A stretch of 64,000 nucleotides of DNA from Caldicellulosiruptor naganoensis (lineage in GTDB: Bacteria; Bacillota; Thermoanaerobacteria; Caldicellulosiruptorales; Caldicellulosiruptoraceae), in NCBI RefSeq assembly GCF_026914285.1, contig NZ_CP113864.1, positions 2,232,501 through 2,296,500 on the forward strand, given 5' to 3'. A program made the translations under genes and the position numbers. Positions 1-64,000 of the stretch are shown here, one piece after another. Position 1 is the stretch's first letter. Each line of letters opens with the position of its first letter. The notes under the pieces are model-generated. The model had not been told where the DNA came from, did not search any database, and saw only the letters and a program-made list of their open reading frames with translations.

Positions 1-533
1 TTTTCAGCAATTAAAATGCGCTGTGGTATTTTGAATGACCTTTTCTTTTTTAAAAATAGCATGTGCCCTTCAAAGTTTAAATTTAAGTATATCCTATGAA
101 CTGTTTGGTTTATTCCGGCTGATTTAAATTCTGATTGCCAATCATATGAAACTGCTGATATATACAACACATGGCCTTTCAAGGAAGGACCGAACTGATT
201 AAAGAAGATGGTCTTGAAAATGTAGCCTAATTTAAATTCCACTACAACAGGAGTATTCTTGCTTATTTTTTGATTTATCAGCAAAATCCAGCTTGATATA
301 ACCTTATTTGAATAAATGGTGTCAATCTTGATAAAGGATGTACCTTTGTTTTTTTTTCAAACTTCACAATATCATCATATTCAACCCGTTGATGCTGTAA
401 AACTTGCAAAACTGAATAATTTGTTATCTCTGTTATTTTCTGTTTTACTCTATCTTCAAATGCATCTATTAACATATTTTCGATCCAATTTGAAATTATA
501 ATAGCAAAAATTATCAAAATTGAGATCAAAAAA
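1..533 (-). pseudogene. yunB: YunB-like sporulation protein, main body of an IS-split gene
   Basis: Read on the minus strand, this encodes the body of a YunB-type sporulation protein and runs off the left edge of the window. A membrane segment (LISILIIFAIIISNW) comes first. The family's conserved block around KSAGINQTVHRIYL lies near positions 75-150. YunB is known from Bacillus as a mother-cell protein needed for normal sporulation. Two lesions are visible. The first codons are cut off at 533 by the IS element and reappear at 2333-2363. The frame also slips in a run of nine T (plus strand, 349-357): YDDIVKFEKK before it and GTSFIKIDTIYSNKV after it lie in different frames, and one extra base joins them. 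The slip may be a sequencing error, but the insertion is real in this sequence. Confidence 0.75.
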
Positions 534-574
534 GAGGCTGTCTAAAAAGATGAGGTGACAGCCTCTTTATTTTT
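534..574 (+). terminator. Hairpin plus T-run at the left IS end
   Basis: GAGGCTGTC (534-542) pairs with GACAGCCTC (557-565) and is followed by TTTATTTTT on the plus strand. It overlaps the left terminal repeat of the IS. It probably shields the transposase gene from read-through transcription, a common device in insertion sequences. Confidence 0.6.
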
Positions 575-641
575 ACTGTATTTACATTGTAAGATATTTA
601 TGATATAATATCTCAGAAATGATTACATAAGGAGGATTAAT

Positions 642-2159
642 ATGCCACGCAAACATGATAAAATAGTCTTCAAAGAATATAACCCCAACCAATTAATAAT
701 GCCAATCGACCCTGAAGCCTTTATCCCTCAAACTCATCTAGTAAGAGCAATCGATAAAATCATTGATAAAATAGATATCTCAACCATAGTAGAGAAATAC
801 AAAGGTGGTGGGACTTCCAGCTACCATCCTTTGATGCTTTTGAAAGTACTTATCTATGCTTACATACAGGGGATATACTCTTCAAGAAAGATAGCAAAAG
901 CACTTCAAGAGAATATAACCTTTATGTGGCTTTCAAAACTTCAAACCCCTGATTTCAGAACTATCAATAGATTCAGAAAAGAGATAATAGGTGATTGCAT
1001 TGAAGAGATTTTCGCACAAGTTATTGAACTTCTTGTAAAACTGGGGTATGTAAACTTTGAGTATTACTACCTTGACGGGACAAAGATTGAAGCAAATGCG
1101 AACAAGTATACATTTGTATGGGCAAGAAGTACAAGAACATACAAAAAGAAATTAAGAGAAAAAGTAAGAGAAATTCTTAATGAAATAGAGAGGATAAATG
1201 AGGAAGAAGACAGAATTCTTGGCGAGTTGGATGTCAATTTAGAAGCTGATTATGATAGCCAAGAGCTTGAACAAAAAGTTGAAGAACTCTCCCAAAAGAT
1301 AGCAGAAGCTAACTTTGGGAGCAAAAGGAAAGAAAGGAGAGTGAAAAAGCTTGTAAAAACTCTCCAAAACAACTGCGTATTAAGACTCAAGAAATATGAG
1401 TCTTATGAGCAGATCTTAAATGGCAGGAATAGTTTTTCAAAAACAGACAATGATGCCACATTTATGAGGATGAAGGATGACCATATGAAAAATGGGATGC
1501 TAAAACCCGGGTATAATGTACAAATCGGCACACAGAACCGATTTGTCATAGGTTTTAGCATCCACCAAAGTCCCACAGACACTGTCTGTCTAAAGGAACA
1601 CCTTGAGCTTGTGACGAAGATAACAGGTTTCATGCCAAAGAACATTGTAGCAGACAGTGGCTATGGGTCTGAAGAAAACTACCTTCATCTGAAAGAATGT
1701 GGCATAAATAGCTACATTAAGTATAACACATTTGACTTGGAACAGACAAGAAGATTTAAGAAGGATATTTTCAATGTAAGGAACTGGGAGTACATAGCTG
1801 AAGAAGATGCATATATTTGTCCTGCTGGTAAGAAGGTGAAATACTTATATCCGAAGATAAGTGCAAATGAGAGAGGATTTGTAAGTTATGAGAAGGTATA
1901 TCAATGTGAAGATATTTGTAATGGTTGTGAACACAGAGAAAAATGTTATAAAGGTAAGAGATGGAAGAAGAGATTTAGTATAAGACCGAGGTTAGAGAAA
2001 TTGAAGGAAGAGGTGAGGCAAAGGCTGTTAAGTAGAGAAGGCGAAGAGATTTACGAAAAAAGGAAGATAGAAGTTGAGACAGTATTTGGGATAATAAAGA
2101 ACAATAAAGGGTTTAGGAGATTCCTGCTCAGGGGTATGAAGGGTGTGAAGCTAAAGTAG
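642..2159 (+). CDS. IS1182-family transposase, C-terminus cut by an amber codon
   Basis: A DDE transposase of 505 residues. The N-terminal part has the IS1182 pattern (HLVRAIDKIIDKID, then YHPLMLLKVLIYAY and a region resembling SSRKIAKALQENITFMWL). The catalytic core follows, including YYYLDGTKIEANANK and VADSGYGSEENY. A cysteine cluster (CEDICNGCEHREKC) lies near residue 425. The ATG has AAGGAGG upstream (630-637). The reading frame stops at TAG 2157-2159, but the same frame continues as SLVCIAYNIERLAKIIIGG, which is the usual C-terminal block of the family. The TAG stands where a tryptophan would be typical. Roughly 20 conserved residues are therefore lost or read through, and activity is uncertain. 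Confidence 0.85.
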   Translation: MPRKHDKIVFKEYNPNQLIMPIDPEAFIPQTHLVRAIDKIIDKIDISTIVEKYKGGGTSSYHPLMLLKVLIYAYIQGIYSSRKIAKALQENITFMWLSKLQTPDFRTINRFRKEIIGDCIEEIFAQVIELLVKLGYVNFEYYYLDGTKIEANANKYTFVWARSTRTYKKKLREKVREILNEIERINEEEDRILGELDVNLEADYDSQELEQKVEELSQKIAEANFGSKRKERRVKKLVKTLQNNCVLRLKKYESYEQILNGRNSFSKTDNDATFMRMKDDHMKNGMLKPGYNVQIGTQNRFVIGFSIHQSPTDTVCLKEHLELVTKITGFMPKNIVADSGYGSEENYLHLKECGINSYIKYNTFDLEQTRRFKKDIFNVRNWEYIAEEDAYICPAGKKVKYLYPKISANERGFVSYEKVYQCEDICNGCEHREKCYKGKRWKKRFSIRPRLEKLKEEVRQRLLSREGEEIYEKRKIEVETVFGIIKNNKGFRRFLLRGMKGVKLK

Positions 2160-2212
2160 AGTTTGGTTTGTATTGCCTATAACATAGAAAGATTGGCGAA
2201 GATAATAATAGG

Positions 2213-2250
2213 GGGTTGGGGCAAAATTGCCAGCCAACCCTCTTGCTTTT
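2213..2250 (+). terminator. Terminator after the IS1182 transposase gene
   Basis: GGGTTGG (2213-2219) pairs with CCAACCC (2234-2240), and TCTTGCTTTTT follows. It lies inside the element, downstream of the transposase stop and before the right terminal repeat. Confidence 0.55.
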
Positions 2251-2332
2251 TACTGCATAGTTCAATATTAACATTAAATACCATCAAATGCTTGATTTTG
2301 GTTATTAAAAATTATTGTTTTTGGACAGCCTC

Positions 2333-2363
2333 GTCTGCGCTTTTTGTAGCCATATAACCTCAT
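2333..2363 (-). pseudogene. yunB: First codons of the IS-split yunB-like gene
   Basis: On the minus strand an ATG at 2361-2363 starts MRLYGYKKRR, a short basic N-terminus, and the IS begins right after it. Joining this to the sequence at 533 gives a basic start followed by the membrane segment seen there, as expected for YunB. A direct join is one base out of frame at a T run. The gene follows the guanylyltransferase gene on the same strand, about 65 bp downstream. Confidence 0.6.
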
Positions 2364-2428
2364 CTTGAAAAAGCCTCTTTTTTTCTATATTAAGTTTATG
2401 CACCTTTGCTTTGTCTGATTACCATAGT

Positions 2429-3483
2429 TTACAAGAATCTTTTGTACTTTTCATTCAAGGCTATCCCTTGAATTATATCCTTGATTTCTTTTTCTTTGGA
2501 TTTATGACATATCAAGATTGCATCTTCAACTGACACTAAGATAATGTCTTTAAGACCAAGTGCCATTACAAATTTGTCAGAAAATATTATGCAATTTCTT
2601 GATTCATTTACAATAGCTTCTGCCTTTATGACATTGTCGTTCTCATCTTTTCTTAAAATCCTTTCAAAAGCGCTCCAAGTTCCAACATCGTCCCATTCAA
2701 ACTCAGAAAGACACACAACAAGCTTTCTTGTCTTTTCCATAATTGCCTTGTCAACAGAATTTTTTCAAGAAATCTGTAAGCTTTTCTCAGTTCATCTATA
2801 TAGTTGTCGCCAGCAACAGCTGAAAATATCCTCATGAAAACTTCATAGTAATGTGGCATATATCTTTTTAGTTCTTTTAGAAAACTTGAGACCTTGAAAA
2901 CATAGATTCCACTATTCCAAAGATACCCTGATTTTACCAAATACATTGCTTTTTTACTATCCGGCTTTTCCACAAATCTTTCTGCAAAAAATACATCTTC
3001 TCCTATCTTTTCTCCTCTTTTTATATATCCATAGTTTGTCTCTGGCCTTGTAGGAGTGATGCCAAAACATACAATGTGGCCTTTTTTAGCAAGTTCATAT
3101 CCTTTTTTAATTGCAGCCTCAAACTTTTCTAAATTGGATATAAAATGGTCTGAAGGAAATACGCCCAATACGCTTTCAGGGTCTTTTTTTAAGAATGTGG
3201 ACACATACTAAAGCAATGCAAGCAAGAGTTTCTTTTTGTTCTGGTTCAAATATCAAATTTTCATCTTTTACATGTGGCAGTAAAAGCTTCAGATGACTTC
3301 TATAGTTTATATGGGTGACTATGAAAATTCTCTCTGGCGGGATGATCTTTTTTACTCTGTCGTACGTCATTTCTAAAAAACTTTTGTCACCAAACAATTT
3401 AAAAATTGTTTTGGAAAAGATTTTCTGCTTTTTGACCAAAGTCTGAGCCCACTACCTCCAGACAATATACAAGCATACTCCAT
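2429..3483 (-). pseudogene. manC: Mannose-1-phosphate guanylyltransferase, frame broken three times
   Basis: This gene makes GDP-mannose from mannose-1-phosphate and GTP for glycan synthesis. The start codon is the ATG at 3481-3483 (MEYACILSGGSGLRLW). It carries the nucleotidyltransferase signature GGSGLRLWSKSRKSFPKQF; the family usually has GGxGxRLWPxSR. Later blocks are FPSDHF, ETNYGYIKRGE, FVEKPD, LWNSGIYVF and EWDDVGTWSAFERI, giving about 350 residues, the normal length. The frame changes near 3395 (TTT/AAA run), 3187 (run of seven T, plus strand) and 2760 (run of six T). At each point one added or removed base restores the known family sequence, which points to homopolymer errors. It starts 8 bp after the unknown gene upstream, so they may be co-transcribed. 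Confidence 0.85.
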
Positions 3484-3490
3484 AACCTTT

Positions 3491-4549
3491 TTATTCTTCC
3501 TTTTCTATGAGCTCTAAGGTCATCTTAAAGTAACCTTCCTTGCCCTCTATGACCTTTCCATCTTTTGTGACAAACTCAGAAAATCCAAACGCCTTTGCCT
3601 TCTTTTCCGCATCCTCCGAATACTCACCTGGCACCAAAATTTCTATTCTGTCTTTTTTCTTCTTCGACCGCTTATATCCAATTACCAAATACCCTTGATC
3701 TGAGACAAGTTTGAATACAAATGGATTGGAAATTACATATAAAAACGGATGTAGATTTGAAAGTCTAAGGATATTCTTTTTGTCAACTTTTACCCATTTT
3801 ACTTTGTCATCAGAGAAAGGTTCAAATTTTTCACAAGCTTCTTTTAAATCTTCAAATATTCTCTTCCATACTCTCTTTTCGCCAAATTTTAAAATACAAT
3901 AGTTTTTCTCAAGATCAGGAAGGGTATCTTCCATTTTGTCTACTTCTTCAATGCCGCCTTCTTTTTCTCTTTCGTTTTCTATCTTCTTAATCTCTTTTTC
4001 ATTGTCTTCAAATATCTCTGGAAGGCTTTTTCTTTCTTCTGGAATGCATTCTAAATTTAAATTGTTACTGACTGAAAGAGTCCTCTCATCTGCTTCAATT
4101 TTCAAATCCTCCAAATGAGTATTTCCAGCATCAAGTATAGCCTTCTCTTTTTCGCACTCAGAATTGGTATTTAAATTGTCCTCTGGTGTATGTTCTTTGA
4201 AGTTCAGACCTTCAGCTGCGAAGTCTTGGCCTGATGACAGCTTGTCAATTTCACTTTTTTCGTCTTTTTTGCCTTCTTTTCTCTTGCCTTCATCAATCTT
4301 CTGCAAAACATCCTTTTCCATTGTATAAAGGTCATTTTCCTCAATACTTCCAATCAGAAGAATTTTTCTCTTGCCTTTTTTCTCCTTTGCCACTGCAAAG
4401 CCTACTATTTCTTTCAGCTGATAACCTGAACCAAACAAATTAAATCTGCTTGTTGAAAGGAGCTGGAAAATTACACCTTTTTGCGGTTTTTGAAGGTGGC
4501 ACAAGAACACAGGGAAAAACCTATCAGACCTTTTTACAACGCCCATCAA
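3491..4549 (-). CDS. Unknown protein with a long charged middle region
   Basis: I do not recognise the family. The 352 residues have three parts: a compact N-terminal region rich in strand-like stretches (about 1-70), a very acidic and lysine-rich low-complexity linker (about 75-210), and a C-terminal globular part (about 215-350) containing YLVIGYKRSKKKKDRIEILVP (interrupted by charged residues) and FGFSEFVTKDGKV. The start chosen is ATG 4549 with GAGGAAAG about ten bases upstream. The same frame stays open to TAG 4646-4648. Beyond that it continues as plausible protein (RVVVILKGIEEKG) up to a TTG at 4711, so the true gene may be longer with an internal amber. It lies between pckG and manC on the same strand. 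Confidence 0.6.
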   Translation of the reverse strand: MMGVVKRSDRFFPVFLCHLQKPQKGVIFQLLSTSRFNLFGSGYQLKEIVGFAVAKEKKGKRKILLIGSIEENDLYTMEKDVLQKIDEGKRKEGKKDEKSEIDKLSSGQDFAAEGLNFKEHTPEDNLNTNSECEKEKAILDAGNTHLEDLKIEADERTLSVSNNLNLECIPEERKSLPEIFEDNEKEIKKIENEREKEGGIEEVDKMEDTLPDLEKNYCILKFGEKRVWKRIFEDLKEACEKFEPFSDDKVKWVKVDKKNILRLSNLHPFLYVISNPFVFKLVSDQGYLVIGYKRSKKKKDRIEILVPGEYSEDAEKKAKAFGFSEFVTKDGKVIEGKEGYFKMTLELIEKEE

Positions 4550-4707
4550 AACTATTCTTTCCTCTGTCTCTTCAATTCCTTGCAGAACAACCTCTAAATC
4601 TACAGTATCTACAATCGCTTGAATCTTGACATACCCGAAAGGAATCTATCCTTTTTCCTCAATTCCTTTTAATATCACAACAACTCTTGTAAATGCTGAG
4701 TTTGTTA

Positions 4708-4761
4708 GCAAAACAAAAGACCTCCTTCATACCCTTTGTATCAGTATATGAAGGAAGTCTT
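4708..4761 (-). terminator. Terminator after the PEP carboxykinase gene
   Basis: On the minus strand AAGACTTCCTTCATA (4761-4747) pairs with TATGAAGGAGGTCTT (4731-4717), matching 14 of 15 positions, and TTGTTTTG follows. The AGGAGG that looks like a ribosome binding site for the next frame is part of this stem. Confidence 0.75.
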
Positions 4762-4776
4762 GAGTTTGGTGATTGT

Positions 4777-6563
4777 TTACCTTGAAAGCCTTTGTTTTAG
4801 TTTTTCGTTCTCTTCAATGAGCTCACGTGGGAGTCTTTCTCCAAACTGGCTTAAAAACTGTCTTGCATCTTCTGCTTCCTTGAGCCACAGGTCTTTATCT
4901 ATCTCAAGAAGCTTTTCTACAGTTTCTTTGTCTATATCAAGACCTTCTAAGTAAAGGTCATCAACATATGGAACATAACCAATCGGTGTCTCTTTTGCTG
5001 GGACTTTCCCCTCACATCTTTCGATTATCCACTTGAGCACTCTCAAGTTCTCACCAAACCCAGGCCAGATGAACTTGCCATTTTCGTCTTGTCTAAACCA
5101 GTTCACATGGAAAGTCTTTGGAGGGTTTGGAATCTTCTTACCCATCTCAAGCCAGTGCGCAAAATAGTCTGCCATGTTATAGCCACAGAACGGAAGCATT
5201 GCCATCGGGTCGCGACGAACTACACCAACCTTGCCCATTGCAGCAGCAGTTGTTTCAGATGCCATTGTAGCACCGATATATACACCATGCTGCCAGTCAA
5301 ATGCCTCATAAACAAGTGGTGCAACCTTTGCACGTCTGCCACCAAATATTATTGCCGAAATGGGTACGCCCTTTGGATTTTCCCACTCCTTTGAAATTGA
5401 TGGACACTGGCTGGCAGGTGCTGTAAATCTTGCGTTCGGGTGCGCACCCTTTTCACTGCTGTCTTTTGTCTATGGTCTTCCAAGCCAGTCAATACCTCGC
5501 TCTGGCGGCTCTCCATCCATGCCTTCCCACCAAACTGTTCCATCTTCTTTTAAAAGAACATTTTGTATATATAGTATTTCTCTTTATTGTCTCCATTGCA
5601 TTCGGATTTGTCTTGTAGCTTGTGCCAAGAGCAACTCCAAAAAACCCTGCTTCAGGGTTGATAACCCGAAGCCTTCCATCCTCGCCTATTCTCATCCATG
5701 CAATGTCATCGCCAACAGTCCAAACTTTATATCCAAGCTTCTTGAGCGGCTCTGATGGAATTAGCATAGCAAGGTTTGTCTTTCCACACGCGCTTGGGAA
5801 CGCACCTGCGATGTATGTTACCTTACCGTTTGGGTCTTCAATTCCGACAATCAGCATGTGTTCTGCTATCCAGCCTTCTTTTTCCCCAAGTAGCTTGCAA
5901 TTCTGAGTGCAAAACATTTTTTAGAAAGGATGACATTACCACCATATCCTGAGTTTACGCTCATGATGGTGTTGTCCTGTGGAAAGTGACAAATGTATCT
6001 TTTCTATGGATCAAGTGTTGCTTTTGAGTGAAGTCCTTTTACAAAGTCAGGAGAAGAGCCAAGATGTCTTAGCGCAACATCGCCAATTCTTGCTATAATT
6101 CTTAAATTTAGTACAACATAGATGCTGTCTGTAAGCTAGATTCCCACTTTTGAATATGGTGAGTTAGCAGGTCCCATCAAATATGGAACAACATACATTG
6201 TTCGACCTTTCATGGAACCGTCAAAAAGTGAGTAGAGCATCTTGTAAGCCTCATTTGGGTCCATCCAGTTGTTTGTTTGACCTGCCTCTTCTTTTGTTGG
6301 AGTGCAGATAAATGTCCTGTCTTCAACCCTTGCAACATCGCTCGGATGTGTTCTGTAAGATAACACCCTGGAAGCTTTTCCTGGTTGAGCTCCATCAGCT
6401 CCCCCGTCTGAAGAGCTTCTTTAATGAGCTTCTCTTTTTCCTCTTCAGATCCATCTATCCAGACAATCTTGTCTGGCTTTGTAATCCTTGCCATCTCGTC
6501 AATCCATTGATACACGGATGGATGTAAGTTCACCTCTACCACCTTTTCTCCACCACCTTGCAA
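4777..6563 (-). pseudogene. pckG: Phosphoenolpyruvate carboxykinase (GTP), heavily disrupted
   Basis: GTP-type PEPCK converts oxaloacetate and GTP to PEP, GDP and CO2. The recognisable blocks in order are [27 protein letters not shown], the P-loop [60 protein letters not shown], and RRDPMAMLPFCGYNMADYF near the C-terminus. The frame shifts near 6375, 5905 (GGGGAAAAAG) and 5550 (AAAA). In-frame TAG codons stand at 6136-6138, 6004-6006 and 5470-5472, at positions where relatives carry Glu, Glu and Trp. The start is uncertain among TTG 6563, GTG 6542 and GTG 6533, with AAGGTGGTGGAG just upstream. A good promoter remains, so decay is either recent or a sequencing artefact. Confidence 0.85.
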
Positions 6564-6595
6564 GTTTTATTCTGTACAATTGCAATTTGTGTTAT

Positions 6596-6625
6596 ATTAT
6601 ACCTTAACTTAACTGAAAATGTCAA
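6596..6625 (-). promoter_or_regulatory. Promoter of pckG
   Basis: Minus strand TTGACA (6625-6620), an 18-base spacer, then TATAAT (6601-6596). This is a near-consensus housekeeping promoter about 40 bases upstream of the pckG start region. Confidence 0.65.
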
Positions 6626-6705
6626 AATAAAAAATTAAGGCGATGTGTAAAAATGAAATTGTACATATCAATTGTTGCAAAGCCCTTTTTACTTGACTTA
6701 GAATT

Positions 6706-7545
6706 TTAAATTATATTTTTAAGTTCTTTGTAAAGTCTTACAAAATGGTCCAAACTCAAATCCTCTGCCCTCAAATTTTCCTGCAAAAAAGCCTTTTCTA
6801 ATACGTGCTTTAGTTCTGCTTTTTCAATCCCAAGAGAATTTGAAAGAGAGTTCAAAATGGTCTTTCTTCGTGTAGAAAAACAGGCGTGAACTATCTTGAA
6901 AAACTTTTTCTCATCAACATCCGGAATATCTTCTTTGAAGGTTACCTTTAAAACAGTTGAGTCAACCTCAGGGCGTGGATAGAAGACGTTTTTGCTAACA
7001 TGAAAATAGTCTTCTACTTTGCAATAAAAGTTCATCGCAACTGTCAAAATACCATAGTCTTTTGAACCCGGTTTTGCTAAAAGTCTCTGTGCAACTTCCT
7101 TCTGAACCATAATTGTAAATGACTCTATATAATTTCTTTCCTCAAATAACTTGAACAGAATCTGTGAAGTTACATAATACGGTAGATTGCCAACAACACA
7201 GAGTTTTTGAGTACTTGTTAAATTTTTAACATTAAGTTTAAGAAAATCTTGGTTTATTATTTCTACATTTGAGAGATTCTGGCAAACCTCTTTTAAGACA
7301 TTCAAAATCTTTTTGTCAATCTCAACAGCGAAGACTTTTTTAGCTTTTTGAGAAAGAAATGTGGTCAAAGTGCCGGGGCCAGCCCCAATCTCCAAAACCT
7401 CTTTTTGATCAACCTCTGCAAGATTTATTATCTTTCTTACAATGTTTTCATCAATCAAAAAGTTTTGACCAAGTTTTTTATTTGGCTTAAGACTATATTT
7501 TTCAAGAAGTGAAAGAAGCTCAGAAATTGTAATGGTACTCTCCAC
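6706..7545 (-). CDS. rsmA: 16S rRNA (adenine1518/1519-N6)-dimethyltransferase
   Basis: RsmA (KsgA) dimethylates two adjacent adenines in helix 45 of 16S rRNA during small-subunit assembly. The 279 residues are normal length. Motifs visible are LGQNFLIDENIV near the N-terminus, the SAM-binding EIGAGPGTLT, the acidic AVEIDKK, and the catalytic NLPYYVTSQI (family NLPY). The C-terminal helical part begins around RRKTILNSL. The GTG start has GGAG five bases before it. It is the only gene between the yajC terminator and the pckG promoter. Confidence 0.95.
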   Translation of the reverse strand: MESTITISELLSLLEKYSLKPNKKLGQNFLIDENIVRKIINLAEVDQKEVLEIGAGPGTLTTFLSQKAKKVFAVEIDKKILNVLKEVCQNLSNVEIINQDFLKLNVKNLTSTQKLCVVGNLPYYVTSQILFKLFEERNYIESFTIMVQKEVAQRLLAKPGSKDYGILTVAMNFYCKVEDYFHVSKNVFYPRPEVDSTVLKVTFKEDIPDVDEKKFFKIVHACFSTRRKTILNSLSNSLGIEKAELKHVLEKAFLQENLRAEDLSLDHFVRLYKELKNII

Positions 7546-7567
7546 TCCTTCTCCAAAAAATAAATCC

Positions 7568-7612
7568 TTTATCTAAAAATAAATGGCTCTGAAGCCAACA
7601 CTCTTCAGAACC
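7568..7612 (-). terminator. Terminator between yajC and rsmA
   Basis: On the minus strand GGTTCTGAAG (7612-7603) pairs with CTTCAGAGCC (7594-7585) and ATTTATTTTT follows. It closes the yajC transcript, so rsmA needs its own promoter or read-through. Confidence 0.7.
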
Positions 7613-7646
7613 ATTCTTCTTTTAGCTTATGGTATTTTTTTGCTCT

Positions 7647-8018
7647 TTAATCTCTTGGCTCAGCCTTCTTCAAAACTTCCTTTACAGCCCATTTATAAAC
7701 CTTTAGCTTTACCCTATCAGCCCCTACCTCAATTGTCAGAATGTCATCTTTGATATTCACAATCTTTCCAACAATCCCACCGTTTGTTACTATCTCATCA
7801 CCAACAATGAGTGAATTTATCATGTCTCTGAATTGTTTTTCTCTTCTTCGCTGCGGAAGGATTATAAAGATATAAAAGATAGCAAACATCAAAATCAACG
7901 GAAGAATAAGCTGGGTAAAGACTATCACCCAAGTCGCCCCTGCTGGCGCCTGATTCGATGAGTTTTGAGCGTTGTTCGTCGCAAAAGCTACTTCAAACAA
8001 AAGATTAAACAGTTTCAT
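7647..8018 (-). CDS. yajC: Preprotein translocase subunit YajC
   Basis: YajC is a small membrane protein that associates with SecDF and the Sec translocon. It has one N-terminal membrane segment (about residues 24-45, VIVFTQLILPLILMFAIFY) followed directly by PQRRREKQFRDM and a cytosolic beta-rich domain with GDEIVTNGGIVGKI, the family signature. The start is taken at ATG 8018 because AGGAGG lies about ten bases upstream; an earlier in-frame start nine codons back would place that site inside the gene. In many Firmicutes yajC sits beside tgt; here tgt is 6 kb away, with a glycosylation block between them. Confidence 0.93.
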   Translation of the reverse strand: MKLFNLLFEVAFATNNAQNSSNQAPAGATWVIVFTQLILPLILMFAIFYIFIILPQRRREKQFRDMINSLIVGDEIVTNGGIVGKIVNIKDDILTIEVGADRVKLKVYKWAVKEVLKKAEPRD

Positions 8019-8144
8019 AAAGTTCTTTTGCCTCCTATTTATCAATTTGATTTTTTAATCTAAAACTAACATAATAATATTATAATAGTTTTCAAAAAAA
8101 AGACAAGCACTTTTGAAAAGCATAAGGAGGGGAAGGTATAAGTT

Positions 8145-9140
8145 ATGCCAGCTTCAAATAACAGTCTCAAAATTGACAGACTTATCTCTGGTGGGGTTAT
8201 AACAAACTACTACTGCTCATCAAGGTGCAGGCATTGTCTTTACAACAGCTCACCTTCATGGAAAAAAGAGTATATAACTCCGCAGATGGCAGACAAGGTC
8301 TTTAAGACTTTAAAAAAGTTTGGAGTTTACTCTGTTCATATAGGCGGTGGTGAGCCTTTTTTGAATTTTGAAGGTCTTAAAAAGGTTGTAGAGAAGGCAA
8401 ATGAAAATAGGGTGTACATAGAGTACATTGAGACAAACGCATCATGGGTGGAAAATGAAAAAGAGGCAAAGCAAAAGCTAAAAGATCTAAAAAGCCTTGG
8501 AATAGAAACTATTTTGGTATCAATCAGTCCATTTCACAACGAATACATTCCACTCAAAAAAGTGTTAAAGCTAATAAACCTTTTAAAAGAAGTTGGGATT
8601 GAAATCTTTCCTTGGGTAGAAGGATTTTTGCCTGAGATAAAGAGATTTGATATTGAAAAAACACATCCCTTTTCAGAATACATAGATACCTTTGGAGAAA
8701 ACTATGTAAAATCGCTACCTTTGCGCTATTACCTTACATTAAATGGAAGGGCAATAAAAACCTTTGAAGAGTTCTTCCCAAAAAAGAGTGTTGATGAAAT
8801 AATAGAAAAGTCTTCTGCCTGCCATGAACTAAATAGCAAAACACATTTTCACATGGACCTATTTGGAAATTTTATTCCAAATCCATGTGTGGGATTTAAA
8901 ATTTCTATTGATGACTTGGGAAAAGATCTTGATAGCAAAAAGTACTTTTTTGTAAATATGCTCTACACAAAAGGTGTTCATGAGCTCTTCAGGTTTGCCC
9001 AAGAAAACTTTGGATACAAGCCTCAAAAGAGCTACCTTCACAAGTGCAGCCTGTGCTTTGATATAAGAAGGTTTTTGGTATTAGAGAAAAACGTAGAGGC
9101 ATTTGACCTTGGGCCAAGAGAGTTTTATGAACAGTATTGA
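8145..9140 (+). CDS. Radical SAM protein of unknown substrate
   Basis: The iron-sulfur motif is CSSRCRHC (residues 24-31, CX3CX2C), followed by VHIGGGEPFLNFEGL, the GGE motif that contacts SAM. The C-terminal part has extra cysteines, including CSLC near residue 303 and single ones at about 230 and 251, which could bind an auxiliary cluster. At 331 residues it is of ordinary size for a peptide- or small-molecule-modifying radical SAM enzyme. GGAAGG lies 8 bases before the ATG. No precursor peptide or partner is adjacent: yajC is divergent upstream and the next gene is convergent, overlapping by 16 bases. No function can be assigned. Confidence 0.85.
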   Translation: MPASNNSLKIDRLISGGVITNYYCSSRCRHCLYNSSPSWKKEYITPQMADKVFKTLKKFGVYSVHIGGGEPFLNFEGLKKVVEKANENRVYIEYIETNASWVENEKEAKQKLKDLKSLGIETILVSISPFHNEYIPLKKVLKLINLLKEVGIEIFPWVEGFLPEIKRFDIEKTHPFSEYIDTFGENYVKSLPLRYYLTLNGRAIKTFEEFFPKKSVDEIIEKSSACHELNSKTHFHMDLFGNFIPNPCVGFKISIDDLGKDLDSKKYFFVNMLYTKGVHELFRFAQENFGYKPQKSYLHKCSLCFDIRRFLVLEKNVEAFDLGPREFYEQY

Positions 9141-10564
9141 AATCTTTTTAATTTCTCTCTCAGCCACTTTATTCCTTGGCCGCTTAACAAAAAGAGTGTA
9201 AAAATTGCAGGGTAATGATAACGAGGTTGAACTTCTAAAAATATGTGTAATACAACATAGCCAAGGAATATAAGATTTAACAAAAGAAAAATTTCTTTGT
9301 TGGCATTTTTTTTAGATGAAAGAATTCCTAAAATGATGTAAATCAAAATTACATAGTAATATAGCTGAGAGAACATATAGAAAATGGTTGGATGATTCTT
9401 TACAAGATTTACAAAATGTGTGGTTTTGTAAACCTTAAAAGTACTCCAAAAATACCCAAAGCTATCATCGCCCCAGATAATGGCGTGTTTGCGAGGAAGA
9501 ATAGCAAGAAATTTTTTTGTTTCTTTTTTAAGTCTCTCTAACCCTATTTTCATAGCCTCACCGTGCATCCTTTGAAAATCATAAGCATATTTTTTAACAA
9601 ACAAAGAATGTTTAGGATTGTTCATACCATATGTTGTATAGTCTGTGCCAATCATGAGATTAAGTCCCATTGAGGTTTTCCACACTGGAATGCCTGTGAG
9701 ACAAAAAATTAAATATCCTACTGTATAGAATGTAACAACGTATGAAATTATACTTAAGACAGCACTTTTTAAGATTTTAAAATCTTTACAAAGAGCTTTT
9801 AGTGCAAACAAGAAAACCATCGCAATTATGATCACAACAGCAACAGGTCTTATATGATTTGAAATTGCCACAAGGACTCCTGCAAATATGCCAAAAATAG
9901 CTTTTTTCTCTTTTATTGCCCTTATCAAAAAATACAGCCCCAGCACTAAAAACACAATAAACGGGTGTTCAGACGCCAAAACTGAATTATACATTATCTG
10001 CGATGGCCAGAAGGCATACAAAACTGCTGAATATGTGGCTGCTTCTTTGCCAAAAAGATAGTCAACAGTAAAATATATGATAAGTCCTAAAATTACTGAA
10101 AGAAACACATTGAAAAATTTTCCTACAATTATGCTGCTTCCAAAAATCTTGAAAACAAGTGCCAAAATTAATGAATATCCAAATCTGAACCTAAAGAGTG
10201 TAAAAGTCATGTCATACCCTTTTAAAAAACCTTGAGAAGCTTTTTGAGCATAGGAATAAAAACATAAATAGTCCGAAACTGGCTTTGTTGGCATCAAAAA
10301 AATCCATATAAGTCTTGGAGCTGCTATAACAAGAATTAACAAGAGTATAGCGAGTTTTTTGTTTGCCAGTTTTTGAAATATAAAAAGCCAAATATTAAAG
10401 ATTAAAAAAGCTGACAAAAGAAGAATAACCATCACAACAAAACTTATTTTCTTATGTGTAAGAGCAACTATCCGAAACTGAAATGACAAAACAATGGCTA
10501 ATCCTAAAAGCACTACAACAATGTATCTAAAAAATGTGTCAAGTCTTCCTACTGTATTTTGCAT
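9125..10564 (-). CDS. Polytopic membrane glycosyltransferase, GT39-like
   Basis: An integral membrane protein of 479 residues with about 10-12 hydrophobic segments and a luminal-type loop after the second one (MPTKPVSDYLCFYSYAQKAS) containing an acidic residue, as in ArnT/PMT-type enzymes. Such proteins move a sugar from a polyprenyl-phosphate carrier to a surface acceptor. The GtrA and GT2 genes directly upstream would make and flip the polyprenyl-linked sugar. It resembles the protein encoded at 12159-13700, for example in FRFGYSLILALVFKIFGSS compared with SFPFFLSLVFRIFGSS. The acceptor is unknown. Confidence 0.75.
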   Translation of the reverse strand: MQNTVGRLDTFFRYIVVVLLGLAIVLSFQFRIVALTHKKISFVVMVILLLSAFLIFNIWLFIFQKLANKKLAILLLILVIAAPRLIWIFLMPTKPVSDYLCFYSYAQKASQGFLKGYDMTFTLFRFRFGYSLILALVFKIFGSSIIVGKFFNVFLSVILGLIIYFTVDYLFGKEAATYSAVLYAFWPSQIMYNSVLASEHPFIVFLVLGLYFLIRAIKEKKAIFGIFAGVLVAISNHIRPVAVVIIIAMVFLFALKALCKDFKILKSAVLSIISYVVTFYTVGYLIFCLTGIPVWKTSMGLNLMIGTDYTTYGMNNPKHSLFVKKYAYDFQRMHGEAMKIGLERLKKETKKFLAILPRKHAIIWGDDSFGYFWSTFKVYKTTHFVNLVKNHPTIFYMFSQLYYYVILIYIILGILSSKKNANKEIFLLLNLIFLGYVVLHIFLEVQPRYHYPAIFTLFLLSGQGIKWLREKLKRFQYCS

Positions 10565-10581
10565 TCACATACCCCGCCCTT

Positions 10582-11013
10582 TCAAAATTTGTTAAATACC
10601 CAATACTTATACGATAAATAGTTTATCATCTGAGCGCAAAGAGTTGCAAGAATTTTGGCGATTAAAATTGAATTTGATAGGTAGGTTTTTGAAAGTTTTA
10701 AGACAACAATTGAAGATCCTAATGAAACAAGGTTTGTAATCACGAATTTTAACAGCTTTGTAATTATTACTTTGCCGGTGGTTTTGTCTTCGAATGTCCA
10801 CTTTTTGTTCATTATAAAGCTATTTATCATGCCGCTTGTGTATCCAAAAACCTGACTGAGTGAGTAACTGATATGAAAGACAGAATAAAAAAGAAAAAAT
10901 ACTGCAAAGTCAACTGCTGTATTTATAACCCCAACTATCGAAAATTTCACAAGCTGGACTATTTGCTTTTTGTACAAATTTATCTTTTCTACAAAATAGC
11001 TAAAATTATTCAT
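10582..11013 (-). CDS. GtrA-family membrane protein
   Basis: 143 residues with four membrane segments and the GtrA pattern (KFSIVGVINTAVDFAVFFL, then FGYTSGMINSFIMNKKWTF). Family members are thought to flip polyprenyl-phosphate sugars across the membrane. The start overlaps the end of the GT2 gene by 8 bases, so the pair is translationally coupled. The next gene downstream is the GT39-like transferase, completing a donor-synthesis, flipping and transfer set. Confidence 0.9.
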   Translation of the reverse strand: MNNFSYFVEKINLYKKQIVQLVKFSIVGVINTAVDFAVFFLFYSVFHISYSLSQVFGYTSGMINSFIMNKKWTFEDKTTGKVIITKLLKFVITNLVSLGSSIVVLKLSKTYLSNSILIAKILATLCAQMINYLSYKYWVFNKF

Positions 11014-11953
11014 CCCCTGCTATCTCCTCAATGAAGTATAAAGGTCTTCTTTTGACCTCTTTATAAATTTTGCCAATATACTCACCAATGAGCCCTAAGG
11101 CAACAAGCTGAAGCCCGCCTATAAACCAGATTGAAATTGTAAGCGAAGTCCAGCCTGTGACAGCTTGTCCTCTTATCTTTTGAACTATTGCATATATCAA
11201 GATTGCAATGCTGAGTAAAAACATTATAAAACCCGCAGAGGTTATATATTTTATTGGCTTTACAGAAAATGAGGTTATTCCTTCAAAGGCAAAAGAAAGC
11301 ATCTTTTTGAGTGGATATTTTGTCTTACCTGCAATCCTTTCTTGTCTTTCATAATACACAATTGTTGATTTGAGCCCAATCAGGGGAATTATTCCTCTCA
11401 AAAACAAATTTCTCTCTTCAAACTGCATCAAAAACTCCAAGGCTTTTTTACTCAAAAGCCTGTAATCTGCATGGTTATACACAATTTCAACTCCAAATGC
11501 CCGCATCAGCTTATAAAAACTCTGTGCTGTAAACCTCTTGAAAAATGTATCAGTTTTTCTGCTGCTTCGAACACCATACACAACATCATAGCCTTCTTCA
11601 AACTTTTTGATAAACTCGTCAATCACGTTTATATCATCCTGCAAATCAGCATCCAATGTAATTACACAGTCACAAAACTTCAGAGCATAGTTCATTCCAG
11701 CCATCAAAGCGTTCTGGTGTCCGCAGTTTCTTGAAAGTTTTACACCAACAAACCTTTTGTCTTTGGCTGCTTCTTTTACAAGCTGCCAGGTATTATCCTT
11801 GCTTCCATCATCTACAAACACAATCTTGCTCTCGTTTGATATGAGTCCCTTCTTCAAAAGGCTATCGAACTTTTGTGACATCTTCTCAATTGTGTAAGGA
11901 AGCATCTCTTCTTCGTTGTAGCATGGGATTACAAAGTATACTTTTGGAGGCAT
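11006..11953 (-). CDS. GT2 polyprenyl-phosphate glycosyltransferase (GtrB/DPM1-like)
   Basis: A cytosolic GT-A domain with VIPCYNEEEMLP, FVDDGSKDNTW and the metal-binding LDADLQDD, followed by two C-terminal membrane helices (about residues 220-290), as in GtrB. It should transfer a nucleotide-activated sugar to polyprenyl phosphate. The start is set at ATG 11953 with GAAAGGAT upstream; an in-frame ATG 15 codons earlier has no site. It is the first gene of a three-gene set with GtrA and the GT39-like enzyme. Confidence 0.9.
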   Translation of the reverse strand: MPPKVYFVIPCYNEEEMLPYTIEKMSQKFDSLLKKGLISNESKIVFVDDGSKDNTWQLVKEAAKDKRFVGVKLSRNCGHQNALMAGMNYALKFCDCVITLDADLQDDINVIDEFIKKFEEGYDVVYGVRSSRKTDTFFKRFTAQSFYKLMRAFGVEIVYNHADYRLLSKKALEFLMQFEERNLFLRGIIPLIGLKSTIVYYERQERIAGKTKYPLKKMLSFAFEGITSFSVKPIKYITSAGFIMFLLSIAILIYAIVQKIRGQAVTGWTSLTISIWFIGGLQLVALGLIGEYIGKIYKEVKRRPLYFIEEIAGDE

Positions 11954-12158
11954 GGTATTTATCCTTTCTTCGCAAATTTTTAAAAAATTATATCTCACCT
12001 TTTTAGCATCTTCAACTTTTATCTATTCAAATAAAGAAAGCAATTTTTTAATATACAATTAGATAGTATTGAGAAATTTTGTATAGTATAGTATTTGTGA
12101 TAAAATTTTCAAGGTTTCTTCAAAACTCTATCTTTTAAAGGGAGTGAAAATCTATAAT

Positions 12159-13700
12159 ATGCAATTTAGGTTATTAGAAAAAATTGAAAAATATTTTGTC
12201 ATTTCTATATATTCTTTAACAGCAGCTTTTGTAATTTTTGTTTTTATAAAAATTTTCATTAATGGAAATTTAGATTATATTCTACCAGATCGATTTCCTA
12301 AAATTTTGTCAAGATTTTTTTTGTTTATTGTTATTTTTGTAATCAGTTTTATTTTTATCTTCTTGCTCAACAATCTAAAATCAATTATACATAACAAAAG
12401 TTTTATTGTTATTGCATTTTTAGTTATTCCATTACTGATGTCTGTTATGTTAATCATTATAACAAAGGTTGAACCAAAATCTGACTTCCTTACTTATTAT
12501 CTAATTGCAAGAAATTTATCTTTAAATAAAATTTTTATTCCAAATTACATTGCAATGTTTCCTCATACTATTTCATTCCCATTTTTTTTGTCACTTGTGT
12601 TTCGTATTTTTGGTTCTTCAGTTATTATAGCTCAACTAACAGGTTCTGTCCTTTCTGCTCTTTCAGTAATTTTAATATATGTAATTGGCAAAGAAATTGG
12701 TAATAGAGAGTTAGGTTTTTTTGCAGCTTTGCTGTGGGCTTTAATGCCATCACGAATATTATATTCTCTTTTAATTTGTACTGAAAATTTATTCAATGTT
12801 GTAGCTCTTGTAATAACATTTTTATTTATTAAGACTTTAAAAACCACAAATGCTAATAAGAGAGTTTTGTACATATTGTTAATAGGTATTTTTTCAGCTT
12901 GGCTAAGCAGTATAAGACCAAATGAAATTATAATATTAATTGCTATAATATTGTACTTTTTATTTTTTGCTAAAATAAACTTGACTTCTCCTAATATGTT
13001 GAAAATTTTTACACAAAATATATTTCCTATTAAACTTTTTTTAACTTTAATAACAATAATAATATACCTTTTAACTACATTTGTAATAAATTATACAATT
13101 GAATCTAAAATAAGGCAAAAGATTGCCTCCCCCCGTATAGGGTAGAATATGTATGTTGGATTGAACACAAATTATCATGGCCAATGGAATAAAAACGATT
13201 CTCAGCTTTTTGAAAAATTAATAAAAGAAAAAGGACCTACTCAAGCACAAAAAATATTCTTAGAACTTTCTCTTAAACGTTTAAATGCAATAATAAAAGA
13301 AAAAAAAGTTATAAGTTTTTCTCTTGACAAAATTATAACCATGTGGCATGCTGACCATGAAGCCTATGATTATGCCGCAGAAGCTCAATCAAAAAATTTG
13401 ACTGCAAAAATCAAACTTAGAAAAGATAATAAAATTCCAAAATTGATAATGAATGCTTACTATCTGGCAATTTTGTTGCCTTCTCTTATTGCGTTATTCC
13501 TCAATAGTAAAAATAATGATTTTACAAATCCACTTCCTCTTATAGGATGTTTTATTATTTTAGGCACTATATTATTACACATACCTTTTGAAGTAGCTTT
13601 AAGATATAAAAATCATTCTTTGATATGGTTTTGTTTTATTGCAGCTCAAGGTATAATTAATGGAGGTTCATTAATAACAAAAATTCTTTCGAAAAATTGA
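12159..13700 (+). pseudogene. GT39-like membrane glycosyltransferase with an in-frame amber codon
   Basis: About 510 residues with many membrane segments, a paralogue of the protein at 9125-10564. The frame is interrupted only by TAG 13143-13145, between ASPRIG and NMYVGLNTNYHGQW. The same frame continues for another 183 residues to a TGA, and both halves align with the paralogue, so this was one gene. It is visibly more AT-rich than its neighbours. The start could be GTG 12144 or ATG 12159; GGGAG at 12139-12144 fits the ATG better. It is divergent from the GT2 gene and converges on tgt. Read-through, a point nonsense mutation and a sequencing error are all possible. Confidence 0.7.
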
Positions 13701-13703
13701 GCT

Positions 13704-14828
<1,125 letters not shown>

Positions 14829-15617
14829 TTAAGGATTTAAAACAAGTCTTCCCTTTCCTATCTTTATTGAATTGTGTATCAAGTTTGAAACAAAATCCTT
14901 TGTTTGTTTTAACGTATCATACATATTATATCCCTTTGCAAGGAAAGTAGCAAACGCAGATGAAAAGGCACAGCCAGTGCCGTGAATGTTGTCTGTTGAG
15001 CCCTTCTTTTTAGCAGAAACTCTATAAATTTCAGTTTGTGTTATCAAAACATCCTCTGCAAGATATCCATCAACATGCCCACCTTTTAAAACGCATGACT
15101 TTATACCCATCTTATTCATTTTTTGTTGAATAGAATTTAAAATATCTTCTCCAAAATTTTCAATTTTCATATCAAAAATGACTTCTGCCTCGGTTTTGTT
15201 TGGTGTGATAACGCTACAAACTTTTAAAAATTCACTTTTCAAAAACTCGACAAACCTATCTTCCCCAAACTCAAAACCGCTTGTTGATTTCAAAACTGGG
15301 TCACACACAATGTTTTTGAGATTATACCTTCTTATATTCCTCAGCACAACCTTTGCTATTTCTTCACTTCCCAGAAGTCCAATCTTGACGCTATCTGGCT
15401 CTATATCCTCAATAATCCTTTGAAGCTGATACTCAAAAAAATCAGGGTCTATGGTTTTTGCATCATAGACCCTTTCTGTAGTTTGAACTGTCAAGCAGGT
15501 TATTACAGAGGCTGCAAACTCGCCAAGCGCTCTTACAACCTTTGTGTCAAGTACAATGCCAGCTCCACAAGAAGGATCAAATCCAGCAATTATAAGAACT
15601 TTTCTCACTTTTTTCAT
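14829..15617 (-). CDS. thiD: Hydroxymethylpyrimidine (phosphate) kinase
   Basis: ThiD phosphorylates HMP and HMP-P to the pyrophosphate used by ThiE. The ribokinase-fold signature is present: AGFDPSCGAGIVLD at the N-terminus, VLKGGHVDG in the middle and NIHGTGCAFSSAFATFLAKG, the C-terminal anion-hole motif. At 262 residues it has normal length. AGGAG abuts the first ATG (15617), so translation may start at the GTG three codons later (15608), which has a better spacing. It is the last thiamine gene of the riboswitch-led operon. Confidence 0.94.
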   Translation of the reverse strand: MKKVRKVLIIAGFDPSCGAGIVLDTKVVRALGEFAASVITCLTVQTTERVYDAKTIDPDFFEYQLQRIIEDIEPDSVKIGLLGSEEIAKVVLRNIRRYNLKNIVCDPVLKSTSGFEFGEDRFVEFLKSEFLKVCSVITPNKTEAEVIFDMKIENFGEDILNSIQQKMNKMGIKSCVLKGGHVDGYLAEDVLITQTEIYRVSAKKKGSTDNIHGTGCAFSSAFATFLAKGYNMYDTLKQTKDFVSNLIHNSIKIGKGRLVLNP

Positions 15618-15664
15618 CTCCTGTTAAAATGTATTGAATCCATCAAACTATCTTTTTATGATGT

Positions 15665-16930
15665 CTATAACACTGCCTCATCCCTTGAATTTTTTACAGC
15701 ACACAGCCTTCCACACATAGAGCATGTATCGGAAGGGTATGTGCTTCTGTACTCTTTTGCCTTTTGCGGGTCAATCGAAAGGCTTATCATCTTCTCCCAG
15801 TCAAGGTCACGTCTTGCAATTGACATCTCAATGTCTTTTTCAAGTGGCTTTTTAAAGCCTTTTGCAATATTAGCACTGTGCGCTGCAATCTTGAACGCAA
15901 TAATTCCTTCTTTGACATCATCTGCCGATGGAAGTCGCAGGTGTTCAGCAGGTGTTACATAGCACAGAAAATCTGCTCCATTTAAAGCTGCAATGAGCGC
16001 ACCCATCGCACCTGAGATATGGTCGTACCCTGCTGCAATGTCTGTTGTAAGAGGACCTAAGACATAAAACGGTGCACCGTGGCAAAGCCTTTTTTGAATT
16101 ACCATATTTGCTGCAATCTCGTTTGCTCTCATGTGCCCTGGCCCTTCTATCATCACCTGCACATCTTCTTTCCAGGCCATTTTTGCAAGCTCTCCAAGGT
16201 TTATAAGTTCTTCTATCTGCAGCGCATCTGTTGCATCAGCCACCGCACCTGGTCTTAGACTATCGCCAAGGCTGATTGTAACATCATGTTTTTTGCATAT
16301 CTTCAAAATCTCATCAAAATGCTCATACAAAGGATTCTCTTTTCCGTTTGCCATCATCCATTTATAAAGAAGTGCTCCGCCTCTTGAGACAATCTTGAGC
16401 AGACGATCATTTTTTTCAAACCTCTCCAAAGTCCTTCTTGTAATTCCTGCATGTATTGTGAAAAAGTCAACTCCTTCTTCTGCCTGCCTTTCAATCTCTT
16501 CTATAAACTCTTTGCTGTCAACCTTTGTAATGTCATCATGCCTTGATGCAACCTGGTAAACTGGAACTGTTCCTACTATAAAGTCATAGTTTTGAAGAAT
16601 GTATTTTCTGAAGTTTGAAGCGTCAAGCCCGCTTGACAAATCCATCACAGATTCAACATCAAATTTTTTTGCAATATCAAGCTTTTGAACCTCTATATCA
16701 AAATTCGGACATGCTTCAGACACGCCAATATTTACATTGATTTTTACATATGTTCCATCTCCAATTGCAAAATATTTGTCTCTTTTCCTGTTCTTGTTTG
16801 CAGGAATGACAATTTTGCCCTCTGCAACCTTTTGCAAGAATTCTTCTTTATCTATCTCTTCATTCTGGATTGCAAGTTCCATCTCGCGTGTAAATATTCC
16901 TTCTTTTGCATATGTCATCTGGGTTTTCAT
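15665..16930 (-). CDS. thiC: Phosphomethylpyrimidine synthase (short form)
   Basis: ThiC is a radical SAM enzyme that rearranges aminoimidazole ribotide to HMP-P. It lacks the usual N-terminal cluster motif and instead binds its 4Fe-4S cluster at the C-terminus, here CSMCGRLC (CX2CX3C, where the longer forms usually have CX2CX4C). Other blocks are VMDLSSGLDASNFR, DFFTIHAGITR, SRGGALLYKWM and MIEGPGHMRANEIAANM. The length of about 421 residues matches the short clostridial form. The start is set at ATG 16930 because AAGGAG lies ten bases before it. It overlaps no gene and follows thiE by 7 bases. Confidence 0.95.
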   Translation of the reverse strand: MKTQMTYAKEGIFTREMELAIQNEEIDKEEFLQKVAEGKIVIPANKNRKRDKYFAIGDGTYVKINVNIGVSEACPNFDIEVQKLDIAKKFDVESVMDLSSGLDASNFRKYILQNYDFIVGTVPVYQVASRHDDITKVDSKEFIEEIERQAEEGVDFFTIHAGITRRTLERFEKNDRLLKIVSRGGALLYKWMMANGKENPLYEHFDEILKICKKHDVTISLGDSLRPGAVADATDALQIEELINLGELAKMAWKEDVQVMIEGPGHMRANEIAANMVIQKRLCHGAPFYVLGPLTTDIAAGYDHISGAMGALIAALNGADFLCYVTPAEHLRLPSADDVKEGIIAFKIAAHSANIAKGFKKPLEKDIEMSIARRDLDWEKMISLSIDPQKAKEYRSTYPSDTCSMCGRLCAVKNSRDEAVL

Positions 16931-16937
16931 CACAAAA

Positions 16938-17603
16938 TCAGCTCCTTTCAAACTCTTTTATAATATCCCAAAGCTTTTTTATTTTTTGTGAAATGTCATC
17001 GCTACCTACAATCTCTGTCACAAGGCTGACGCACTTTGCACCCGCCTCAAGCACATCTTTTAGATTGTGCTCTTTTATTCCACCTATTGCAACAAAAGGT
17101 ATCTTGCAGTTTTTTGCTGCCCAGCTGACCATCTCAAGGCCAATCGGCGGATGTGGCTTGTCTTTTGTAAAGCTCTGAAACACAGGACCCAAACCAATAT
17201 AGTCAGCTCCATCTTCAACTGCTTTTTCAACTTGATCTTTTGTATGGGTTGTAACACCGATTATAAAGTCTTCTCCTAAGATTTTTCTTACCTCTTTCGC
17301 TGGATAGTCTTCCTGCCCCAAGTGAACACCGTCCGCCCCCACCATCTGGCACAGGTCCACATGGTCGTTTACTATCAAAAGCGCACCATATTGCCTGGTA
17401 AGTTTTCTGATTTGCAGACACTCTTCATATTTTTCTTTTAGACTTTTGTACTTTTCCCTGTACTGGATTATTTTTATTCCACTCTCAAGCATTGCCTTTA
17501 CAACTTCTATATTCGACCTTCCATTTGAAAATTTCTCAGCTGTCAAGCCATAGATGTTGTAGTTTTTAAAAAGCTGCAGCTTCTCTTCTTTACTCAAGCT
17601 CAC
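16938..17603 (-). CDS. thiE: Thiamine-phosphate synthase
   Basis: ThiE joins HMP-PP and thiazole phosphate to give thiamine phosphate. The 221-residue TIM barrel has IIQYREK, VNDHVDLCQMVGADGVHLGQED, IIGVTTHT, YIGLGPVFQSFTK and FVAIGGIKEHN, which bind the pyrophosphate and thiazole. It starts at GTG 17603, overlapping the end of thiF, so translation is coupled. Confidence 0.96.
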   Translation of the reverse strand: MSLSKEEKLQLFKNYNIYGLTAEKFSNGRSNIEVVKAMLESGIKIIQYREKYKSLKEKYEECLQIRKLTRQYGALLIVNDHVDLCQMVGADGVHLGQEDYPAKEVRKILGEDFIIGVTTHTKDQVEKAVEDGADYIGLGPVFQSFTKDKPHPPIGLEMVSWAAKNCKIPFVAIGGIKEHNLKDVLEAGAKCVSLVTEIVGSDDISQKIKKLWDIIKEFERS

Positions 17604-18195
17604 TCACCATCCTCAATACTTCATCTGCCTGCATTGCGGCAACTGCCATTACCTTTGGTGCAAGAGGCTTTTTTTCTTTGATTGATGTCACAAAATCGCC
17701 CACAACTGAAAAGTTCTTGCCACGCTTTATTTTGATATTCTCACAATCGCCAAACCCTGCAACGCCTGAGGCTAAAACAACTTTCTTGCCATGATCATGT
17801 GCTTTTTTGAAGATGAGCATTTTTGTCTGCTCATTGTCAACTGCCTCAACAATTATGTCATGCTGTAAAATCAAATCATCTATATTTGACTCATCAATTT
17901 TCATATTCAGAGCCTTCACAGTTATATACGGATTTATCTTCTCAAGAATGTCTTTGAGGGCTGCCACTTTTTCCTGCCCTGTCTGGTAGAAGAAATAGTT
18001 TTGCCTGTTGAGATTTGAAACATCTACCTTGTCAAAATCAACGATTGTAAGGTTTTTAACGCCACTTCTTACAAGCATAACTGCAATGTTAGAACCAAGC
18101 CCACCACAGCCAATGATAAGAATCTTCACTTTTGAGAGTTTTTCAAGCATCTTTTCATCAAAGTAGTTTTTAAGCATCATCTCAAATAAGCTCAT
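17590..18195 (-). CDS. thiF: Sulfur carrier ThiS adenylyltransferase
   Basis: ThiF adenylates the C-terminal glycine of ThiS so that sulfur can be added. The 201 residues include the nucleotide-binding loop IIGCGGLGSNIAVML, the arginine region SNLNRQNYFF, and DIIVEAVDNEQTK. The zinc-binding CxxC pairs of longer E1-like proteins are absent, as in the short clostridial ThiF. Its ATG overlaps the stop of thiH (TATGAG). Confidence 0.92.
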   Translation of the reverse strand: MSLFEMMLKNYFDEKMLEKLSKVKILIIGCGGLGSNIAVMLVRSGVKNLTIVDFDKVDVSNLNRQNYFFYQTGQEKVAALKDILEKINPYITVKALNMKIDESNIDDLILQHDIIVEAVDNEQTKMLIFKKAHDHGKKVVLASGVAGFGDCENIKIKRGKNFSVVGDFVTSIKEKKPLAPKVMAVAAMQADEVLRMVSELE

Positions 18196-19310
18196 ACACT
18201 TTTCACACCCTTTACCCAGTTTGTAAACTCGGGTCGAAGTCCTTTTTTAATTATAACATCTACAACCTCAGATACACTTCTTCTATCTTCTACCTCAAAC
18301 TGAGCCTCAGCATCTTCGTCTTTTTCTTCTGCATACCCACCAACTGTTGTTTTAGAACCTGCTGACATCTTGGTTATGCAAACATCAATCAAAGCATCAC
18401 GAAGAGAAGGCCTTTCTCTTGTTGACACCACAATTCCAACTCTTGGAAGGTATAGCCTTGCAATGATCAAAAATTTGATAAATTCCTTGTCTGATACAGT
18501 GTATGGTGGTATAAACTCTGTGCCAGCGCTTCTGAACCTTGGGAAGGAGATTGAAATTTCAGCTTTTGGAAACTTGTCAAGCAGGTACTCTGCATGAAGT
18601 ATTGCACACAAAACATCTTTTTTGGGCTCAGAAAGTCCCAAAAGTGGGCCTATACACGCCTCATGAAATCCAGCTTTTAATGCTCTTTCAGGTGCATTTA
18701 GCCTGAATTCAAAGTCTTTTTTTGGTCCAAATGGATGAAGCTTATCATAGTCTTCTCTCTGGTATGTCTCTTGGTATACAGTGATTCCAACAACTCCAAT
18801 GTTCGATAGTTTCCTATATTCCTCCTCAAAAAGGGGATACACCTCAATTGAAACCTCAGACATATAGTTTGTTGCAATACTGCAAGCTTTTTCAATGTAT
18901 TCAAATGAAGAGTTGATCCTATCCTCGCCTGTAAGGATTATAACAGAGTCAATCCCCTCTTCTTTCATCTTTCTAAGTTCATTTTCAATCTCTTCAAAGC
19001 TCAGCTTTTCTCTTTTGTAGTTTTTCCTGGATGAAAATCCACAATAAACACAGCCGTTTTGGCAGTAATTTGCAATGTAAAGCGGAGCATACAGAAGAAT
19101 AACTTTGCCAAAATTCTCGCGTGTAAGCTTTTGAGCTTTCTTTGCCATAAGCATTATATCTTCTTTGCTGCTGACGTTCAAAAGCTTTGCTAAATCCTCT
19201 TTTGTCAAAAACTCCTTATTCTCTATAATCTCGCAAATTTCCCTGTGAGAAGGAGCATAGTCTTTGTACTCTTCAAAAAGTTCTTCTGCCTCTTTTAAAA
19301 AGCTGACCAT
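18192..19310 (-). CDS. thiH: 2-iminoacetate synthase
   Basis: ThiH is a radical SAM enzyme that cleaves tyrosine to give the dehydroglycine used for the thiazole ring. The cluster motif is CQNGCVYCGF (CX3CX2C, near residue 82). The C-terminal extension typical of ThiH over BioB follows (TRERPSLRDALIDVCITKMSAGSKTTVGG). The anaerobic route with ThiH rather than ThiO suits an anaerobe. 372 residues is a normal length. AAGGTG precedes the ATG. Confidence 0.95.
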   Translation of the reverse strand: MVSFLKEAEELFEEYKDYAPSHREICEIIENKEFLTKEDLAKLLNVSSKEDIMLMAKKAQKLTRENFGKVILLYAPLYIANYCQNGCVYCGFSSRKNYKREKLSFEEIENELRKMKEEGIDSVIILTGEDRINSSFEYIEKACSIATNYMSEVSIEVYPLFEEEYRKLSNIGVVGITVYQETYQREDYDKLHPFGPKKDFEFRLNAPERALKAGFHEACIGPLLGLSEPKKDVLCAILHAEYLLDKFPKAEISISFPRFRSAGTEFIPPYTVSDKEFIKFLIIARLYLPRVGIVVSTRERPSLRDALIDVCITKMSAGSKTTVGGYAEEKDEDAEAQFEVEDRRSVSEVVDVIIKKGLRPEFTNWVKGVKSV

Positions 19311-19340
19311 TTTGACAGCACCTTCTTTTTTAAAAAATTT

Positions 19341-20105
19341 TTAGCCGCTTATAAAATCCTCCAAAGGTGATGATGCCTGAGCATACTCATACTCTTTCAA
19401 AAGCCCAACTTCAAAAGCAAGCCTTCCTGCCTCAACTGCCTTTGCAAACGCTATTGCCATCTTAAGAGGATCAGCTGACGTTGCAATTGCAGTGTTAATT
19501 AAAACAGCATCTGCTCCCATTTCCATTGCCTGTGCTGCGTGAGATGGTCTTCCAATCCCCGCATCAATTATTACAGGGATTTTTATCTCGTTTATGATAG
19601 GCTTTAAAAGCACCTCACAGCCAATTCCTTTGTTTGTCCCAATTGGCGAGCCAAGCGGCATGACTGCTTCAACTCCAATTTGTTCAAGCTCTTTTGCAAG
19701 GTTAAGATCAGGGTAGATGTAAGGAAATACCTTAAAACCCTCTTTTACAAGGATTTCACAAGCTTTTAGCGTCTCAAAGCTATCTGGGAAAAGATATTTA
19801 GTGTCCTTTTCAATCTCAACCTTTACCCAGTCAGAATCTGTAAGTTCTCTTCCAATCATAGCAATCTTTACTGCTTCTTTGTGGTCTTGTGCACCTGATG
19901 TGTTTACCATAATTGTGGCACCTTTCGGAATGTACTCTAAAACATTTTTGGTATGCTTGGTGTTAGGACCAATTCGCCGAACAGCCACCGCAAAAACCTC
20001 AATGCCGGCTTCATAGTACATCTTTTCAATTAGGCTATAGTCAGGAAGTTTGCCTGTTCCAACAAAAAGCCTTGATTTTAACTTCTTGCCACCTATTTCA
20101 AACAT
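19341..20105 (-). CDS. thiG: Thiazole synthase
   Basis: ThiG builds the thiazole phosphate from deoxyxylulose phosphate, dehydroglycine and ThiS thiocarboxylate. The 254-residue barrel shows LFVGTGKLPDYSL, VRRIGPNTKHTKNVLEYIP, the lysine region WVKVEIEKD, VMPLGSPIGTNKGI and VIIDAGIGRPSHAAQAMEMG. GAAAGGTG lies before the ATG. It is the second gene of the operon after thiS. Confidence 0.96.
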   Translation of the reverse strand: MFEIGGKKLKSRLFVGTGKLPDYSLIEKMYYEAGIEVFAVAVRRIGPNTKHTKNVLEYIPKGATIMVNTSGAQDHKEAVKIAMIGRELTDSDWVKVEIEKDTKYLFPDSFETLKACEILVKEGFKVFPYIYPDLNLAKELEQIGVEAVMPLGSPIGTNKGIGCEVLLKPIINEIKIPVIIDAGIGRPSHAAQAMEMGADAVLINTAIATSADPLKMAIAFAKAVEAGRLAFEVGLLKEYEYAQASSPLEDFISG

Positions 20106-20180
20106 ACAGCATCACCTTTCTTTGTAATTTTTGTGATTGATTTGTAACACAGTTGTTTTTGATATGATTTTTTAATTTTT

Positions 20181-20384
20181 TTAGCCGCCGCCAACAAAGC
20201 TTACAATCTCAACATAGTCACCATCTTTTAAAACAAAATTTTCCCAATCATCTTTCTTTACAATCTCGCCATTTACCAAAACTGCACAGGTCTTAGGATT
20301 TAGATTTAAATTCAGCACAAGATCTAAGATGTTCCCACAAAACTCCATTTCTTTGTCATTTACTCTTATAAGCAAAGTTCTCAC
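20181..20384 (-). CDS. thiS: Sulfur carrier protein ThiS
   Basis: A 67-residue ubiquitin-fold protein ending in FVGGG, the glycine tail that ThiF adenylates and that carries the thiocarboxylate. It starts at GTG 20384 with GGGTAG upstream. It is the first gene after the TPP riboswitch and its two terminator-like hairpins, so it heads the operon thiS-G-H-F-E-C-D. Confidence 0.92.
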   Translation of the reverse strand: MRTLLIRVNDKEMEFCGNILDLVLNLNLNPKTCAVLVNGEIVKKDDWENFVLKDGDYVEIVSFVGGG

Positions 20385-20435
20385 CTACCCTACAGGCTTT
20401 TTGCAAGCTAAAAAGTGTCTCAAAAGTGCTCTTAA

Positions 20436-20464
20436 AACAAAAAGCTGCCTTTTGCCGGCAGCTT
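20436..20464 (-). terminator. Second hairpin in the thi leader
   Basis: On the minus strand AAGCTGCC (20464-20457) pairs with GGCAGCTT (20449-20442) and TTTGTTTT follows. Its loop holds GCCGGCA, which repeats the self-complementary GCCGGC at the 3' edge of the TPP aptamer. The plus strand also has a T-run after the stem, so it could work in both directions. Confidence 0.55.
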
Positions 20465-20500
20465 CTTTTTTTTTGTTCGCGTCTGAATGAGCTTTTATAT

Positions 20501-20548
20501 AAACAAAAAAGCCTTTAATGCCGGACTTTATAGCATTAAAGGCTTTTA
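20501..20548 (-). terminator. Terminator of the TPP riboswitch
   Basis: On the minus strand AAGCCTTTAATGC pairs with GCATTAAAGGCTT and TTTTGTTT follows. The 3' arm contains CCGGCATTA (20524-20516 read on the minus strand), the exact complement of TAATGCCGG at the 3' edge of the aptamer (20581-20573). This gives a competing antiterminator. Confidence 0.8.
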
Positions 20549-20565
20549 TTTTTTGCACTTTTCTT

Positions 20566-20664
20566 CCCTTCGCCGGCATTACCCGGATCAGGTTCAAAGG
20601 GTCAAGGCACGGGGATTTTTTAGTGCCTACTCTCAGCCGAGCTTTGCCCCGCTCAGCTCCCCCT
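20566..20664 (-). promoter_or_regulatory. TPP riboswitch (THI element)
   Basis: The minus strand carries the conserved TPP aptamer: GGGGAGCTGAGCGGGGC at the 5' side, CTGAGAGTAGGCACT, then CCCTTTGAACCTGATCCGGG and TAATGCCGGCG at the 3' side. It binds thiamine pyrophosphate. Here it precedes thiS and the rest of the thiamine operon. With the downstream terminator it should switch expression off when TPP is plentiful. Confidence 0.95.
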
Positions 20665-20774
20665 TAAAACCAGATATTTAATTTTTCACTTTTTAGTATA
20701 CCACTTTGGAAAAAGCTTTGCAAGAAAATCAAACTCAACAAAAAACTTTAAGTTATAAGAACCACAGTTTGTTC

Positions 20775-20984
20775 TTACTTCAATTTTTTTATTTCTTCAG
20801 GTGTAAGACCCGTATACTTTGAAATAAGCTCTATAGGTTGATTATCTTTTAGCATCTGTTTTGCGATTAATTTCATTGCGCGTTTCATACCTTGTTTCAT
20901 GCCTTGCTTCATTGCCTCTTTAGCAATTTTTTTCTTTTCTCTTTCAATTCCTTGCTTTATCTTTTCTGCTGTGCTTGAAAACAT
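20775..20984 (-). CDS. Small Rpn C-terminal-module protein, separate from its nuclease
   Basis: 69 residues: a charged helix with the repeat KQGMKQGMKRAM, then the C-terminal motif PIELISKYTGLTPEEIKKLK, which matches the end of every Rpn protein in this window. It starts at ATG 20984, seven bases after GGAGGTG. The upstream nuclease gene ends in TGA at 21000-21002 in the same frame, so the two halves of a normal Rpn protein are encoded as two genes with their own start. In Enterobacteria the separately made C-terminal part of Rpn proteins counteracts the nuclease; the same role is inferred here. Confidence 0.65.
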   Translation of the reverse strand: MFSSTAEKIKQGIEREKKKIAKEAMKQGMKQGMKRAMKLIAKQMLKDNQPIELISKYTGLTPEEIKKLK

Positions 20985-20999
20985 CTCATCCACCTCCAA

Positions 21000-21692
21000 T
21001 CATGATTTTTTAAACATTTCTTCTGCTTCTTCTTCACTAACACCATAAGACCTTAAAATAACCTCATACAACCAATCAGCTAATTCTTCTCTCTGTTCCC
21101 AGTTAAGATGTATTTTTCCTCTTAAATTCAATATTCTATTAAGCACCCTTTCAGGATTATTAGATACTTGGTCAATGTACATTGCTATTGCTAATACGTT
21201 TGATGCACTAATTAACTTCTCCTCGGGTATACTTTTGATATCTAAGAATATCACCTTGAAATTTTGTGCGTACTCAGGAAAATCTTCTGCAAATAGGCTA
21301 ATTTCGCTATACTGTTCATTAGGTTTCCAATGACTTATACCATTATACAGCACAATTGGCACAACTACTGGTATTTCACCATTTACTTTGTTTTTGAGCT
21401 GAATGAGATGCATATATTCATATAATCTGTGTAAAATTCTCTTGTCCTCTCTACTTTGAAATTCAATGGTCAAACAAAAGAAAGAATCTTTATACTTTAT
21501 CTTATATACTATGTCTGAGCTTTTCTTTTGCCACTTTTTATTTATCGACTCAGTTGCAATAATCTCTATATCATTCTTTTCTATTCTTCTAAATCTTTCT
21601 TCATTTAAAACATCCTGTAAAAACCAAATTAGATTCTCTTTATTAGAAAACAATTTTTTGTATCCTTCATCATACTTTCTATAAGTGCTCAT
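21000..21692 (-). CDS. Rpn-family PD-(D/E)XK nuclease, N-terminal domain only
   Basis: 230 residues of the Rpn (recombination-promoting nuclease, formerly putative transposase) family. The start YRKYDEGYKKLFSNKENL is typical. The nuclease core has SSDIVYKIKY, an aspartate, and CLTIEFQSRED, the ExQ motif standing for the ExK of the fold, followed by LHRLYEYMHLI and VVPIVLYNG. It lacks the C-terminal repeat and helix module, which follows as a separate small gene after an in-frame TGA. AAAGGAG precedes the ATG. Confidence 0.8.
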   Translation of the reverse strand: MSTYRKYDEGYKKLFSNKENLIWFLQDVLNEERFRRIEKNDIEIIATESINKKWQKKSSDIVYKIKYKDSFFCLTIEFQSREDKRILHRLYEYMHLIQLKNKVNGEIPVVVPIVLYNGISHWKPNEQYSEISLFAEDFPEYAQNFKVIFLDIKSIPEEKLISASNVLAIAMYIDQVSNNPERVLNRILNLRGKIHLNWEQREELADWLYEVILRSYGVSEEEAEEMFKKS

Positions 21693-21937
21693 ACTTTTCT
21701 CCTTTTTGTAAAATTACAATCATTGCAAAAAGTCAATGCTATTTTTATTATACCTCTTTTAAATCATCGATAACAATAAGCTTTTTCAGATTCCAAATCT
21801 ATCTAAATTGTAATATTAAATACAACATTTTTTAAAAGAAACTGAAAATTATCAATTGATTAAGGCTTCAATAATTTTGTTTATCGTTACATTTAATTTT
21901 ACAACAAACAATAAAGTTTTTTAAGTTGTTCTGGACC

Positions 21938-22171
21938 TTAGTTAATCTTCTCCTGCGCTATTTTTTCAATCTCTTCAATACTTAGGTTGGTCGCCTTGGA
22001 TATGATATCGTATGAAATTCCTAACTGAATCATTCTTTTTGCTGTCTCTATCCTCTCTTGCTGGATACCCTGTTGAATTCCTTGTTGAATCCCTTGTTGG
22101 ACTCCTGCCAAAAACTCTTTTGTTTTTGCTTCATCCAAAAGTCTTGCCACATTTGACACAAACTCACCCAT
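21938..22171 (-). CDS. Orphan Rpn C-terminal module with GIQQ repeats
   Basis: 77 residues starting MGEFVSNVARLLDEAKTKEF, then three GIQQ units, then a helix ending ISKATNLSIEEIEKIAQ. It is homologous to the C-terminal 80 residues of the Rpn protein at 56132. The nuclease domain is missing: the next gene upstream is a YhfC-type membrane protein. The start is ATG 22171 with GGGGGTGGAG just before it. It could be a solo antitoxin-like protein or a deletion remnant. Confidence 0.55.
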   Translation of the reverse strand: MGEFVSNVARLLDEAKTKEFLAGVQQGIQQGIQQGIQQERIETAKRMIQLGISYDIISKATNLSIEEIEKIAQEKIN

Positions 22172-22214
22172 TAGCTCCACCCCCTTTTTTATACACACCT
22201 TTCTTTCAGCCCTT

Positions 22215-22998
22215 TTAGCTTTCTTGTATTTTATGAATGTCTTTCCACTTTATGATATAAATTAGACTCAATACAGTCCATAGCAAAACTACAAGTTTAA
22301 TAGCAAATATATTAACTTTTACTAATGCCATATATGCAGCAGGGGCATCAATGATTGTGTGAAGCAATATTGCAAAAGCAAGATAATACAGCCTCTTTCT
22401 TTTAACAGCTACCAGAACCAAAAGCGAAAAAGCAATCTGAATTGTCATTGTGAAGACTCTTTCAAAACCGGCAAGAAGAAATGTCGAAGCAGGTGTTTCA
22501 ATAAGTGCACTTTTTATAGACTTAATTACCTCAGGAGAAACTTTGCCTTTTAAAAGAATATCTAAACTGCCAGAGTTAATTAAAAAAGAATACACAATGT
22601 TATTTATATAGGCTATTCCAACAAGCAAGATTGATTCAATCCCACCATGTCCAACCCCATAAGCAAGACCGTTTTGATAGTTTAGCCTATCTTTTTAAAA
22701 ACCCTCTAAAACCAATATATCTTCCAACCTCTTCAAAAATCCCAGCTGTCAGACCCAAAAAGAGAGAGTATACAATGTAATGCTTGGAAAATTGTACAAA
22801 GTAACTTTGTTTTGACAAGATCTGAAGTATCGGAATTCTCAGAATAACCTGAGAAATGAAAAATATTAATGCTACTATTAAAATTGATTTTAAAACTCCT
22901 GAGTACTTCTTTAAAACAATCACAGCCAGCACAACCGGAAAGCCTACTGAAAGAAGAAGTGTAATGCACATAAATATGATTTTGAGATTAGATACCAT
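22215..22998 (-). pseudogene. YhfC-family intramembrane metalloprotease, one frame slip
   Basis: About 260 residues with seven or so membrane segments. It has the catalytic-type motifs of the YhfC/CPBP superfamily: FEEVGRYIGFRG, then GLAYGVGHGGIESILLVG, then LLHTIIDAPAAY. The frame slips near 22695 in a run of A (minus strand TTTTTAAAAAGATAGG), between GFRGFLKR and DRLNYQNGLAYG; one or two bases restore it. The role in Firmicutes is poorly known. The start ATG 22998 has AAGAGGTG upstream. Confidence 0.75.
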
Positions 22999-23074
22999 AA
23001 CAAAACACCTCTTTTTAAGTTATATATGTGTTATACAGAATTATATACCATAGAAGCTTTAATTATCAAACAAA

Positions 23075-23124
23075 ATAAAAAAAGAGGGCTTTTGCCTCAG
23101 TCTACCTGAATGTGCAAAAGCCCC
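23075..23124 (-). terminator. Terminator of the MMPL operon
   Basis: On the minus strand GGGCTTTTGC (23123-23114) pairs with GCAAAAGCCC (23095-23086) and TCTTTTTTTATTTT follows. It lies just downstream of the heptad-repeat protein gene. Confidence 0.75.
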
Positions 23125-23135
23125 AAAAGCCATTT

Positions 23136-25298
23136 TCAAAAGCTTTTCTTTTCATGAGCCTTTACATTTGCTGTTTTTACCTCTTCTGAAACCTGTTTTT
23201 CTTCTTTTGCCTTTATCTCATCTGTCTTTAAAACAAATTTTACCTCACCATCAAGCTCATCCGAAATACCAGAAAATGTCTTATAACTCTGAGAAAATTC
23301 TTTCAGTTCATTCAAAGTGTCTTTTATATCATCAAGTTTCCCCAATGCCTCATCTGTTTTTGAATAGAGCTCTTTTATACCTTCATTGTGGAACTTTCGG
23401 TAGCTGTTGCTAAGAACCAGTGTTCCATCTTCAAGTTTTTTCGAGCCTTCCAAAAGCTTCTCTGAAGCTGAATAAACCATTTTTACCTTCTCATCAAACT
23501 TTTCCATTCCGCCGGAAAGCTGTTTTGCACCATCTTTTAACTTTTCTGTGCCGGAGACAAACTGTGCTGTTGCACTGTCAAGTTTTGCTGTGCCTTCACA
23601 AAACGCTTTTGTACCGCTTACCAGCTGTTCTTTTGAAGCCAAAAGTTTTTTTGCTCCTTCATCCAAAGCTTTTTTGCTGTCTTTTAGCTTTGCTGCTGAC
23701 TGGTCTAAGACTTTTTGATTTTGCACAATCAAATCAGACGAGCTTGCAATTTTAGCCTGTGCATCTTTTAATTGCAGCAAAGCTGTGCTTAACTTTTCTT
23801 GCCCTTGAGACATCTTTTTTACATTGTCAAGAATCTGCGAAAGACCATTTATCATTGCCTGTTTTGAATCAATCAACCCCTTTATTGCCTGTCTTTGCTT
23901 GTCAATTCCTGCTATGAGGTTTGCAACTATGTCCTTGACAACAGGGATGTTCTCTAATTTTTGCAAGCCAGAAATAACTGTGTCAAATCCATTATAAACA
24001 ATGTTTAAAACCTCAAGCTCTTTTTTGGTCCCTTCAAGAACATTTTGAATTGCATCCTGCAGCCTCTTTGCCCCAGCCTCCAAATCTTTTTGTGAAGAAG
24101 CAACCAAATCAAGCCCAGAAGATACCTTCTTTACTGCATCAAAAAGCTCTTTGTTTTTTCTAGACAAGGTCTGGTATCCATCTATTATCTTAATTGCACC
24201 GTCAGAAAACTGTGAACTTCCATAGGTATACTCATAAACCCCATTTCCAAATTCTGTAACACCTTTGTAAAGTTTTTGTGAGTTTTTGAGCAGTTCACTT
24301 GTACCTTTTCTTAGCAGCTTTGAAGAAGCGTATAGCTTTTCAGCCCCAGCTTCAAGACTCTTTACCCCTTTGTAAAGCTCACCTGACCCGTCTGACAAAA
24401 GTTTCAAACCATTTGTGAACTTTTCAAAATTTAAAGTAAACTCTTTTTCACCCTCAGATATTTTCACAGCACCTTCAAGGATTTTTTCACTGGATGTGTA
24501 AAGTGTATTAATTGCTTTTTGTAAGCTATCAACCGAATCAATCTCTTTTATATCTTTTATATCAAGCAGCTTATTTGTCGCAACCATATAGATTGGAGAA
24601 AGCTCAAAATTTTTACAATCAGCAGTAATTTCTATATACTTTAGAACATCTACAATATCACTTTCGCTTTCCAGCCCAAGACTCTCCAACAGGCCAGGAA
24701 AGAGTACCGAAACTACAGCCTGTGTATTTCCTTCTGTTATGACCTCACCAGCATTTGTCTTGACATTCTTGAATTTATCAAGAGGAAGATTTACAACCGC
24801 CGCAAAGGTCAAAGGTAGATAAATTGTTCTGTTTTTCCCATTTATTTTCACAATCTTTTGTTCTTTGCTTGCAACCTCTATCTTTATCTTTACCTTTCCA
24901 GACTTACCTGCTAAATCTTGGGGTTTTATCTCTTTTCCATTTAAATAGTATTTGATTGAAACCTCAAATGGAAGCTCTTTTGAAATAGTGCCCTGGTAAA
25001 ACAAATCATTGAAATTTAACTTCCAGGTGATATACTCTCCATCTTTTTGAGGACTTTCATCGCCCTTTAGATTTACTATATTTTTAAGCTCTGATTTGTC
25101 TTTTATTGTGACATTTGGGGTATCTGAGTGTATCCAGTCTGTGACTATCTGGCTTTTTACTCTGCCGCCAGCGTCCAAAATGACATATACTGTTTCCTTT
25201 TTGACAGCCGTATTAGCAAAAGCAGTAATGTTTGTGAACAAAAACACCACCGCAAGGCTGAGAGAAATTAGTTTTAAAAAGCCTTTATTTCTCATCAT
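23136..25298 (-). CDS. Exported heptad-repeat (coiled-coil) partner of an MMPL transporter
   Basis: 720 residues. A signal peptide (FLKLISLSLAVVFLFTNITAFA) leads to a beta-rich domain up to about residue 260. A very long region follows with repeats of the form LxxGxxxLxxG, such as KLYKGVTEFGNGVYEYTYG, AGAKRLQDA and GAKQLSGGMEKF, which is the pattern of YhgE/Pip-type and related extracellular coiled-coil proteins. The C-terminus is charged with no anchor, unlike YhgE. It follows the MMPL transporter gene by 32 bases, and such pairs are common in Firmicutes, suggesting a periplasm-side or wall-side partner in lipid or toxin export. The cargo is unknown. Confidence 0.7.
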   Translation of the reverse strand: MMRNKGFLKLISLSLAVVFLFTNITAFANTAVKKETVYVILDAGGRVKSQIVTDWIHSDTPNVTIKDKSELKNIVNLKGDESPQKDGEYITWKLNFNDLFYQGTISKELPFEVSIKYYLNGKEIKPQDLAGKSGKVKIKIEVASKEQKIVKINGKNRTIYLPLTFAAVVNLPLDKFKNVKTNAGEVITEGNTQAVVSVLFPGLLESLGLESESDIVDVLKYIEITADCKNFELSPIYMVATNKLLDIKDIKEIDSVDSLQKAINTLYTSSEKILEGAVKISEGEKEFTLNFEKFTNGLKLLSDGSGELYKGVKSLEAGAEKLYASSKLLRKGTSELLKNSQKLYKGVTEFGNGVYEYTYGSSQFSDGAIKIIDGYQTLSRKNKELFDAVKKVSSGLDLVASSQKDLEAGAKRLQDAIQNVLEGTKKELEVLNIVYNGFDTVISGLQKLENIPVVKDIVANLIAGIDKQRQAIKGLIDSKQAMINGLSQILDNVKKMSQGQEKLSTALLQLKDAQAKIASSSDLIVQNQKVLDQSAAKLKDSKKALDEGAKKLLASKEQLVSGTKAFCEGTAKLDSATAQFVSGTEKLKDGAKQLSGGMEKFDEKVKMVYSASEKLLEGSKKLEDGTLVLSNSYRKFHNEGIKELYSKTDEALGKLDDIKDTLNELKEFSQSYKTFSGISDELDGEVKFVLKTDEIKAKEEKQVSEEVKTANVKAHEKKSF

Positions 25299-25330
25299 TG
25301 TACTACACTTTCCCTCCTCTTCTCTTCACT

Positions 25331-27475
25331 TTATAACGTTTCATATTCTTCTGATGGCTTTACAGAAGCTTCTTTTGAACTCCAACCAAAAGTTGTTTTA
25401 GCAATTGCACCTTCAAAAAGAAGTAATAATGATGGCAGAATAAACAATATAACTATCATGCTTATAACTGCACCTCGTGAGAGCATCTCACACAGGCTTC
25501 TTATCATATCAATCTTTGCAATGAGTGCTACAGCCAATGTAGAAAATGCAAATGCCAGCGCACTTGTTACAACAGAGCGTGAAGATGTTTTTACAGCTAT
25601 TTTTATAGCTTCAAATCTATCATGACCTTTTTGAATTTCTTCTCTAAACCTTGTTGTCATCAAGATTGCATAGTTAATAGCAGAACCAAGCTGGATTGTT
25701 CCAAGTACAATTGATGCAATAAACGGCACTGTTACATTTGTGTAATATGGAATTGCTAAATTGATGAATATCGCAAGTTCAATTGCCAAAACTAAAATTA
25801 TTGGAATTGAGATTGATTTGAATGTTATGAGTATTATCATAAATATTGCCAAGATAGAGATAAAATCTACTCTTTTCAGGTCTGTGTCTGCCATCTCAAC
25901 AAGGTCTTTGGTCAATACTCCTTCGCCTGTAACATATGAACGCTTAGAATATTTTTTGACTATTTGCTGTATTCTTTCTATCTGGGCATTTTCTTCATTT
26001 GTAGCTGATTTGTAAATGGAGTTTATCATTATGAGCTTGAAATTTCCTTTTTCAAAGTTCTCCTTGACAGACGATGGTATAAACTCATCTGGAATAGCCG
26101 GTCCCAAGATATCGTCAAATGCCAATACCTTTTCAACACCTTTGACCCTTTTTATTTCTTCACACATGTTTTTAATCTGATACTTCGGCACTGACCTGTC
26201 AACTAAAACCATATGAGTTGTTGTCATGTTGTACTCTTTTTTAAGAAGGTCGGTTGCCTGCACAGATTTCATTGTCTTTGGCAAAGAATCTATGAGGTTG
26301 TAATATTCTTTGATGTTCACTCTGCCATAAATAGCTGGTATAAATGCAAGCAAAAATACAACAAAAAGCACTACATGGTATTTTGTTACAAACTCTGCTG
26401 TTTTAGAGAATGTCGGAAGGATATTTTTAAGTCTAAATTTGTGGATTGCCCTGTCAAATGTTAGAATCAAGGCAGGCAAAATGGTTACAGTTCCAATAAC
26501 ACCGAGGAATACTCCTTTTGCCATAACTATGCCAATGTCTGCACCAATTCTTAGCCTCATCGCACAGAGTGCCAAGAACCCTGCAATTGCAGTTGCAGCA
26601 CTTGACAAGATTGCAACAAGAGTCTTTGAAATAGCCTCTGCCATTGCCTCTTCTTTTAAGTCAAACCTCTTTCTTTCCTCATCGTATCTGTGCATCAAAA
26701 ATATTGAAAAGTCCATTGTAACACCAAGCTGCAACACTGCAGCAAGTGATTTTGTAATGTATGATATCTCGCCTAAGAATTTGTTTGTACCCAAATTGTA
26801 TATGATAGCCATCCCGATGCTTGTCAAAAACAGGATAGGTACAATAGGTGATTCCATCGTCAACAATAGAAGGATGAATATAAATATTACAGCAACAAGT
26901 ACATACAAAGGAGTTTTTCTGTCCGACAAATCCCTTGTATCTTTTATAATTGCTGACATACCACTTAAAAAGCACTGAGCTGTAGCAATTTTCCTTATCT
27001 TTGATATTGCATTTTGAGTTTCAAGTGATGATGCTGAGTTTTTAAACTGGATAAGCAGAAGGGTTGAGTCTTTGCTATAAAACGTGTTTTTCAAAATATC
27101 CGGTAGCATCTCTTTTGGAATTGTTGGGTCTAAAAAATCGTCAATCCATATGACCTTTTCAACCCCATCAACCTGTGAGATTTTACTCTTGAGCTTTTGT
27201 ATACTTGATATGTTCATATCTCCTTTTACAATGAGCATTGAAAGTGCAGCTTGCTTAAATTCCTTATCCAAGATATCTTGCCCTTTTACTGACTCTAAAT
27301 CCTTTGGAAGGTATGTGAGAATGTCATAATTGATCTTTGTGGTGACAAACCCATAGATTGATGGAATCAAAAGCAAAATTGCAATTGCTAAAACAAGTTT
27401 TCTGTGCTTTGCAACAAAAAGCCCAAACTTGGGTACAGCCGCATCATCTCCATTTCGATTTTGACTAATAGTCAT
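25331..27475 (-). CDS. MMPL/RND-type transporter
   Basis: 714 residues in two homologous halves. Each half has a membrane segment, an extracellular domain with a VxGVEKV block (VDGVEKVIWIDDFLDP and VKGVEKVLAFDDILGP) and a bundle of five or six membrane helices. Transmembrane helix 4 carries LGVTMDFSIFLMHRYDEE in the first half and LGSAINYAILMTTRFREE in the second, so the acidic proton-relay residue is present only in the first. The ATG start overlaps an operator palindrome, and no ribosome binding site is visible. It probably exports lipids or amphiphiles by proton antiport. Confidence 0.88.
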   Translation of the reverse strand: MTISQNRNGDDAAVPKFGLFVAKHRKLVLAIAILLLIPSIYGFVTTKINYDILTYLPKDLESVKGQDILDKEFKQAALSMLIVKGDMNISSIQKLKSKISQVDGVEKVIWIDDFLDPTIPKEMLPDILKNTFYSKDSTLLLIQFKNSASSLETQNAISKIRKIATAQCFLSGMSAIIKDTRDLSDRKTPLYVLVAVIFIFILLLLTMESPIVPILFLTSIGMAIIYNLGTNKFLGEISYITKSLAAVLQLGVTMDFSIFLMHRYDEERKRFDLKEEAMAEAISKTLVAILSSAATAIAGFLALCAMRLRIGADIGIVMAKGVFLGVIGTVTILPALILTFDRAIHKFRLKNILPTFSKTAEFVTKYHVVLFVVFLLAFIPAIYGRVNIKEYYNLIDSLPKTMKSVQATDLLKKEYNMTTTHMVLVDRSVPKYQIKNMCEEIKRVKGVEKVLAFDDILGPAIPDEFIPSSVKENFEKGNFKLIMINSIYKSATNEENAQIERIQQIVKKYSKRSYVTGEGVLTKDLVEMADTDLKRVDFISILAIFMIILITFKSISIPIILVLAIELAIFINLAIPYYTNVTVPFIASIVLGTIQLGSAINYAILMTTRFREEIQKGHDRFEAIKIAVKTSSRSVVTSALAFAFSTLAVALIAKIDMIRSLCEMLSRGAVISMIVILFILPSLLLLFEGAIAKTTFGWSSKEASVKPSEEYETL

Positions 27476-27511
27476 GATTTATATTATAAACAAAATTGAC
27501 TAACAGTCAAT
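27461..27511 (-). promoter_or_regulatory. Promoter and paired TetR-like operators of the MMPL operon
   Basis: Two palindromes share the core TGACT-n3-AGTCA: 27462-27474 (covering the start codon) and ATTGACTAACAGTCAAT at 27495-27511. The second overlaps a promoter on the minus strand: TTGACT, 16 bases, TATAAT. The -10 box is about seven bases from the ATG, so the mRNA would be leaderless or nearly so. The form of the palindrome suits a TetR-type repressor, which is not encoded nearby. Confidence 0.7.
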
Positions 27512-27613
27512 ACATTAAATAAATTTTTGGGGTTGTAAAAACTTTTGGGTATATAATAATAGCAAGAGGAGAAATTTTTTAAGAAAAATAACATTTGTTC
27601 TGGAGGAGATAAG

Positions 27614-27985
27614 ATGCTCTCAAACATTATTAACCAAGATTTCATAAAGCTTTTTCCAGCAGATACAGTAAAGCATGCTTTAGAGCAAATGCAAAAAAGA
27701 AAGAAAAGCGTTGCGGTTGTTGTAGATGAAAATGACTTTCTGAAAGGAATTATAGTAAAAGCCGATATATACAGGTTCTTAAGTCAGCCTGGGCACTTTG
27801 AAACATATCCTGTTGAGCTTGCAATGACAAAGTCGGTAATTACTGTTGATAAAAACGATGATATAAAACATGTTGCAAAGCTTTTGCGTGAAAATGACAT
27901 CTCAGCTGTGCCTGTCTTAGACAATGGAAAAGTAATAGGGCTTGTAGGGCTTGAGGATATAGTTGATTACTTTATAAAAATGTAG
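27614..27985 (+). CDS. CBS-domain protein
   Basis: 123 residues made of two CBS motifs (VKHALEQMQKRKKSVAVVVDE and IKHVAKLLRENDISAVPVLDN, each followed by a GL/KG turn), forming one Bateman module with nothing attached. Such modules bind adenine nucleotides and regulate partner proteins. CTGGAGGAGATAAG precedes the ATG. It stands alone with trmI downstream on the same strand. The partner is unknown. Confidence 0.85.
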   Translation: MLSNIINQDFIKLFPADTVKHALEQMQKRKKSVAVVVDENDFLKGIIVKADIYRFLSQPGHFETYPVELAMTKSVITVDKNDDIKHVAKLLRENDISAVPVLDNGKVIGLVGLEDIVDYFIKM

Positions 27986-28050
27986 TATTAAATATTCAAG
28001 TAAATTTTTAAAAATTGCAAAAAAATCTGTTGTGAAAAGGGGGCTAACAA

Positions 28051-28818
28051 TTGCACCAGGGATTTGAAACAAAAAGGGTTATAATTGGCCCAGATGGTTT
28101 TAAAAAAGTAGTTGACATAACCGTACCAAAGAGAGTAAATTTGCCAACAGGATATATAGATTCTACTTCTTTAGCGCAAATACCACCAGGCGGCAGTTTT
28201 GTAGCAAACGATGTTGAATATTATGTGTTTCCTTGTGACACATTTGACTATGTTATGCATTATCTAAAGCGCCACACCCAGATTGTCTACCCGAAAGATG
28301 GGGCATACATACTCATGCGCCTTGATATAAACCCTGGAAAAAGAGTTGGTGAAGCAGGTACCGGCTCTGGAGCTTTCACTTTATATCTTTCAATGGCTGT
28401 AGGAAACGAAGGAAAAGTATATACCTACGAGCAAAGAGAGGAGTTTTATAAACTGGCAGAAAAGAACATTAAGGGCTTTTCAAAATTTGACAATGTCGTG
28501 ATGCATAATAAATCAATCCTCGATGGAATAGAAGAAAAAGATTTGGACGCATTTTTCTTGGACATAAGAGAACCAGAAGAAGCTATACCTGAAATCAGAA
28601 AAGCATTAAAGCCTGCAGGGCACTTAGGAATACTTGTACCTACAACAAATCAGGTTGCTGAAACCCTGAGAGCTTTAGAAGAACATAAGTTTTATGTATC
28701 TGAAGTTGTGGAGATTATGATGCGCCAGTACAAACCCGTGCCAGAAAGGCTCAGGCCTGATGACAGGATGATAGGCCATACTGCTTATATGATCTTTGGA
28801 AGGAAAATTGGTGAGTAA
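28051..28818 (+). CDS. trmI: tRNA (adenine-58-N1)-methyltransferase
   Basis: TrmI methylates A58 in the T-loop of tRNA and is important at high temperature. An N-terminal beta domain is followed by a SAM-binding fold with VGEAGTGSGAFTLYL and, after TYEQREEF, the catalytic region FFLDIREPEEAIPEI. The C-terminal MRQYKPVPERLRPDDRMIGHTAY is characteristic. At 255 residues it is the family length. It starts at TTG 28051 with AAAGGGGG upstream. Confidence 0.92.
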   Translation: MHQGFETKRVIIGPDGFKKVVDITVPKRVNLPTGYIDSTSLAQIPPGGSFVANDVEYYVFPCDTFDYVMHYLKRHTQIVYPKDGAYILMRLDINPGKRVGEAGTGSGAFTLYLSMAVGNEGKVYTYEQREEFYKLAEKNIKGFSKFDNVVMHNKSILDGIEEKDLDAFFLDIREPEEAIPEIRKALKPAGHLGILVPTTNQVAETLRALEEHKFYVSEVVEIMMRQYKPVPERLRPDDRMIGHTAYMIFGRKIGE

Positions 28819-28820
28819 AA

Positions 28821-28866
28821 ACAAAGGGTTGGACAGTTTTTTCTGCCCAGCCCTTTTGTTTTTTAA
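28821..28866 (+). terminator. Terminator after trmI
   Basis: AAAGGGTTGG pairs with CCAGCCCTTT around a loop of mostly T, and TGTTTTTT follows on the plus strand. Confidence 0.75.
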
Positions 28867-28900
28867 AGAAAATTTCTTTGGACAAAGCGAAAAAAATCAT

Positions 28901-29131
28901 TTAATTATTATGCTTTGCGCGCAGCTCCTTTATCTTTTCAATATCAAGCCCTGTTATCTCATGAATTTCCTCATCTGAATATCCTTTTACTATCATCTTT
29001 TCTGCTATCTCAAGCTCCTTTTTCTGCAGCCCTTGTTGCAGTCCTTGTTGCAGTCCATCCTGAATTCCTTTTTGAATTCCTTCGTGATACCACTCTTCTC
29101 TTATTTTTCTCAAATTTTGAAAAAGTGGCAT
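28901..29131 (-). CDS. Predicted intragenic product: C-terminal module of the rpn gene
   Basis: Within the rpn gene, in the same frame, ATG 29131 is preceded by a perfect AGGAGGTG (29147-29140) at a spacing of eight. Translation here would give a 76-residue protein, MPLFQNLRKI onward, containing the GIQ/GLQQ repeats and the terminal helix motif. The same AGGAGGTGCAGGTAWAATG arrangement occurs in the rpn gene at 56132, and separate small genes at 20775 and 21938 encode the same module. Expression is inferred, not shown. Confidence 0.5.
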   Translation of the reverse strand: MPLFQNLRKIREEWYHEGIQKGIQDGLQQGLQQGLQKKELEIAEKMIVKGYSDEEIHEITGLDIEKIKELRAKHNN

Positions 29132-29881
29132 TATACCTGCACCTCCTGTTATATATTCCAAAATATCTCTTGCTTCTTGTATCTTCTCTTCACCTAATTC
29201 CTTCAATGCAGCTGGCAAACATATCCTTAGGGTATTAATCTCCTTTTCTTTTGCACCTTGTAGATATTTATTTAAATCTAAAAACAATCTTTCTAATTCC
29301 TCACCTGTTCTCACCTTATTCAATTTTAATATTAAACTTAAAACATCTTTATATTTGAACACCATCTCTTCAGGATTATTTAAATCAATCAGTATGTATT
29401 CAAAATCTACTATATACTTTCCAAACATCTCAAAATTCATTATTCTCTCTTTCAAATTTACAATCGCTGTCCAAGGATTATCACCATCGTATAAAACTAT
29501 TGGCACAACTGGTGGAAATTCAAAACTTTTATTTTTAAATTGATTTTTATCAAATTGCTTGAGCCAATCTCTCCAAATGTCGGTTATATAAAATAACAAC
29601 CTCATAGCCATGTTATAATCAACTGTAGATTGGTGTTCAAACAAAATATAGAAAAAAACCTCTTCTTCTTGCAATCTTGCCTTGTACAAAAGATCACTTT
29701 CCTGTTCAGAAAAATCTGGCAATACATAATTTTTGTCCACCAGTTCAAGGTTTTCTTCTGTTAGTTCATTAAATATCTTTATCTTGCCAATCCTTCCCAA
29801 AAGTCTCAAAAATAGGCTTTTGTTGGAAAATATATATTTGTATTCAAGATCATTTATATTGTAAGGTAAATTATCACACAT
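28901..29881 (-). CDS. Full-length Rpn-family PD-(D/E)XK nuclease
   Basis: The only intact full-length Rpn protein in the window, 326 residues. The nuclease domain (about 1-180) has ESDLLYKARL and ILFEHQSTVD (the D...ExQ pattern), then AMRLLFYITDIW and VVPIVLYDGDNPW. A helical linker follows. The C-terminal module starts at MPLFQNLRKI (residue 251), with repeats GIQKGIQDGLQQGLQQGLQ and the terminal motif VKGYSDEEIHEITGLDIEKI. AGGAGGTG lies exactly eight bases before the internal ATG 29131. Rpn proteins are DNA endonucleases linked to phage defence in Enterobacteria. Confidence 0.85.
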   Translation of the reverse strand: MCDNLPYNINDLEYKYIFSNKSLFLRLLGRIGKIKIFNELTEENLELVDKNYVLPDFSEQESDLLYKARLQEEEVFFYILFEHQSTVDYNMAMRLLFYITDIWRDWLKQFDKNQFKNKSFEFPPVVPIVLYDGDNPWTAIVNLKERIMNFEMFGKYIVDFEYILIDLNNPEEMVFKYKDVLSLILKLNKVRTGEELERLFLDLNKYLQGAKEKEINTLRICLPAALKELGEEKIQEARDILEYITGGAGIMPLFQNLRKIREEWYHEGIQKGIQDGLQQGLQQGLQKKELEIAEKMIVKGYSDEEIHEITGLDIEKIKELRAKHNN

Positions 29882-29981
29882 TAAATTCCCCTACATGAAG
29901 TGTTTTATAATAATTATACCATGAATTATCTGAAAAGAAAACTAAATACACTAAAAAGCAGGGCAATAACGATATTTTATA

Positions 29982-30185
29982 GTAAATCTTTACAACATCA
30001 TAAACGAGCTTGCACGAATTGGCTGTGCAATTATTTTCATCTCCTCTGAATTTTCAGAACTGATTGGCATGTGTGACAGGATTTTGGTTTTGAGAGAAGG
30101 CAAAAAAGTTCATGAGTTTTCAAAGAAGGAAATGGATTATGATAGAATTTTAAAAAGTGCAATGGGAAGTTTAGAAAGCAAATAA
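29982..30185 (+). pseudogene. C-terminal remnant of a sugar ABC transporter ATPase (RbsA/XylG type)
   Basis: An open plus-strand stretch reads VNLYNIINELARIGCAIIF, ISSEFSELIGMCDRILVLR and EGKKVHEFSKKEM, ending in TAA at 30183-30185. This is the last 65 or so residues of the second ATPase domain of RbsA-like proteins; ISSEFSEL is the usual ISSELPE segment. The Walker motifs and the signature are absent and there is no start. It is a leftover of a deletion between the rpn and SPOCS genes. Confidence 0.7.
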
Positions 30186-30226
30186 CAAAAAATCTTGATG
30201 GTATACACCACCAAGACTAAAACTTT

Positions 30227-30577
30227 TCACTCTTCATTGTCATATTGCGGCATAGGATGATAAGGATGAGGTTTTTCTTTCTTTATTATAGTAACCTTAA
30301 ACTCTCTTATCATGTCAAGCTTTTTGATTATGATATTTTGCTTTTGAATAAGCTTTTCTAAAATCTCTGCAACAAGCTTTTGAAGACTAAGTAGCTGTGA
30401 AAAATCCTCAGCTTTTTGAAGATCATGGCTCGCAACAACTCTTTTTATCTTCTCAGACTCAGCATTCATAAGATTTGCAATAGCCATCTCTTCTTTTGCA
30501 ATGGATTCTAAAATCTCATTTGTAATTTCATCCCTTGGCTTTCTGACAAACTCTGGACCACTCAAAGCTATCATCAC
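30227..30577 (-). CDS. Small helical protein encoded with SPOCS genes
   Basis: 116 residues, mostly helical. The segment ILESIAKEEMAIANLMNAESEKIKRVV has the alternating pattern seen in several clostridial spore-surface or hypothetical proteins. The C-terminus is rich in His and Pro (EKPHPYHPMPQYDNEE). It follows the SPOCS gene at 30582 by four bases, so they are co-translated. The start is GTG 30577 or the adjacent ATG, with AAGGAAG directly upstream. The function is unknown. Confidence 0.6.
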   Translation of the reverse strand: MMIALSGPEFVRKPRDEITNEILESIAKEEMAIANLMNAESEKIKRVVASHDLQKAEDFSQLLSLQKLVAEILEKLIQKQNIIIKKLDMIREFKVTIIKKEKPHPYHPMPQYDNEE

Positions 30578-30581
30578 TTCC

Positions 30582-31052
30582 TTACTTTACAGACTTGCAC
30601 TTGGCAGTTATCAACACTAAAAAGCATCCTTTGATTCTTCTTTTGTCTACTACCTCAAGATCAGCCCACTCAATATACATCTTAACATCGCAGCAGCCAC
30701 AAAAGCTTTTGTGAGTCTCTTCCAAGCATTTGATGTTTATAAAAGCATCAACATCATGGCATAAATGTACATTGTGAACAGATTGCTGTGGATTTGCAGC
30801 TGTGTACATCACATTTAAGTTTATTGTACCTGTAACAACTATTTTGTCACCAAGCGGCCCGCAGATTAGCTTGCACTTTTTTCTTGTAATTTGCATCACT
30901 ACCGACGAAAAATTTTCTATCTCTGGCTTTGACTCTGAAATTTCAAACTCTGCCTTTGTCAGCACTTGTTTATAAACGTGTGTCTTTTTTACATCGTCAT
31001 ACTCATGTGGTTCAATTACCCCTAAGTATGCACAACCTTTTTGTATTTCCAT
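30582..31052 (-). CDS. SPOCS (DUF3794) domain protein
   Basis: 156 residues with one SPOCS domain: IVVTGTINLNVMYTAANPQQSVHNVHL and then DAFINIKCLE, the pattern of the beta-rich domain repeated in the spore protein SipL. Unlike SipL there is no LysM domain. Cysteines are frequent (CKLICG, CGCCDVKMY). It is the middle gene of a group of three on the minus strand with a two-domain SPOCS gene upstream and a helical protein downstream. The role in a probably non-sporulating organism is unclear. Confidence 0.75.
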   Translation of the reverse strand: MEIQKGCAYLGVIEPHEYDDVKKTHVYKQVLTKAEFEISESKPEIENFSSVVMQITRKKCKLICGPLGDKIVVTGTINLNVMYTAANPQQSVHNVHLCHDVDAFINIKCLEETHKSFCGCCDVKMYIEWADLEVVDKRRIKGCFLVLITAKCKSVK

Positions 31053-31127
31053 CTTTCCCTATAGACCTTTTTAACATTGTTCTAATGTTGATTTTATGGC
31101 AACTTCTCCTATTTAATGATACTAAAT

Positions 31128-31972
31128 TTAGCCAAGTACAGTTGATAGTGCGCTATTTAATGTTGCCCAGATGAAAAGGACTGTGCATTTTTCAATTGTT
31201 CTTGGGTCAAGAAGTGATACTGTCACATCTTCAATCAGCACGTTGGTTTTTCCAACCAAAACACCATTTAAAGTGATACCCAATGTCTGCAGAAGCTGTA
31301 ATGTGTTTGTGCCAGCAGGAAGCTTAAGTGGCACTTCGATGAATGTGCAAAATGGTTCAACATACAAAACTGAGTGAACAGACTGCTCTGTGACATTGGC
31401 TGTGTATATGATCTTTTGTTTGAGCTCACCATCAACAACAATTTTCAGTCCAACAGGTGTTGGAATTACTCTTGAGTCTGTCACCTTTGCTTCAATCAAG
31501 ACTGTGTTTATTTGCTCAACATCAGGTTTTTCCTGAGGAATTGTGAGTTTTTCTTCTACAATATATTCTGTGTTAGGATTTGTCGGAAGTAAAGTTGGAA
31601 AGCTTGGCGCATCAGCAATTCCGGCACATTCTGATCAGTTGGAAGATTGAGTGGTATATCTATAAAGTTGCAAAAGCCTGTTATAAACATTGCTGAGTGA
31701 ATAGACTGTGTTGGCTTATTTGCAACATATGTTATCTTTTGCTTAAGTTCACCTTCGATAATTACTTTTAGCCCGGTTGGTGTTGCAATTGCATAGTAGT
31801 TTTTTATACTTGCCTCTACCATAACAGAGATAATTTGCTCCATCTCAGGCTTTTCTGCAGGTATTGTAACTTGTTCCTCTACCTCAAACTGGTTGTATCT
31901 GTCAAGAGTTGTAAATGTGGGAAACTCAGATACATTTGCAACCCCTTCGATACTGATAAAGTTTTTGAGCAT
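31128..31972 (-). pseudogene. Two-domain SPOCS protein with one frame slip
   Basis: Two SPOCS domains in tandem. The first contains YNQFEVEEQVTIPAEKP, LKVIIEGELKQKITYVA and GFCNFIDIPLNLP. The second repeats it: TEYIVEEKLTIPQEKP, LKIVVDGELKQKIIYTA and PFCTFIEVPLKLP. Between them the frame slips by one base near 31621-31630 (NLPTDQNV then AGIADAPSFP), and one added base joins them. The protein would be about 280 residues. The start is ATG 31972 (MLKNFISIEG), with no strong ribosome binding site seen. It is followed by the single-domain SPOCS gene. Confidence 0.7.
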
Positions 31973-32104
31973 CAAACCATCATCTCTGTTTTTATTGTGT
32001 TTACATAAGTATAATATGAAATGGAGTAAAAATGTGTGAAAGGAATTTTTAGAAGAAAGATGGGACAGTATGAGGTTAAAATGATTCCTCAAGATCTCGT
32101 TGCA

Positions 32105-32151
32105 AATAACAAAAACAATATAAAAGAGCAACCACAAAATTGCGGTTGCTC
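32105..32151 (-). terminator. Terminator after the aminomutase gene
   Basis: On the minus strand GAGCAACC (32151-32144) pairs with GGTTGCTC (32133-32126) and TTTTATATTGTTTTT follows. Confidence 0.75.
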
Positions 32152-32173
32152 AAGACAAAAACTTAAATTAGTC

Positions 32174-33400
32174 TTATTGCCCATTCTCCACCTCAAAAAC
32201 CTCACCTTCCCAGTTTCTAAACACAACCTTATCTTTGCCAAAGTAAAGAAGATAATTTGGCAAAATTGGGGTTTTCCCCTTGCCCTTTGGTGCATTTATG
32301 ATGTATGTTGGAACTGCCATGCCGGAGGTTCTACCTCTGAGGCTTTCAATAATCTCCATGCCCTCTTCAATTGTCACCCAAAAGTGCGATGTTCCCTTTA
32401 CCCTTTTTGGATGAAAGATATAGTATGGCTTTACCCGGATTTTTAAAAGCTCTTGATTGAGCTTTCGAACAACATACTTATCATTGTTGATCCCATTTAA
32501 CAAAACCATCTGGTTACCAAGTGGAATGCCGCTATCTACCAGCATCTCGCAAGCTCTTTTTGATTCTTTCGTTATCTCTCGCGGATGATTAAAATGTGTG
32601 TTGATATAAATAGGGTGATATTTCTTTAGCATATTAACAAGTTCTTTTGTAATTCTTTGTGGCAAAGTCACAGGTGCTCGTGTGCCAATTCTGATTATCT
32701 CAACATGAGGTATTTGCCTGAGTGACCTTAAAATCCACTCCAAAATCTCATCAGAAAGCATCAGAGCATCTCCGCCTGTGATAAGTACATCTCGAATGTG
32801 AGGATTTTGTGCCACATACTCTATTGCATCTGTAATATCATCTAAGGATGCGTGTGTGTCAGTCTCGCCAATGAGCCTTCTTCGCTGACAAAATCTGCAA
32901 AACATCCCACATATGTTTGTAACCTTTATTATGAGCCTATCTGGATAGCGCTGTGTAATAATCTTTGTAGGTGATGTGTGCTCTTCGTCCATTGGGTCAA
33001 GCTCTCCTTTTTCTATCAGCTCAAATGAGCTTGGGACTGATTGCTTTTTTATTGGGCAGTTTGGATTATCCGGGTCAATTAGCGATAAATAATAAGGTGA
33101 GATTGCAAAGCGATAAATCTTACCTACTTGCTCTATTTGCTGTGCTTCTTTTTCATCAAGGTTTAGAAGATCTTTTAATATTTTGGCTGAGGCAATTCTA
33201 TTTTTCAGTTGCCATTTATAATTTCCCCAGTCATTTTCACTGGCACCAAAGTAAGAAAGTATCTTTTTCTTTTGATATTCAATTTTTTCCTCATCCTCTA
33301 TACCAGTCTTGATTGTGTCTTTGACATCTAAGTAGTCTTGAATTGCTTCTTTTAACTTTTCAAACCTCTCCTTATTGTTAACAACATCTAACCTTTCCAT
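32174..33400 (-). CDS. Lysine/glutamate 2,3-aminomutase family radical SAM enzyme
   Basis: A PLP- and SAM-dependent aminomutase. The cluster motif is CGMFCRFC (CX3CX2C), preceded by TQRYPDRLIIKVTN. Further blocks are DVLITGGDALML, IRIGTRAPVTLPQRI and GIPLGNQMVLLNGIN, followed by YYIFHPKRVKGTSHF. In lysine 2,3-aminomutase the last segment has a Cys-Asp-Leu where an Asp holds the substrate's distal amino group. Here that Asp is replaced by Lys, so the substrate may be glutamate or another acid rather than lysine. Beta-amino acids of this kind serve as osmolytes. The start is ATG 33400 with AAAGGAGG upstream. A c-di-AMP riboswitch leads the transcript. Confidence 0.88.
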   Translation of the reverse strand: MERLDVVNNKERFEKLKEAIQDYLDVKDTIKTGIEDEEKIEYQKKKILSYFGASENDWGNYKWQLKNRIASAKILKDLLNLDEKEAQQIEQVGKIYRFAISPYYLSLIDPDNPNCPIKKQSVPSSFELIEKGELDPMDEEHTSPTKIITQRYPDRLIIKVTNICGMFCRFCQRRRLIGETDTHASLDDITDAIEYVAQNPHIRDVLITGGDALMLSDEILEWILRSLRQIPHVEIIRIGTRAPVTLPQRITKELVNMLKKYHPIYINTHFNHPREITKESKRACEMLVDSGIPLGNQMVLLNGINNDKYVVRKLNQELLKIRVKPYYIFHPKRVKGTSHFWVTIEEGMEIIESLRGRTSGMAVPTYIINAPKGKGKTPILPNYLLYFGKDKVVFRNWEGEVFEVENGQ

Positions 33401-33444
33401 TTGCCAGATACCTCCTTTCAAAATTTAACACCCAGGCATTTTAC

Positions 33445-33488
33445 AAAAATAAAAGCAGCCAAACTCCATAACCTCGGAATTTGGCTGC
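33445..33488 (-). terminator. Terminator (expression platform) of the c-di-AMP riboswitch
   Basis: On the minus strand GCAGCCAAA (33488-33480) pairs with TTTGGCTGC (33463-33455) and TTTTATTTTT follows. The loop contains TTCCGAGGTT (33479-33470), the exact ten-base complement of AACCTCGGAA at the 3' end of the aptamer (33578-33569). The two states therefore exclude each other. Confidence 0.85.
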
Positions 33489-33556
33489 TTTGAAATCAAA
33501 GGCAAAGGAACACCTTCCTTTTTCAAAAAAAGGCATAAAAAAACTCCTTTTGCCTC

Positions 33557-33700
33557 CCCTTTCAAAGCTTCCGAGGTTAGCTGACGGGTTCGGGCCGAAA
33601 GGGTTAGCCCTACAGAAGCTTTTGGCTTCTGATTCACCCCAAGAAAAATTGGGTCCCCCGTATCCCAAGGTTCACTTGGGAATTCAGCTTTTCAAAAGGA
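33557..33700 (-). promoter_or_regulatory. c-di-AMP riboswitch (ydaO/yuaA type)
   Basis: The minus strand carries the hallmark segments of the ydaO aptamer: CGGGGGACCCAA, CTTGGGGTGAATCAGAAGCC, GTAGGGCTAACCC, and CCCGAACCCGTCAGCTAACC followed by TCGG. The ends pair as P1 (CCTTTTGAAAAGCT with AGCTTTGAAAGG). Known ydaO elements mostly turn off potassium uptake, osmolyte and cell-wall genes when c-di-AMP is high. Here the downstream gene is the aminomutase at 32174. Confidence 0.92.
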
Positions 33701-33741
33701 GTACAAGACTATCTTTACTTTATTTTTTCTGGTACAAAAAC

Positions 33742-33979
33742 TTATTTATATATGTCTCCTCTTGGTCCAATATCATAGACATAAATTATAAGTCTATCTT
33801 TCTCTAAACTATATATTATCCTGAGATCACCTTCTTTGTATCTGTAAAAACCTTCTAACTTCCCATGTAGTCTTGTAATTTTGGGAGAAGAAAGAGAGCC
33901 TAATATTTTGCGGCAATTTCTGCAAATACTTATATGCTTCTTTAGAAAATATTATATTGAATTTGTCGGATGTTCCCAT
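33742..33979 (-). pseudogene. RelE/ParE-type toxin, one frame slip
   Basis: Starting at ATG 33979, inside the end of the antitoxin gene, the frame reads MGTSDKFNIIFSKEAYKYL then QKLPQNIR. The rest, KITRLHGKLEGFYRYKEG then DLRIIYSLEKDRLIIYVY, lies in another frame and ends at TAA 33742-33744. These are the usual RelE blocks (LxxxLxGxxRxRxGDYRIIY and a C-terminal strand). The 238-base span is one base off a multiple of three; a slip in the CCC/AAAA stretch near 33885 would join the halves. It would be an mRNA interferase of about 79 residues. Confidence 0.65.
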
Positions 33980-34149
33980 CTAACGCTGCCACCTGTTTTA
34001 AATTCATTTTCTGCTTCTTTTAATCTATTCATAAGTTCATCATCGAGGCAAATTTCAGCGGTCTCTGCCCATTCATCTAACTCTTTTTTCAATTCAGGAG
34101 CATAAAAAGTAACAGGTATATTTTCAATGAGTTCTATCTTTACTTTCAT
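33952..34149 (-). CDS. Antitoxin of the RelE-type pair
   Basis: 65 residues, acidic and helical: LKKELDEWAETAEICLDDELMNRLKEAENEF. It has no recognised DNA-binding N-terminus, only a short strand (MKVKIELIENIPVTFYA). The toxin's start codon lies inside its last codons, an overlap of 28 bases typical of type II pairs. Its ATG is preceded by AGGAA. Confidence 0.6.
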   Translation of the reverse strand: MKVKIELIENIPVTFYAPELKKELDEWAETAEICLDDELMNRLKEAENEFKTGGSVRWEHPTNSI

Positions 34150-34368
34150 TTCCTGCTATACTATTATCTGCACTATGATAACTTAAATTTTTTCTTTGAA
34201 ATCCTCTATTTACACCTCTAAAAGCTTATAGCCATCTCTGTTATTTTAATTATACCACATCCATTAGCTTTGTAACAACATAAACAACTGAAAATCAAAC
34301 TGAACATAATATTGTTGATTTTTCAATTTGTTTCATGATAAGATTAATTAGAGTTTCTAAAGAGGCTG

Positions 34369-34809
34369 GTGTTTTCTGTGTTGGACGTAGAATCAAAATT
34401 GCCAAAACTAATTGAATATTTTAGCTCAACACCTGAAATACTGGGTGTATGGATAATAGGCTCATATGGAACTGAATTTCAAACAGAAGACAGTGACATA
34501 GATTTGGCAATTCTATTTGACAAAGATATGAGCATTTTCGAAGAGATTGACATTGAAATTAAAATTTGTGAAATACTTGAAACTGATATGGTTGACATTG
34601 TCAACTTAAATAAGGCACCACTTACTTTGCAGTTCAAAACAATCAGTGAAGGAAGACAAATTTTTGAAAGAGATTTTAAAAAAGTTGCAGATTTTGAAGA
34701 GCAGGTTTTAGACCTATATCAAGACCATGAATATTTCTACAAGGCTTTTTGGGAAGATTTTAAAGCTTCACTATCAAAGGAGTCGAGTAATCATGCAAAA
34801 CAACCTTGA
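34369..34809 (+). CDS. mntA: MntA-type nucleotidyltransferase antitoxin
   Basis: 146 residues of the minimal nucleotidyltransferase fold: VWIIGSYGTEFQTEDSDIDL contains the GSxxxGxxxxxSDIDL motif with two metal-binding aspartates. In HepT-MntA pairs MntA adds AMP to HepT and silences it. The start is uncertain (GTG 34369 or GTG 34378), with GAGG about ten bases before. Its end overlaps the hepT start. Confidence 0.85.
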   Translation: MFSVLDVESKLPKLIEYFSSTPEILGVWIIGSYGTEFQTEDSDIDLAILFDKDMSIFEEIDIEIKICEILETDMVDIVNLNKAPLTLQFKTISEGRQIFERDFKKVADFEEQVLDLYQDHEYFYKAFWEDFKASLSKESSNHAKQP

Positions 34810-35227
34810 CTTAGATAAAATTTCCTTGAAAATGAAATATATCAGAGAATGTTTATCAAAACTTGAACAGCTCAAAAAATTAAGTTACCAAGATTTCATT
34901 GCTGATTTTAGGAATATCACAAGTTGTAAGTATCTATTACAAACATCAATTGAAGCTATTATTGATATATGCAATCATATCGTTTCAAGAAAAAAATTAG
35001 GTAAGCCTTCAAGTTATTCTGATACCATCAAAATTTTGCTTGAAAATAGTTATATTTCAACTAATTTAGCAGAAAAATTAATCCGAATGGTGAAATTTAG
35101 AAACAGAATAGTTCATTTGTATCTTGAGGTAGACAACCAAACTTTATATGAAATCCTCCAAAACAATCTTAGTGATTTTGAACTGTTTTGGAATGAGATT
35201 TCAAGCAAAATTTTTAATGAGGAGTGA
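34793..35227 (+). CDS. hepT: HepT-type HEPN ribonuclease toxin
   Basis: About 144 residues, all helical, with the HEPN catalytic motif RNRIVHLY (Rx4HxY) near residue 100. Such toxins cut RNA and are blocked by AMP added by MntA to the tyrosine of the motif. AAAGGAG lies 8-10 bases before ATG 34793. The gene overlaps mntA by 17 bases, so the order is antitoxin then toxin. Confidence 0.88.
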   Translation: MQNNLDLDKISLKMKYIRECLSKLEQLKKLSYQDFIADFRNITSCKYLLQTSIEAIIDICNHIVSRKKLGKPSSYSDTIKILLENSYISTNLAEKLIRMVKFRNRIVHLYLEVDNQTLYEILQNNLSDFELFWNEISSKIFNEE

Positions 35228-35231
35228 TGAC

Positions 35232-36299
35232 ATGGACTTTTTGCTGATATTAATCTTAGCTCTTGTTTTCATTTTGCCATTCGTGTTTAAAAAGGTGGAG
35301 CACAATTTAGAAATTTTTCTTTTTTTTCATGGGAATTTTGGCAACAATCGTTTCAAAAACTTTATCTGCGCATTTGATTGGACATATTCTCTCAAATTAT
35401 CTTCTCTATGTTGTCACTGCAGTAGTTTTAATAATGGGCTTTCTCTTTAATCTCTCGGTTAACAAGCTTAAAAATGCTATTAACCTTTTACTTAGCAAGA
35501 TAAACCTTGAAATCTTTATATTTTTGGTTTTGTTAATCTTGGGACTTTTCTCAAGCGTAATTACTGCTATTGTTGCAACACTGATAATGGTAGAAATATT
35601 ACATCTGCTACCTTTGAAACATTCATCAAAATCAAAAGTTGCAATTGCTGGGTGCTACACAATTGGCTTTGGCGCTGCGCTAACACCAATTGGCGAGCCT
35701 CTTTCTACTATTGTTGTAAGTATATTGAAAGAAGATTTTGCTTATCTCCTTCGTCTTGTGGGTCACTATATTATACCTGTGATACTTGTCATGGCTTTAC
35801 TTGGAAGCTTTATTGCTAAAAGAGAAAAGAAATTCTTTTACAGAAAAGAAGAGATGTCTGAAGAAGAAAGAAAGTATTTTGAAATAGAAGAACAGCACAT
35901 AAAAGAAGTTGAAACACACAAAGATGTAGTGATAAGAGCAGGTAAATATTTTTGTTTATAGTGGCATTAGAGATCTTAGGAAATGGATTTAAACCGTTTA
36001 TAGACAAATACATTGTAAAGCTTGGTGACAAGTTATTATTTTGGCTTAATACTATATCTGCCGTTTTAGATAATGCAACAGTTGCAGCTGCTATAATCAG
36101 CCCAAAACTTACCTCAAGCCAAGTAACTGCTATTCTTATCAGTCTCTTAGCAAGTGGTGGAATGCTCATTCAAGGAAACATTCCAAATATTATTGCGGCA
36201 AATAAACTCGAAATAAAGAGCAAAGAATGGGTTAAATTTGGTTTTCCTATAGGTCTGGTTTTATTGACAACCTTTTATGTTATTTTGTTAGTAATATAA
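35232..36299 (+). pseudogene. DUF1646 family membrane transporter, two frame slips
   Basis: About 350 residues with ten or so membrane segments: a putative cation transporter of the ion-transporter superfamily. Typical blocks are GCYTIGFGAALTPIGEPLST, AVLDNATVAAAIISPKLT and LASGGMLIQGNIPNIIAANK. The frame slips at a run of eight T near 35320-35328 (seven T would give FFMGILATIV) and at five T near 35950 (six T would give YFLFIVALEILG). Both repairs are single bases in homopolymers. ATG 35232 overlaps no gene but follows hepT by four bases. Confidence 0.75.
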
Positions 36300-36332
36300 A
36301 AGAAGGCTCCATTAAAAAGAGAAAAATTTAGA

Positions 36333-36381
36333 GCTGGGTAATACCATGAGGATTTGATTACCCAGCCCTGTTTTTATTTTT
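36333..36381 (+). terminator. Terminator of the mntA-hepT-transporter transcript
   Basis: GCTGGGTAAT pairs with ATTACCCAGC around a 13-base loop, and CCTGTTTTTATTTTT follows on the plus strand. Confidence 0.8.
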
Positions 36382-36392
36382 ACAATATATTC

Positions 36393-36602
36393 CTATTCAA
36401 TTCTCACAACCTCATACCCTGCATCATCAATTGCTCGACCAAACTCTTCATCTTTTACATCTTTACTTAGCTCAATGGTTGCAACGCCTCCTTGCAGATC
36501 AACCTTAACAGAGCTTACACCTTCTATGGCTTTTAGGCTGTTTTCCACTCTTCTTACGCAGTGTTCGCAAGTCATGCCTTCAATATAAATTTTCTTTGTC
36601 AT
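36393..36602 (-). CDS. copZ: Copper chaperone CopZ
   Basis: A 69-residue heavy-metal-associated domain with the metal site GMTCEHC near the N-terminus and VDLQGGVATIELSKD and the terminal AGYEVVRIE. It delivers Cu(I) to CopA, whose gene lies about 50 bases upstream on the same strand. The start is ATG 36602, with GAAAGGATGGG upstream; an earlier ATG four codons back overlaps that site. Confidence 0.92.
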   Translation of the reverse strand: MTKKIYIEGMTCEHCVRRVENSLKAIEGVSSVKVDLQGGVATIELSKDVKDEEFGRAIDDAGYEVVRIE

Positions 36603-36654
36603 TTCAAAACCCATCCTTTCTTTTAATTTTTTATATAAATATTAATTTACAGGC

Positions 36655-39101
36655 TTAAAATCTTTTTAGCCTCAGAGCGTTTGAAACCACAGAGACTGAA
36701 GAAAACGCCATAGCAAAAGCCGCTATAATTGGATTCAAAAGTGGTCCACCAAATATGTGTAAAACCCCTGCCGCAATCGGAATGCCCAATGCGTTGTAGA
36801 AAAATGCCCAGAATAGATTCTGTTTGATGTTCTGTATTGTCTTTTTGCTAAGCAGTATTGCATTACAACGTCCAATATATCATTTCTCATAAGAACCACA
36901 TCAGCAGCTTCTGCTGCAACATCTGTTCCAGACCCAATTGCTATACCAACATCAGCTTGAGCTAAAGCTGGTGCGTCGTTTATCCCATCGCCCACCATCG
37001 AAACTTTTTACCTTCTCCCTGAAGTTTTTTCACTTCATTTGCCTTGTCCTGTGGCAAGACCTCCGTTAAAACCCTATCTATTCCAACCTGCTTTGCAATT
37101 GCTTTTGCTGTTTTTCTATTATCCCCTGTAATCATTGCAACGTTAATACCCATTTTATGCAAAAGCTCAATTGCCCGCTTAGCATCTGGCTTTACCACAT
37201 CTGATACTGCTATTATGCCAGCAAACTTTCCATTCTGCGCTACAAACATAGGTGTCTTTGCCTGCTGTGAAAGCTTTTCTACATCAAGTAAGAAATCTAT
37301 CTCAATCCCTTTATCTTTCATAAGTTTTTCATTACCAACAAGAATTGTTTGCCCATCTACCACTGCCTCTATTCCATGCCCTGAAATTGCTTCAAACTGA
37401 CTTGCTTCAAAAAGTTGCAGATTCTTTTCCTTTGCTGCAGCAACTATTGCTTCACCTAAAGGATGTTCAGAGAGCCTTTCTGCTGACGCTACTATTTGCA
37501 ACAGTCTTTCGCTTTCCCACCCATTTGCCGGAATTATGTCAGTCACTTTTGGTTTTCCTTCAGTGATTGTTCCTGTTTTGTCGAAGACAACTGTTGTGAT
37601 CTTGTGCAAGATTTCTAACGCCTCACCACTTTTTATCAAAATCCCATGTTCTGCACCTTTTCCTGTACCAACCATGATAGCAGTTGGTGTTGCAAGACCC
37701 AAAGCGCACGGGCATGCGATAACTAAGACGGTAATAAATATTCTCAAAGCGAAAATAAATGAATTGTCAACAAAGTACCACGCAAGGGCTGAGATTGTAG
37801 CAATGAGAATAACAACTGGTACAAAATACCCTGAGATTACATCTGCCAACCTTGCGATTGGTGCTTTAGCGCTTTGAGCGTCCTCAACCAGCTTGATAAT
37901 CTGTGCAATGACTGTATTCTTGCCAACCTTTGTAGCTTTTATCTTTAGCGTACCATTTTTGTTTATTGTAGCGCCAATAACCTTGCTGCCAGGTGTTTTT
38001 TCAACAGGGATGCTCTCCCCTGTTAGCATTGACTCATCAACAAAGCTTCTACCTTCAATTACTTCCCCATCAACGGGAATCTTTTCACCCGGTCTCACTA
38101 AAATTATATCCCCGACTTCAACTTCTTCTATTGGAATAACTATTTCATTTCCCCCTTGAATAACTGTTGCAGTCTTTGGCGCAAGCTCCATTAATTTTTT
38201 TATAGCCTCAGAAGCTTTACCTTTAGAAACTGCTTCTAAGTATTTGCCAAGTAAGACAAGGGCTATAATTACACCTGCAGTCTCAAAATACATCTCCTTT
38301 ACATACTGGTAGTTACCCATTGCAATTTGGTATATAGCAAAAAGACCATAAAAAAAAGCAGCTCCTGTCCCAACTGCAATTAATGAGTCCATGTTGGGCT
38401 GCAGCTTTAAAAGCCTGCTAAAGCCTACCGTGTAGAACTTATATCCTGCAATGACAATTGGAATTTCCAATATTGCCTGTACAAGCGCAAAATTCAAAGG
38501 ATGTTTTTCTGGCAGAATTATCTCTGGCAGCGAAACTCCCACCACATGTGCCATAGCAATCAATAAAAGTGGAACTGCAAATACACTTGCAATGACAAAC
38601 CTTCTTAAAAAGACTATTTATCTCCTTTTGTTTTCGCTCTTGATGCAAATCTTCATAGGATGTCTTCTCAATCTCAAGTGGCGTATATCCGGCTTTTATT
38701 ATCGCATTTTTTATTTCAGACAGTCTTACCTGAGATGAATCATACACAACTCTTGCTTTTTCACTTGCAAGGTTAACACTTACATCTTTTATTCCACTGA
38801 GTTTTGAAATTGATTTTTCGATTGCTCTTGCACATGAAGCACATGTCATGCCTGAAATAGGAATGGTTACTTCTCTAATAGTTTCCTCAACATCATCCAA
38901 AACACCATATCCAGCTCTTTCAACAGCTTCTTTGATCTTTTCAATGCTGGCTTTGCTCTCATCAAACTCAACAATAAGTTTCTCAGTGGCAAAGTTAACC
39001 GACGCATTACTTACTCCTTCTACTTTGCTAACACTTTTTTCAATCGCCCTTGCACACGAAGCACATGTCATACCTGTTACATTCAAAGTTTTTTTCTCCA
39101 C
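36655..39101 (-). pseudogene. copA: Copper-exporting P-type ATPase CopA, three frame slips
   Basis: Two N-terminal metal domains (both with GMTCASCARAIEKS), eight membrane segments with the CPC site [14 protein letters not shown], the phosphorylation site [24 protein letters not shown], and the hinge [13 protein letters not shown], ending in NALRLKRF. This is the normal length of about 815 residues. The frame slips near 38610, 37003 (AAAAA before the hinge) and 36867; each is fixed by one added A, so these are probably sequence errors. It starts at GTG 39101 after AGAGGGTG. Confidence 0.9.
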
Positions 39102-39141
39102 ATGTAACACCCTCTTTTTTAGCATTTGCCAATACAATTTT

Positions 39142-39169
39142 ATTATACTCTACTATTTCTATATGTCAA
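39142..39169 (-). promoter_or_regulatory. copA promoter with an inverted repeat
   Basis: Minus strand TTGACA (39169-39164), 16 bases, TATAAT (39147-39142). CTACT...AGTAG arms flank the -35 and spacer (about 39150-39173), a plausible repressor site for copper control. No CsoR or CopY gene is nearby. Confidence 0.6.
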
Positions 39170-39254
39170 GTAGGAATTATTTAAAAAATAATTTGTCTTT
39201 CGGTTTTATTATACCCAACTACTAAAAAATACTATCAGCTCTCTTTGCTTATCA

Positions 39255-39677
39255 TCACCATCCTCCGTGGTGCCTGAAGCAGTGTCCTCTTCCTTTCCCT
39301 CTGTGACATACAACATGAGAAGAGTGGCATTCTGGACACTCATCCTTTTCTGATTCAAAAACTTTACCGCAATTTAAGCAAGTATACTTGCAATTCCCAA
39401 AAACGTAGTTACCACCTTCAATTCTGATAGCTTTGCCGTTGACCAAAGCATCGGCAATTTTTTTTCTCGCCTCTTCTAATATGAGCTGAAACGTCTGACG
39501 AGAAACCTGCATTTTTTGTGCACATTCTTCCTGCATGAGCCCTTCTAAGTCTTTAAGTCTTATTGCTTCAAGCTCCTCTACTTTTAAAACCACTTCATCA
39601 TTTGAACCTTCTTTTGGTGAAAAGTAATTGAACCTTGGCAGAAATTCTACTCTTCTGCATCTTATTGGTCGTGGCAA
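39255..39677 (-). CDS. DUF134 helix-turn-helix protein
   Basis: 140 residues: [16 protein letters not shown], a sigma-70-region-4-like helix-turn-helix ([21 protein letters not shown]) and a C-terminal zinc ribbon ([18 protein letters not shown]). DUF134 genes usually accompany NifX/NifB-like and Mrp genes, as here, and are thought to be regulators. It starts at TTG 39677 after AAAAGGAGG. The His-rich tail (CFRHHGGW) could bind metal. Confidence 0.9.
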
Positions 39678-39708
39678 GTCAAATGCCTCCTTTTCTCAAA
39701 TTATTATG

Positions 39709-39736
39709 AACAAAAAGGCAGGATCTTAACCCTGCC
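39709..39736 (-). terminator. Terminator after the NifX-like gene
   Basis: On the minus strand GGCAGG (39736-39731) pairs with CCTGCC (39722-39717), and TTTTTGTT follows. It separates the NifX-like gene from DUF134. Confidence 0.65.
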
Positions 39737-39851
39737 CCTCAATACTGGTTATTTCAACATTGTTTTTCTAAATTAGATTATAACACACATCAAAAAAGCA
39801 AGGCTACTCAAATCTCTATATTCAAAAAATCAAATTTATACTTTCCAGTAT

Positions 39852-40244
39852 TTAGATTTTATTATGGAGTGAATGTCCATGTGAATGATGATGCAGTCCC
39901 TCTTCATGCTCATGGATCTCATTTGCAAGTGCTTCATTTGATTTTAGCTCACCTTTTAATAGCTTTTCAACTGCTTCATCTGGAGAACCTAAAACACCGA
40001 TGAAATACTTAATGCCAAGACTATCGAATATATATCTTGCCCTCTCGCCAATTGAGCCTGCAATTACAACATCTGCTCCTTTTTGTTTTATAAACTTTGC
40101 AAAAAGCCCAGCCCTGTGCTCTGGCATGTCAAAATATTCCTTATTTACAATAGCACCATTTTCAACTGTATATATGCAAACTTTTTCGCTGCCACCAAAA
40201 TGGGGGCTTATTTTGTCACCTATTAGCATAACTGCTATTTTCAT
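39852..40244 (-). CDS. NifX/NifB-domain (dinitrogenase iron-molybdenum cofactor) family protein
   Basis: 130 residues with the family pattern: MLIGDKISPHFGGSEKVCIY, then DVVIAGSIGERARYIFDSLGI, and LGSPDEAVEKLL. The last 20 residues are rich in His (HEHEEGLHHHSHGHSLHNK), a likely metal-binding tail. There is no nitrogenase here; small members next to Mrp ATPases are associated with iron-sulfur or metal cofactor handling. It overlaps the Fur-like gene by 29 bases. Confidence 0.88.
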   Translation of the reverse strand: MKIAVMLIGDKISPHFGGSEKVCIYTVENGAIVNKEYFDMPEHRAGLFAKFIKQKGADVVIAGSIGERARYIFDSLGIKYFIGVLGSPDEAVEKLLKGELKSNEALANEIHEHEEGLHHHSHGHSLHNKI

Positions 40245-40698
40245 TGTTTATCTCCTCCTTTTTTAAACTCAATGGATTTGAACTTTTGGACAGCAAGCAA
40301 TTTTTGCAAACCCCGTGAAATTCGTACAATACAAATTTTGAATCAAAATTATACAATTTTTTTATCTCTCTTTTAATCTTCTCAAGCTTTTTGTTGCCCA
40401 GTTTTAGCCAGAATCTCTGATTACATATATCACATACAAAGAAGGTTAAATTCAAGATCTTATTGGACCTGTCACCGATACAGGCAATGTATTTATCATT
40501 GGCTACATCAAATGCTACTATTAATCCTTTTTTCTCTAATCTGGTTATACCTCTATAGATAGTGCTCAAACTTGCAAAGCTCATTAGTTTTTTAACCAGG
40601 TCTTCTTTTTTTGCAATGTTGCTACTTTCTTTTAAATTGTCAAGTATCATTTCACATATTTGATTATTTCTTAAAACCCTCTTTTTATACACCACCAT
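40216..40698 (-). CDS. Fur-family metal-responsive regulator
   Basis: 160 residues with a winged-helix N-terminal half (LVKKLMSFASLSTIYRGITRLEKKGLIV) and a C-terminal half with two CxxC pairs (CDICNQRF and CKNCLLSK) for structural zinc. The usual HHHDH metal site of Fur is poorly kept, so the sensed metal is unclear. It is co-encoded with the NifX-like gene and could bind the palindromes upstream of the Mrp and DUF5320 genes. Confidence 0.78.
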   Translation of the reverse strand: MVVYKKRVLRNNQICEMILDNLKESSNIAKKEDLVKKLMSFASLSTIYRGITRLEKKGLIVAFDVANDKYIACIGDRSNKILNLTFFVCDICNQRFWLKLGNKKLEKIKREIKKLYNFDSKFVLYEFHGVCKNCLLSKSSNPLSLKKEEINNENSSYANR

Positions 40699-40819
40699 AT
40701 CATTTCACCATATTTTGAAACTGAAGCTCATTCTTTTTCAATCTACACCTAAAAAGCTATTTTAGGGGGGCACGAGAATTTACTTTTTTGAAAGCCCCCC
40801 TTCAAAGCAATTTTAGCTT

Positions 40820-41059
40820 TTACTCTTGTTTTTGTTCTTTTGAAAGAAGCCTGTCAATTAGTTTTAACCTTTGCTCTAAAATCTGCTTTTCATACTCCAA
40901 AGCTTCTTTAGCAAAAGGAACGTCACTTGAAGTGCTCAAATACAGCCATTTGCAAATTCCAAGACCTCTGCCAAAACCAAAACCGCCGCCAAAACCTCTT
41001 CCAAAGCCTCTTGCAAATCCTCTTCCTGCCCATGCAGGTCCAAAACCCCAAGGCATCAT
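40820..41059 (-). CDS. DUF5320 Gly/Arg-rich small protein
   Basis: 79 residues: a Gly-Phe-Arg-rich N-terminus (GFARGFGRGFGGGFGFGRGLG), then a short coiled-coil (KEALEYEKQILEQRLKLIDRLL). DUF5320 proteins commonly sit beside NifX-like and Mrp genes. GGAGGTG precedes the ATG. The promoter has TTGACA, 16 bases, TATAAT and carries two copies of a palindromic operator. Confidence 0.8.
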   Translation of the reverse strand: MMPWGFGPAWAGRGFARGFGRGFGGGFGFGRGLGICKWLYLSTSSDVPFAKEALEYEKQILEQRLKLIDRLLSKEQKQE

Positions 41060-41091
41060 TTTTCACCTCCAAAACCATTTTTATTTTTATT

Positions 41092-41139
41092 ATTGGCATA
41101 TGCTAATTATAATTATACTATGTTTTTGGCATATGTCAA
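41092..41139 (-). promoter_or_regulatory. Promoter and two operators upstream of DUF5320
   Basis: Palindromes ATTGGCATATGCTAAT (41092-41107) and TTGGCATATGTCAA (41126-41139) bracket the promoter. On the minus strand TTGACA is part of the second palindrome, followed by 16 bases and TATAAT. A repressor bound there would block both the -35 and the start site. The second site recurs upstream of the Mrp gene. Confidence 0.7.
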
Positions 41140-41261
41140 TAACTTTTTTGAAAAAATTTTACCCTTGTTTTTTCACACGGGCACTGATCAGCCAAGATAA
41201 ATAGTTTCGACGCTTAAAAAGCACTCAAGTTTTTAAAACAAAAAGCTACCTAAAAGCCCTT

Positions 41262-42050
41262 TTATTCTTCTGCAATTTCTTTCTTTAAGACCTCTATACA
41301 AGAATCCAGGTACAAATTCTTTGCCCTTTCAATTTCACCTTCATCACAAAGTTTAGTAAGTTCCGGGTCTATTGGGACCCTGCCTAAAATTTTTAAATCT
41401 AACTGCTGGGCTATGCTCTCCAGCTTGCTTTTGCCAAAGATATCAATTTCTTTTCCGCAATGAGGACATATTGCATAGCTCATATTCTCTACAATTCCTA
41501 CAATTGGTATATCCATCTGTTTTGCCATGTTATAGGCTTTTTTGACTATTAAAGATACAAGGTCTTGAGGAGATGTTACAATTATTATTCCGTCAATTGG
41601 AATCGACTGAAAAACTGTGAGAACAACATCACCCGTACCAGGTGGCATGTCAATAAGAAGATAGTCCAGTACACCCCAGCCAACTTCTGTCCAAAACTGT
41701 TCTATTGTTTTTGCAATGAGCGGTCCTCTCCAAATAACAGGAGCATCCTCTTTATTTAAAAGCAGATTCATTGACATTATTCTTATATCATTATGAGTCC
41801 TCACAGGATAAATTGCTTTAGAGTCAGAATCAATCTTTGCGCCAGTTACACCAAAAATCTTTGGAATAGAAGGACCTGTAATATCAGCATCAAATACCCC
41901 TACATCAAACCCTTCTCTTCTCAGTCCCACCGCCAAAAGAGATGTAACAAGGCTTTTCCCAACTCCGCCTTTGCCACTGACAATTGCGTAAATCTTTTTA
42001 ACATCAGTAAATTCATTTTTGGGAATTGGGTGCATTACATTTTCTCTCAA
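41262..42050 (-). CDS. Mrp/NBP35-family iron-sulfur carrier ATPase
   Basis: About 262 residues with the deviant Walker A SGKGGVGKSLVTSLLA, the switch DADITGPSIPKIFG, LLIDMPPGTGDVVLT, and the cluster-binding CPHC. Mrp proteins carry and transfer 4Fe-4S clusters. The start is placed at TTG 42050 after AAGGAGAGG: the upstream ATG (42092) is only one base from the predicted -10 box, so it would not be in the transcript. Confidence 0.9.
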   Translation of the reverse strand: MRENVMHPIPKNEFTDVKKIYAIVSGKGGVGKSLVTSLLAVGLRREGFDVGVFDADITGPSIPKIFGVTGAKIDSDSKAIYPVRTHNDIRIMSMNLLLNKEDAPVIWRGPLIAKTIEQFWTEVGWGVLDYLLIDMPPGTGDVVLTVFQSIPIDGIIIVTSPQDLVSLIVKKAYNMAKQMDIPIVGIVENMSYAICPHCGKEIDIFGKSKLESIAQQLDLKILGRVPIDPELTKLCDEGEIERAKNLYLDSCIEVLKKEIAEE

Positions 42051-42100
42051 CTTAAAACCTCTCCTTATCATAAAGTTTTCTTGTTCTTTCATATTTTATA

Positions 42101-42129
42101 TTCATTTTTGGCATATGTCAATAACTTTA
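42101..42129 (-). promoter_or_regulatory. Promoter and operator upstream of the Mrp gene
   Basis: TTGGCATATGTCAA at 42108-42121 lies in a stretch (TTTTTGGCATATGTCAATAA) identical to one at 41123-41142 upstream of DUF5320. On the minus strand it contains TTGACA, 17 bases before TAAAAT. The shared site implies common control of the two genes. Confidence 0.65.
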
Positions 42130-42217
42130 AAATTTTAATGTTAATTATTTCTACAAACCGGGTACAAATATTCTTAAAGGTTATGTAAAATGTAAAGTAA
42201 ATTAGTGGAGTAAAAAA

Positions 42218-42571
42218 ATGAAAGAAAAGAATAAAGGTGTGAGCCGGAAAGAAAGAGGTATAAAGATCTTGCTTGACGATTTTGGAACAGGTTATTTATC
42301 TTTGAACTATCTAAAGCAGCTTCCAATTGACATTGTCAAGATTGATAGAAGCTTTATACAAAACATGACATATGACCAAAAAGAGCAAAAGATGGCAAAA
42401 AGCCTGATTGACCTTTCTCATATTTTAGATCTGAAAGTTGTAGCAGAAGGAATAGAAGATGAAAGACAGGCAGAACTTTTAAAGATCTTTTCCTGCGACT
42501 TTGGGCAAGGGTATCTTTTTGGAAAGCCTATGCCGAAGGAAGAGTTTTTGGAGCTTGCAAAGAGATTTTAA
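42218..42571 (+). pseudogene. C-terminal half of an EAL-domain c-di-GMP phosphodiesterase
   Basis: 117 residues covering only the second half of an EAL domain: ILLDDFGTGYLSLNYLKQL, VKIDRSF, LKVVAEGIED and GQGYLFGKPMPKEEF. The EAL motif and the first metal ligands are missing, so it cannot be an active enzyme. An ATG with GTGGAG upstream still precedes it (MKEKNKGVSRKERG), which may be chance or a residual small protein. Confidence 0.75.
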
Positions 42572-42573
42572 AA

Positions 42574-42786
42574 GTAAGAAAAAACAGTGATATTGACCTT
42601 TGCTTGATTATAGATACATCTGATAAAAGAAAGCTTGTTCAAGAAATGCTACTAAATTTAGACTACTCAAGAGATGTTGACATTATAGTGTACACGCCTG
42701 AAGAGTGGGAAAGGCTTAAAAACGACACAACAACATTTGCAAATTTAATCTACACAACAGGAGTGAAGCTTCTTGGTAGATTCTAA
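42574..42786 (+). pseudogene. C-terminal remnant of a small nucleotidyltransferase
   Basis: Directly after the EAL fragment stop, the frame reads NSDIDLCLIIDTSDKRKLVQ and continues to TTGVKLLGRF. NSDIDL is the metal-binding part of a MNT-type nucleotidyltransferase, but the GS motif before it is missing. It meets the EAL remnant within a few bases, so the spot looks like an old deletion junction. Confidence 0.6.
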
Positions 42787-43247
42787 CTGCTATTTTTAAA
42801 ATAAAGCCACATAATTATGGCATCATCAGGTGGATTTGTATAGTAGTTTTTGCGAAGGCCTGCCTCTTTGAATCCAAAGCTTTTGTAAAGCGAAATTGCA
42901 GGGATGTTTTTGCTTCTTACCTCAAGTGTAAGGCCAATTAAACCATTTTCTTTTGCATACGAGATCAGGGCACAAAGGAGTGCTTTGCCAATGCCCTGCC
43001 TTCGCTTTTCCGGGTGCACTGCAACGTTTGTAATGTGTCCTTCATCAACTATATGGTGCATGCCGGCAAAGCCCCACACTTTTGAGTCCTCTTCGTATAC
43101 AAAATAGATAGCATAATCATTTTCGATTTCTGCTAAAAAACTTTCTTTGCTCCACGGCACAGAAAAAGAAAGCTTTTCTATCTCATAAACACTGTCAACA
43201 TCTTCCTTTGTCATCCCTCTGATAATACCTTTTTGGGTCATTCTCAT
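42783..43247 (-). CDS. rimI: Ribosomal protein S18-alanine N-acetyltransferase
   Basis: 154-residue GNAT fold with HPEKRRQGIGKALLCALI, the acetyl-CoA-binding RxxGxG/A motif, and ITNVAVHPE. Its gene is the third in the order tsaE-tsaB-rimI, the usual Firmicutes arrangement, and overlaps the end of tsaB (ATGA type). The start is ATG 43247 or ATG 43241. It ends in TAG. Confidence 0.92.
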   Translation of the reverse strand: MRMTQKGIIRGMTKEDVDSVYEIEKLSFSVPWSKESFLAEIENDYAIYFVYEEDSKVWGFAGMHHIVDEGHITNVAVHPEKRRQGIGKALLCALISYAKENGLIGLTLEVRSKNIPAISLYKSFGFKEAGLRKNYYTNPPDDAIIMWLYFKNSS

Positions 43248-43900
43248 TTCCCTTCTGCATACGATTTTTTGAGGTACAGCGGGACAAGTTCAAAGTGAGA
43301 AAGTAACTTGCCTTTTTCTGCAAGTTTTTTTGCTACAATTGCCACATTTGAAGCTCTTTGATACTGCAAAAACTTTGGCGCTAATCTAAAAGATGAAAAG
43401 TCATATACATCTAACCCCTCGCCAAGAAGAATAGGGTTGTATTTTTCGGCCATTTCTTTTGCTCTATCAATATCATAAACTGAGGTTTCTTCATAAGTCA
43501 CAAGCTCTCCAGCTTCAAACCTGAAAACCCCTGCAAATACTTTCTGAGACTTTGCATCCAAAATCGGCATCAAAAAATCTGATGATGAATAAAAGTTGTA
43601 ACAAAGTGCTTCTAAAGTGTTTACACCAATGCAAGGTTTGTTTAGAGCAAAACAAAACCCTTTTATGGTTGAAACACCGATTCTGAGCCCTGTAAAAGAA
43701 CCAGGGCCTACTGAGGCCGCAAACAGGTCTATGTCAGAGATGTCAATTGAAGCATTTTTGAGTGCCATGTCAATTAAGTCAATTAACATAACAGAGTGAA
43801 CAAGCTTTGTGTTAAGAGTTATCTCTGAGACAATCTTCTCACCGTCAAGTATACAGGCACTTGCAACCTTGCCCGATGTCTCAATCCCCAAAATCTTCAT
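43244..43900 (-). CDS. tsaB: tRNA t6A biosynthesis protein TsaB
   Basis: About 218 residues with the ASKHA start MKILGIETSGKVASACIL, and SVGPGSFTGLRIGVSTIKG. TsaB scaffolds the TsaBDE complex that adds threonylcarbamoyl to A37 of ANN-decoding tRNAs. The start is set at ATG 43900 with GAAAAGG upstream. It overlaps tsaE by 20 bases. tsaD is not in the window. Confidence 0.94.
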   Translation of the reverse strand: MKILGIETSGKVASACILDGEKIVSEITLNTKLVHSVMLIDLIDMALKNASIDISDIDLFAASVGPGSFTGLRIGVSTIKGFCFALNKPCIGVNTLEALCYNFYSSSDFLMPILDAKSQKVFAGVFRFEAGELVTYEETSVYDIDRAKEMAEKYNPILLGEGLDVYDFSSFRLAPKFLQYQRASNVAIVAKKLAEKGKLLSHFELVPLYLKKSYAEGK

Positions 43901-44354
43901 CCTTTTCAACCACATCCTCTATCCTTTTGTATCTGTCTCCTATACCTTCTAAAATAATTTTTCGAACATTGCTATCAAGCTTTTCAATGACAATTCTAAG
44001 ACACTCTTTTGGATAAAGTCTTTTTAGTTTGTCTGCCCACTCTATTAAAGTTACCCCATCATTATAAAAATACTCTTCATAGCCTATATCCTCAAGTTCA
44101 TCCTCTTCTATTCTGTATATGTCAAAATGATATACCGGCAATTTTCCTTCGTAAATGTGAAATATAGTAAAGGTTGGGCTGGAAATATCGTCTATCGAAA
44201 AAGCCCTTGCAATACCTCTTACCAGAGCAGTCTTACCACTGCCAAGATCACCTTGCAACGTCACAATTGCACCTTTAAAAAGGTTTTCGCCTATTTTATA
44301 GCCAATTGAAATTGTCTCATCATATGAGTATGAAATTAGTTCTTTCATAGTCAT
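43881..44354 (-). CDS. tsaE: tRNA t6A biosynthesis ATPase TsaE
   Basis: 157 residues with the P-loop GDLGSGKTALVRGIA, ISSPTFTIFHIYEG, YHFDIYRIEEDELEDIGYEEYF and LIEWADKL, all standard for TsaE. It supplies ATP hydrolysis for the t6A cycle. First gene of tsaE-tsaB-rimI. The start is ATG 44354 or the ATG two codons later. Confidence 0.95.
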   Translation of the reverse strand: MTMKELISYSYDETISIGYKIGENLFKGAIVTLQGDLGSGKTALVRGIARAFSIDDISSPTFTIFHIYEGKLPVYHFDIYRIEEDELEDIGYEEYFYNDGVTLIEWADKLKRLYPKECLRIVIEKLDSNVRKIILEGIGDRYKRIEDVVEKDEDFGD

Positions 44355-44396
44355 TTACATCCTTTGGAAATTTTTGTTGCCATTATACTCAAAATA

Positions 44397-45563
44397 TTAT
44401 TTTCTCTTATAAACAACTTGTCCGTTTATAAGTACATATTCCACCTCAGAGAAAAGCTCAAATGGATGGCCGCTATAAATAACAATATCTGCATCCTTGC
44501 CCTCTTTTATGCTTCCTACCCTGCTGTCAACCCCTAAAATCTTTGCAGGGTTTATTGTAATTGCCTTTAAAGCTTCCAACTCGTCCATTCCACTTTTGCA
44601 AGCAAGCGCTGCGCAAAGTGTCAGGTACTTTTGCGGAATTACAGGATGGTCTGTCATGATAGCAACAAGAATGCCGTTTTTAGCTAATATTCCGGGGTTT
44701 TTAAAGTCAAGGTTTTTAAGCTCAACCTTTGACCTGTCTGTAAGGTTTGGCCCAACAATGCATGGGATGTTCTCTTCTTTCAACTCATCCACAATCAAAT
44801 ACCCATCTGTCACATGGTCCAAAGTCAGGTTAACATCAAATTCTTTTGCAATCCTGATAGCTGTAAAGATATCATCTGCCCTGTGCGCATGTGCCTTGAG
44901 CGGAATCTCTTTATTCAATACCTTAATCAAACTTTCGCTTTTCATATCAAACTCTGGTGGGTCTTTTTCCTCGTCTTTTTCTGCTTCAAGCTTTTTGTTT
45001 AAGTACTCTTTAGCTTTAAAAAGAGCTTCTCTTAAGATTGCAGCTGTTGCCATGCGTGTCTTAGGTGCTTGATTCTTTTCATGGTAAACACTTTTTGGAT
45101 TTTCACCAAACGCAACCTTCATCGCAGCCGGCTCTTTTATAACCATCTTGTCAACTCTTTTGCCATATGTTTTTATAACACAAAACTGGCCGCCAATGAC
45201 ATTTGCACTCCCAGGACCTGTTGCAACGCATGTAACCCCGCCTGCTATCGCCTCTTCAAAACTTCTGTCAAATGGATTTATAGCATCAATTGCGCGAAGA
45301 TGTGGTGTGACAGGGTCTGAGTCTTCATTGCCATCTGCTCCTTCAAAGCCAACAGAGTCTTCCCACATACCAATGTGAGAGTGTGCATCTATAAAGCCCG
45401 GAAAGACAAGTTTTCCAGTTGCATCTATAACCTCTGCACCATTTGCTGTGATTTTCTCATCAATTTTATGTATTTTACCATCTTTAATTAATATATCTCC
45501 TTTTTCGATTATCCCTTTTTCATCCATTGTAAAAATCTTTGCATTTTTAATAAGTATGTCCAT
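44397..45563 (-). CDS. Amidohydrolase-superfamily protein
   Basis: 388 residues with the urease-type barrel: FPGFIDAHSHIGMWED (HxH ligands), LKAHAHRADDIFTAIRIA, LTLDHVTDGY, and IMTDHPVIPQ. The N- and C-terminal strands form the flanking beta sandwich (GDILIKDGKIHKID, DADIVIYSGHPFEL). It belongs with imidazolonepropionase-like hydrolases; members beside t6A genes have no established substrate. Confidence 0.82.
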   Translation of the reverse strand: MDILIKNAKIFTMDEKGIIEKGDILIKDGKIHKIDEKITANGAEVIDATGKLVFPGFIDAHSHIGMWEDSVGFEGADGNEDSDPVTPHLRAIDAINPFDRSFEEAIAGGVTCVATGPGSANVIGGQFCVIKTYGKRVDKMVIKEPAAMKVAFGENPKSVYHEKNQAPKTRMATAAILREALFKAKEYLNKKLEAEKDEEKDPPEFDMKSESLIKVLNKEIPLKAHAHRADDIFTAIRIAKEFDVNLTLDHVTDGYLIVDELKEENIPCIVGPNLTDRSKVELKNLDFKNPGILAKNGILVAIMTDHPVIPQKYLTLCAALACKSGMDELEALKAITINPAKILGVDSRVGSIKEGKDADIVIYSGHPFELFSEVEYVLINGQVVYKRK

Positions 45564-45592
45564 CTATGTACCTCATCCTTTTCTATTTTATC

Positions 45593-47035
45593 TTACTTTG
45601 TTGCATTCATAAGATATGTCAGGTCAAACTTTGGCTTTAGCGCCAAGTGTGCATCTACACTCTTTTCAAAAAGATACACCTTGCCATAGTCTTTTGTCAA
45701 TACATACACCTCTTCAAACCCGCTGGACTTTACAAGTTTTAGGTACTCAGCTGTATCCTTTACTTCTTTTGCCTTTTCCATGAATTCTGGCTTCAATCCC
45801 AAATCAAAATCAACTGTGGTGACCTCGCCTGAAAGCTTGTCAAAGCTGATATTTAGTTTTCCTGCCATAACAAAAGCCCCACCAATATAGAATTTGTATG
45901 AAACAGCATGTTCATTTTCATTGTCAAAAATATAGGATTTAGCAGTGACAAACTTTCCCAAAAGAGTTTGCATGAGCTGCTCCGCCCTGTCGTTCAAAAC
46001 CTTAGTTTCTACCTTCTTGATATTGCCAGATGCTTTGAGGTTTGCTGTCATCTTGAGGATGTTTCCAAACTTATCAGCTGATATCTCTACCTTGCCATAT
46101 AAACTATCTTTTTTGTACGAATATCCACCAGATGGCTCAATTTTGAATTCAGATAATGAAAATGGCAATCTTCTTTGCTGAGACGATAGCATGTTTAAAA
46201 TCTTGCCAAATTTTAGCTTAACATACTCAACTGATGCCTTCTTTTGAGCATAATCTACGTAATTGTTGTACTCTTGGAGATTAAATTTATTTGGGTTTAA
46301 ATTGATCTCTGGGAAGACTTTTCCTTCTACATAATCAAAGTAGAGGTCCTTTAAGGAAAGTACATTATTTAATGTTGTATATTTCAAAAAAGAATCGCTG
46401 CTGATTGCTGGTACAACCTTTATACTTTTTAAAATTTTATTCTCCTCATCTCCTTTTTTGCTGCCAGATTTAAAGTTTATACTTGAAAACCAGTTTATGT
46501 CAAACTCTAAAAGTTCTCCATTGTCTTTATTCAAAACAATCACTGCTTCATTTGACAGCACCTTTTTGTCCCCTTCAACACGGTAGAAGTTGCAGATGTA
46601 TTTGTCTTTGGTTTGGGTGACATAAAGCTCAACATTTCCTTTTGTGTACGGTGCAAACTTGTACAGAAGCTTGAACGCTTTTGATTTTACATCACCAAAT
46701 GAGAATTTGTTCACAACATCTGATGGTACATATTTTTTAAAGTAAACCACTGATTGGTTCTCTTTCATATAGATTTCATACTTTGACTTGCCATCTTCAA
46801 AAAGGTACTTGTACATAAAAGTCTCATCAGGAAGCTTTTCAAGCTTGATATCACTTTCAACAAGCTGAGCATTTTTAAGACCAAAGAGATTTTTGATAAA
46901 GCTTATATTGTCTTCCTGTGGTGGAACATTTTTTACTGTCAGGCTTCTTATTAAGAGAATGAGAAATAAGATTCCAAATACTAAAACTGCAATGCTGATT
47001 CCCAGCCTTCTTGTGTATATCTTTATCTTTTTCAT
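45593..47035 (-). CDS. Membrane-anchored PepSY/YcdB-like protein
   Basis: 480 residues: one N-terminal membrane segment (ISIAVLVFGILFLILLIRSL) and a large outside part made of repeated YcdB/PepSY-like modules (VVYFKKYVP, AVIVLNKDNGELLEFDINW, LNISFDKLSGEVTTVDFDL). PepSY modules often inhibit peptidases or act in envelope regulation. It is a single gene between folE2 and the amidohydrolase. The assignment rests on the strand pattern only. Confidence 0.5.
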   Translation of the reverse strand: MKKIKIYTRRLGISIAVLVFGILFLILLIRSLTVKNVPPQEDNISFIKNLFGLKNAQLVESDIKLEKLPDETFMYKYLFEDGKSKYEIYMKENQSVVYFKKYVPSDVVNKFSFGDVKSKAFKLLYKFAPYTKGNVELYVTQTKDKYICNFYRVEGDKKVLSNEAVIVLNKDNGELLEFDINWFSSINFKSGSKKGDEENKILKSIKVVPAISSDSFLKYTTLNNVLSLKDLYFDYVEGKVFPEINLNPNKFNLQEYNNYVDYAQKKASVEYVKLKFGKILNMLSSQQRRLPFSLSEFKIEPSGGYSYKKDSLYGKVEISADKFGNILKMTANLKASGNIKKVETKVLNDRAEQLMQTLLGKFVTAKSYIFDNENEHAVSYKFYIGGAFVMAGKLNISFDKLSGEVTTVDFDLGLKPEFMEKAKEVKDTAEYLKLVKSSGFEEVYVLTKDYGKVYLFEKSVDAHLALKPKFDLTYLMNATK

Positions 47036-47098
47036 AATTTTGCGGTTTTGAAAACCTTCCCTCGCTTTTTCAAAAGCCGATTTATTACTTTAATTGTA

Positions 47099-47872
47099 TC
47101 ATTTTGTATTCTCCCCTTCAATATATGCAAATGCGTTGTGGTTATGAATACTCTCTATGCTCTCAACAAAAACCTTGTACCACTTGATTCGCTTGTCACC
47201 GCTGATTTTGACAACAACTTCACGCAAAAGGTCTTCAACAAACCTCGGGTTCTGGTAAGCACGTTCTGTAACCCATTTTTCATCAGGTCTTTTTAAGATA
47301 GAATACAGCGGGCATGAAGCAGAAGATTCTGCTATTTCAACAAGCTCTTCAATCCACATAAAACGTCTCATTCTCACTTCAATTGTCACATATGATCTTT
47401 GGTTGTGTGCACCGTACTCAGAAATCTCTTTTGAGCACGGGCAAAGTGTGTGGACAGGAACAATTACACCTACCTTTAAATCAAACTTTTCGCCTTTTTC
47501 TGCTTCAAAGTAGCAGTCAACTTTTAAAGGTGCAAGCGTCTCGGTTACAGGTGTTCTTTTGTTTATAAAATATGGAAAATCAAAACGAACATAGGCTTTT
47601 TGAGAGTCAAGCTTTTCCTTTATTCTGTCAAGAAGCCTTTCTATTTCTTTCGGGCCTACCACATTTAGCTCATCTATTGCCTCAATAAAGCGGGACATGT
47701 GAGTGCCTCTCATGTCACCTTTTAGCTCTGCTGCTGCTGTGATTTTTGCGATGGTTGTTTGAGTCTTGTTTGCCCTGTCCATCACAACAATTGGCCAATT
47801 TAAGTCCTTTATTCCAACTTTTTGAATGGCGATTCCTCGAAGGTCTTTCTGGCTCTGAACATCAATCATCAT
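47099..47872 (-). CDS. folE2: GTP cyclohydrolase FolE2 (type IB)
   Basis: About 257 residues with QSQKDLRGIAIQKVGI, MRGTHMSRFIEAIDEL, and the metal-binding CPCSKEISEYGAHNQRSYV. It makes dihydroneopterin triphosphate from GTP. With QueD directly upstream it feeds queuosine (and possibly folate) synthesis. The start is set at ATG 47872 after AGGGGTGAAG, overlapping the queD end by 11 bases. Confidence 0.95.
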   Translation of the reverse strand: MMIDVQSQKDLRGIAIQKVGIKDLNWPIVVMDRANKTQTTIAKITAAAELKGDMRGTHMSRFIEAIDELNVVGPKEIERLLDRIKEKLDSQKAYVRFDFPYFINKRTPVTETLAPLKVDCYFEAEKGEKFDLKVGVIVPVHTLCPCSKEISEYGAHNQRSYVTIEVRMRRFMWIEELVEIAESSASCPLYSILKRPDEKWVTERAYQNPRFVEDLLREVVVKISGDKRIKWYKVFVESIESIHNHNAFAYIEGENTK

Positions 47873-48227
47873 CTTCACCCCTGTAGACTGCGCCACTGTC
47901 TTCTGTTTCCCAGACTTCAACCTCATAAAGGGTACAATTTTTCGCTTTAATTTTATCGTAGAGCCTTTGCCAAATCCACTTTGCAATGTTTTCTGCTGTT
48001 GGGTTTTCAATTATGTCATTCAAATACGCATGGTCCAAAATATCTATGACTTCTTTTTGGACAATGTCTTTGAGCAAGGCAAAATCTATTACCATGTCTT
48101 GCTCATCTAATTTTCCTTTGACTGTGACAACAAGCTTGTACGTGTGTCCGTGCAACTTTTCGCACTTTCCATGGTACTTTGTGAGGTTGTGCGCTGCATC
48201 AAACTTGAAGATTTTTTTGAGAAGCAT
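47862..48227 (-). CDS. queD: 6-carboxytetrahydropterin synthase
   Basis: About 121 residues with the zinc ligands in FDAAHNLTKYHGKCEKLHGHTY and the catalytic Cys-His-Glu relay (CEKLHGHTY, LDHAYLND, VEVWETEDSG). It converts H2NTP to carboxytetrahydropterin on the preQ0 route. AAAGGAGTG lies nine bases before ATG 48227. No preQ1 riboswitch is visible upstream. Confidence 0.95.
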   Translation of the reverse strand: MLLKKIFKFDAAHNLTKYHGKCEKLHGHTYKLVVTVKGKLDEQDMVIDFALLKDIVQKEVIDILDHAYLNDIIENPTAENIAKWIWQRLYDKIKAKNCTLYEVEVWETEDSGAVYRGEDDD

Positions 48228-48259
48228 GGTAAAAATCACTCCTTTTTGAATTCAAAAAT

Positions 48260-48298
48260 AAAAATTAGGAGGCTGTAGACCAGCCCCCGCTTTTATTT
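48260..48298. terminator. Bidirectional terminator upstream of queD
   Basis: GGAGGCTG (48268-48275) pairs with CAGCCCCC (48281-48288) with one mismatch. T-rich tails exist on both sides (GCTTTTATTT on plus, TAATTTTTATTTTT on minus). It ends the minus-strand transcript of the small gene before it. Confidence 0.65.
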
Positions 48299-48301
48299 AA
48301 T

Positions 48302-48475
48302 TTATATTTTATCACATTTGTGGTATCTTTCTAATATCCTTTCTTCTCTAACTCTGTCAGGATCAATAGCTACGTCTTTCGCTATTCCAGCTAACTCTTC
48401 TATTAGCTTTAATGCTCTTTCTCTCCTTCTATCTCTCTTTTTCTTTGCAGACTCATTATTCTTTTCTTTTTCCAT
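48302..48475 (-). CDS. Small charged protein of 57 residues
   Basis: An open frame from ATG 48475 to TAA 48302-48304 encodes MEKEKNNESAKKKRDRRRER, then ALKLIEELAGIAKDVAIDPD and a tail ending RYHKCDKI. The N-terminus is very basic. The middle (KLIEELAGIAKDV) resembles the C-terminal helix of some VapB-like antitoxins, without a DNA-binding domain. GGAAGG precedes the start. It lies between the SLH gene and a terminator. The function is unknown. Confidence 0.5.
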   Translation of the reverse strand: MEKEKNNESAKKKRDRRRERALKLIEELAGIAKDVAIDPDRVREERILERYHKCDKI

Positions 48476-48511
48476 CTTAAAAACCTTCCACTTCTCTACT
48501 TCTTGAGATGC

Positions 48512-51500
48512 TTACTTCTTCACAGCCTGTGTTAAAACAGAGTTTCCTGCCAAATCCTTGACGTTTGGTGATATGTTTACAATACTTCCTGCTGGCAGTG
48601 GGTTTGTAAATGTTATTTCAACAGCTTTATTGTCAGAAGATTTTACAAAGCTTATTATATTCCCGCCTGCAACGCATGAGAAGTTCTGAGGGACCAATGT
48701 TGCTGGGTCCATTGGTTCTGTAAATGTAAGTTTTACCTTTCTTGTATCAGTTGTGGAAAACTCAGCCGACACATCAGGTGATGTCCTCTCTGTTACATGG
48801 TCGATAACTTGAGCTTTTGCAGCAACCACTGGATTTCCATTGTAGTCTATAATCAAATCAGGTCGTTTTATCTCAACAGAAATCGATCTGTCAACAACTC
48901 CTGGCTTTTTGACTTTTATATAAAGAACTCCATTTTGAGTGTAAGCTGTATAGTCAATATCGGGCAAAAGCGTCGCAGTTCCATCTTTTAGCTCAATGCC
49001 TGCTGCCAAGATGGTATTGTTTATACCGGGCAAAGTTGTAACAGGCTCATCAAACGCAACAACTATGGTATCAGAGTTTTGCCCTGTGCCAACAGACACA
49101 GAAAGCTGCTGGGGTGAAATTTTGTCCTGCAGTTTTATATTCGGATAAAAGTTTACATCCAATGTAGGCGGAATATTCAGCACCTGGTCAAACTGGTCTT
49201 TTATACCTGAACCTGTTGTATAGATTTTTAGATCTTCAGGTTCCTGACCTGTATCATTTGTATCAGCTTTAGCATCAGATGTTAACAAAGCAGCTGTTTT
49301 TAGTGTCACTACCTTTTTATCAGGACTAATTACATAGCTTACAATTCCAAGACTTACAATTTTGTCGTTATCAGGATTGCCATTGAGGCTGGTTGTGCTT
49401 TGGGCATTTCTGAACATTATCGAAGCTGGGTCAAATGATGCAAATATATAGTCATTTAGTGCCTTTATCTGGATTGTGTTTCTGCCAATTGCTAAAACCT
49501 CAATGTCCTGCGGTGATATACCTTTGAAGTTGGCAAGAATTGAATACGGCATTGCAATTGTAGCATTTGCCAAAAAATTTCCTGCTGCATCAGTTAAAGT
49601 AGGTGCTGCAAGCTTGTCAACCGCCCCACCTGATACAGACCACTTTCCGGGTGTTTTGTCATCAGCACCAGGAACAATAAATGTTACCCTGTTTGCCGAA
49701 GGTGATATATAGTCAATCTTTGCACCCTTTACGCTTGAAAGCGGAATTGTAGCTGTGTTATTGCCTATAAAGTAACTGCTGAGGTTTTTTAATTTATCAA
49801 CATCCATTGCCTCTGAGAAGAAGATGTCTATTTTATCATTGTCAGAGGCAGGGTCATATTTTGCGATTGCTGCTGTAATTGTTGGCGGCAATGTATCCTT
49901 TGCAGCAAAAGATAAAGCAGCGTCATCCATTATATTTTCCCTTACAGACACATCTGGAATGCCACTGATTTTTAAAGTATATGTCCCACCGTTTACTTTT
50001 TCAAGAGAGCTGAATTCAACCAAATATGTTGAATAGTCATTTTCTTTTAGCCTCTGAACACTTTTTGCAACCTGATCTAAAATTGTTTGTCCATCAGAGG
50101 ACAGAAGCTTGAACGAAGATACTCTGTCCTGCGCATTGACACTCTCTGAAAATGTAACTTTTATAACATTCCCTTCTAAAACCTCAACAGACTTCACAGT
50201 GGGTTTTGTTGTATCATCGTTTGCTTTTGAAGAAACCACTATCCAGTTTGTATCTTTGTTTCCAAGAAGATCCTCAACATTTCTGTACCTTATCTCAAAA
50301 GACACAAGCGCTCTGACATCAAGTTTCAAAGCGGAGGCAAGTTCAATGTCAACTGTCTTGCCATCTGGCAGCAATTTCACTTTTGCACCAATTGCATGGT
50401 TTGTGTTGTCTGATGCCTGATACACTTCATACTCTCCAGTTGGAGTGCTGCCATCAATTGTTCTTATCTCCTCATCAAATACAAGCTGGAGCCTATTGTT
50501 TGCAACAAAGTTCAAAGCAACATGCCTTGGTGGTGTTCTGTCAAGGGTTGTTGTGAAGGTTGTTTTATAGTATACAATCCTATAACCTGCAAAGTCTTTG
50601 GCATCAGCAATTTCAATTGTGTGGCTGCCATCTGCAAGCGGTGTGTAGTTTTCAATCTCAATTGCGTTCTCTTCATACTTTGGTGTAACCTTTGCATAAA
50701 GGTAGTTTCCATCAACTTTTATTGTTGCACCTACAGAAGATACATCGCAGATCTTAAAACTTCCATTTGAACTGCTATCAATTGGCTCATTGAATATTAC
50801 TTTAAACTTTTTGCTGTTAATAACTTTAAAATCAACCACTTTTGGCTGGGTGGCATCAATGCAGGATACCTCTTTTGTAATGCTAAAGCTCTGTCTAGTT
50901 TCTGACATAAGGTTTGTAATTACAATTCTTACTTTGTCACCTTGATTTAGTTTGTTTTGAAATATTATACTCAGTGTCTTGAAATCTTGTGATACTGCAA
51001 ATTTTGCTGTTTGGTCCTCTTTGTCGTTGACATACACCTTAATTGGCAACGAATCAATCTGGCTTTGAGAAATTGCTTTTGTGAATTTTATGTCTATCTT
51101 CTTGAGGCTTTCAACCTTTATATCCTCACCTAAGCCAAATGGAATGACTTTAGCTGTAAATTTCAAACTGGTTGCTTGTCCTTTGTAAACAAATGTGTAT
51201 TCTTTTCCTTCTTGCTGGGCAGCTGTCTTTATTTCAACAACCTTCTTTGTAGAGTCGGCAAATTTGACATCTAAGATGTTCAGTCCATTGTCAAACGCAA
51301 AGTTAGACTTGTCAAGTGTTTTCAGTTCCTTGTCAAAGGTGACTTTTACAGTTGTATTGTCAATGCTTTCAATTGCAACAGGTTTTGCTTCTTTTAGCGA
51401 CTCATTCAAAAATGCATTGTATAGAATAACTGCTGTCTGGCCGCGTGTAATAAGCTTCCCAACCTCAATCTCAGCCTCAATTCCAAAGTAAATGTTTATA

Positions 51501-51982
51501 TCATAGGCTTTTTTGATGTAATTTAATGGATATTTCCCTTTTAGCTCATTTTCTTTAACGCCCAGAGCCCTTACAACCATTGCAGTGAGTTCTTCCACTT
51601 TTAAGTACTGGTCAGGCCTAAATGTTCCATCAGGATATCCTGTTATAAGCCCTATATTCTTTGCTGCCTCAATATATCCTAAAGCCCAGTGTGATACTGG
51701 GACATCTTTAAAAGAAGATCTTTTCTTGTTTGCATAAAAATCTGCCAAAGGTTTTTTGCCAAGAAGAATTATCATCATCTTTGCAATCTCTGACCTTTTG
51801 AGTGGCTTGTCAAGATTAAGATTTCCTTTAGTATCTCCTATCATTACCCCTTTTTGCTTTAGCACCTGAGCTGCTTGGTTATAAGCTTGTGTGTTTGCTG
51901 CAAAGCCTGCAAAAGCAACCATATTGATTGTAAAGCAAACCAAAAAGAAAAAAACAACTAATTTTTTAAATATTCTGCCCAT
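48512..51982 (-). CDS. S-layer protein with SLH domains and Ig-like repeats
   Basis: 1,156 residues. A signal peptide (KLVVFFFLVCFTINMVAFAGFA) is followed by three SLH motifs in residues about 33-195, including SSFKDVPVSHWALGYIEAA and GLITGYPDGTFRPDQYLK, which bind pyruvylated wall polysaccharide. The rest is a chain of Ig-like beta domains with repeats of KVTFDKEL, KVIFNEPID, LVFDEEI, KVTFSESV and KLTFTEPMD. This is a typical architecture for the main S-layer or a large wall-bound surface protein. A TATAAT box lies near 52050. Confidence 0.92.
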   Translation of the reverse strand: MGRIFKKLVVFFFLVCFTINMVAFAGFAANTQAYNQAAQVLKQKGVMIGDTKGNLNLDKPLKRSEIAKMMIILLGKKPLADFYANKKRSSFKDVPVSHWALGYIEAAKNIGLITGYPDGTFRPDQYLKVEELTAMVVRALGVKENELKGKYPLNYIKKAYDINIYFGIEAEIEVGKLITRGQTAVILYNAFLNESLKEAKPVAIESIDNTTVKVTFDKELKTLDKSNFAFDNGLNILDVKFADSTKKVVEIKTAAQQEGKEYTFVYKGQATSLKFTAKVIPFGLGEDIKVESLKKIDIKFTKAISQSQIDSLPIKVYVNDKEDQTAKFAVSQDFKTLSIIFQNKLNQGDKVRIVITNLMSETRQSFSITKEVSCIDATQPKVVDFKVINSKKFKVIFNEPIDSSSNGSFKICDVSSVGATIKVDGNYLYAKVTPKYEENAIEIENYTPLADGSHTIEIADAKDFAGYRIVYYKTTFTTTLDRTPPRHVALNFVANNRLQLVFDEEIRTIDGSTPTGEYEVYQASDNTNHAIGAKVKLLPDGKTVDIELASALKLDVRALVSFEIRYRNVEDLLGNKDTNWIVVSSKANDDTTKPTVKSVEVLEGNVIKVTFSESVNAQDRVSSFKLLSSDGQTILDQVAKSVQRLKENDYSTYLVEFSSLEKVNGGTYTLKISGIPDVSVRENIMDDAALSFAAKDTLPPTITAAIAKYDPASDNDKIDIFFSEAMDVDKLKNLSSYFIGNNTATIPLSSVKGAKIDYISPSANRVTFIVPGADDKTPGKWSVSGGAVDKLAAPTLTDAAGNFLANATIAMPYSILANFKGISPQDIEVLAIGRNTIQIKALNDYIFASFDPASIMFRNAQSTTSLNGNPDNDKIVSLGIVSYVISPDKKVVTLKTAALLTSDAKADTNDTGQEPEDLKIYTTGSGIKDQFDQVLNIPPTLDVNFYPNIKLQDKISPQQLSVSVGTGQNSDTIVVAFDEPVTTLPGINNTILAAGIELKDGTATLLPDIDYTAYTQNGVLYIKVKKPGVVDRSISVEIKRPDLIIDYNGNPVVAAKAQVIDHVTERTSPDVSAEFSTTDTRKVKLTFTEPMDPATLVPQNFSCVAGGNIISFVKSSDNKAVEITFTNPLPAGSIVNISPNVKDLAGNSVLTQAVKK

Positions 51983-52020
51983 CTCTTTTCTCTCTCCTTA
52001 TAAAAATGTTTTAAAAGACT

Positions 52021-52494
52021 TAAGAAAATAATCTTTTGAAAATATTATATCACCTTTGTTGGAAATTGTTTAGCAATTTTTTCTTTATTCCTAACAGCAA
52101 ACACAATTTACATACTTTTTTAATACTTTTGTAATAAAACCTCTGCGCTTTGCTTACAAAGGTTCTCAGAATATCCTTCCTTACTGTTGACTGATTTTCT
52201 GAAATATACCTTTCTTTCAGCCGTGCTTTTGTAATAACATCAATTTCTCTTTGTAAAAACAGCAGAGTTAGAAGATAATTTGAGGAAGTATCTCAAAAAA
52301 GTTAGCAAATTATTAGTAAAGTGGTATAAAAAGCTTACACTAAATGCAGAGGAGAAATCAAAGGGATATATGATATTAAACGTATGCTTGATAAAACTAG
52401 AAAAGTGGACGTTTAGAACGCCCACTCCCGCCTTTTGACATACAAGCTGAATTTTAGATTTTTCATAGATTTTTTAGATAGCCCCTAATTTTTG
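52021..52494. other. Region without a recognisable gene
   Basis: Holds the SLH-gene promoter region (TATAAT near 52050 on the minus strand) and a small inverted repeat around 52137-52168 (AACCT...AGGTT). There is a plus-strand open stretch of about 60 codons at 52260-52436 (HQFLFVKTAELEDNLRKYLKK and onward) that has no start codon and no recognised relative. Just after it lies an inverted repeat, GTGGACGTT with AACGCCCAC. Nothing here can be assigned. Confidence 0.4.
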
Positions 52495-52752
52495 TCAGAA
52501 TTGTCTAAATTCTTCATCTGTCATGTTTTGTCTCAATTCTTTTATTTTCTCAACGTCAAGTTCTGTGACCTTTGAAATAAAACTGTCTTCTGCTCCTGCT
52601 ACTATCATGTTCCGTGCTATTCTGATTGTGGCTTCAAGTTCTCCTTCAAGCCTTCCTTCCTCATACCCTTTTTCTTTTCCTTTTTCCTCAGCTTCCCTGT
52701 AATACTCCTGCATCAGCCGCTGAACATTAAATACAAAATCACCCACCTTCAT
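52495..52752 (-). CDS. Rpn C-terminal module, separate gene
   Basis: 85 residues: VGDFVFNVQRLMQEYYREAEE, a KGKEKGYEEGRLEGELEAT repeat-like helix, then AGAEDSFISKVTELDVEKIKELR. It is homologous to the C-terminal modules at 21938 and 56132, but the GIQQ repeats are replaced by charged residues. Its ATG overlaps the stop of the upstream Rpn fragment (ATGA). It could still be translated on its own. Confidence 0.5.
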   Translation of the reverse strand: MKVGDFVFNVQRLMQEYYREAEEKGKEKGYEEGRLEGELEATIRIARNMIVAGAEDSFISKVTELDVEKIKELRQNMTDEEFRQF

Positions 52753-52964
52753 CCAACCTCTTTTTCAACAAACTCATCTTTTACAAAGCTTCTGTCAACG
52801 AATTCAAGGCTTTGCGGGTCTATTTTATCAACCCATGGTCTTTTGATGGTTGATTTTAGAAAGTTCAAAAACACTTCTTTGAAACTGAATATATCCTTTT
52901 GAAAGTCAAATCGTACTGGCTGTGAGGAGGTTTTTGCTCCATTTTCATTTACTCCCATCTTCAA
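52749..52964 (-). pseudogene. N-terminal fragment of an rpn gene
   Basis: 71 residues: DIFSFKEVFLNFLKSTIKR followed by DPQSLEFVDRSFVKDEFVEKE, the start of an Rpn nuclease domain. The frame stops just where the catalytic core (ESD...ExQ) should begin, and the C-terminal module follows immediately, so an internal deletion has removed about 200 residues. Confidence 0.6.
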
Positions 52965-53268
52965 ATAAGTTGAAATTGAACAATGATAGTTTTAAGCTGC
53001 ATTGGAAAGTTTGTTTGTGTTTTCAATTTTATTATACCACACTCCCCTGCTTTTTTGACATTACAACTTCACAAAATTTACAGCAAACTAAAGTTTACAT
53101 CAAATTATTTAGCAAATTAAAATATTTCCAGAGATAAAGATTTTGATATAGAAGGACTCTTCGAAAACCTGACAAATTATTTCTTTTCTAATGTAGTAAA
53201 GAATATGGAGTTTGTGGTATAATCATAAAAAGGAGAAACACTGCGTTCTGAGCAAAGGTGGGTAGAAG
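52965..53268. other. Intergenic region before Uma2
   Basis: About 300 bases with no gene. A TGGTATAAT box on the minus strand near 53035 could serve the rpn fragment, and TGGTATAATC at 53215-53224 on the plus strand could serve the Uma2 gene about 45 bases further on. Otherwise plain AT-rich sequence. Confidence 0.4.
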
Positions 53269-53844
53269 TTGGAAATAAATTTCCCCAATAAATATGAGTA
53301 TTACACCTACGAAGAATTTTTGACTCTTCAAAAAGAGGAAAACCGATTTAAAATTGAATACGACAATGGCTTTATCTTTTCTATGGCCCCTGCTCATCCA
53401 AACCATGATAGAGTAAAGAACAAAATCGCAACAGCGTTTATTAATCATCTTGGGTTTGGTGGCATGTGTGAAGTTTTCACAAGTGATATTGCTGTTGTCT
53501 TTGAAAATCAAAATGAAATTTACGAATTTCAGCCAGATATAATGGTATGCTGCAACCCTAAACTTTTCCACGGACCTAAATACAAGGGAATTCCCCGCTT
53601 GATTGTTGAAATACTATCATATTCGACAGAACACCGCGACAGAACAATTAAACTGTCTGTGTATGAAAAATTTCAAGTACCTGAGTACTGGATAGTTGAC
53701 ATTTCAAATGAGTGTATAGAAGTTTACAGCAATAATATTAATGGGAAATATTGCTCTATAAATAAATACAAAAAAGGTATGAGCATAAAGGTATTTGATA
53801 ACCTTGTTTTAGATGTTGATGAAATATTTAGCGTGATAAAGTAA
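53269..53844 (+). CDS. Uma2-family endonuclease-like protein
   Basis: 191 residues of the Uma2 (DUF820) PD-(D/E)XK family: YTYEEFLTLQKEENRFKIEY, NHDRVKNKIATAFINHLG, FQPDIMVCCNP (catalytic Asp), RLIVEILSYSTEHRDRTIKL (Glu-Ile-Leu and Lys) and YWIVDISNECIEVY. Many copies occur in some genomes; the biological role is unclear. It starts at TTG 53269 after AAAGGTGG. The 3' end is retained because the IS insertion downstream duplicated 225 bp of it. Confidence 0.85.
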   Translation: MEINFPNKYEYYTYEEFLTLQKEENRFKIEYDNGFIFSMAPAHPNHDRVKNKIATAFINHLGFGGMCEVFTSDIAVVFENQNEIYEFQPDIMVCCNPKLFHGPKYKGIPRLIVEILSYSTEHRDRTIKLSVYEKFQVPEYWIVDISNECIEVYSNNINGKYCSINKYKKGMSIKVFDNLVLDVDEIFSVIK

Positions 53845-53868
53845 TCAAAAAGACAATGGATTTTCCAA
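53644..53868. repeat. Left copy of a 225-bp target duplication
   Basis: These 225 bases, covering the last third of the Uma2 gene plus 24 bases beyond its stop, recur at 55851-56075 on the other side of the IS. I see at least one difference (ACCTGAG here, ATCTGAG there). Confidence 0.9.
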
Positions 53869-54008
53869 CTTGACTTTGTCAGTTAAGAGGTGTTTTTGAG
53901 CTAACAAAAAATAACAAAGTCTTAATTTATGCGGGTTTCAAGAAGAGAAAAATAAAAAATTTTAAAAAATGTAGGGACAAATTTTAGCTTAATATATACT
54001 GAATTTGC

Positions 54009-54037
54009 TTGACTTTTTAAATATTTTGTGGTACAAT
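54009..54037 (+). promoter_or_regulatory. Promoter of the IS1634-type transposase
   Basis: TTGACT (54009-54014), 17 bases, TACAAT (54032-54037), about 30 bases before the start codon. Confidence 0.6.
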
Positions 54038-54066
54038 ATAACAAACTATCTTCAAGGAGTTGCCAT

Positions 54067-55770
54067 ATGTTTGTCAAAATTACTAATGCTGGCGGTTATC
54101 AGTATGTTAGGTTAGTCGAAAATTACCGTGAAAATGGTAAAGTAAAGCAAAGAGTACTATTTAACTTTGGTAGACTTGATATTCTCAAAGATGACCCCGC
54201 TTTTAAAAACATTGTAAAAAAACTATCTGATATTGTCGCTGAAACAACTACTGAGAATGCAAAAGCTGTTACTATTGAATCTGAAGAAGATATTTTGGAT
54301 GCAGTTGTAAAAAACTGGGGATACATTGTATACAGAAAGTTATGGCAGGAGCTTGAAATTGATAAGTTTTTAAAAGGGAAAGCAGCAAAAGAGAGAAAGA
54401 TAAAATTTGATGTAGACAAAGTAAGTTTTTTAATGACCATACAGAGATTGATAGAGCCAATGAGCAAACTAAGAACTTATCATCAGAGAAGCAAATATTT
54501 TGGATTTGAAGAGGATATAGATTTGAATCAATTGTACAGGTGTTTAGATTTTCTTGACAGTGTAAAAGAAGATTTAGAGACATACCTGTATCAGAGAAAT
54601 AAAGACTTATTTAAGATGGTAGTTGATGTAGTGTTTTATGATGTGACGACAATATACTTTGAGAGTTGTAGAGCGGATGAACTTAAAAATTTTGGGTTTA
54701 GCAAAGACAACAAGGTAAATGAAGTGCAAGTTGTATTAGGGCTTTTGGTGGACAAAGAAGGCAGACCGATAGGGTATGAACTTTTTCCTGGTAATACGAT
54801 AGATAGCAAGACGATGGTAAAGATACTGAGGAAGCTGAAGGAAAAATTTAGTATAGATAAGATAATAATAGTAGCAGACAAAGGGCTTAACAGCAGAATA
54901 AATTTAAAGATGATAAAAGAAGCTGGGTACGACTATATAGTAGCAAGCAGATTAAAGAATGCAAGTAAAGAAATTTTAGATGAAGTTTTTAATGAAGAAG
55001 GATATAAAAGACTTGATGGCAAAAGATGTTTGAATGCTGAAGAAATTTATGGTGATGAATTCAAATATAAGGTATTGGAAAGAACAAATATTGTCAAGGA
55101 TGAAGAGGGTAAAGAGTTCAAAATAGAAGAGAATTTGATAATAACGTATTCAAGCAAGAGAGCCAAGAAAGACAAAGAAGACAGAGAGAGATTGGTAAGA
55201 AAAGCCAAAGAGCTTTTAGAGAACAAAGGAAGTATAACAGCCTTAGAAAAGAAAGGTGCAAGGAAATATTTGAAGAAGAAATCAAAATCAGAAGAATATG
55301 TATTGGATGAGGAAACGATAAAACGAGATGAGAAATTTGACGGTTATTATGCAATTCAAACGAGCAAAAAGGATATGGATGTAGAAGAGGTTTTAGGAGC
55401 ATATCACGATTTATGGAAGATAGAACAGTCATTCAGAGTAATGAAAAGCTGTTTAGAAGTGCGACCGATATATCACTTTACAGAAAGCAGAATAAAAGGA
55501 CATTTTGTGATATGTTTTTTGGCATTTTTACTGCAAAGGACATTGGAATATATTTTGAGGAGAAAAGGTAAAGGAATAAGTAGTGAAAGGATAATGGAAG
55601 CAATATATTCAATGAACTTTTTTGAAATAGAGATAAAAGGGAAGAAATATTTGATAAAGCAAAGAATTGAGGGAGGAGCTGGAGATATACTGAATGTAAT
55701 GAAGATAAAGGGTCCAAAAAACTTCATGACATATGAGGAAGGCTTAGAATTTATTGGTATTAGCAAATGA
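54067..55770 (+). CDS. IS1634-type (IS4-group) transposase
   Basis: 567 residues. Start: MFVKITNAGGYQYVRLVENY, with AAGGAG seven bases before the ATG. The catalytic blocks of the IS4-like DDE fold are visible: VVFYDVTTIYFES (first Asp), IIIVADKGLNSRIN (second Asp), and YHDLWKIEQSFRVMKSCLEV containing the Y-R-E-K signature (Glu). No frame lesions are present, so the enzyme appears intact. Confidence 0.92.
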   Translation: MFVKITNAGGYQYVRLVENYRENGKVKQRVLFNFGRLDILKDDPAFKNIVKKLSDIVAETTTENAKAVTIESEEDILDAVVKNWGYIVYRKLWQELEIDKFLKGKAAKERKIKFDVDKVSFLMTIQRLIEPMSKLRTYHQRSKYFGFEEDIDLNQLYRCLDFLDSVKEDLETYLYQRNKDLFKMVVDVVFYDVTTIYFESCRADELKNFGFSKDNKVNEVQVVLGLLVDKEGRPIGYELFPGNTIDSKTMVKILRKLKEKFSIDKIIIVADKGLNSRINLKMIKEAGYDYIVASRLKNASKEILDEVFNEEGYKRLDGKRCLNAEEIYGDEFKYKVLERTNIVKDEEGKEFKIEENLIITYSSKRAKKDKEDRERLVRKAKELLENKGSITALEKKGARKYLKKKSKSEEYVLDEETIKRDEKFDGYYAIQTSKKDMDVEEVLGAYHDLWKIEQSFRVMKSCLEVRPIYHFTESRIKGHFVICFLAFLLQRTLEYILRRKGKGISSERIMEAIYSMNFFEIEIKGKKYLIKQRIEGGAGDILNVMKIKGPKNFMTYEEGLEFIGISK

Positions 55771-55850
55771 TGTAGTGACAAAATTGAGGTCCATATTTTG
55801 TCAATCCCAGTCCTCCCAAGCTTTTTGAGCTTCAAACTGACAAAGTCAAG

Positions 55851-56075
55851 ACAATTAAACTGTCTGTGTATGAAAAATTTCAAGTATCTGAGTACTGGAT
55901 AGTTGACATTTCAAATGAGTGTATAGAAGTTTACAGCAATAATATTAATGGGAAATATTGCTCTATAAATAAATACAAAAAAGGTATGAGCATAAAGGTA
56001 TTTGATAACCTTGTTTTAGATGTTGATGAAATATTTAGCGTGATAAAGTAATCAAAAAGACAATGGATTTTCCAA
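55851..56075. repeat. Right copy of the 225-bp target duplication
   Basis: Repeats 53644-53868. It contains the last 61 codons of the Uma2 gene without a proper start. Confidence 0.9.
55866..56051 (+). pseudogene. Duplicated C-terminal fragment of Uma2
   Basis: 61 codons identical to the end of the Uma2 protein apart from one residue (FQVSEYW here, FQVPEYW in the full gene). It is a by-product of the IS target duplication, not an independent gene. Confidence 0.9.
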
Positions 56076-56131
56076 GAAAGGTTATTTTCAAAGTAACGTT
56101 AAAAATAAAACCCTTGATGGCAAAGCGGCCA

Positions 56132-56377
56132 TCAAGGAACAATCTCTTTTCGAAGCTTTCTTATCTCTTCAACTTCAAGCTCTGTAAGTTCTGCAATTTC
56201 ATCATCGCTATAACCTTTTTTAATAAGCTTTTTTGCCATTTCAACCTTGGCTCTGTATATCCCCTGCTGAATCCCTTGCTGAATCCCCTGCTGAATTCCC
56301 TGCTGAATTCCCATATTAAACTCTTTTGTCTTTGTCTCATCAAGCAGCCTTGCAACATTGGATACAAAATCACCCAT
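56132..56377 (-). CDS. Predicted intragenic product: C-terminal module of the broken rpn gene
   Basis: ATG 56377 is preceded by AAGGAGGTG (56394-56386) at a spacing of eight, the same arrangement as at 29131. The 81-residue product starts MGDFVSNVARLLDETKTKEF, has four GIQQ units in a row (12-bp DNA repeat GGAATTCAGCAG), and ends with the conserved helix motif. It is upstream-independent, so it could be made even though the long frame is broken. Confidence 0.55.
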   Translation of the reverse strand: MGDFVSNVARLLDETKTKEFNMGIQQGIQQGIQQGIQQGIYRAKVEMAKKLIKKGYSDDEIAELTELEVEEIRKLRKEIVP

Positions 56378-57109
56378 TTTACCTGCACCTCCTTCTTTTA
56401 TCCTTGCTACTATTTTGTCATACTCTGCTTTGAGATCCTCTGCAAGTCTTGGCCGTATAATATAATGTGCCCAGTTTAAAAATCGGTCAATATTTCTTCT
56501 GCTCAAACTCTTTAAATTTGCTTCTATTTCGTATAGTCTCTTCACAAGATCATTTTTATCTTCTCTTACCTGCTCTAAATAGAATACTATTGGACCAAGG
56601 ACATCTTCTTGTTTTTCCAAAAACTTTTTCATATCAAGCTCTATAATATCAACTTACCCGGTATTTAAATATATCATCCTGAATATATCAAAAGCCTCCA
56701 TTAAGTTTGTTGATATATTCCATCTTTCGTCAATTCCGTTATAAACAACTATCGGTATAATTGCGGGCAAAACTTCTACTCCTTTTCTTATCTCTTGCGC
56801 CCATAAGCTTATCATGTATTTTAATATTCTAAGTGGCATATCCCTTTTTACTGTAGACTGATTCTCTATCAATATGTAAAAATACACTTCCCGTTCCCTC
56901 AACCTTGCTTTTGCAATGACATCAGCTTCTATCTGCATAAAATCCTGTGTTACATAGTTTGTTTTTACCAGCTCAATTGAATCTTCATCTATCATCTCTG
57001 CCCATTTGTACTTTAGTATATCTTTTACTAAAAGAAGTATATCCTATTTCTCTTCAAATAAAAATTTAAATGTGGAATCATGTTCTTTAGGAGGCAAATT
57101 TTTGCTCAA
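56132..57109 (-). pseudogene. Rpn-family nuclease gene with two in-frame stops
   Basis: The start is TTG 57109 (MSKNLPPKEHDSTFKFLFEE) with GAAAGGA upstream. The frame meets TAG 57044-57046 after FLFEEK. It then reads DILLLVKDILKYKWAEMIDE and the core IEADVIAKARL and YILIENQSTVKRD, and meets TAA 56654-56656 after YLNTG. It goes on to VDIIELDMKKFLEKQED and the helical linker, all in one frame. The C-terminal module has GIQQ repeats and ends KKGYSDDEIAELTELEVEEI. The N-terminal part is probably not produced, but the internal start at 56377 is intact. Confidence 0.8.
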
Positions 57110-57202
57110 AACATTTGTTCCTTTCAATTTTTAGATTTTTTGCTTTAAGCTGATTTTATTGTTCAATTATAGTTATACCACAAATTCTCTATTTTGTCTT
57201 AA

Positions 57203-57237
57203 GAAAAAAGACCGCCTTCGATATCGAATTGGCGGCC
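57203..57237 (-). terminator. Terminator after the repeat-rich SLH gene
   Basis: On the minus strand GGCCGCC (57237-57231) pairs with GGCGGTC (57216-57210) and TTTTTTCTT follows. The loop is itself a palindrome, TTCGATATCGAA. Confidence 0.75.
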
Positions 57238-57262
57238 TTTTGAAAGCTGTTTCTCAATTTAG

Positions 57263-60200
57263 TTACGGATTTACCATGCTCACAACTTTGCCATCGTAGC
57301 CTAAGATGAGGTACACTCTCTGACCAATTTTGAAGGTGTCAGAGAGAAGCACAGACGGGTCAAAATCTTCACTCACCTCATATGTCTTGTCCACAAGCTT
57401 TCCTGTTGTCAGGTCTACTGCACTTACAACAATTGACTTTGGTGTAAACCTTGTTGGCTGGTAGCTCTTGATATAACATTCAACCCTGTCATCTACAACA
57501 AGTATGAACTTATTACCACCCCAGATATCTGTCACAGCATAGACAACATCATTTTTCTGAATATAGCTGTAGTCCACAACATCCCCGTCTTTTATAACTT
57601 TGCTACTACCACTTATATCCAGATCACCTGCTTTTAGCGTTAAGTATGTCTGCTCATTTGCAAGGTATGGTTTGCTGTATACCGGGTCAAATACCACACA
57701 GTAGTCGTACCCTTTCTTTTGTGTTGATATCCCAAACACAAGCGATGTCGCTCTTTGCATTTTCTGCACAGCCACTGAGTAGTCAATCTTTGTGCTGCTG
57801 TAGTAGTAGGTTATGTTCTGTGGCAAGGTCACCTCAACCTGTGTTCCGCCCCTGTCAACCATTACTTTGCTTCCAAGTGCGTATAATACCGTCATGCCTT
57901 CTGTTGAGCTCAGCTTCTTGTATATAAACGTTATATTGTTATCTGAATCGACATAAAGCCCGTATTTTGCGCCAAGCTCTAAGCTTGTGTTCTGGTTTGA
58001 CGGCAGGGTCAAAATGCCCTTGTCTGTCAGAACTTCATTTTCTGCAAGACCTTTTGTTACCTTACTTGTGCCCATTACAATGACTTCCATGTATGTTCCA
58101 TACTCATCATAATATGGGTCCTGGATGATTGCATACTCATACGAATTTCCTGCCTGGTTGTAGCCAAAATAGATTTTCTGACCTGTTTTGAGAATACTCT
58201 TTAGCTGGTCATAGCTAAGCTTATTTCCATTGTAATAATACGTGGGTTTTTGAGGAAGAAACATGGTGTTTTCACTGCTTCCTTTTTTGATTTTTACGTT
58301 TGTATCGCTCACAACTGCAGTGATCTCCGCTGACTCGCTATTATTGAGCTTTTTCACAACCTTGGTAATTGTATCATTTTTGATGTACACACCATACTTT
58401 GATCCAACTGTCAATTTTCCTGCACTGCTGCTTACAACATATATGCCCTTGTCAGTCAGAACCTCGTTTGTTGCAAGCTTGCTTGACGAAATGCTATCTG
58501 CCATCACTATGACCTCTGTATATGTGCCGTACTCAAGAGAGTATGGGTCCTGAATTACAACATATTCATATGTCTTGCCGTCCTTTGCATAGCCAAAGTA
58601 GATTTTCTGACCCACTTTTAGTACATTCTTAAGCTCAGTATAGTTTGTTTTTGTACCATTGTAATAATAAACCGGCTTTTGAGGTAGAATGATGTTCTCC
58701 TGCCCCTGAGTACCTTTTAGCTTGACGTTAGTATCGCTAACAACATCTGTCACTTCATACCGCGCAGTGTTATTCAACTTCTTCACAACAAGGGTTATCT
58801 TATCATCTTTAACATAAAGTCCGTACTTTGCACCTATTTCAAGTTTTGTCTCGGCAGATGGAAGGTAAAAAATACCTTTGTCAGTCATAACCTGGTTGTT
58901 CTCAAGGCTTGAGTTTAAAAGTGCATCCTGCAAAACTATTGCCTCAATATAGTTGCCGTACTGTGTGCTGTATGGGTCTTGAATAACGTATGCCATAACC
59001 TTGCCTGTGTCAGTGTCTTTTGATACATAAAGTATCTGGTCTTCTTTTAAAATGTTTGGCAGATTTTCATAGCTCTGTTTTGTGCCTTGATAGTAATACA
59101 CAGGTTTGCTTGTTAGCTGAATCTTCTGTGTCTTGCCGTTTTGATCAACATCAAGTGTGTAATCATCTATATTTTTGATTGTAAACTTGTCGGATACCCA
59201 CACTTTTTGCAAAGCTTTTGTAATTGTATCATCTTTTATATACACTCCATATTTTGCTCCAATTTCAAGGTTTTCAGGTTTTATCGAAGATGCAACAAAA
59301 TATATTCCCTTGTCTGTCTGAACCTGGTTTGCATCCAGTGCCGATGATGTTTTTGGGGTTGCCAAAATCAAAACCTCATCGTAGTTTCCATAAACCTCTT
59401 GTGCATATATGTCGGAAATTACAACAAAGTCTACTTTGCTTCTATCTTCAGAATAGATAAAGCTTATTTTCTGGTTTGGTTTTAGAACATTTTCAATTGC
59501 ATCGTAGCTTTGTTTTGAGCCATTGTAATAGTATGTTGCCGAAGATGGCAAAGTTATTGATTTTGTCTTTCCACTTTCTTTGTAATATACAGTCTTTCCA
59601 TCAACCTTTGTGCTGACAATCTGGAAAGAGTAGTTTTCTGTGCCAAACACTTTTGTGATTTTGTTGCTATCGACCTGAAGCATGTACTTTTTCCCAACTT
59701 CAAGTTGCGTTTTTGTTGCATTCACAAGCACTCCGCTGTCTGTCAAAACCTCATTTGGAAGAAGCTTTGATGATGTCTTGCCAGTATCAAGCACAACATA
59801 CGATTTGTAAAGCCCAACATACTCAGAAAATTTTGTGCCGTTGCTGCTTTGGTTTGATGCTGACACTCCGCTTAAAGCTGACTGGGTAGATTGAGCTTGA
59901 TTTCCACCAGTTTTGACCTCAGTGTCAAGAAGCTTTGATAGCATCAAGGCAAGAGCCCAGCGCGGAACCTTTTTCGACGCAGAAAGGTTTATTCCTTTTA
60001 TAAGCCCAAGCTCAGATGCTTTGTCAATGTAGTTTTGTGGCCAGATGCCAGAAAGGTCTGAGTCAGAGTACCCAAGCATCCTCACAATAGCAGTTGTTGC
60101 CTGGGCAAAGGTAAGCGGGCCGTTTGGATTAAACTTGCCGTCTGCCATTGGTGTCATGTATTTTTTCTTTACTGCCCAGTTCACATACCCACAAAGATTG

Positions 60201-60490
60201 GTGTTTGGCTTTATGTCTGGATATTGCGAATATCCTTTAAGCAGATTTGCCTCGTCCTCTGCGTTTGAAATCTTTACAATCGCAGCTGCAAACTCACCGC
60301 GCAGAACAGCAGCATTTGGCTTGAAATAGTCCTTGTAAACAAGAATTCCAAGCTTATTTAACTTTTCTACAGCCTGCTTGTAACTTGCATTTGATGGAAT
60401 GTCTTTGTATGCGGCATAAGCAGAAGGCAGACCTAAATTCCCAAGTACAAAACAAAGTAGTAAAATGACTGTCAAAAACTTTTTTCTCAT
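57263..60490 (-). CDS. SLH-domain surface protein with five repeats
   Basis: 1,075 residues. A signal peptide (FLTVILLLCFVLGNLGLPSAYA) is followed by SLH motifs to about residue 190 (YKDIPSNASYKQAVEKL, GYVNWAVKKKYMTPMADGKF, IWPQNYIDKASELGLI). Then come five similar modules of about 125 residues, each with a V(L/M/Q)TDxGI block (VLTDSGVLV, VQTDKGIYF, VMTDKGIFY, VLTDKGIYV, VLTDKGILT), KYGVYIKDDTITK-like and YYYNGTKxxY-like segments. It lies 20 bases downstream of the MacB-type permease gene, so it belongs to that operon. It is probably wall-bound. Confidence 0.88.
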   Translation of the reverse strand: MRKKFLTVILLLCFVLGNLGLPSAYAAYKDIPSNASYKQAVEKLNKLGILVYKDYFKPNAAVLRGEFAAAIVKISNAEDEANLLKGYSQYPDIKPNTNLCGYVNWAVKKKYMTPMADGKFNPNGPLTFAQATTAIVRMLGYSDSDLSGIWPQNYIDKASELGLIKGINLSASKKVPRWALALMLSKLLDTEVKTGGNQAQSTQSALSGVSASNQSSNGTKFSEYVGLYKSYVVLDTGKTSSKLLPNEVLTDSGVLVNATKTQLEVGKKYMLQVDSNKITKVFGTENYSFQIVSTKVDGKTVYYKESGKTKSITLPSSATYYYNGSKQSYDAIENVLKPNQKISFIYSEDRSKVDFVVISDIYAQEVYGNYDEVLILATPKTSSALDANQVQTDKGIYFVASSIKPENLEIGAKYGVYIKDDTITKALQKVWVSDKFTIKNIDDYTLDVDQNGKTQKIQLTSKPVYYYQGTKQSYENLPNILKEDQILYVSKDTDTGKVMAYVIQDPYSTQYGNYIEAIVLQDALLNSSLENNQVMTDKGIFYLPSAETKLEIGAKYGLYVKDDKITLVVKKLNNTARYEVTDVVSDTNVKLKGTQGQENIILPQKPVYYYNGTKTNYTELKNVLKVGQKIYFGYAKDGKTYEYVVIQDPYSLEYGTYTEVIVMADSISSSKLATNEVLTDKGIYVVSSSAGKLTVGSKYGVYIKNDTITKVVKKLNNSESAEITAVVSDTNVKIKKGSSENTMFLPQKPTYYYNGNKLSYDQLKSILKTGQKIYFGYNQAGNSYEYAIIQDPYYDEYGTYMEVIVMGTSKVTKGLAENEVLTDKGILTLPSNQNTSLELGAKYGLYVDSDNNITFIYKKLSSTEGMTVLYALGSKVMVDRGGTQVEVTLPQNITYYYSSTKIDYSVAVQKMQRATSLVFGISTQKKGYDYCVVFDPVYSKPYLANEQTYLTLKAGDLDISGSSKVIKDGDVVDYSYIQKNDVVYAVTDIWGGNKFILVVDDRVECYIKSYQPTRFTPKSIVVSAVDLTTGKLVDKTYEVSEDFDPSVLLSDTFKIGQRVYLILGYDGKVVSMVNP

Positions 60491-60510
60491 CTTTCAAATC
60501 CCCTCCAGTT

Positions 60511-61689
60511 TTATTCGTATCTTAGCGCCTCTATTGGGTTTAGACGCGACGCTTTTGATGCTGGGAACAGTCCAAACACAATGCCTATTGCAAGTGAGAT
60601 TGTAAACGCCAGTATTGCCCACGGTATCGAAAATATTGCTGTTGCAACATTTAGCTTTGACATCAAATTGATTGTTACATAACCCAAAATAATCCCGATT
60701 ATTCCACCAAGCCCTGTCACAACAGATGCTTCTATCAAAAACTGAACGAGTATATTTCTTCTCTTTGCGCCGATTGCTTTTCTAATTCCTATTTCTCTTG
60801 TTCTTTCTGTAACAGACACAAGCATGATATTCATGATGCCAATTCCACCGACAATGAGCGAAATTGCAGCAATCCCGGCAAGCATGAGCGTGAGTGTCTG
60901 GGTTACACTGTTTAAGGTGTCAAGTAGCTGGGCTGTGTTGAAAACTCTAAAAGCTGTAGAGTCGTTGTAAATCTTCATGAGAAAGTCGTTGAGATAGTTC
61001 ATTACAGCCTCGCTTCTGTTACCATCTGTAATTTTTATTGCAAAATTTCGAATGATTGCGTTTCGTGTAAGCCTTTGTGCAACTGTTACAGGAACTATTA
61101 CTACGTCGTCGTCTGACTGCTGCTGCGAATTTGCCCTCTGTTCAAGTACTCCAACAACCGTAAATATCTGGCCGTTAATCTTCATCTTCTTTCCAATAGG
61201 ATTCTGCCCACTGAACAGTTCATTTACAATTGTGGTACCAACAATAGCAACTTTCTTGCGATAGTCTACATCAATTGGAAGGATAAACCTACCAGCTGTA
61301 ACATTGACATCGCGAACAGTGGAGTAGTCTGCTGTTGTACCAATCAGGGTAGTGTCATATGTAGTTGTTCCATACTTTAATGTAACAGAGCTCGATACAG
61401 TTGGTGCAATTGCTTCTATATCATCTGCATGCTGATCGGCAAACTGCTGAAGTTCTTCATATGTGACGTTTCTGTTGCTGTTTCTTCCTGTAATATTTAT
61501 CTGTATTAGATTTGTCCCAAGCCTTTGAAGCCTGTCTGTTATGCTTTTGGTGCTTCCCTGGGCAAGCCCAACAGCCGCAATCACCGCCTAGATACCAATG
61601 ATGACACCAAGCATAGTAAGAAAAGACCTTAGCTTATTTGAAAGAATGCTCTTTATTGCCATCTTGAAAGCCAAAGCAAACTGCGCCAC
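60511..61689 (-). pseudogene. MacB-type ABC transporter permease with an in-frame amber codon
   Basis: About 392 residues of the FtsX/MacB fold: an N-terminal membrane helix (FLTMLGVIIGI), a large outside domain (GTNLIQINITGRNSNRNVTY and beyond) and three C-terminal helices with GIMNIMLVSVTERTREIGIRK, the MacB signature. It starts at GTG 61689 after AAGGAGGTG, overlapping the operon's ATPase region by spacing only. TAG 61588-61590 interrupts the first helix between VIIGI and AVIAAVG in the same frame, where relatives usually have Ala, Ser or Gly. Confidence 0.8.
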
Positions 61690-61692
61690 CTG

Positions 61693-62370
61693 TCAGCTCA
61701 CCTCCTTGTCCTCAATTATTTGACCATCCTGAATCCGCACAATTCTTCTTGCCTGAGCTGCTAAGTTGTTGTCGTGTGTAATTAAAACAATTGTACTACC
61801 CTGTGCATGAAGTTCCTTAAATATTTGCATTATTTCAGCACCTGACTTTGAGTCCAAGTTTCCTGTTGGCTCATCAGCAAGAATTATTGCTGGGTTTGTA
61901 ACAAGCGCCCTTGCAATTGCAACTCTCTGCTGCTGACCGCCAGATAGCTCTCTTGGTCTGTGATGCATTCTATGTTCCAAGCCAACCCTTGCTAAGGCTT
62001 CTTTTGCAAGCTTGTGACGTGTTGATGCTGGAGTCCCTTTGTAGATTAAAGGTAGTTCAACATTTTCAAGAGCTGTGAGCTGTGGTATCAAGTTAAAGTT
62101 TTGAAACACAAAGCCTATCTTGCTGTTTCGAATCTCTGCAAGCTGGTTGTCGTTGAGCTTGCTTACTTCATGACCATCCAGTATGTACGTGCCAGATGTT
62201 GGTGTGTCAAGACAGCCTATGATGTTCATAAGAGTTGATTTTCCTGATCCGGAAGGTCCAACTATAGCCACAAACTCGTGAGGCTTGATTTTCAAGCTAA
62301 CACCGTTTAAAGCATATACCTCATTCTCGCCCATCTTGTAGATTTTGTAAATATCATAAAGTTCAATCAT
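61693..62370 (-). CDS. MacB/LolD-type ABC transporter ATPase
   Basis: 225 residues with Walker A ([15 protein letters not shown]), Q-loop ([16 protein letters not shown]), signature [15 protein letters not shown], Walker B ([11 protein letters not shown]) and switch His (LITHDNN). It powers an exporter with the adaptor upstream and the permease downstream, which its end nearly touches. The substrate may be a peptide, a lipoprotein or an antibiotic. Confidence 0.95.
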
Positions 62371-62395
62371 AGCAAGCTTTCACCTTCTTTTTTTA

Positions 62396-64000
62396 TTACC
62401 TGTTTGTGTTACTTCCCTGAGACCCAGATGACTGATTCCTTGTGCCGGTGCCACCTCGGTTTTGTCTGAACTGTCTGAACTCGCCTGGCATTCCACCACC
62501 TGGTCCGCCAAACCCGCCCATTATGTTAAATCCCTGCTGAGTTTGCGTCTGGGTGCTTGTTGAGCCTGTTGAAAGTGGTGGCAGAACAACTATATCTCCT
62601 TCGCTAAGGCCACTTACAATTTCAATGTATGAGTCATTGTTTATACCAACCTCAACAGGTCGCAAAACTGCGCCTTTGTAGTAACTGTTGTTAAGTAAAC
62701 TTGCCATCCTTCTTGTTCGCAGCTGCGACGATGTACCTGTACCTTGACTATTTTGCGACCATGAACCTCTTGATTGGCTATTTCCTGTTTGTTGTGCGTT
62801 TTCTGTGCTGCTACCTCTTTGCTGCTGCCATCTTCTTGTAGAATTTTCAGAATTCTGGTTCGAACTCTGAGTCTGCTGGTTATTTCCAAAACCTCCCCGC
62901 GGGAAAAATCCGCCAGTTTGCTCTTGCTGAGAGCTATTTTGACTTGAGCTTTTTACAAACACAAAGTACCTGTTGCCGAATTTCTGGACAGTTTCAAGCG
63001 GCACCATCAAAATATCTTGTTTCTGGTTTACTATTATCTCAGCATTTGCGTTCATGCCAATCTTGAGGTTCTTGGGATTGTCAATTGAGATCGTAACAGA
63101 ATATGTTGTGACGCCGTTCTGGGTTGTTCCCTCAAGCGGAATTTTGGATACTTTCCCTGTCAGCGGGTTTGTCTGTGTCTCTGATAGCGCATCAACTGTT
63201 ATATTTACTTTTTGCCCTACTTTTATTTTAGCAATATCAAGCTCATCTATGTCAACCCTAAATACTAAATTTTTGTTATCAAATACAGTTGCAAGTACCT
63301 CTCCCGCTTTTATGTTATCGCCTTTCTTGAAGTTTATATTGGTCACAACACCGTCAAACGGAGCTTTAATGTAGTAGTTTTCCAAGTTATCTTCTGCATC
63401 CTTTAGCTGGTCCTGCAAGTTTTTAAGCTGTGTCTGGTAATTCTTGAGCTGTTTTGACAGGTCATCGTTTGAAAGTTTTAAAAGCACAGCTCCTTTTTCA
63501 ACAAACTGGTTGTTTCTTGCTAAAATCTCTTCAACCTCACCATCAACCTTTGCCTTGACATTTTCCTTGTCTACACACTCCAAGGTTGCATCCTGCGTGC
63601 TAAGATATACTTCAGCTCCTACCTTTATCTCAGCACTTGCCTTCATACCTTCCTGCAGAGCGCCGGGGTTTGAGATTGTGATCTCAACATCAAAAACTTT
63701 GCCACCGCAGTCATTTGTGTAAGTTGTGTTCCCAAGATAGCTTACTGTGCCCTGGGTTGACTGGGAAATGTCAGGAATGTAAACAACTGCTGGCGCACCT
63801 ATCTTGACCTTGCCGAAAAGCGCTGCTGAAAATGGTAATGTAACTTTCAGCTTTGATGTATCAATTATTGTCAAAACGGTTGAACCTTTTGAAACCCTGT
63901 CTCCTTCTTGAGCATTCAGATTTTTTTAACATACCCTGAAATGGGTGCGGTGACAACAAGGTTTTTGATGCTCTCCTGAACATCTGCAATTGAGGAGTTC
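62396..64000 (-). CDS. Membrane-fusion (HlyD/MacA-type) adaptor, incomplete at the right edge
   Basis: The visible part has lipoyl-type segments (VVTAPISGYVK and APFDGVVTNINFKKGDNIKAGE), a helical hairpin (LSKQLKNYQTQLKNLQDQLKD), beta-barrel strands, and a low-complexity C-terminus rich in Q, N, S, G and R (GGFFPRGGFGNNQQTQSSNQ). The N-terminus lies beyond 64000. The frame slips once near 63925 in a run of A, between GYVKK and NLNAQEGD. It is the first visible gene of the export operon adaptor-ATPase-permease-SLH protein. Confidence 0.85.

Follow-up and report, generated by a model that had tools for sequence, protein, structure and literature searches.

Two loci on the minus strand of the window, a 64,000-nucleotide stretch of the genome of Caldicellulosiruptor naganoensis (G000), carry the C-terminal module of an Rpn protein apart from its nuclease domain: rpn copy 2 at positions 20775-21692, and a solo module at 21938-22171. 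Both loci are very probably the remains of ordinary full-length Rpn genes that decay toxin first. In this heat-loving bacterium, the two copies of the gene, which codes for a phage-defence nuclease, were recently damaged, and the part that still looks translatable is the antitoxin known to be built into such genes. What is seen here is the decay of a known system and not a new one. The split that prompted the preliminary description of this DNA amounts to one codon in one genome.

A stop codon within rpn copy 2

The two open reading frames of copy 2 lie in one frame and are separated only by a TGA (21002-21000). The upstream frame (21000-21692) encodes a nuclease domain of 230 amino acids that ends at the TGA. 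It matches PF04754 (Transposase_31/YhgA-like domain) with 76.6 bits and an E-value of 2.5e-21, against a curated cut-off of 21, and retains D60, E77, and Q79 in the catalytic D, E, and Q columns, which are invariant in 17 relatives. The downstream frame (20775-20984) encodes RpnS of copy 2, which has 69 amino acids, starts with the ATG at 20984, and contains MKQG-type four-residue repeats, the copy number of which differs among relatives. The start codon is preceded by an internal Shine-Dalgarno sequence, GGAGGTG (20991-20997), with a duplex energy of -16.3. The in-frame sequence 3' of the TGA is TTG GAG GTG GAT GAG ATG, and the stop is positioned five codons ahead of the internal start.

Five intact homologues of copy 2 are present in four congeneric genomes (G005, G002, G004 with two copies, and G008). 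The identity of copy 2 to the G004 homologues is 96% over all 305 residues, and 95% for the second G004 copy, whereas it is 99% for G005 (residues 1-271), 96% for G002 (residues 1-274), and 93% for G008. In the alignment, each of the five homologues has GGA, encoding glycine, at the position of the stop codon and forms a single open reading frame of 307-321 amino acids; the C-terminal module, which the TGA after residue 230 cuts off in G000, is part of the full-length protein. The internal start is retained in the homologues, with a Shine-Dalgarno sequence and an ATG (TTG in G008). The changes in copy 2 that are private to G000 are three synonymous and one missense substitution in addition to the stop. 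Because the five intact homologues read GGA within a single open reading frame, the split is derived and private to G000. The preliminary description regarded the nuclease and the module as two genes. The two reading frames and the PF04754 domain are there as described, but the sequence of copy 2 is that of one rpn gene interrupted by one in-frame stop. The same split was looked for in the relatives, and the fused form was found in all five intact homologues. Either a nonsense mutation of recent origin or a sequencing error may account for the TGA.

A TPP riboswitch (RF00059) is located on the minus strand at 20548-20673, with rpn copy 2 on one side and the thi genes on the other. The DNA of the copy 2 region (20765-21788) is about 97% identical to that of G005 (L096:4778-5824), and the proteins are 99% identical outside the repeats, whereas yhfC is 90% identical. 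The higher identity of copy 2 than of yhfC hints at a recent exchange.

A solo RpnS at the copy 1 locus

The solo RpnS (21938-22171, minus strand) has 77 amino acids and resembles RpnA-S. As the preliminary description stated, it stands without a nuclease: it has its own ATG and Shine-Dalgarno sequence, GGGGGTGGAG (22175-22184, minus strand; energy -16.0), which aligns with that of relatives, and there is no nuclease upstream in frame. The gene immediately upstream is now yhfC (22215-22998, minus strand), which encodes a YhfC intramembrane metalloprotease (PF10086). In nine relatives (G001-G008 and G010), a longer rpn copy 1, the C-terminus of which is related to the solo, occupies the same locus, flanked by yhfC and by the thi genes (thiS), which are led by a TPP riboswitch. 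The nuclease part of copy 1 is frameshifted in two of these relatives, G004 and G007. In G000 and G009, the nuclease part is deleted and the 3' flank of yhfC is fused to copy 1 a few bases 5' of the internal Shine-Dalgarno sequence. The deletion junction (22186-22188, minus strand) is identical in the two genomes, which belong to different species, and suggests that a single deletion was inherited or shared. Judged from this comparison, the solo is the retained 3' end of a longer rpn gene, a 77-residue reading frame whose GGGGGTGGAG...ATG start was the internal one in the full-length gene. The junction pattern was not found in genome_contigs and viral_contigs, and the plasmid search gave no match.

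Between the solo RpnS genes of G000 and G009 there are two nonsynonymous and four synonymous differences. These are weak signs of purifying selection, which are not accepted as proof of a function of the solo because the P-value of 0.09 in a neutral simulation is not significant.

Identity of the module and its internal start

Zhong et al. 2023 (PMC10327210) described the gene-within-gene organization of RpnL and RpnS, the antitoxin action of RpnS, and separate rpnS genes in E. coli, one of which is translated. The solo matches model positions 223-273, the C-terminus, of TIGR01784 (E-value 3e-12), and the separate nuclease and solo products each score below the curated cut-off of the model (52.1 bits). 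A profile of the five modules from the window matches the crystal chain of RpnA-S (7th0) with an E-value of 5e-4. The predicted model of the solo (pLDDT 81.5) contains one long and two short helices (residues 2-49, 54-61, and 65-76). Its first fold match is 7th0, with an rmsd of 0.9 Å over 37 residues and a TM score of 0.75 by target length; the Foldseek E-value is 0.59, for a very small protein. The model of the nuclease was left out for its low confidence (pLDDT 61). The number of the four-residue repeats, which belong to the first helix of the module, varies among relatives in both copies. The module most likely exists as a separate protein with the function of an antitoxin, as was proposed before; this is established for the family (PMC10327210), and both the sequence and the predicted fold match RpnA-S. 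PADLOC gave only a weak match to its 'putative invertase' model, and PF12784, which is the wrong family, gave no match.

Each of the 41 distinct intact Rpn proteins analysed has, ahead of its internal start, a Shine-Dalgarno sequence with a predicted pairing energy of -6 kcal/mol or lower. The median energy is -15.6 (n = 41), compared to -3.6 for 676 other internal start codons (Mann-Whitney p = 2e-25). The module of copy 2 thus does have its own GGAGGTG and ATG, but these are not distinctive of the split; on sequence grounds they are the known RpnS antitoxin start, general to the family.

The preliminary description also suggested that the module may act on several Rpn nucleases. The solo is 94-97% identical to the modules of intact copy 1 genes in relatives, but its identity to the modules of the three intact Rpn proteins of G000 is at most 42%; a relative with 62% identity is located at 56 kb and has a broken nuclease. 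RpnS proteins were reported to be specific to their cognate RpnL, even to the number of repeats (Zhong et al. 2023, PMC10327210). Given this specificity and the low identity to the intact modules, action of the solo on several nucleases is unlikely.

Sequence quality of the assembly

Several conserved genes in the window have lesions that are private to G000. The gene for PEP carboxykinase (4777-6563) contains three single-base indels, whereas it is open over 596-606 codons in ten relatives; copA (36980-39137) contains two, and yhfC one, an insertion near 22696. Comparison across the window additionally revealed frame changes in a transporter-like gene at 35148-36299. The private indels in conserved genes suggest sequencing errors in the G000 assembly, and the TGA of copy 2 may therefore be absent from the organism. 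Mapping of the reading frames of G005 on G009 gave zero such lesions, and G005 itself has a few. It is a tangible possibility, although not the favored one, that the TGA is a sequencing error, so that copy 2 is an intact fused Rpn gene and only the solo is real. However, the known lesions of G000 are indels, whereas the TGA is a substitution. Furthermore, real damage to Rpn genes is frequent in the genus, and the gene at 56132-57127 in the same window also contains stops. No relatives were found in genome_contigs, and the searches there and in viral_contigs yielded no independent sequence of the strain with which to compare the TGA.

Damaged Rpn loci in the genus

Three further Rpn loci on the minus strand of the window were absent from the preliminary description. 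An intact full-length Rpn of 326 amino acids with an internal Shine-Dalgarno sequence and ATG (28901-29881) served for comparison. In the rpn gene at 56132-57127, the nuclease part is broken by two stops, TAG and TAA, and the RpnS module is intact. In the relic at about 52516-52898, nuclease profile positions 15-61 are fused to an RpnS module that is intact and starts with GTG; a joint resembling that of the relic is present in G004 (L174).

The 2.49-Mb single-contig genome G000 was compared with 11 congeneric genomes. The 12 genomes were searched with a profile of 17 Rpn proteins, and the nuclease and module were mapped separately at damaged loci, which were sorted by eye from the profile matches. 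Shared junctions were counted once. In G012, apparent C-only loci at contig ends (L184 and L186) were excluded as assembly edges. About 19 damaged loci have an intact RpnS and a broken or missing nuclease, and five are uncoupled with both parts intact. Among the damaged loci of the 12 genomes, none has an intact nuclease and a lost or broken RpnS. Under a null model proportional to length, the skew of 19/19 has a p-value of 0.005; some skew is to be expected, the nuclease part being three times as long. Most of the signal is contributed by truncations, since the loci with small lesions alone (7/7) give 0.757^7 = 0.14, which is not significant. Judged from the loci surveyed, antitoxins that outlast their nucleases are a recurring feature of the genus.

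The uncoupled loci are copy 2 of G000; G011:411k, in which one G was lost from the G-run of the Shine-Dalgarno sequence; G005:2335k, with a change in an A-run; and two loci parted by insertions, G008:2423-2426k (IS21-like) and G005:58-60k. In L178:3122-5142, an IS21-like element is positioned at the RpnS Shine-Dalgarno sequence and separates the nuclease from the module. A frameshift position near profile 75-80 recurs, but phase variation is not claimed, as a single junction underlies two of the cases and the remaining ones are not alike. Solo RpnS modules are located near apparent CRISPR repeats and cas-like reading frames, recognized by eye, in L145:1915-2211, L149:2052-2333, and L161:2050-2298.

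By the authors' count, seven of 24 lesions or deletion ends are positioned in the stretch of about 40 nucleotides that precedes the internal start (p ~4e-5 if a uniform distribution is assumed). The clustering, the damage skew, and the Shine-Dalgarno sequences retained at nearly all C-only loci would fit standalone RpnS proteins that are positively kept as orphan antitoxins, that is, as antidotes against incoming or paralogous RpnL. One of the separate rpnS genes of E. coli is translated (PMC10327210), and an intact solo RpnS of 81 amino acids from another genus of the family (L185:210-1983) lies directly behind MqsR/MqsA-like genes, 23 bases downstream of genes for MqsR-like, MqsA/Panacea-like, and MqsA-like zinc-finger proteins. 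Positive retention is nevertheless rather doubtful. Selection on the solo is not significant, the published RpnS proteins are specific (PMC10327210), and the list of events was compiled after looking at the data. The clustering could also be explained by mutation bias, as the Shine-Dalgarno G-run and a nearby A-run can slip, an IS21-like element has inserted there, and the region was picked after looking. It is likewise unlikely that the module boundary of Rpn is a recurrent breakpoint in the genus and that RpnS is kept as a freestanding antidote, lost nuclease and all, that confers immunity when the same nuclease re-enters or against related copies of it. A stable two-gene toxin-antitoxin architecture, the design originally read into the split and solo forms, is highly improbable: both products keep translation signals and uncoupled loci also occur in G011, G005 (two), and G008, but no split is conserved between the species surveyed, the lesions behind the splits differ from one another (a stop, a G-run deletion, an A-run change, insertions), that of copy 2 is one private stop codon with fused homologues, and tail-truncated RpnD is far less active than the wild type (PMC5350276).

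Probable toxin-first decay of Rpn genes

The favored reading is toxin-first decay. An ordinary Rpn gene encodes a nuclease (RpnL) and, from the internal start, a small antitoxin (RpnS). In copy 2, the stop, or an error mimicking one, ends the nuclease domain early, and RpnS could start from its own site. In copy 1, the deletion ending just 5' of the internal Shine-Dalgarno sequence removed the nuclease part and left RpnS behind yhfC. If RpnS is expressed and acts as an antitoxin, as we infer, loss of the nuclease or its uncoupling from the tail may be survivable. Loss of RpnS beside an intact nuclease would probably not be survivable, and RpnS would therefore be the part that stays intact at damaged loci. 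A tailless nuclease and a free RpnS would result from a stop or frameshift located ahead of the internal start; the activity of E. coli RpnD lacking the last 45 residues is substantially reduced (PMC5350276). The orphan RpnS is probably idle now, or it may neutralize an incoming Rpn nuclease of its own type.

The loci offer a view, from sequence alone, of how a gene-within-gene toxin-antitoxin system is lost: the damage falls on the toxin part, and the antitoxin embedded in the gene survives. Should larger samples show the same skew, this would be evolutionary support for the view that an Rpn nuclease without RpnS harms native hosts distant from E. coli, and it would make orphan RpnS genes testable as antidotes.

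Comparison with known systems

The loci share the main features of the RpnL-RpnS system (YhgA-like, PF04754/COG5464; PMC10327210): a PD-(D/E)XK-type nuclease with conserved D, E, and Q, an internal Shine-Dalgarno sequence and start, and a helical C-terminal module with variable four-residue repeats that resembles RpnA-S (7th0). In contrast to that system, copy 2 contains an interrupting stop, and the nuclease is missing from copy 1. In NCBIfam TIGR01784 (Rpn family recombination-promoting nuclease/putative transposase), the solo matches the C-terminal and the nuclease the N-terminal part, but neither separate product alone reaches the curated cut-off. Close parallels to the solo exist in E. 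coli, where ypaA, which lies downstream of rpnE, and a second copy of rpnC_S are standalone genes that encode RpnS alone with its own start. However, the E. coli genes described are located downstream of a cognate rpn, whereas the solo is what is left of a deleted rpn in a genome without a close intact cognate.
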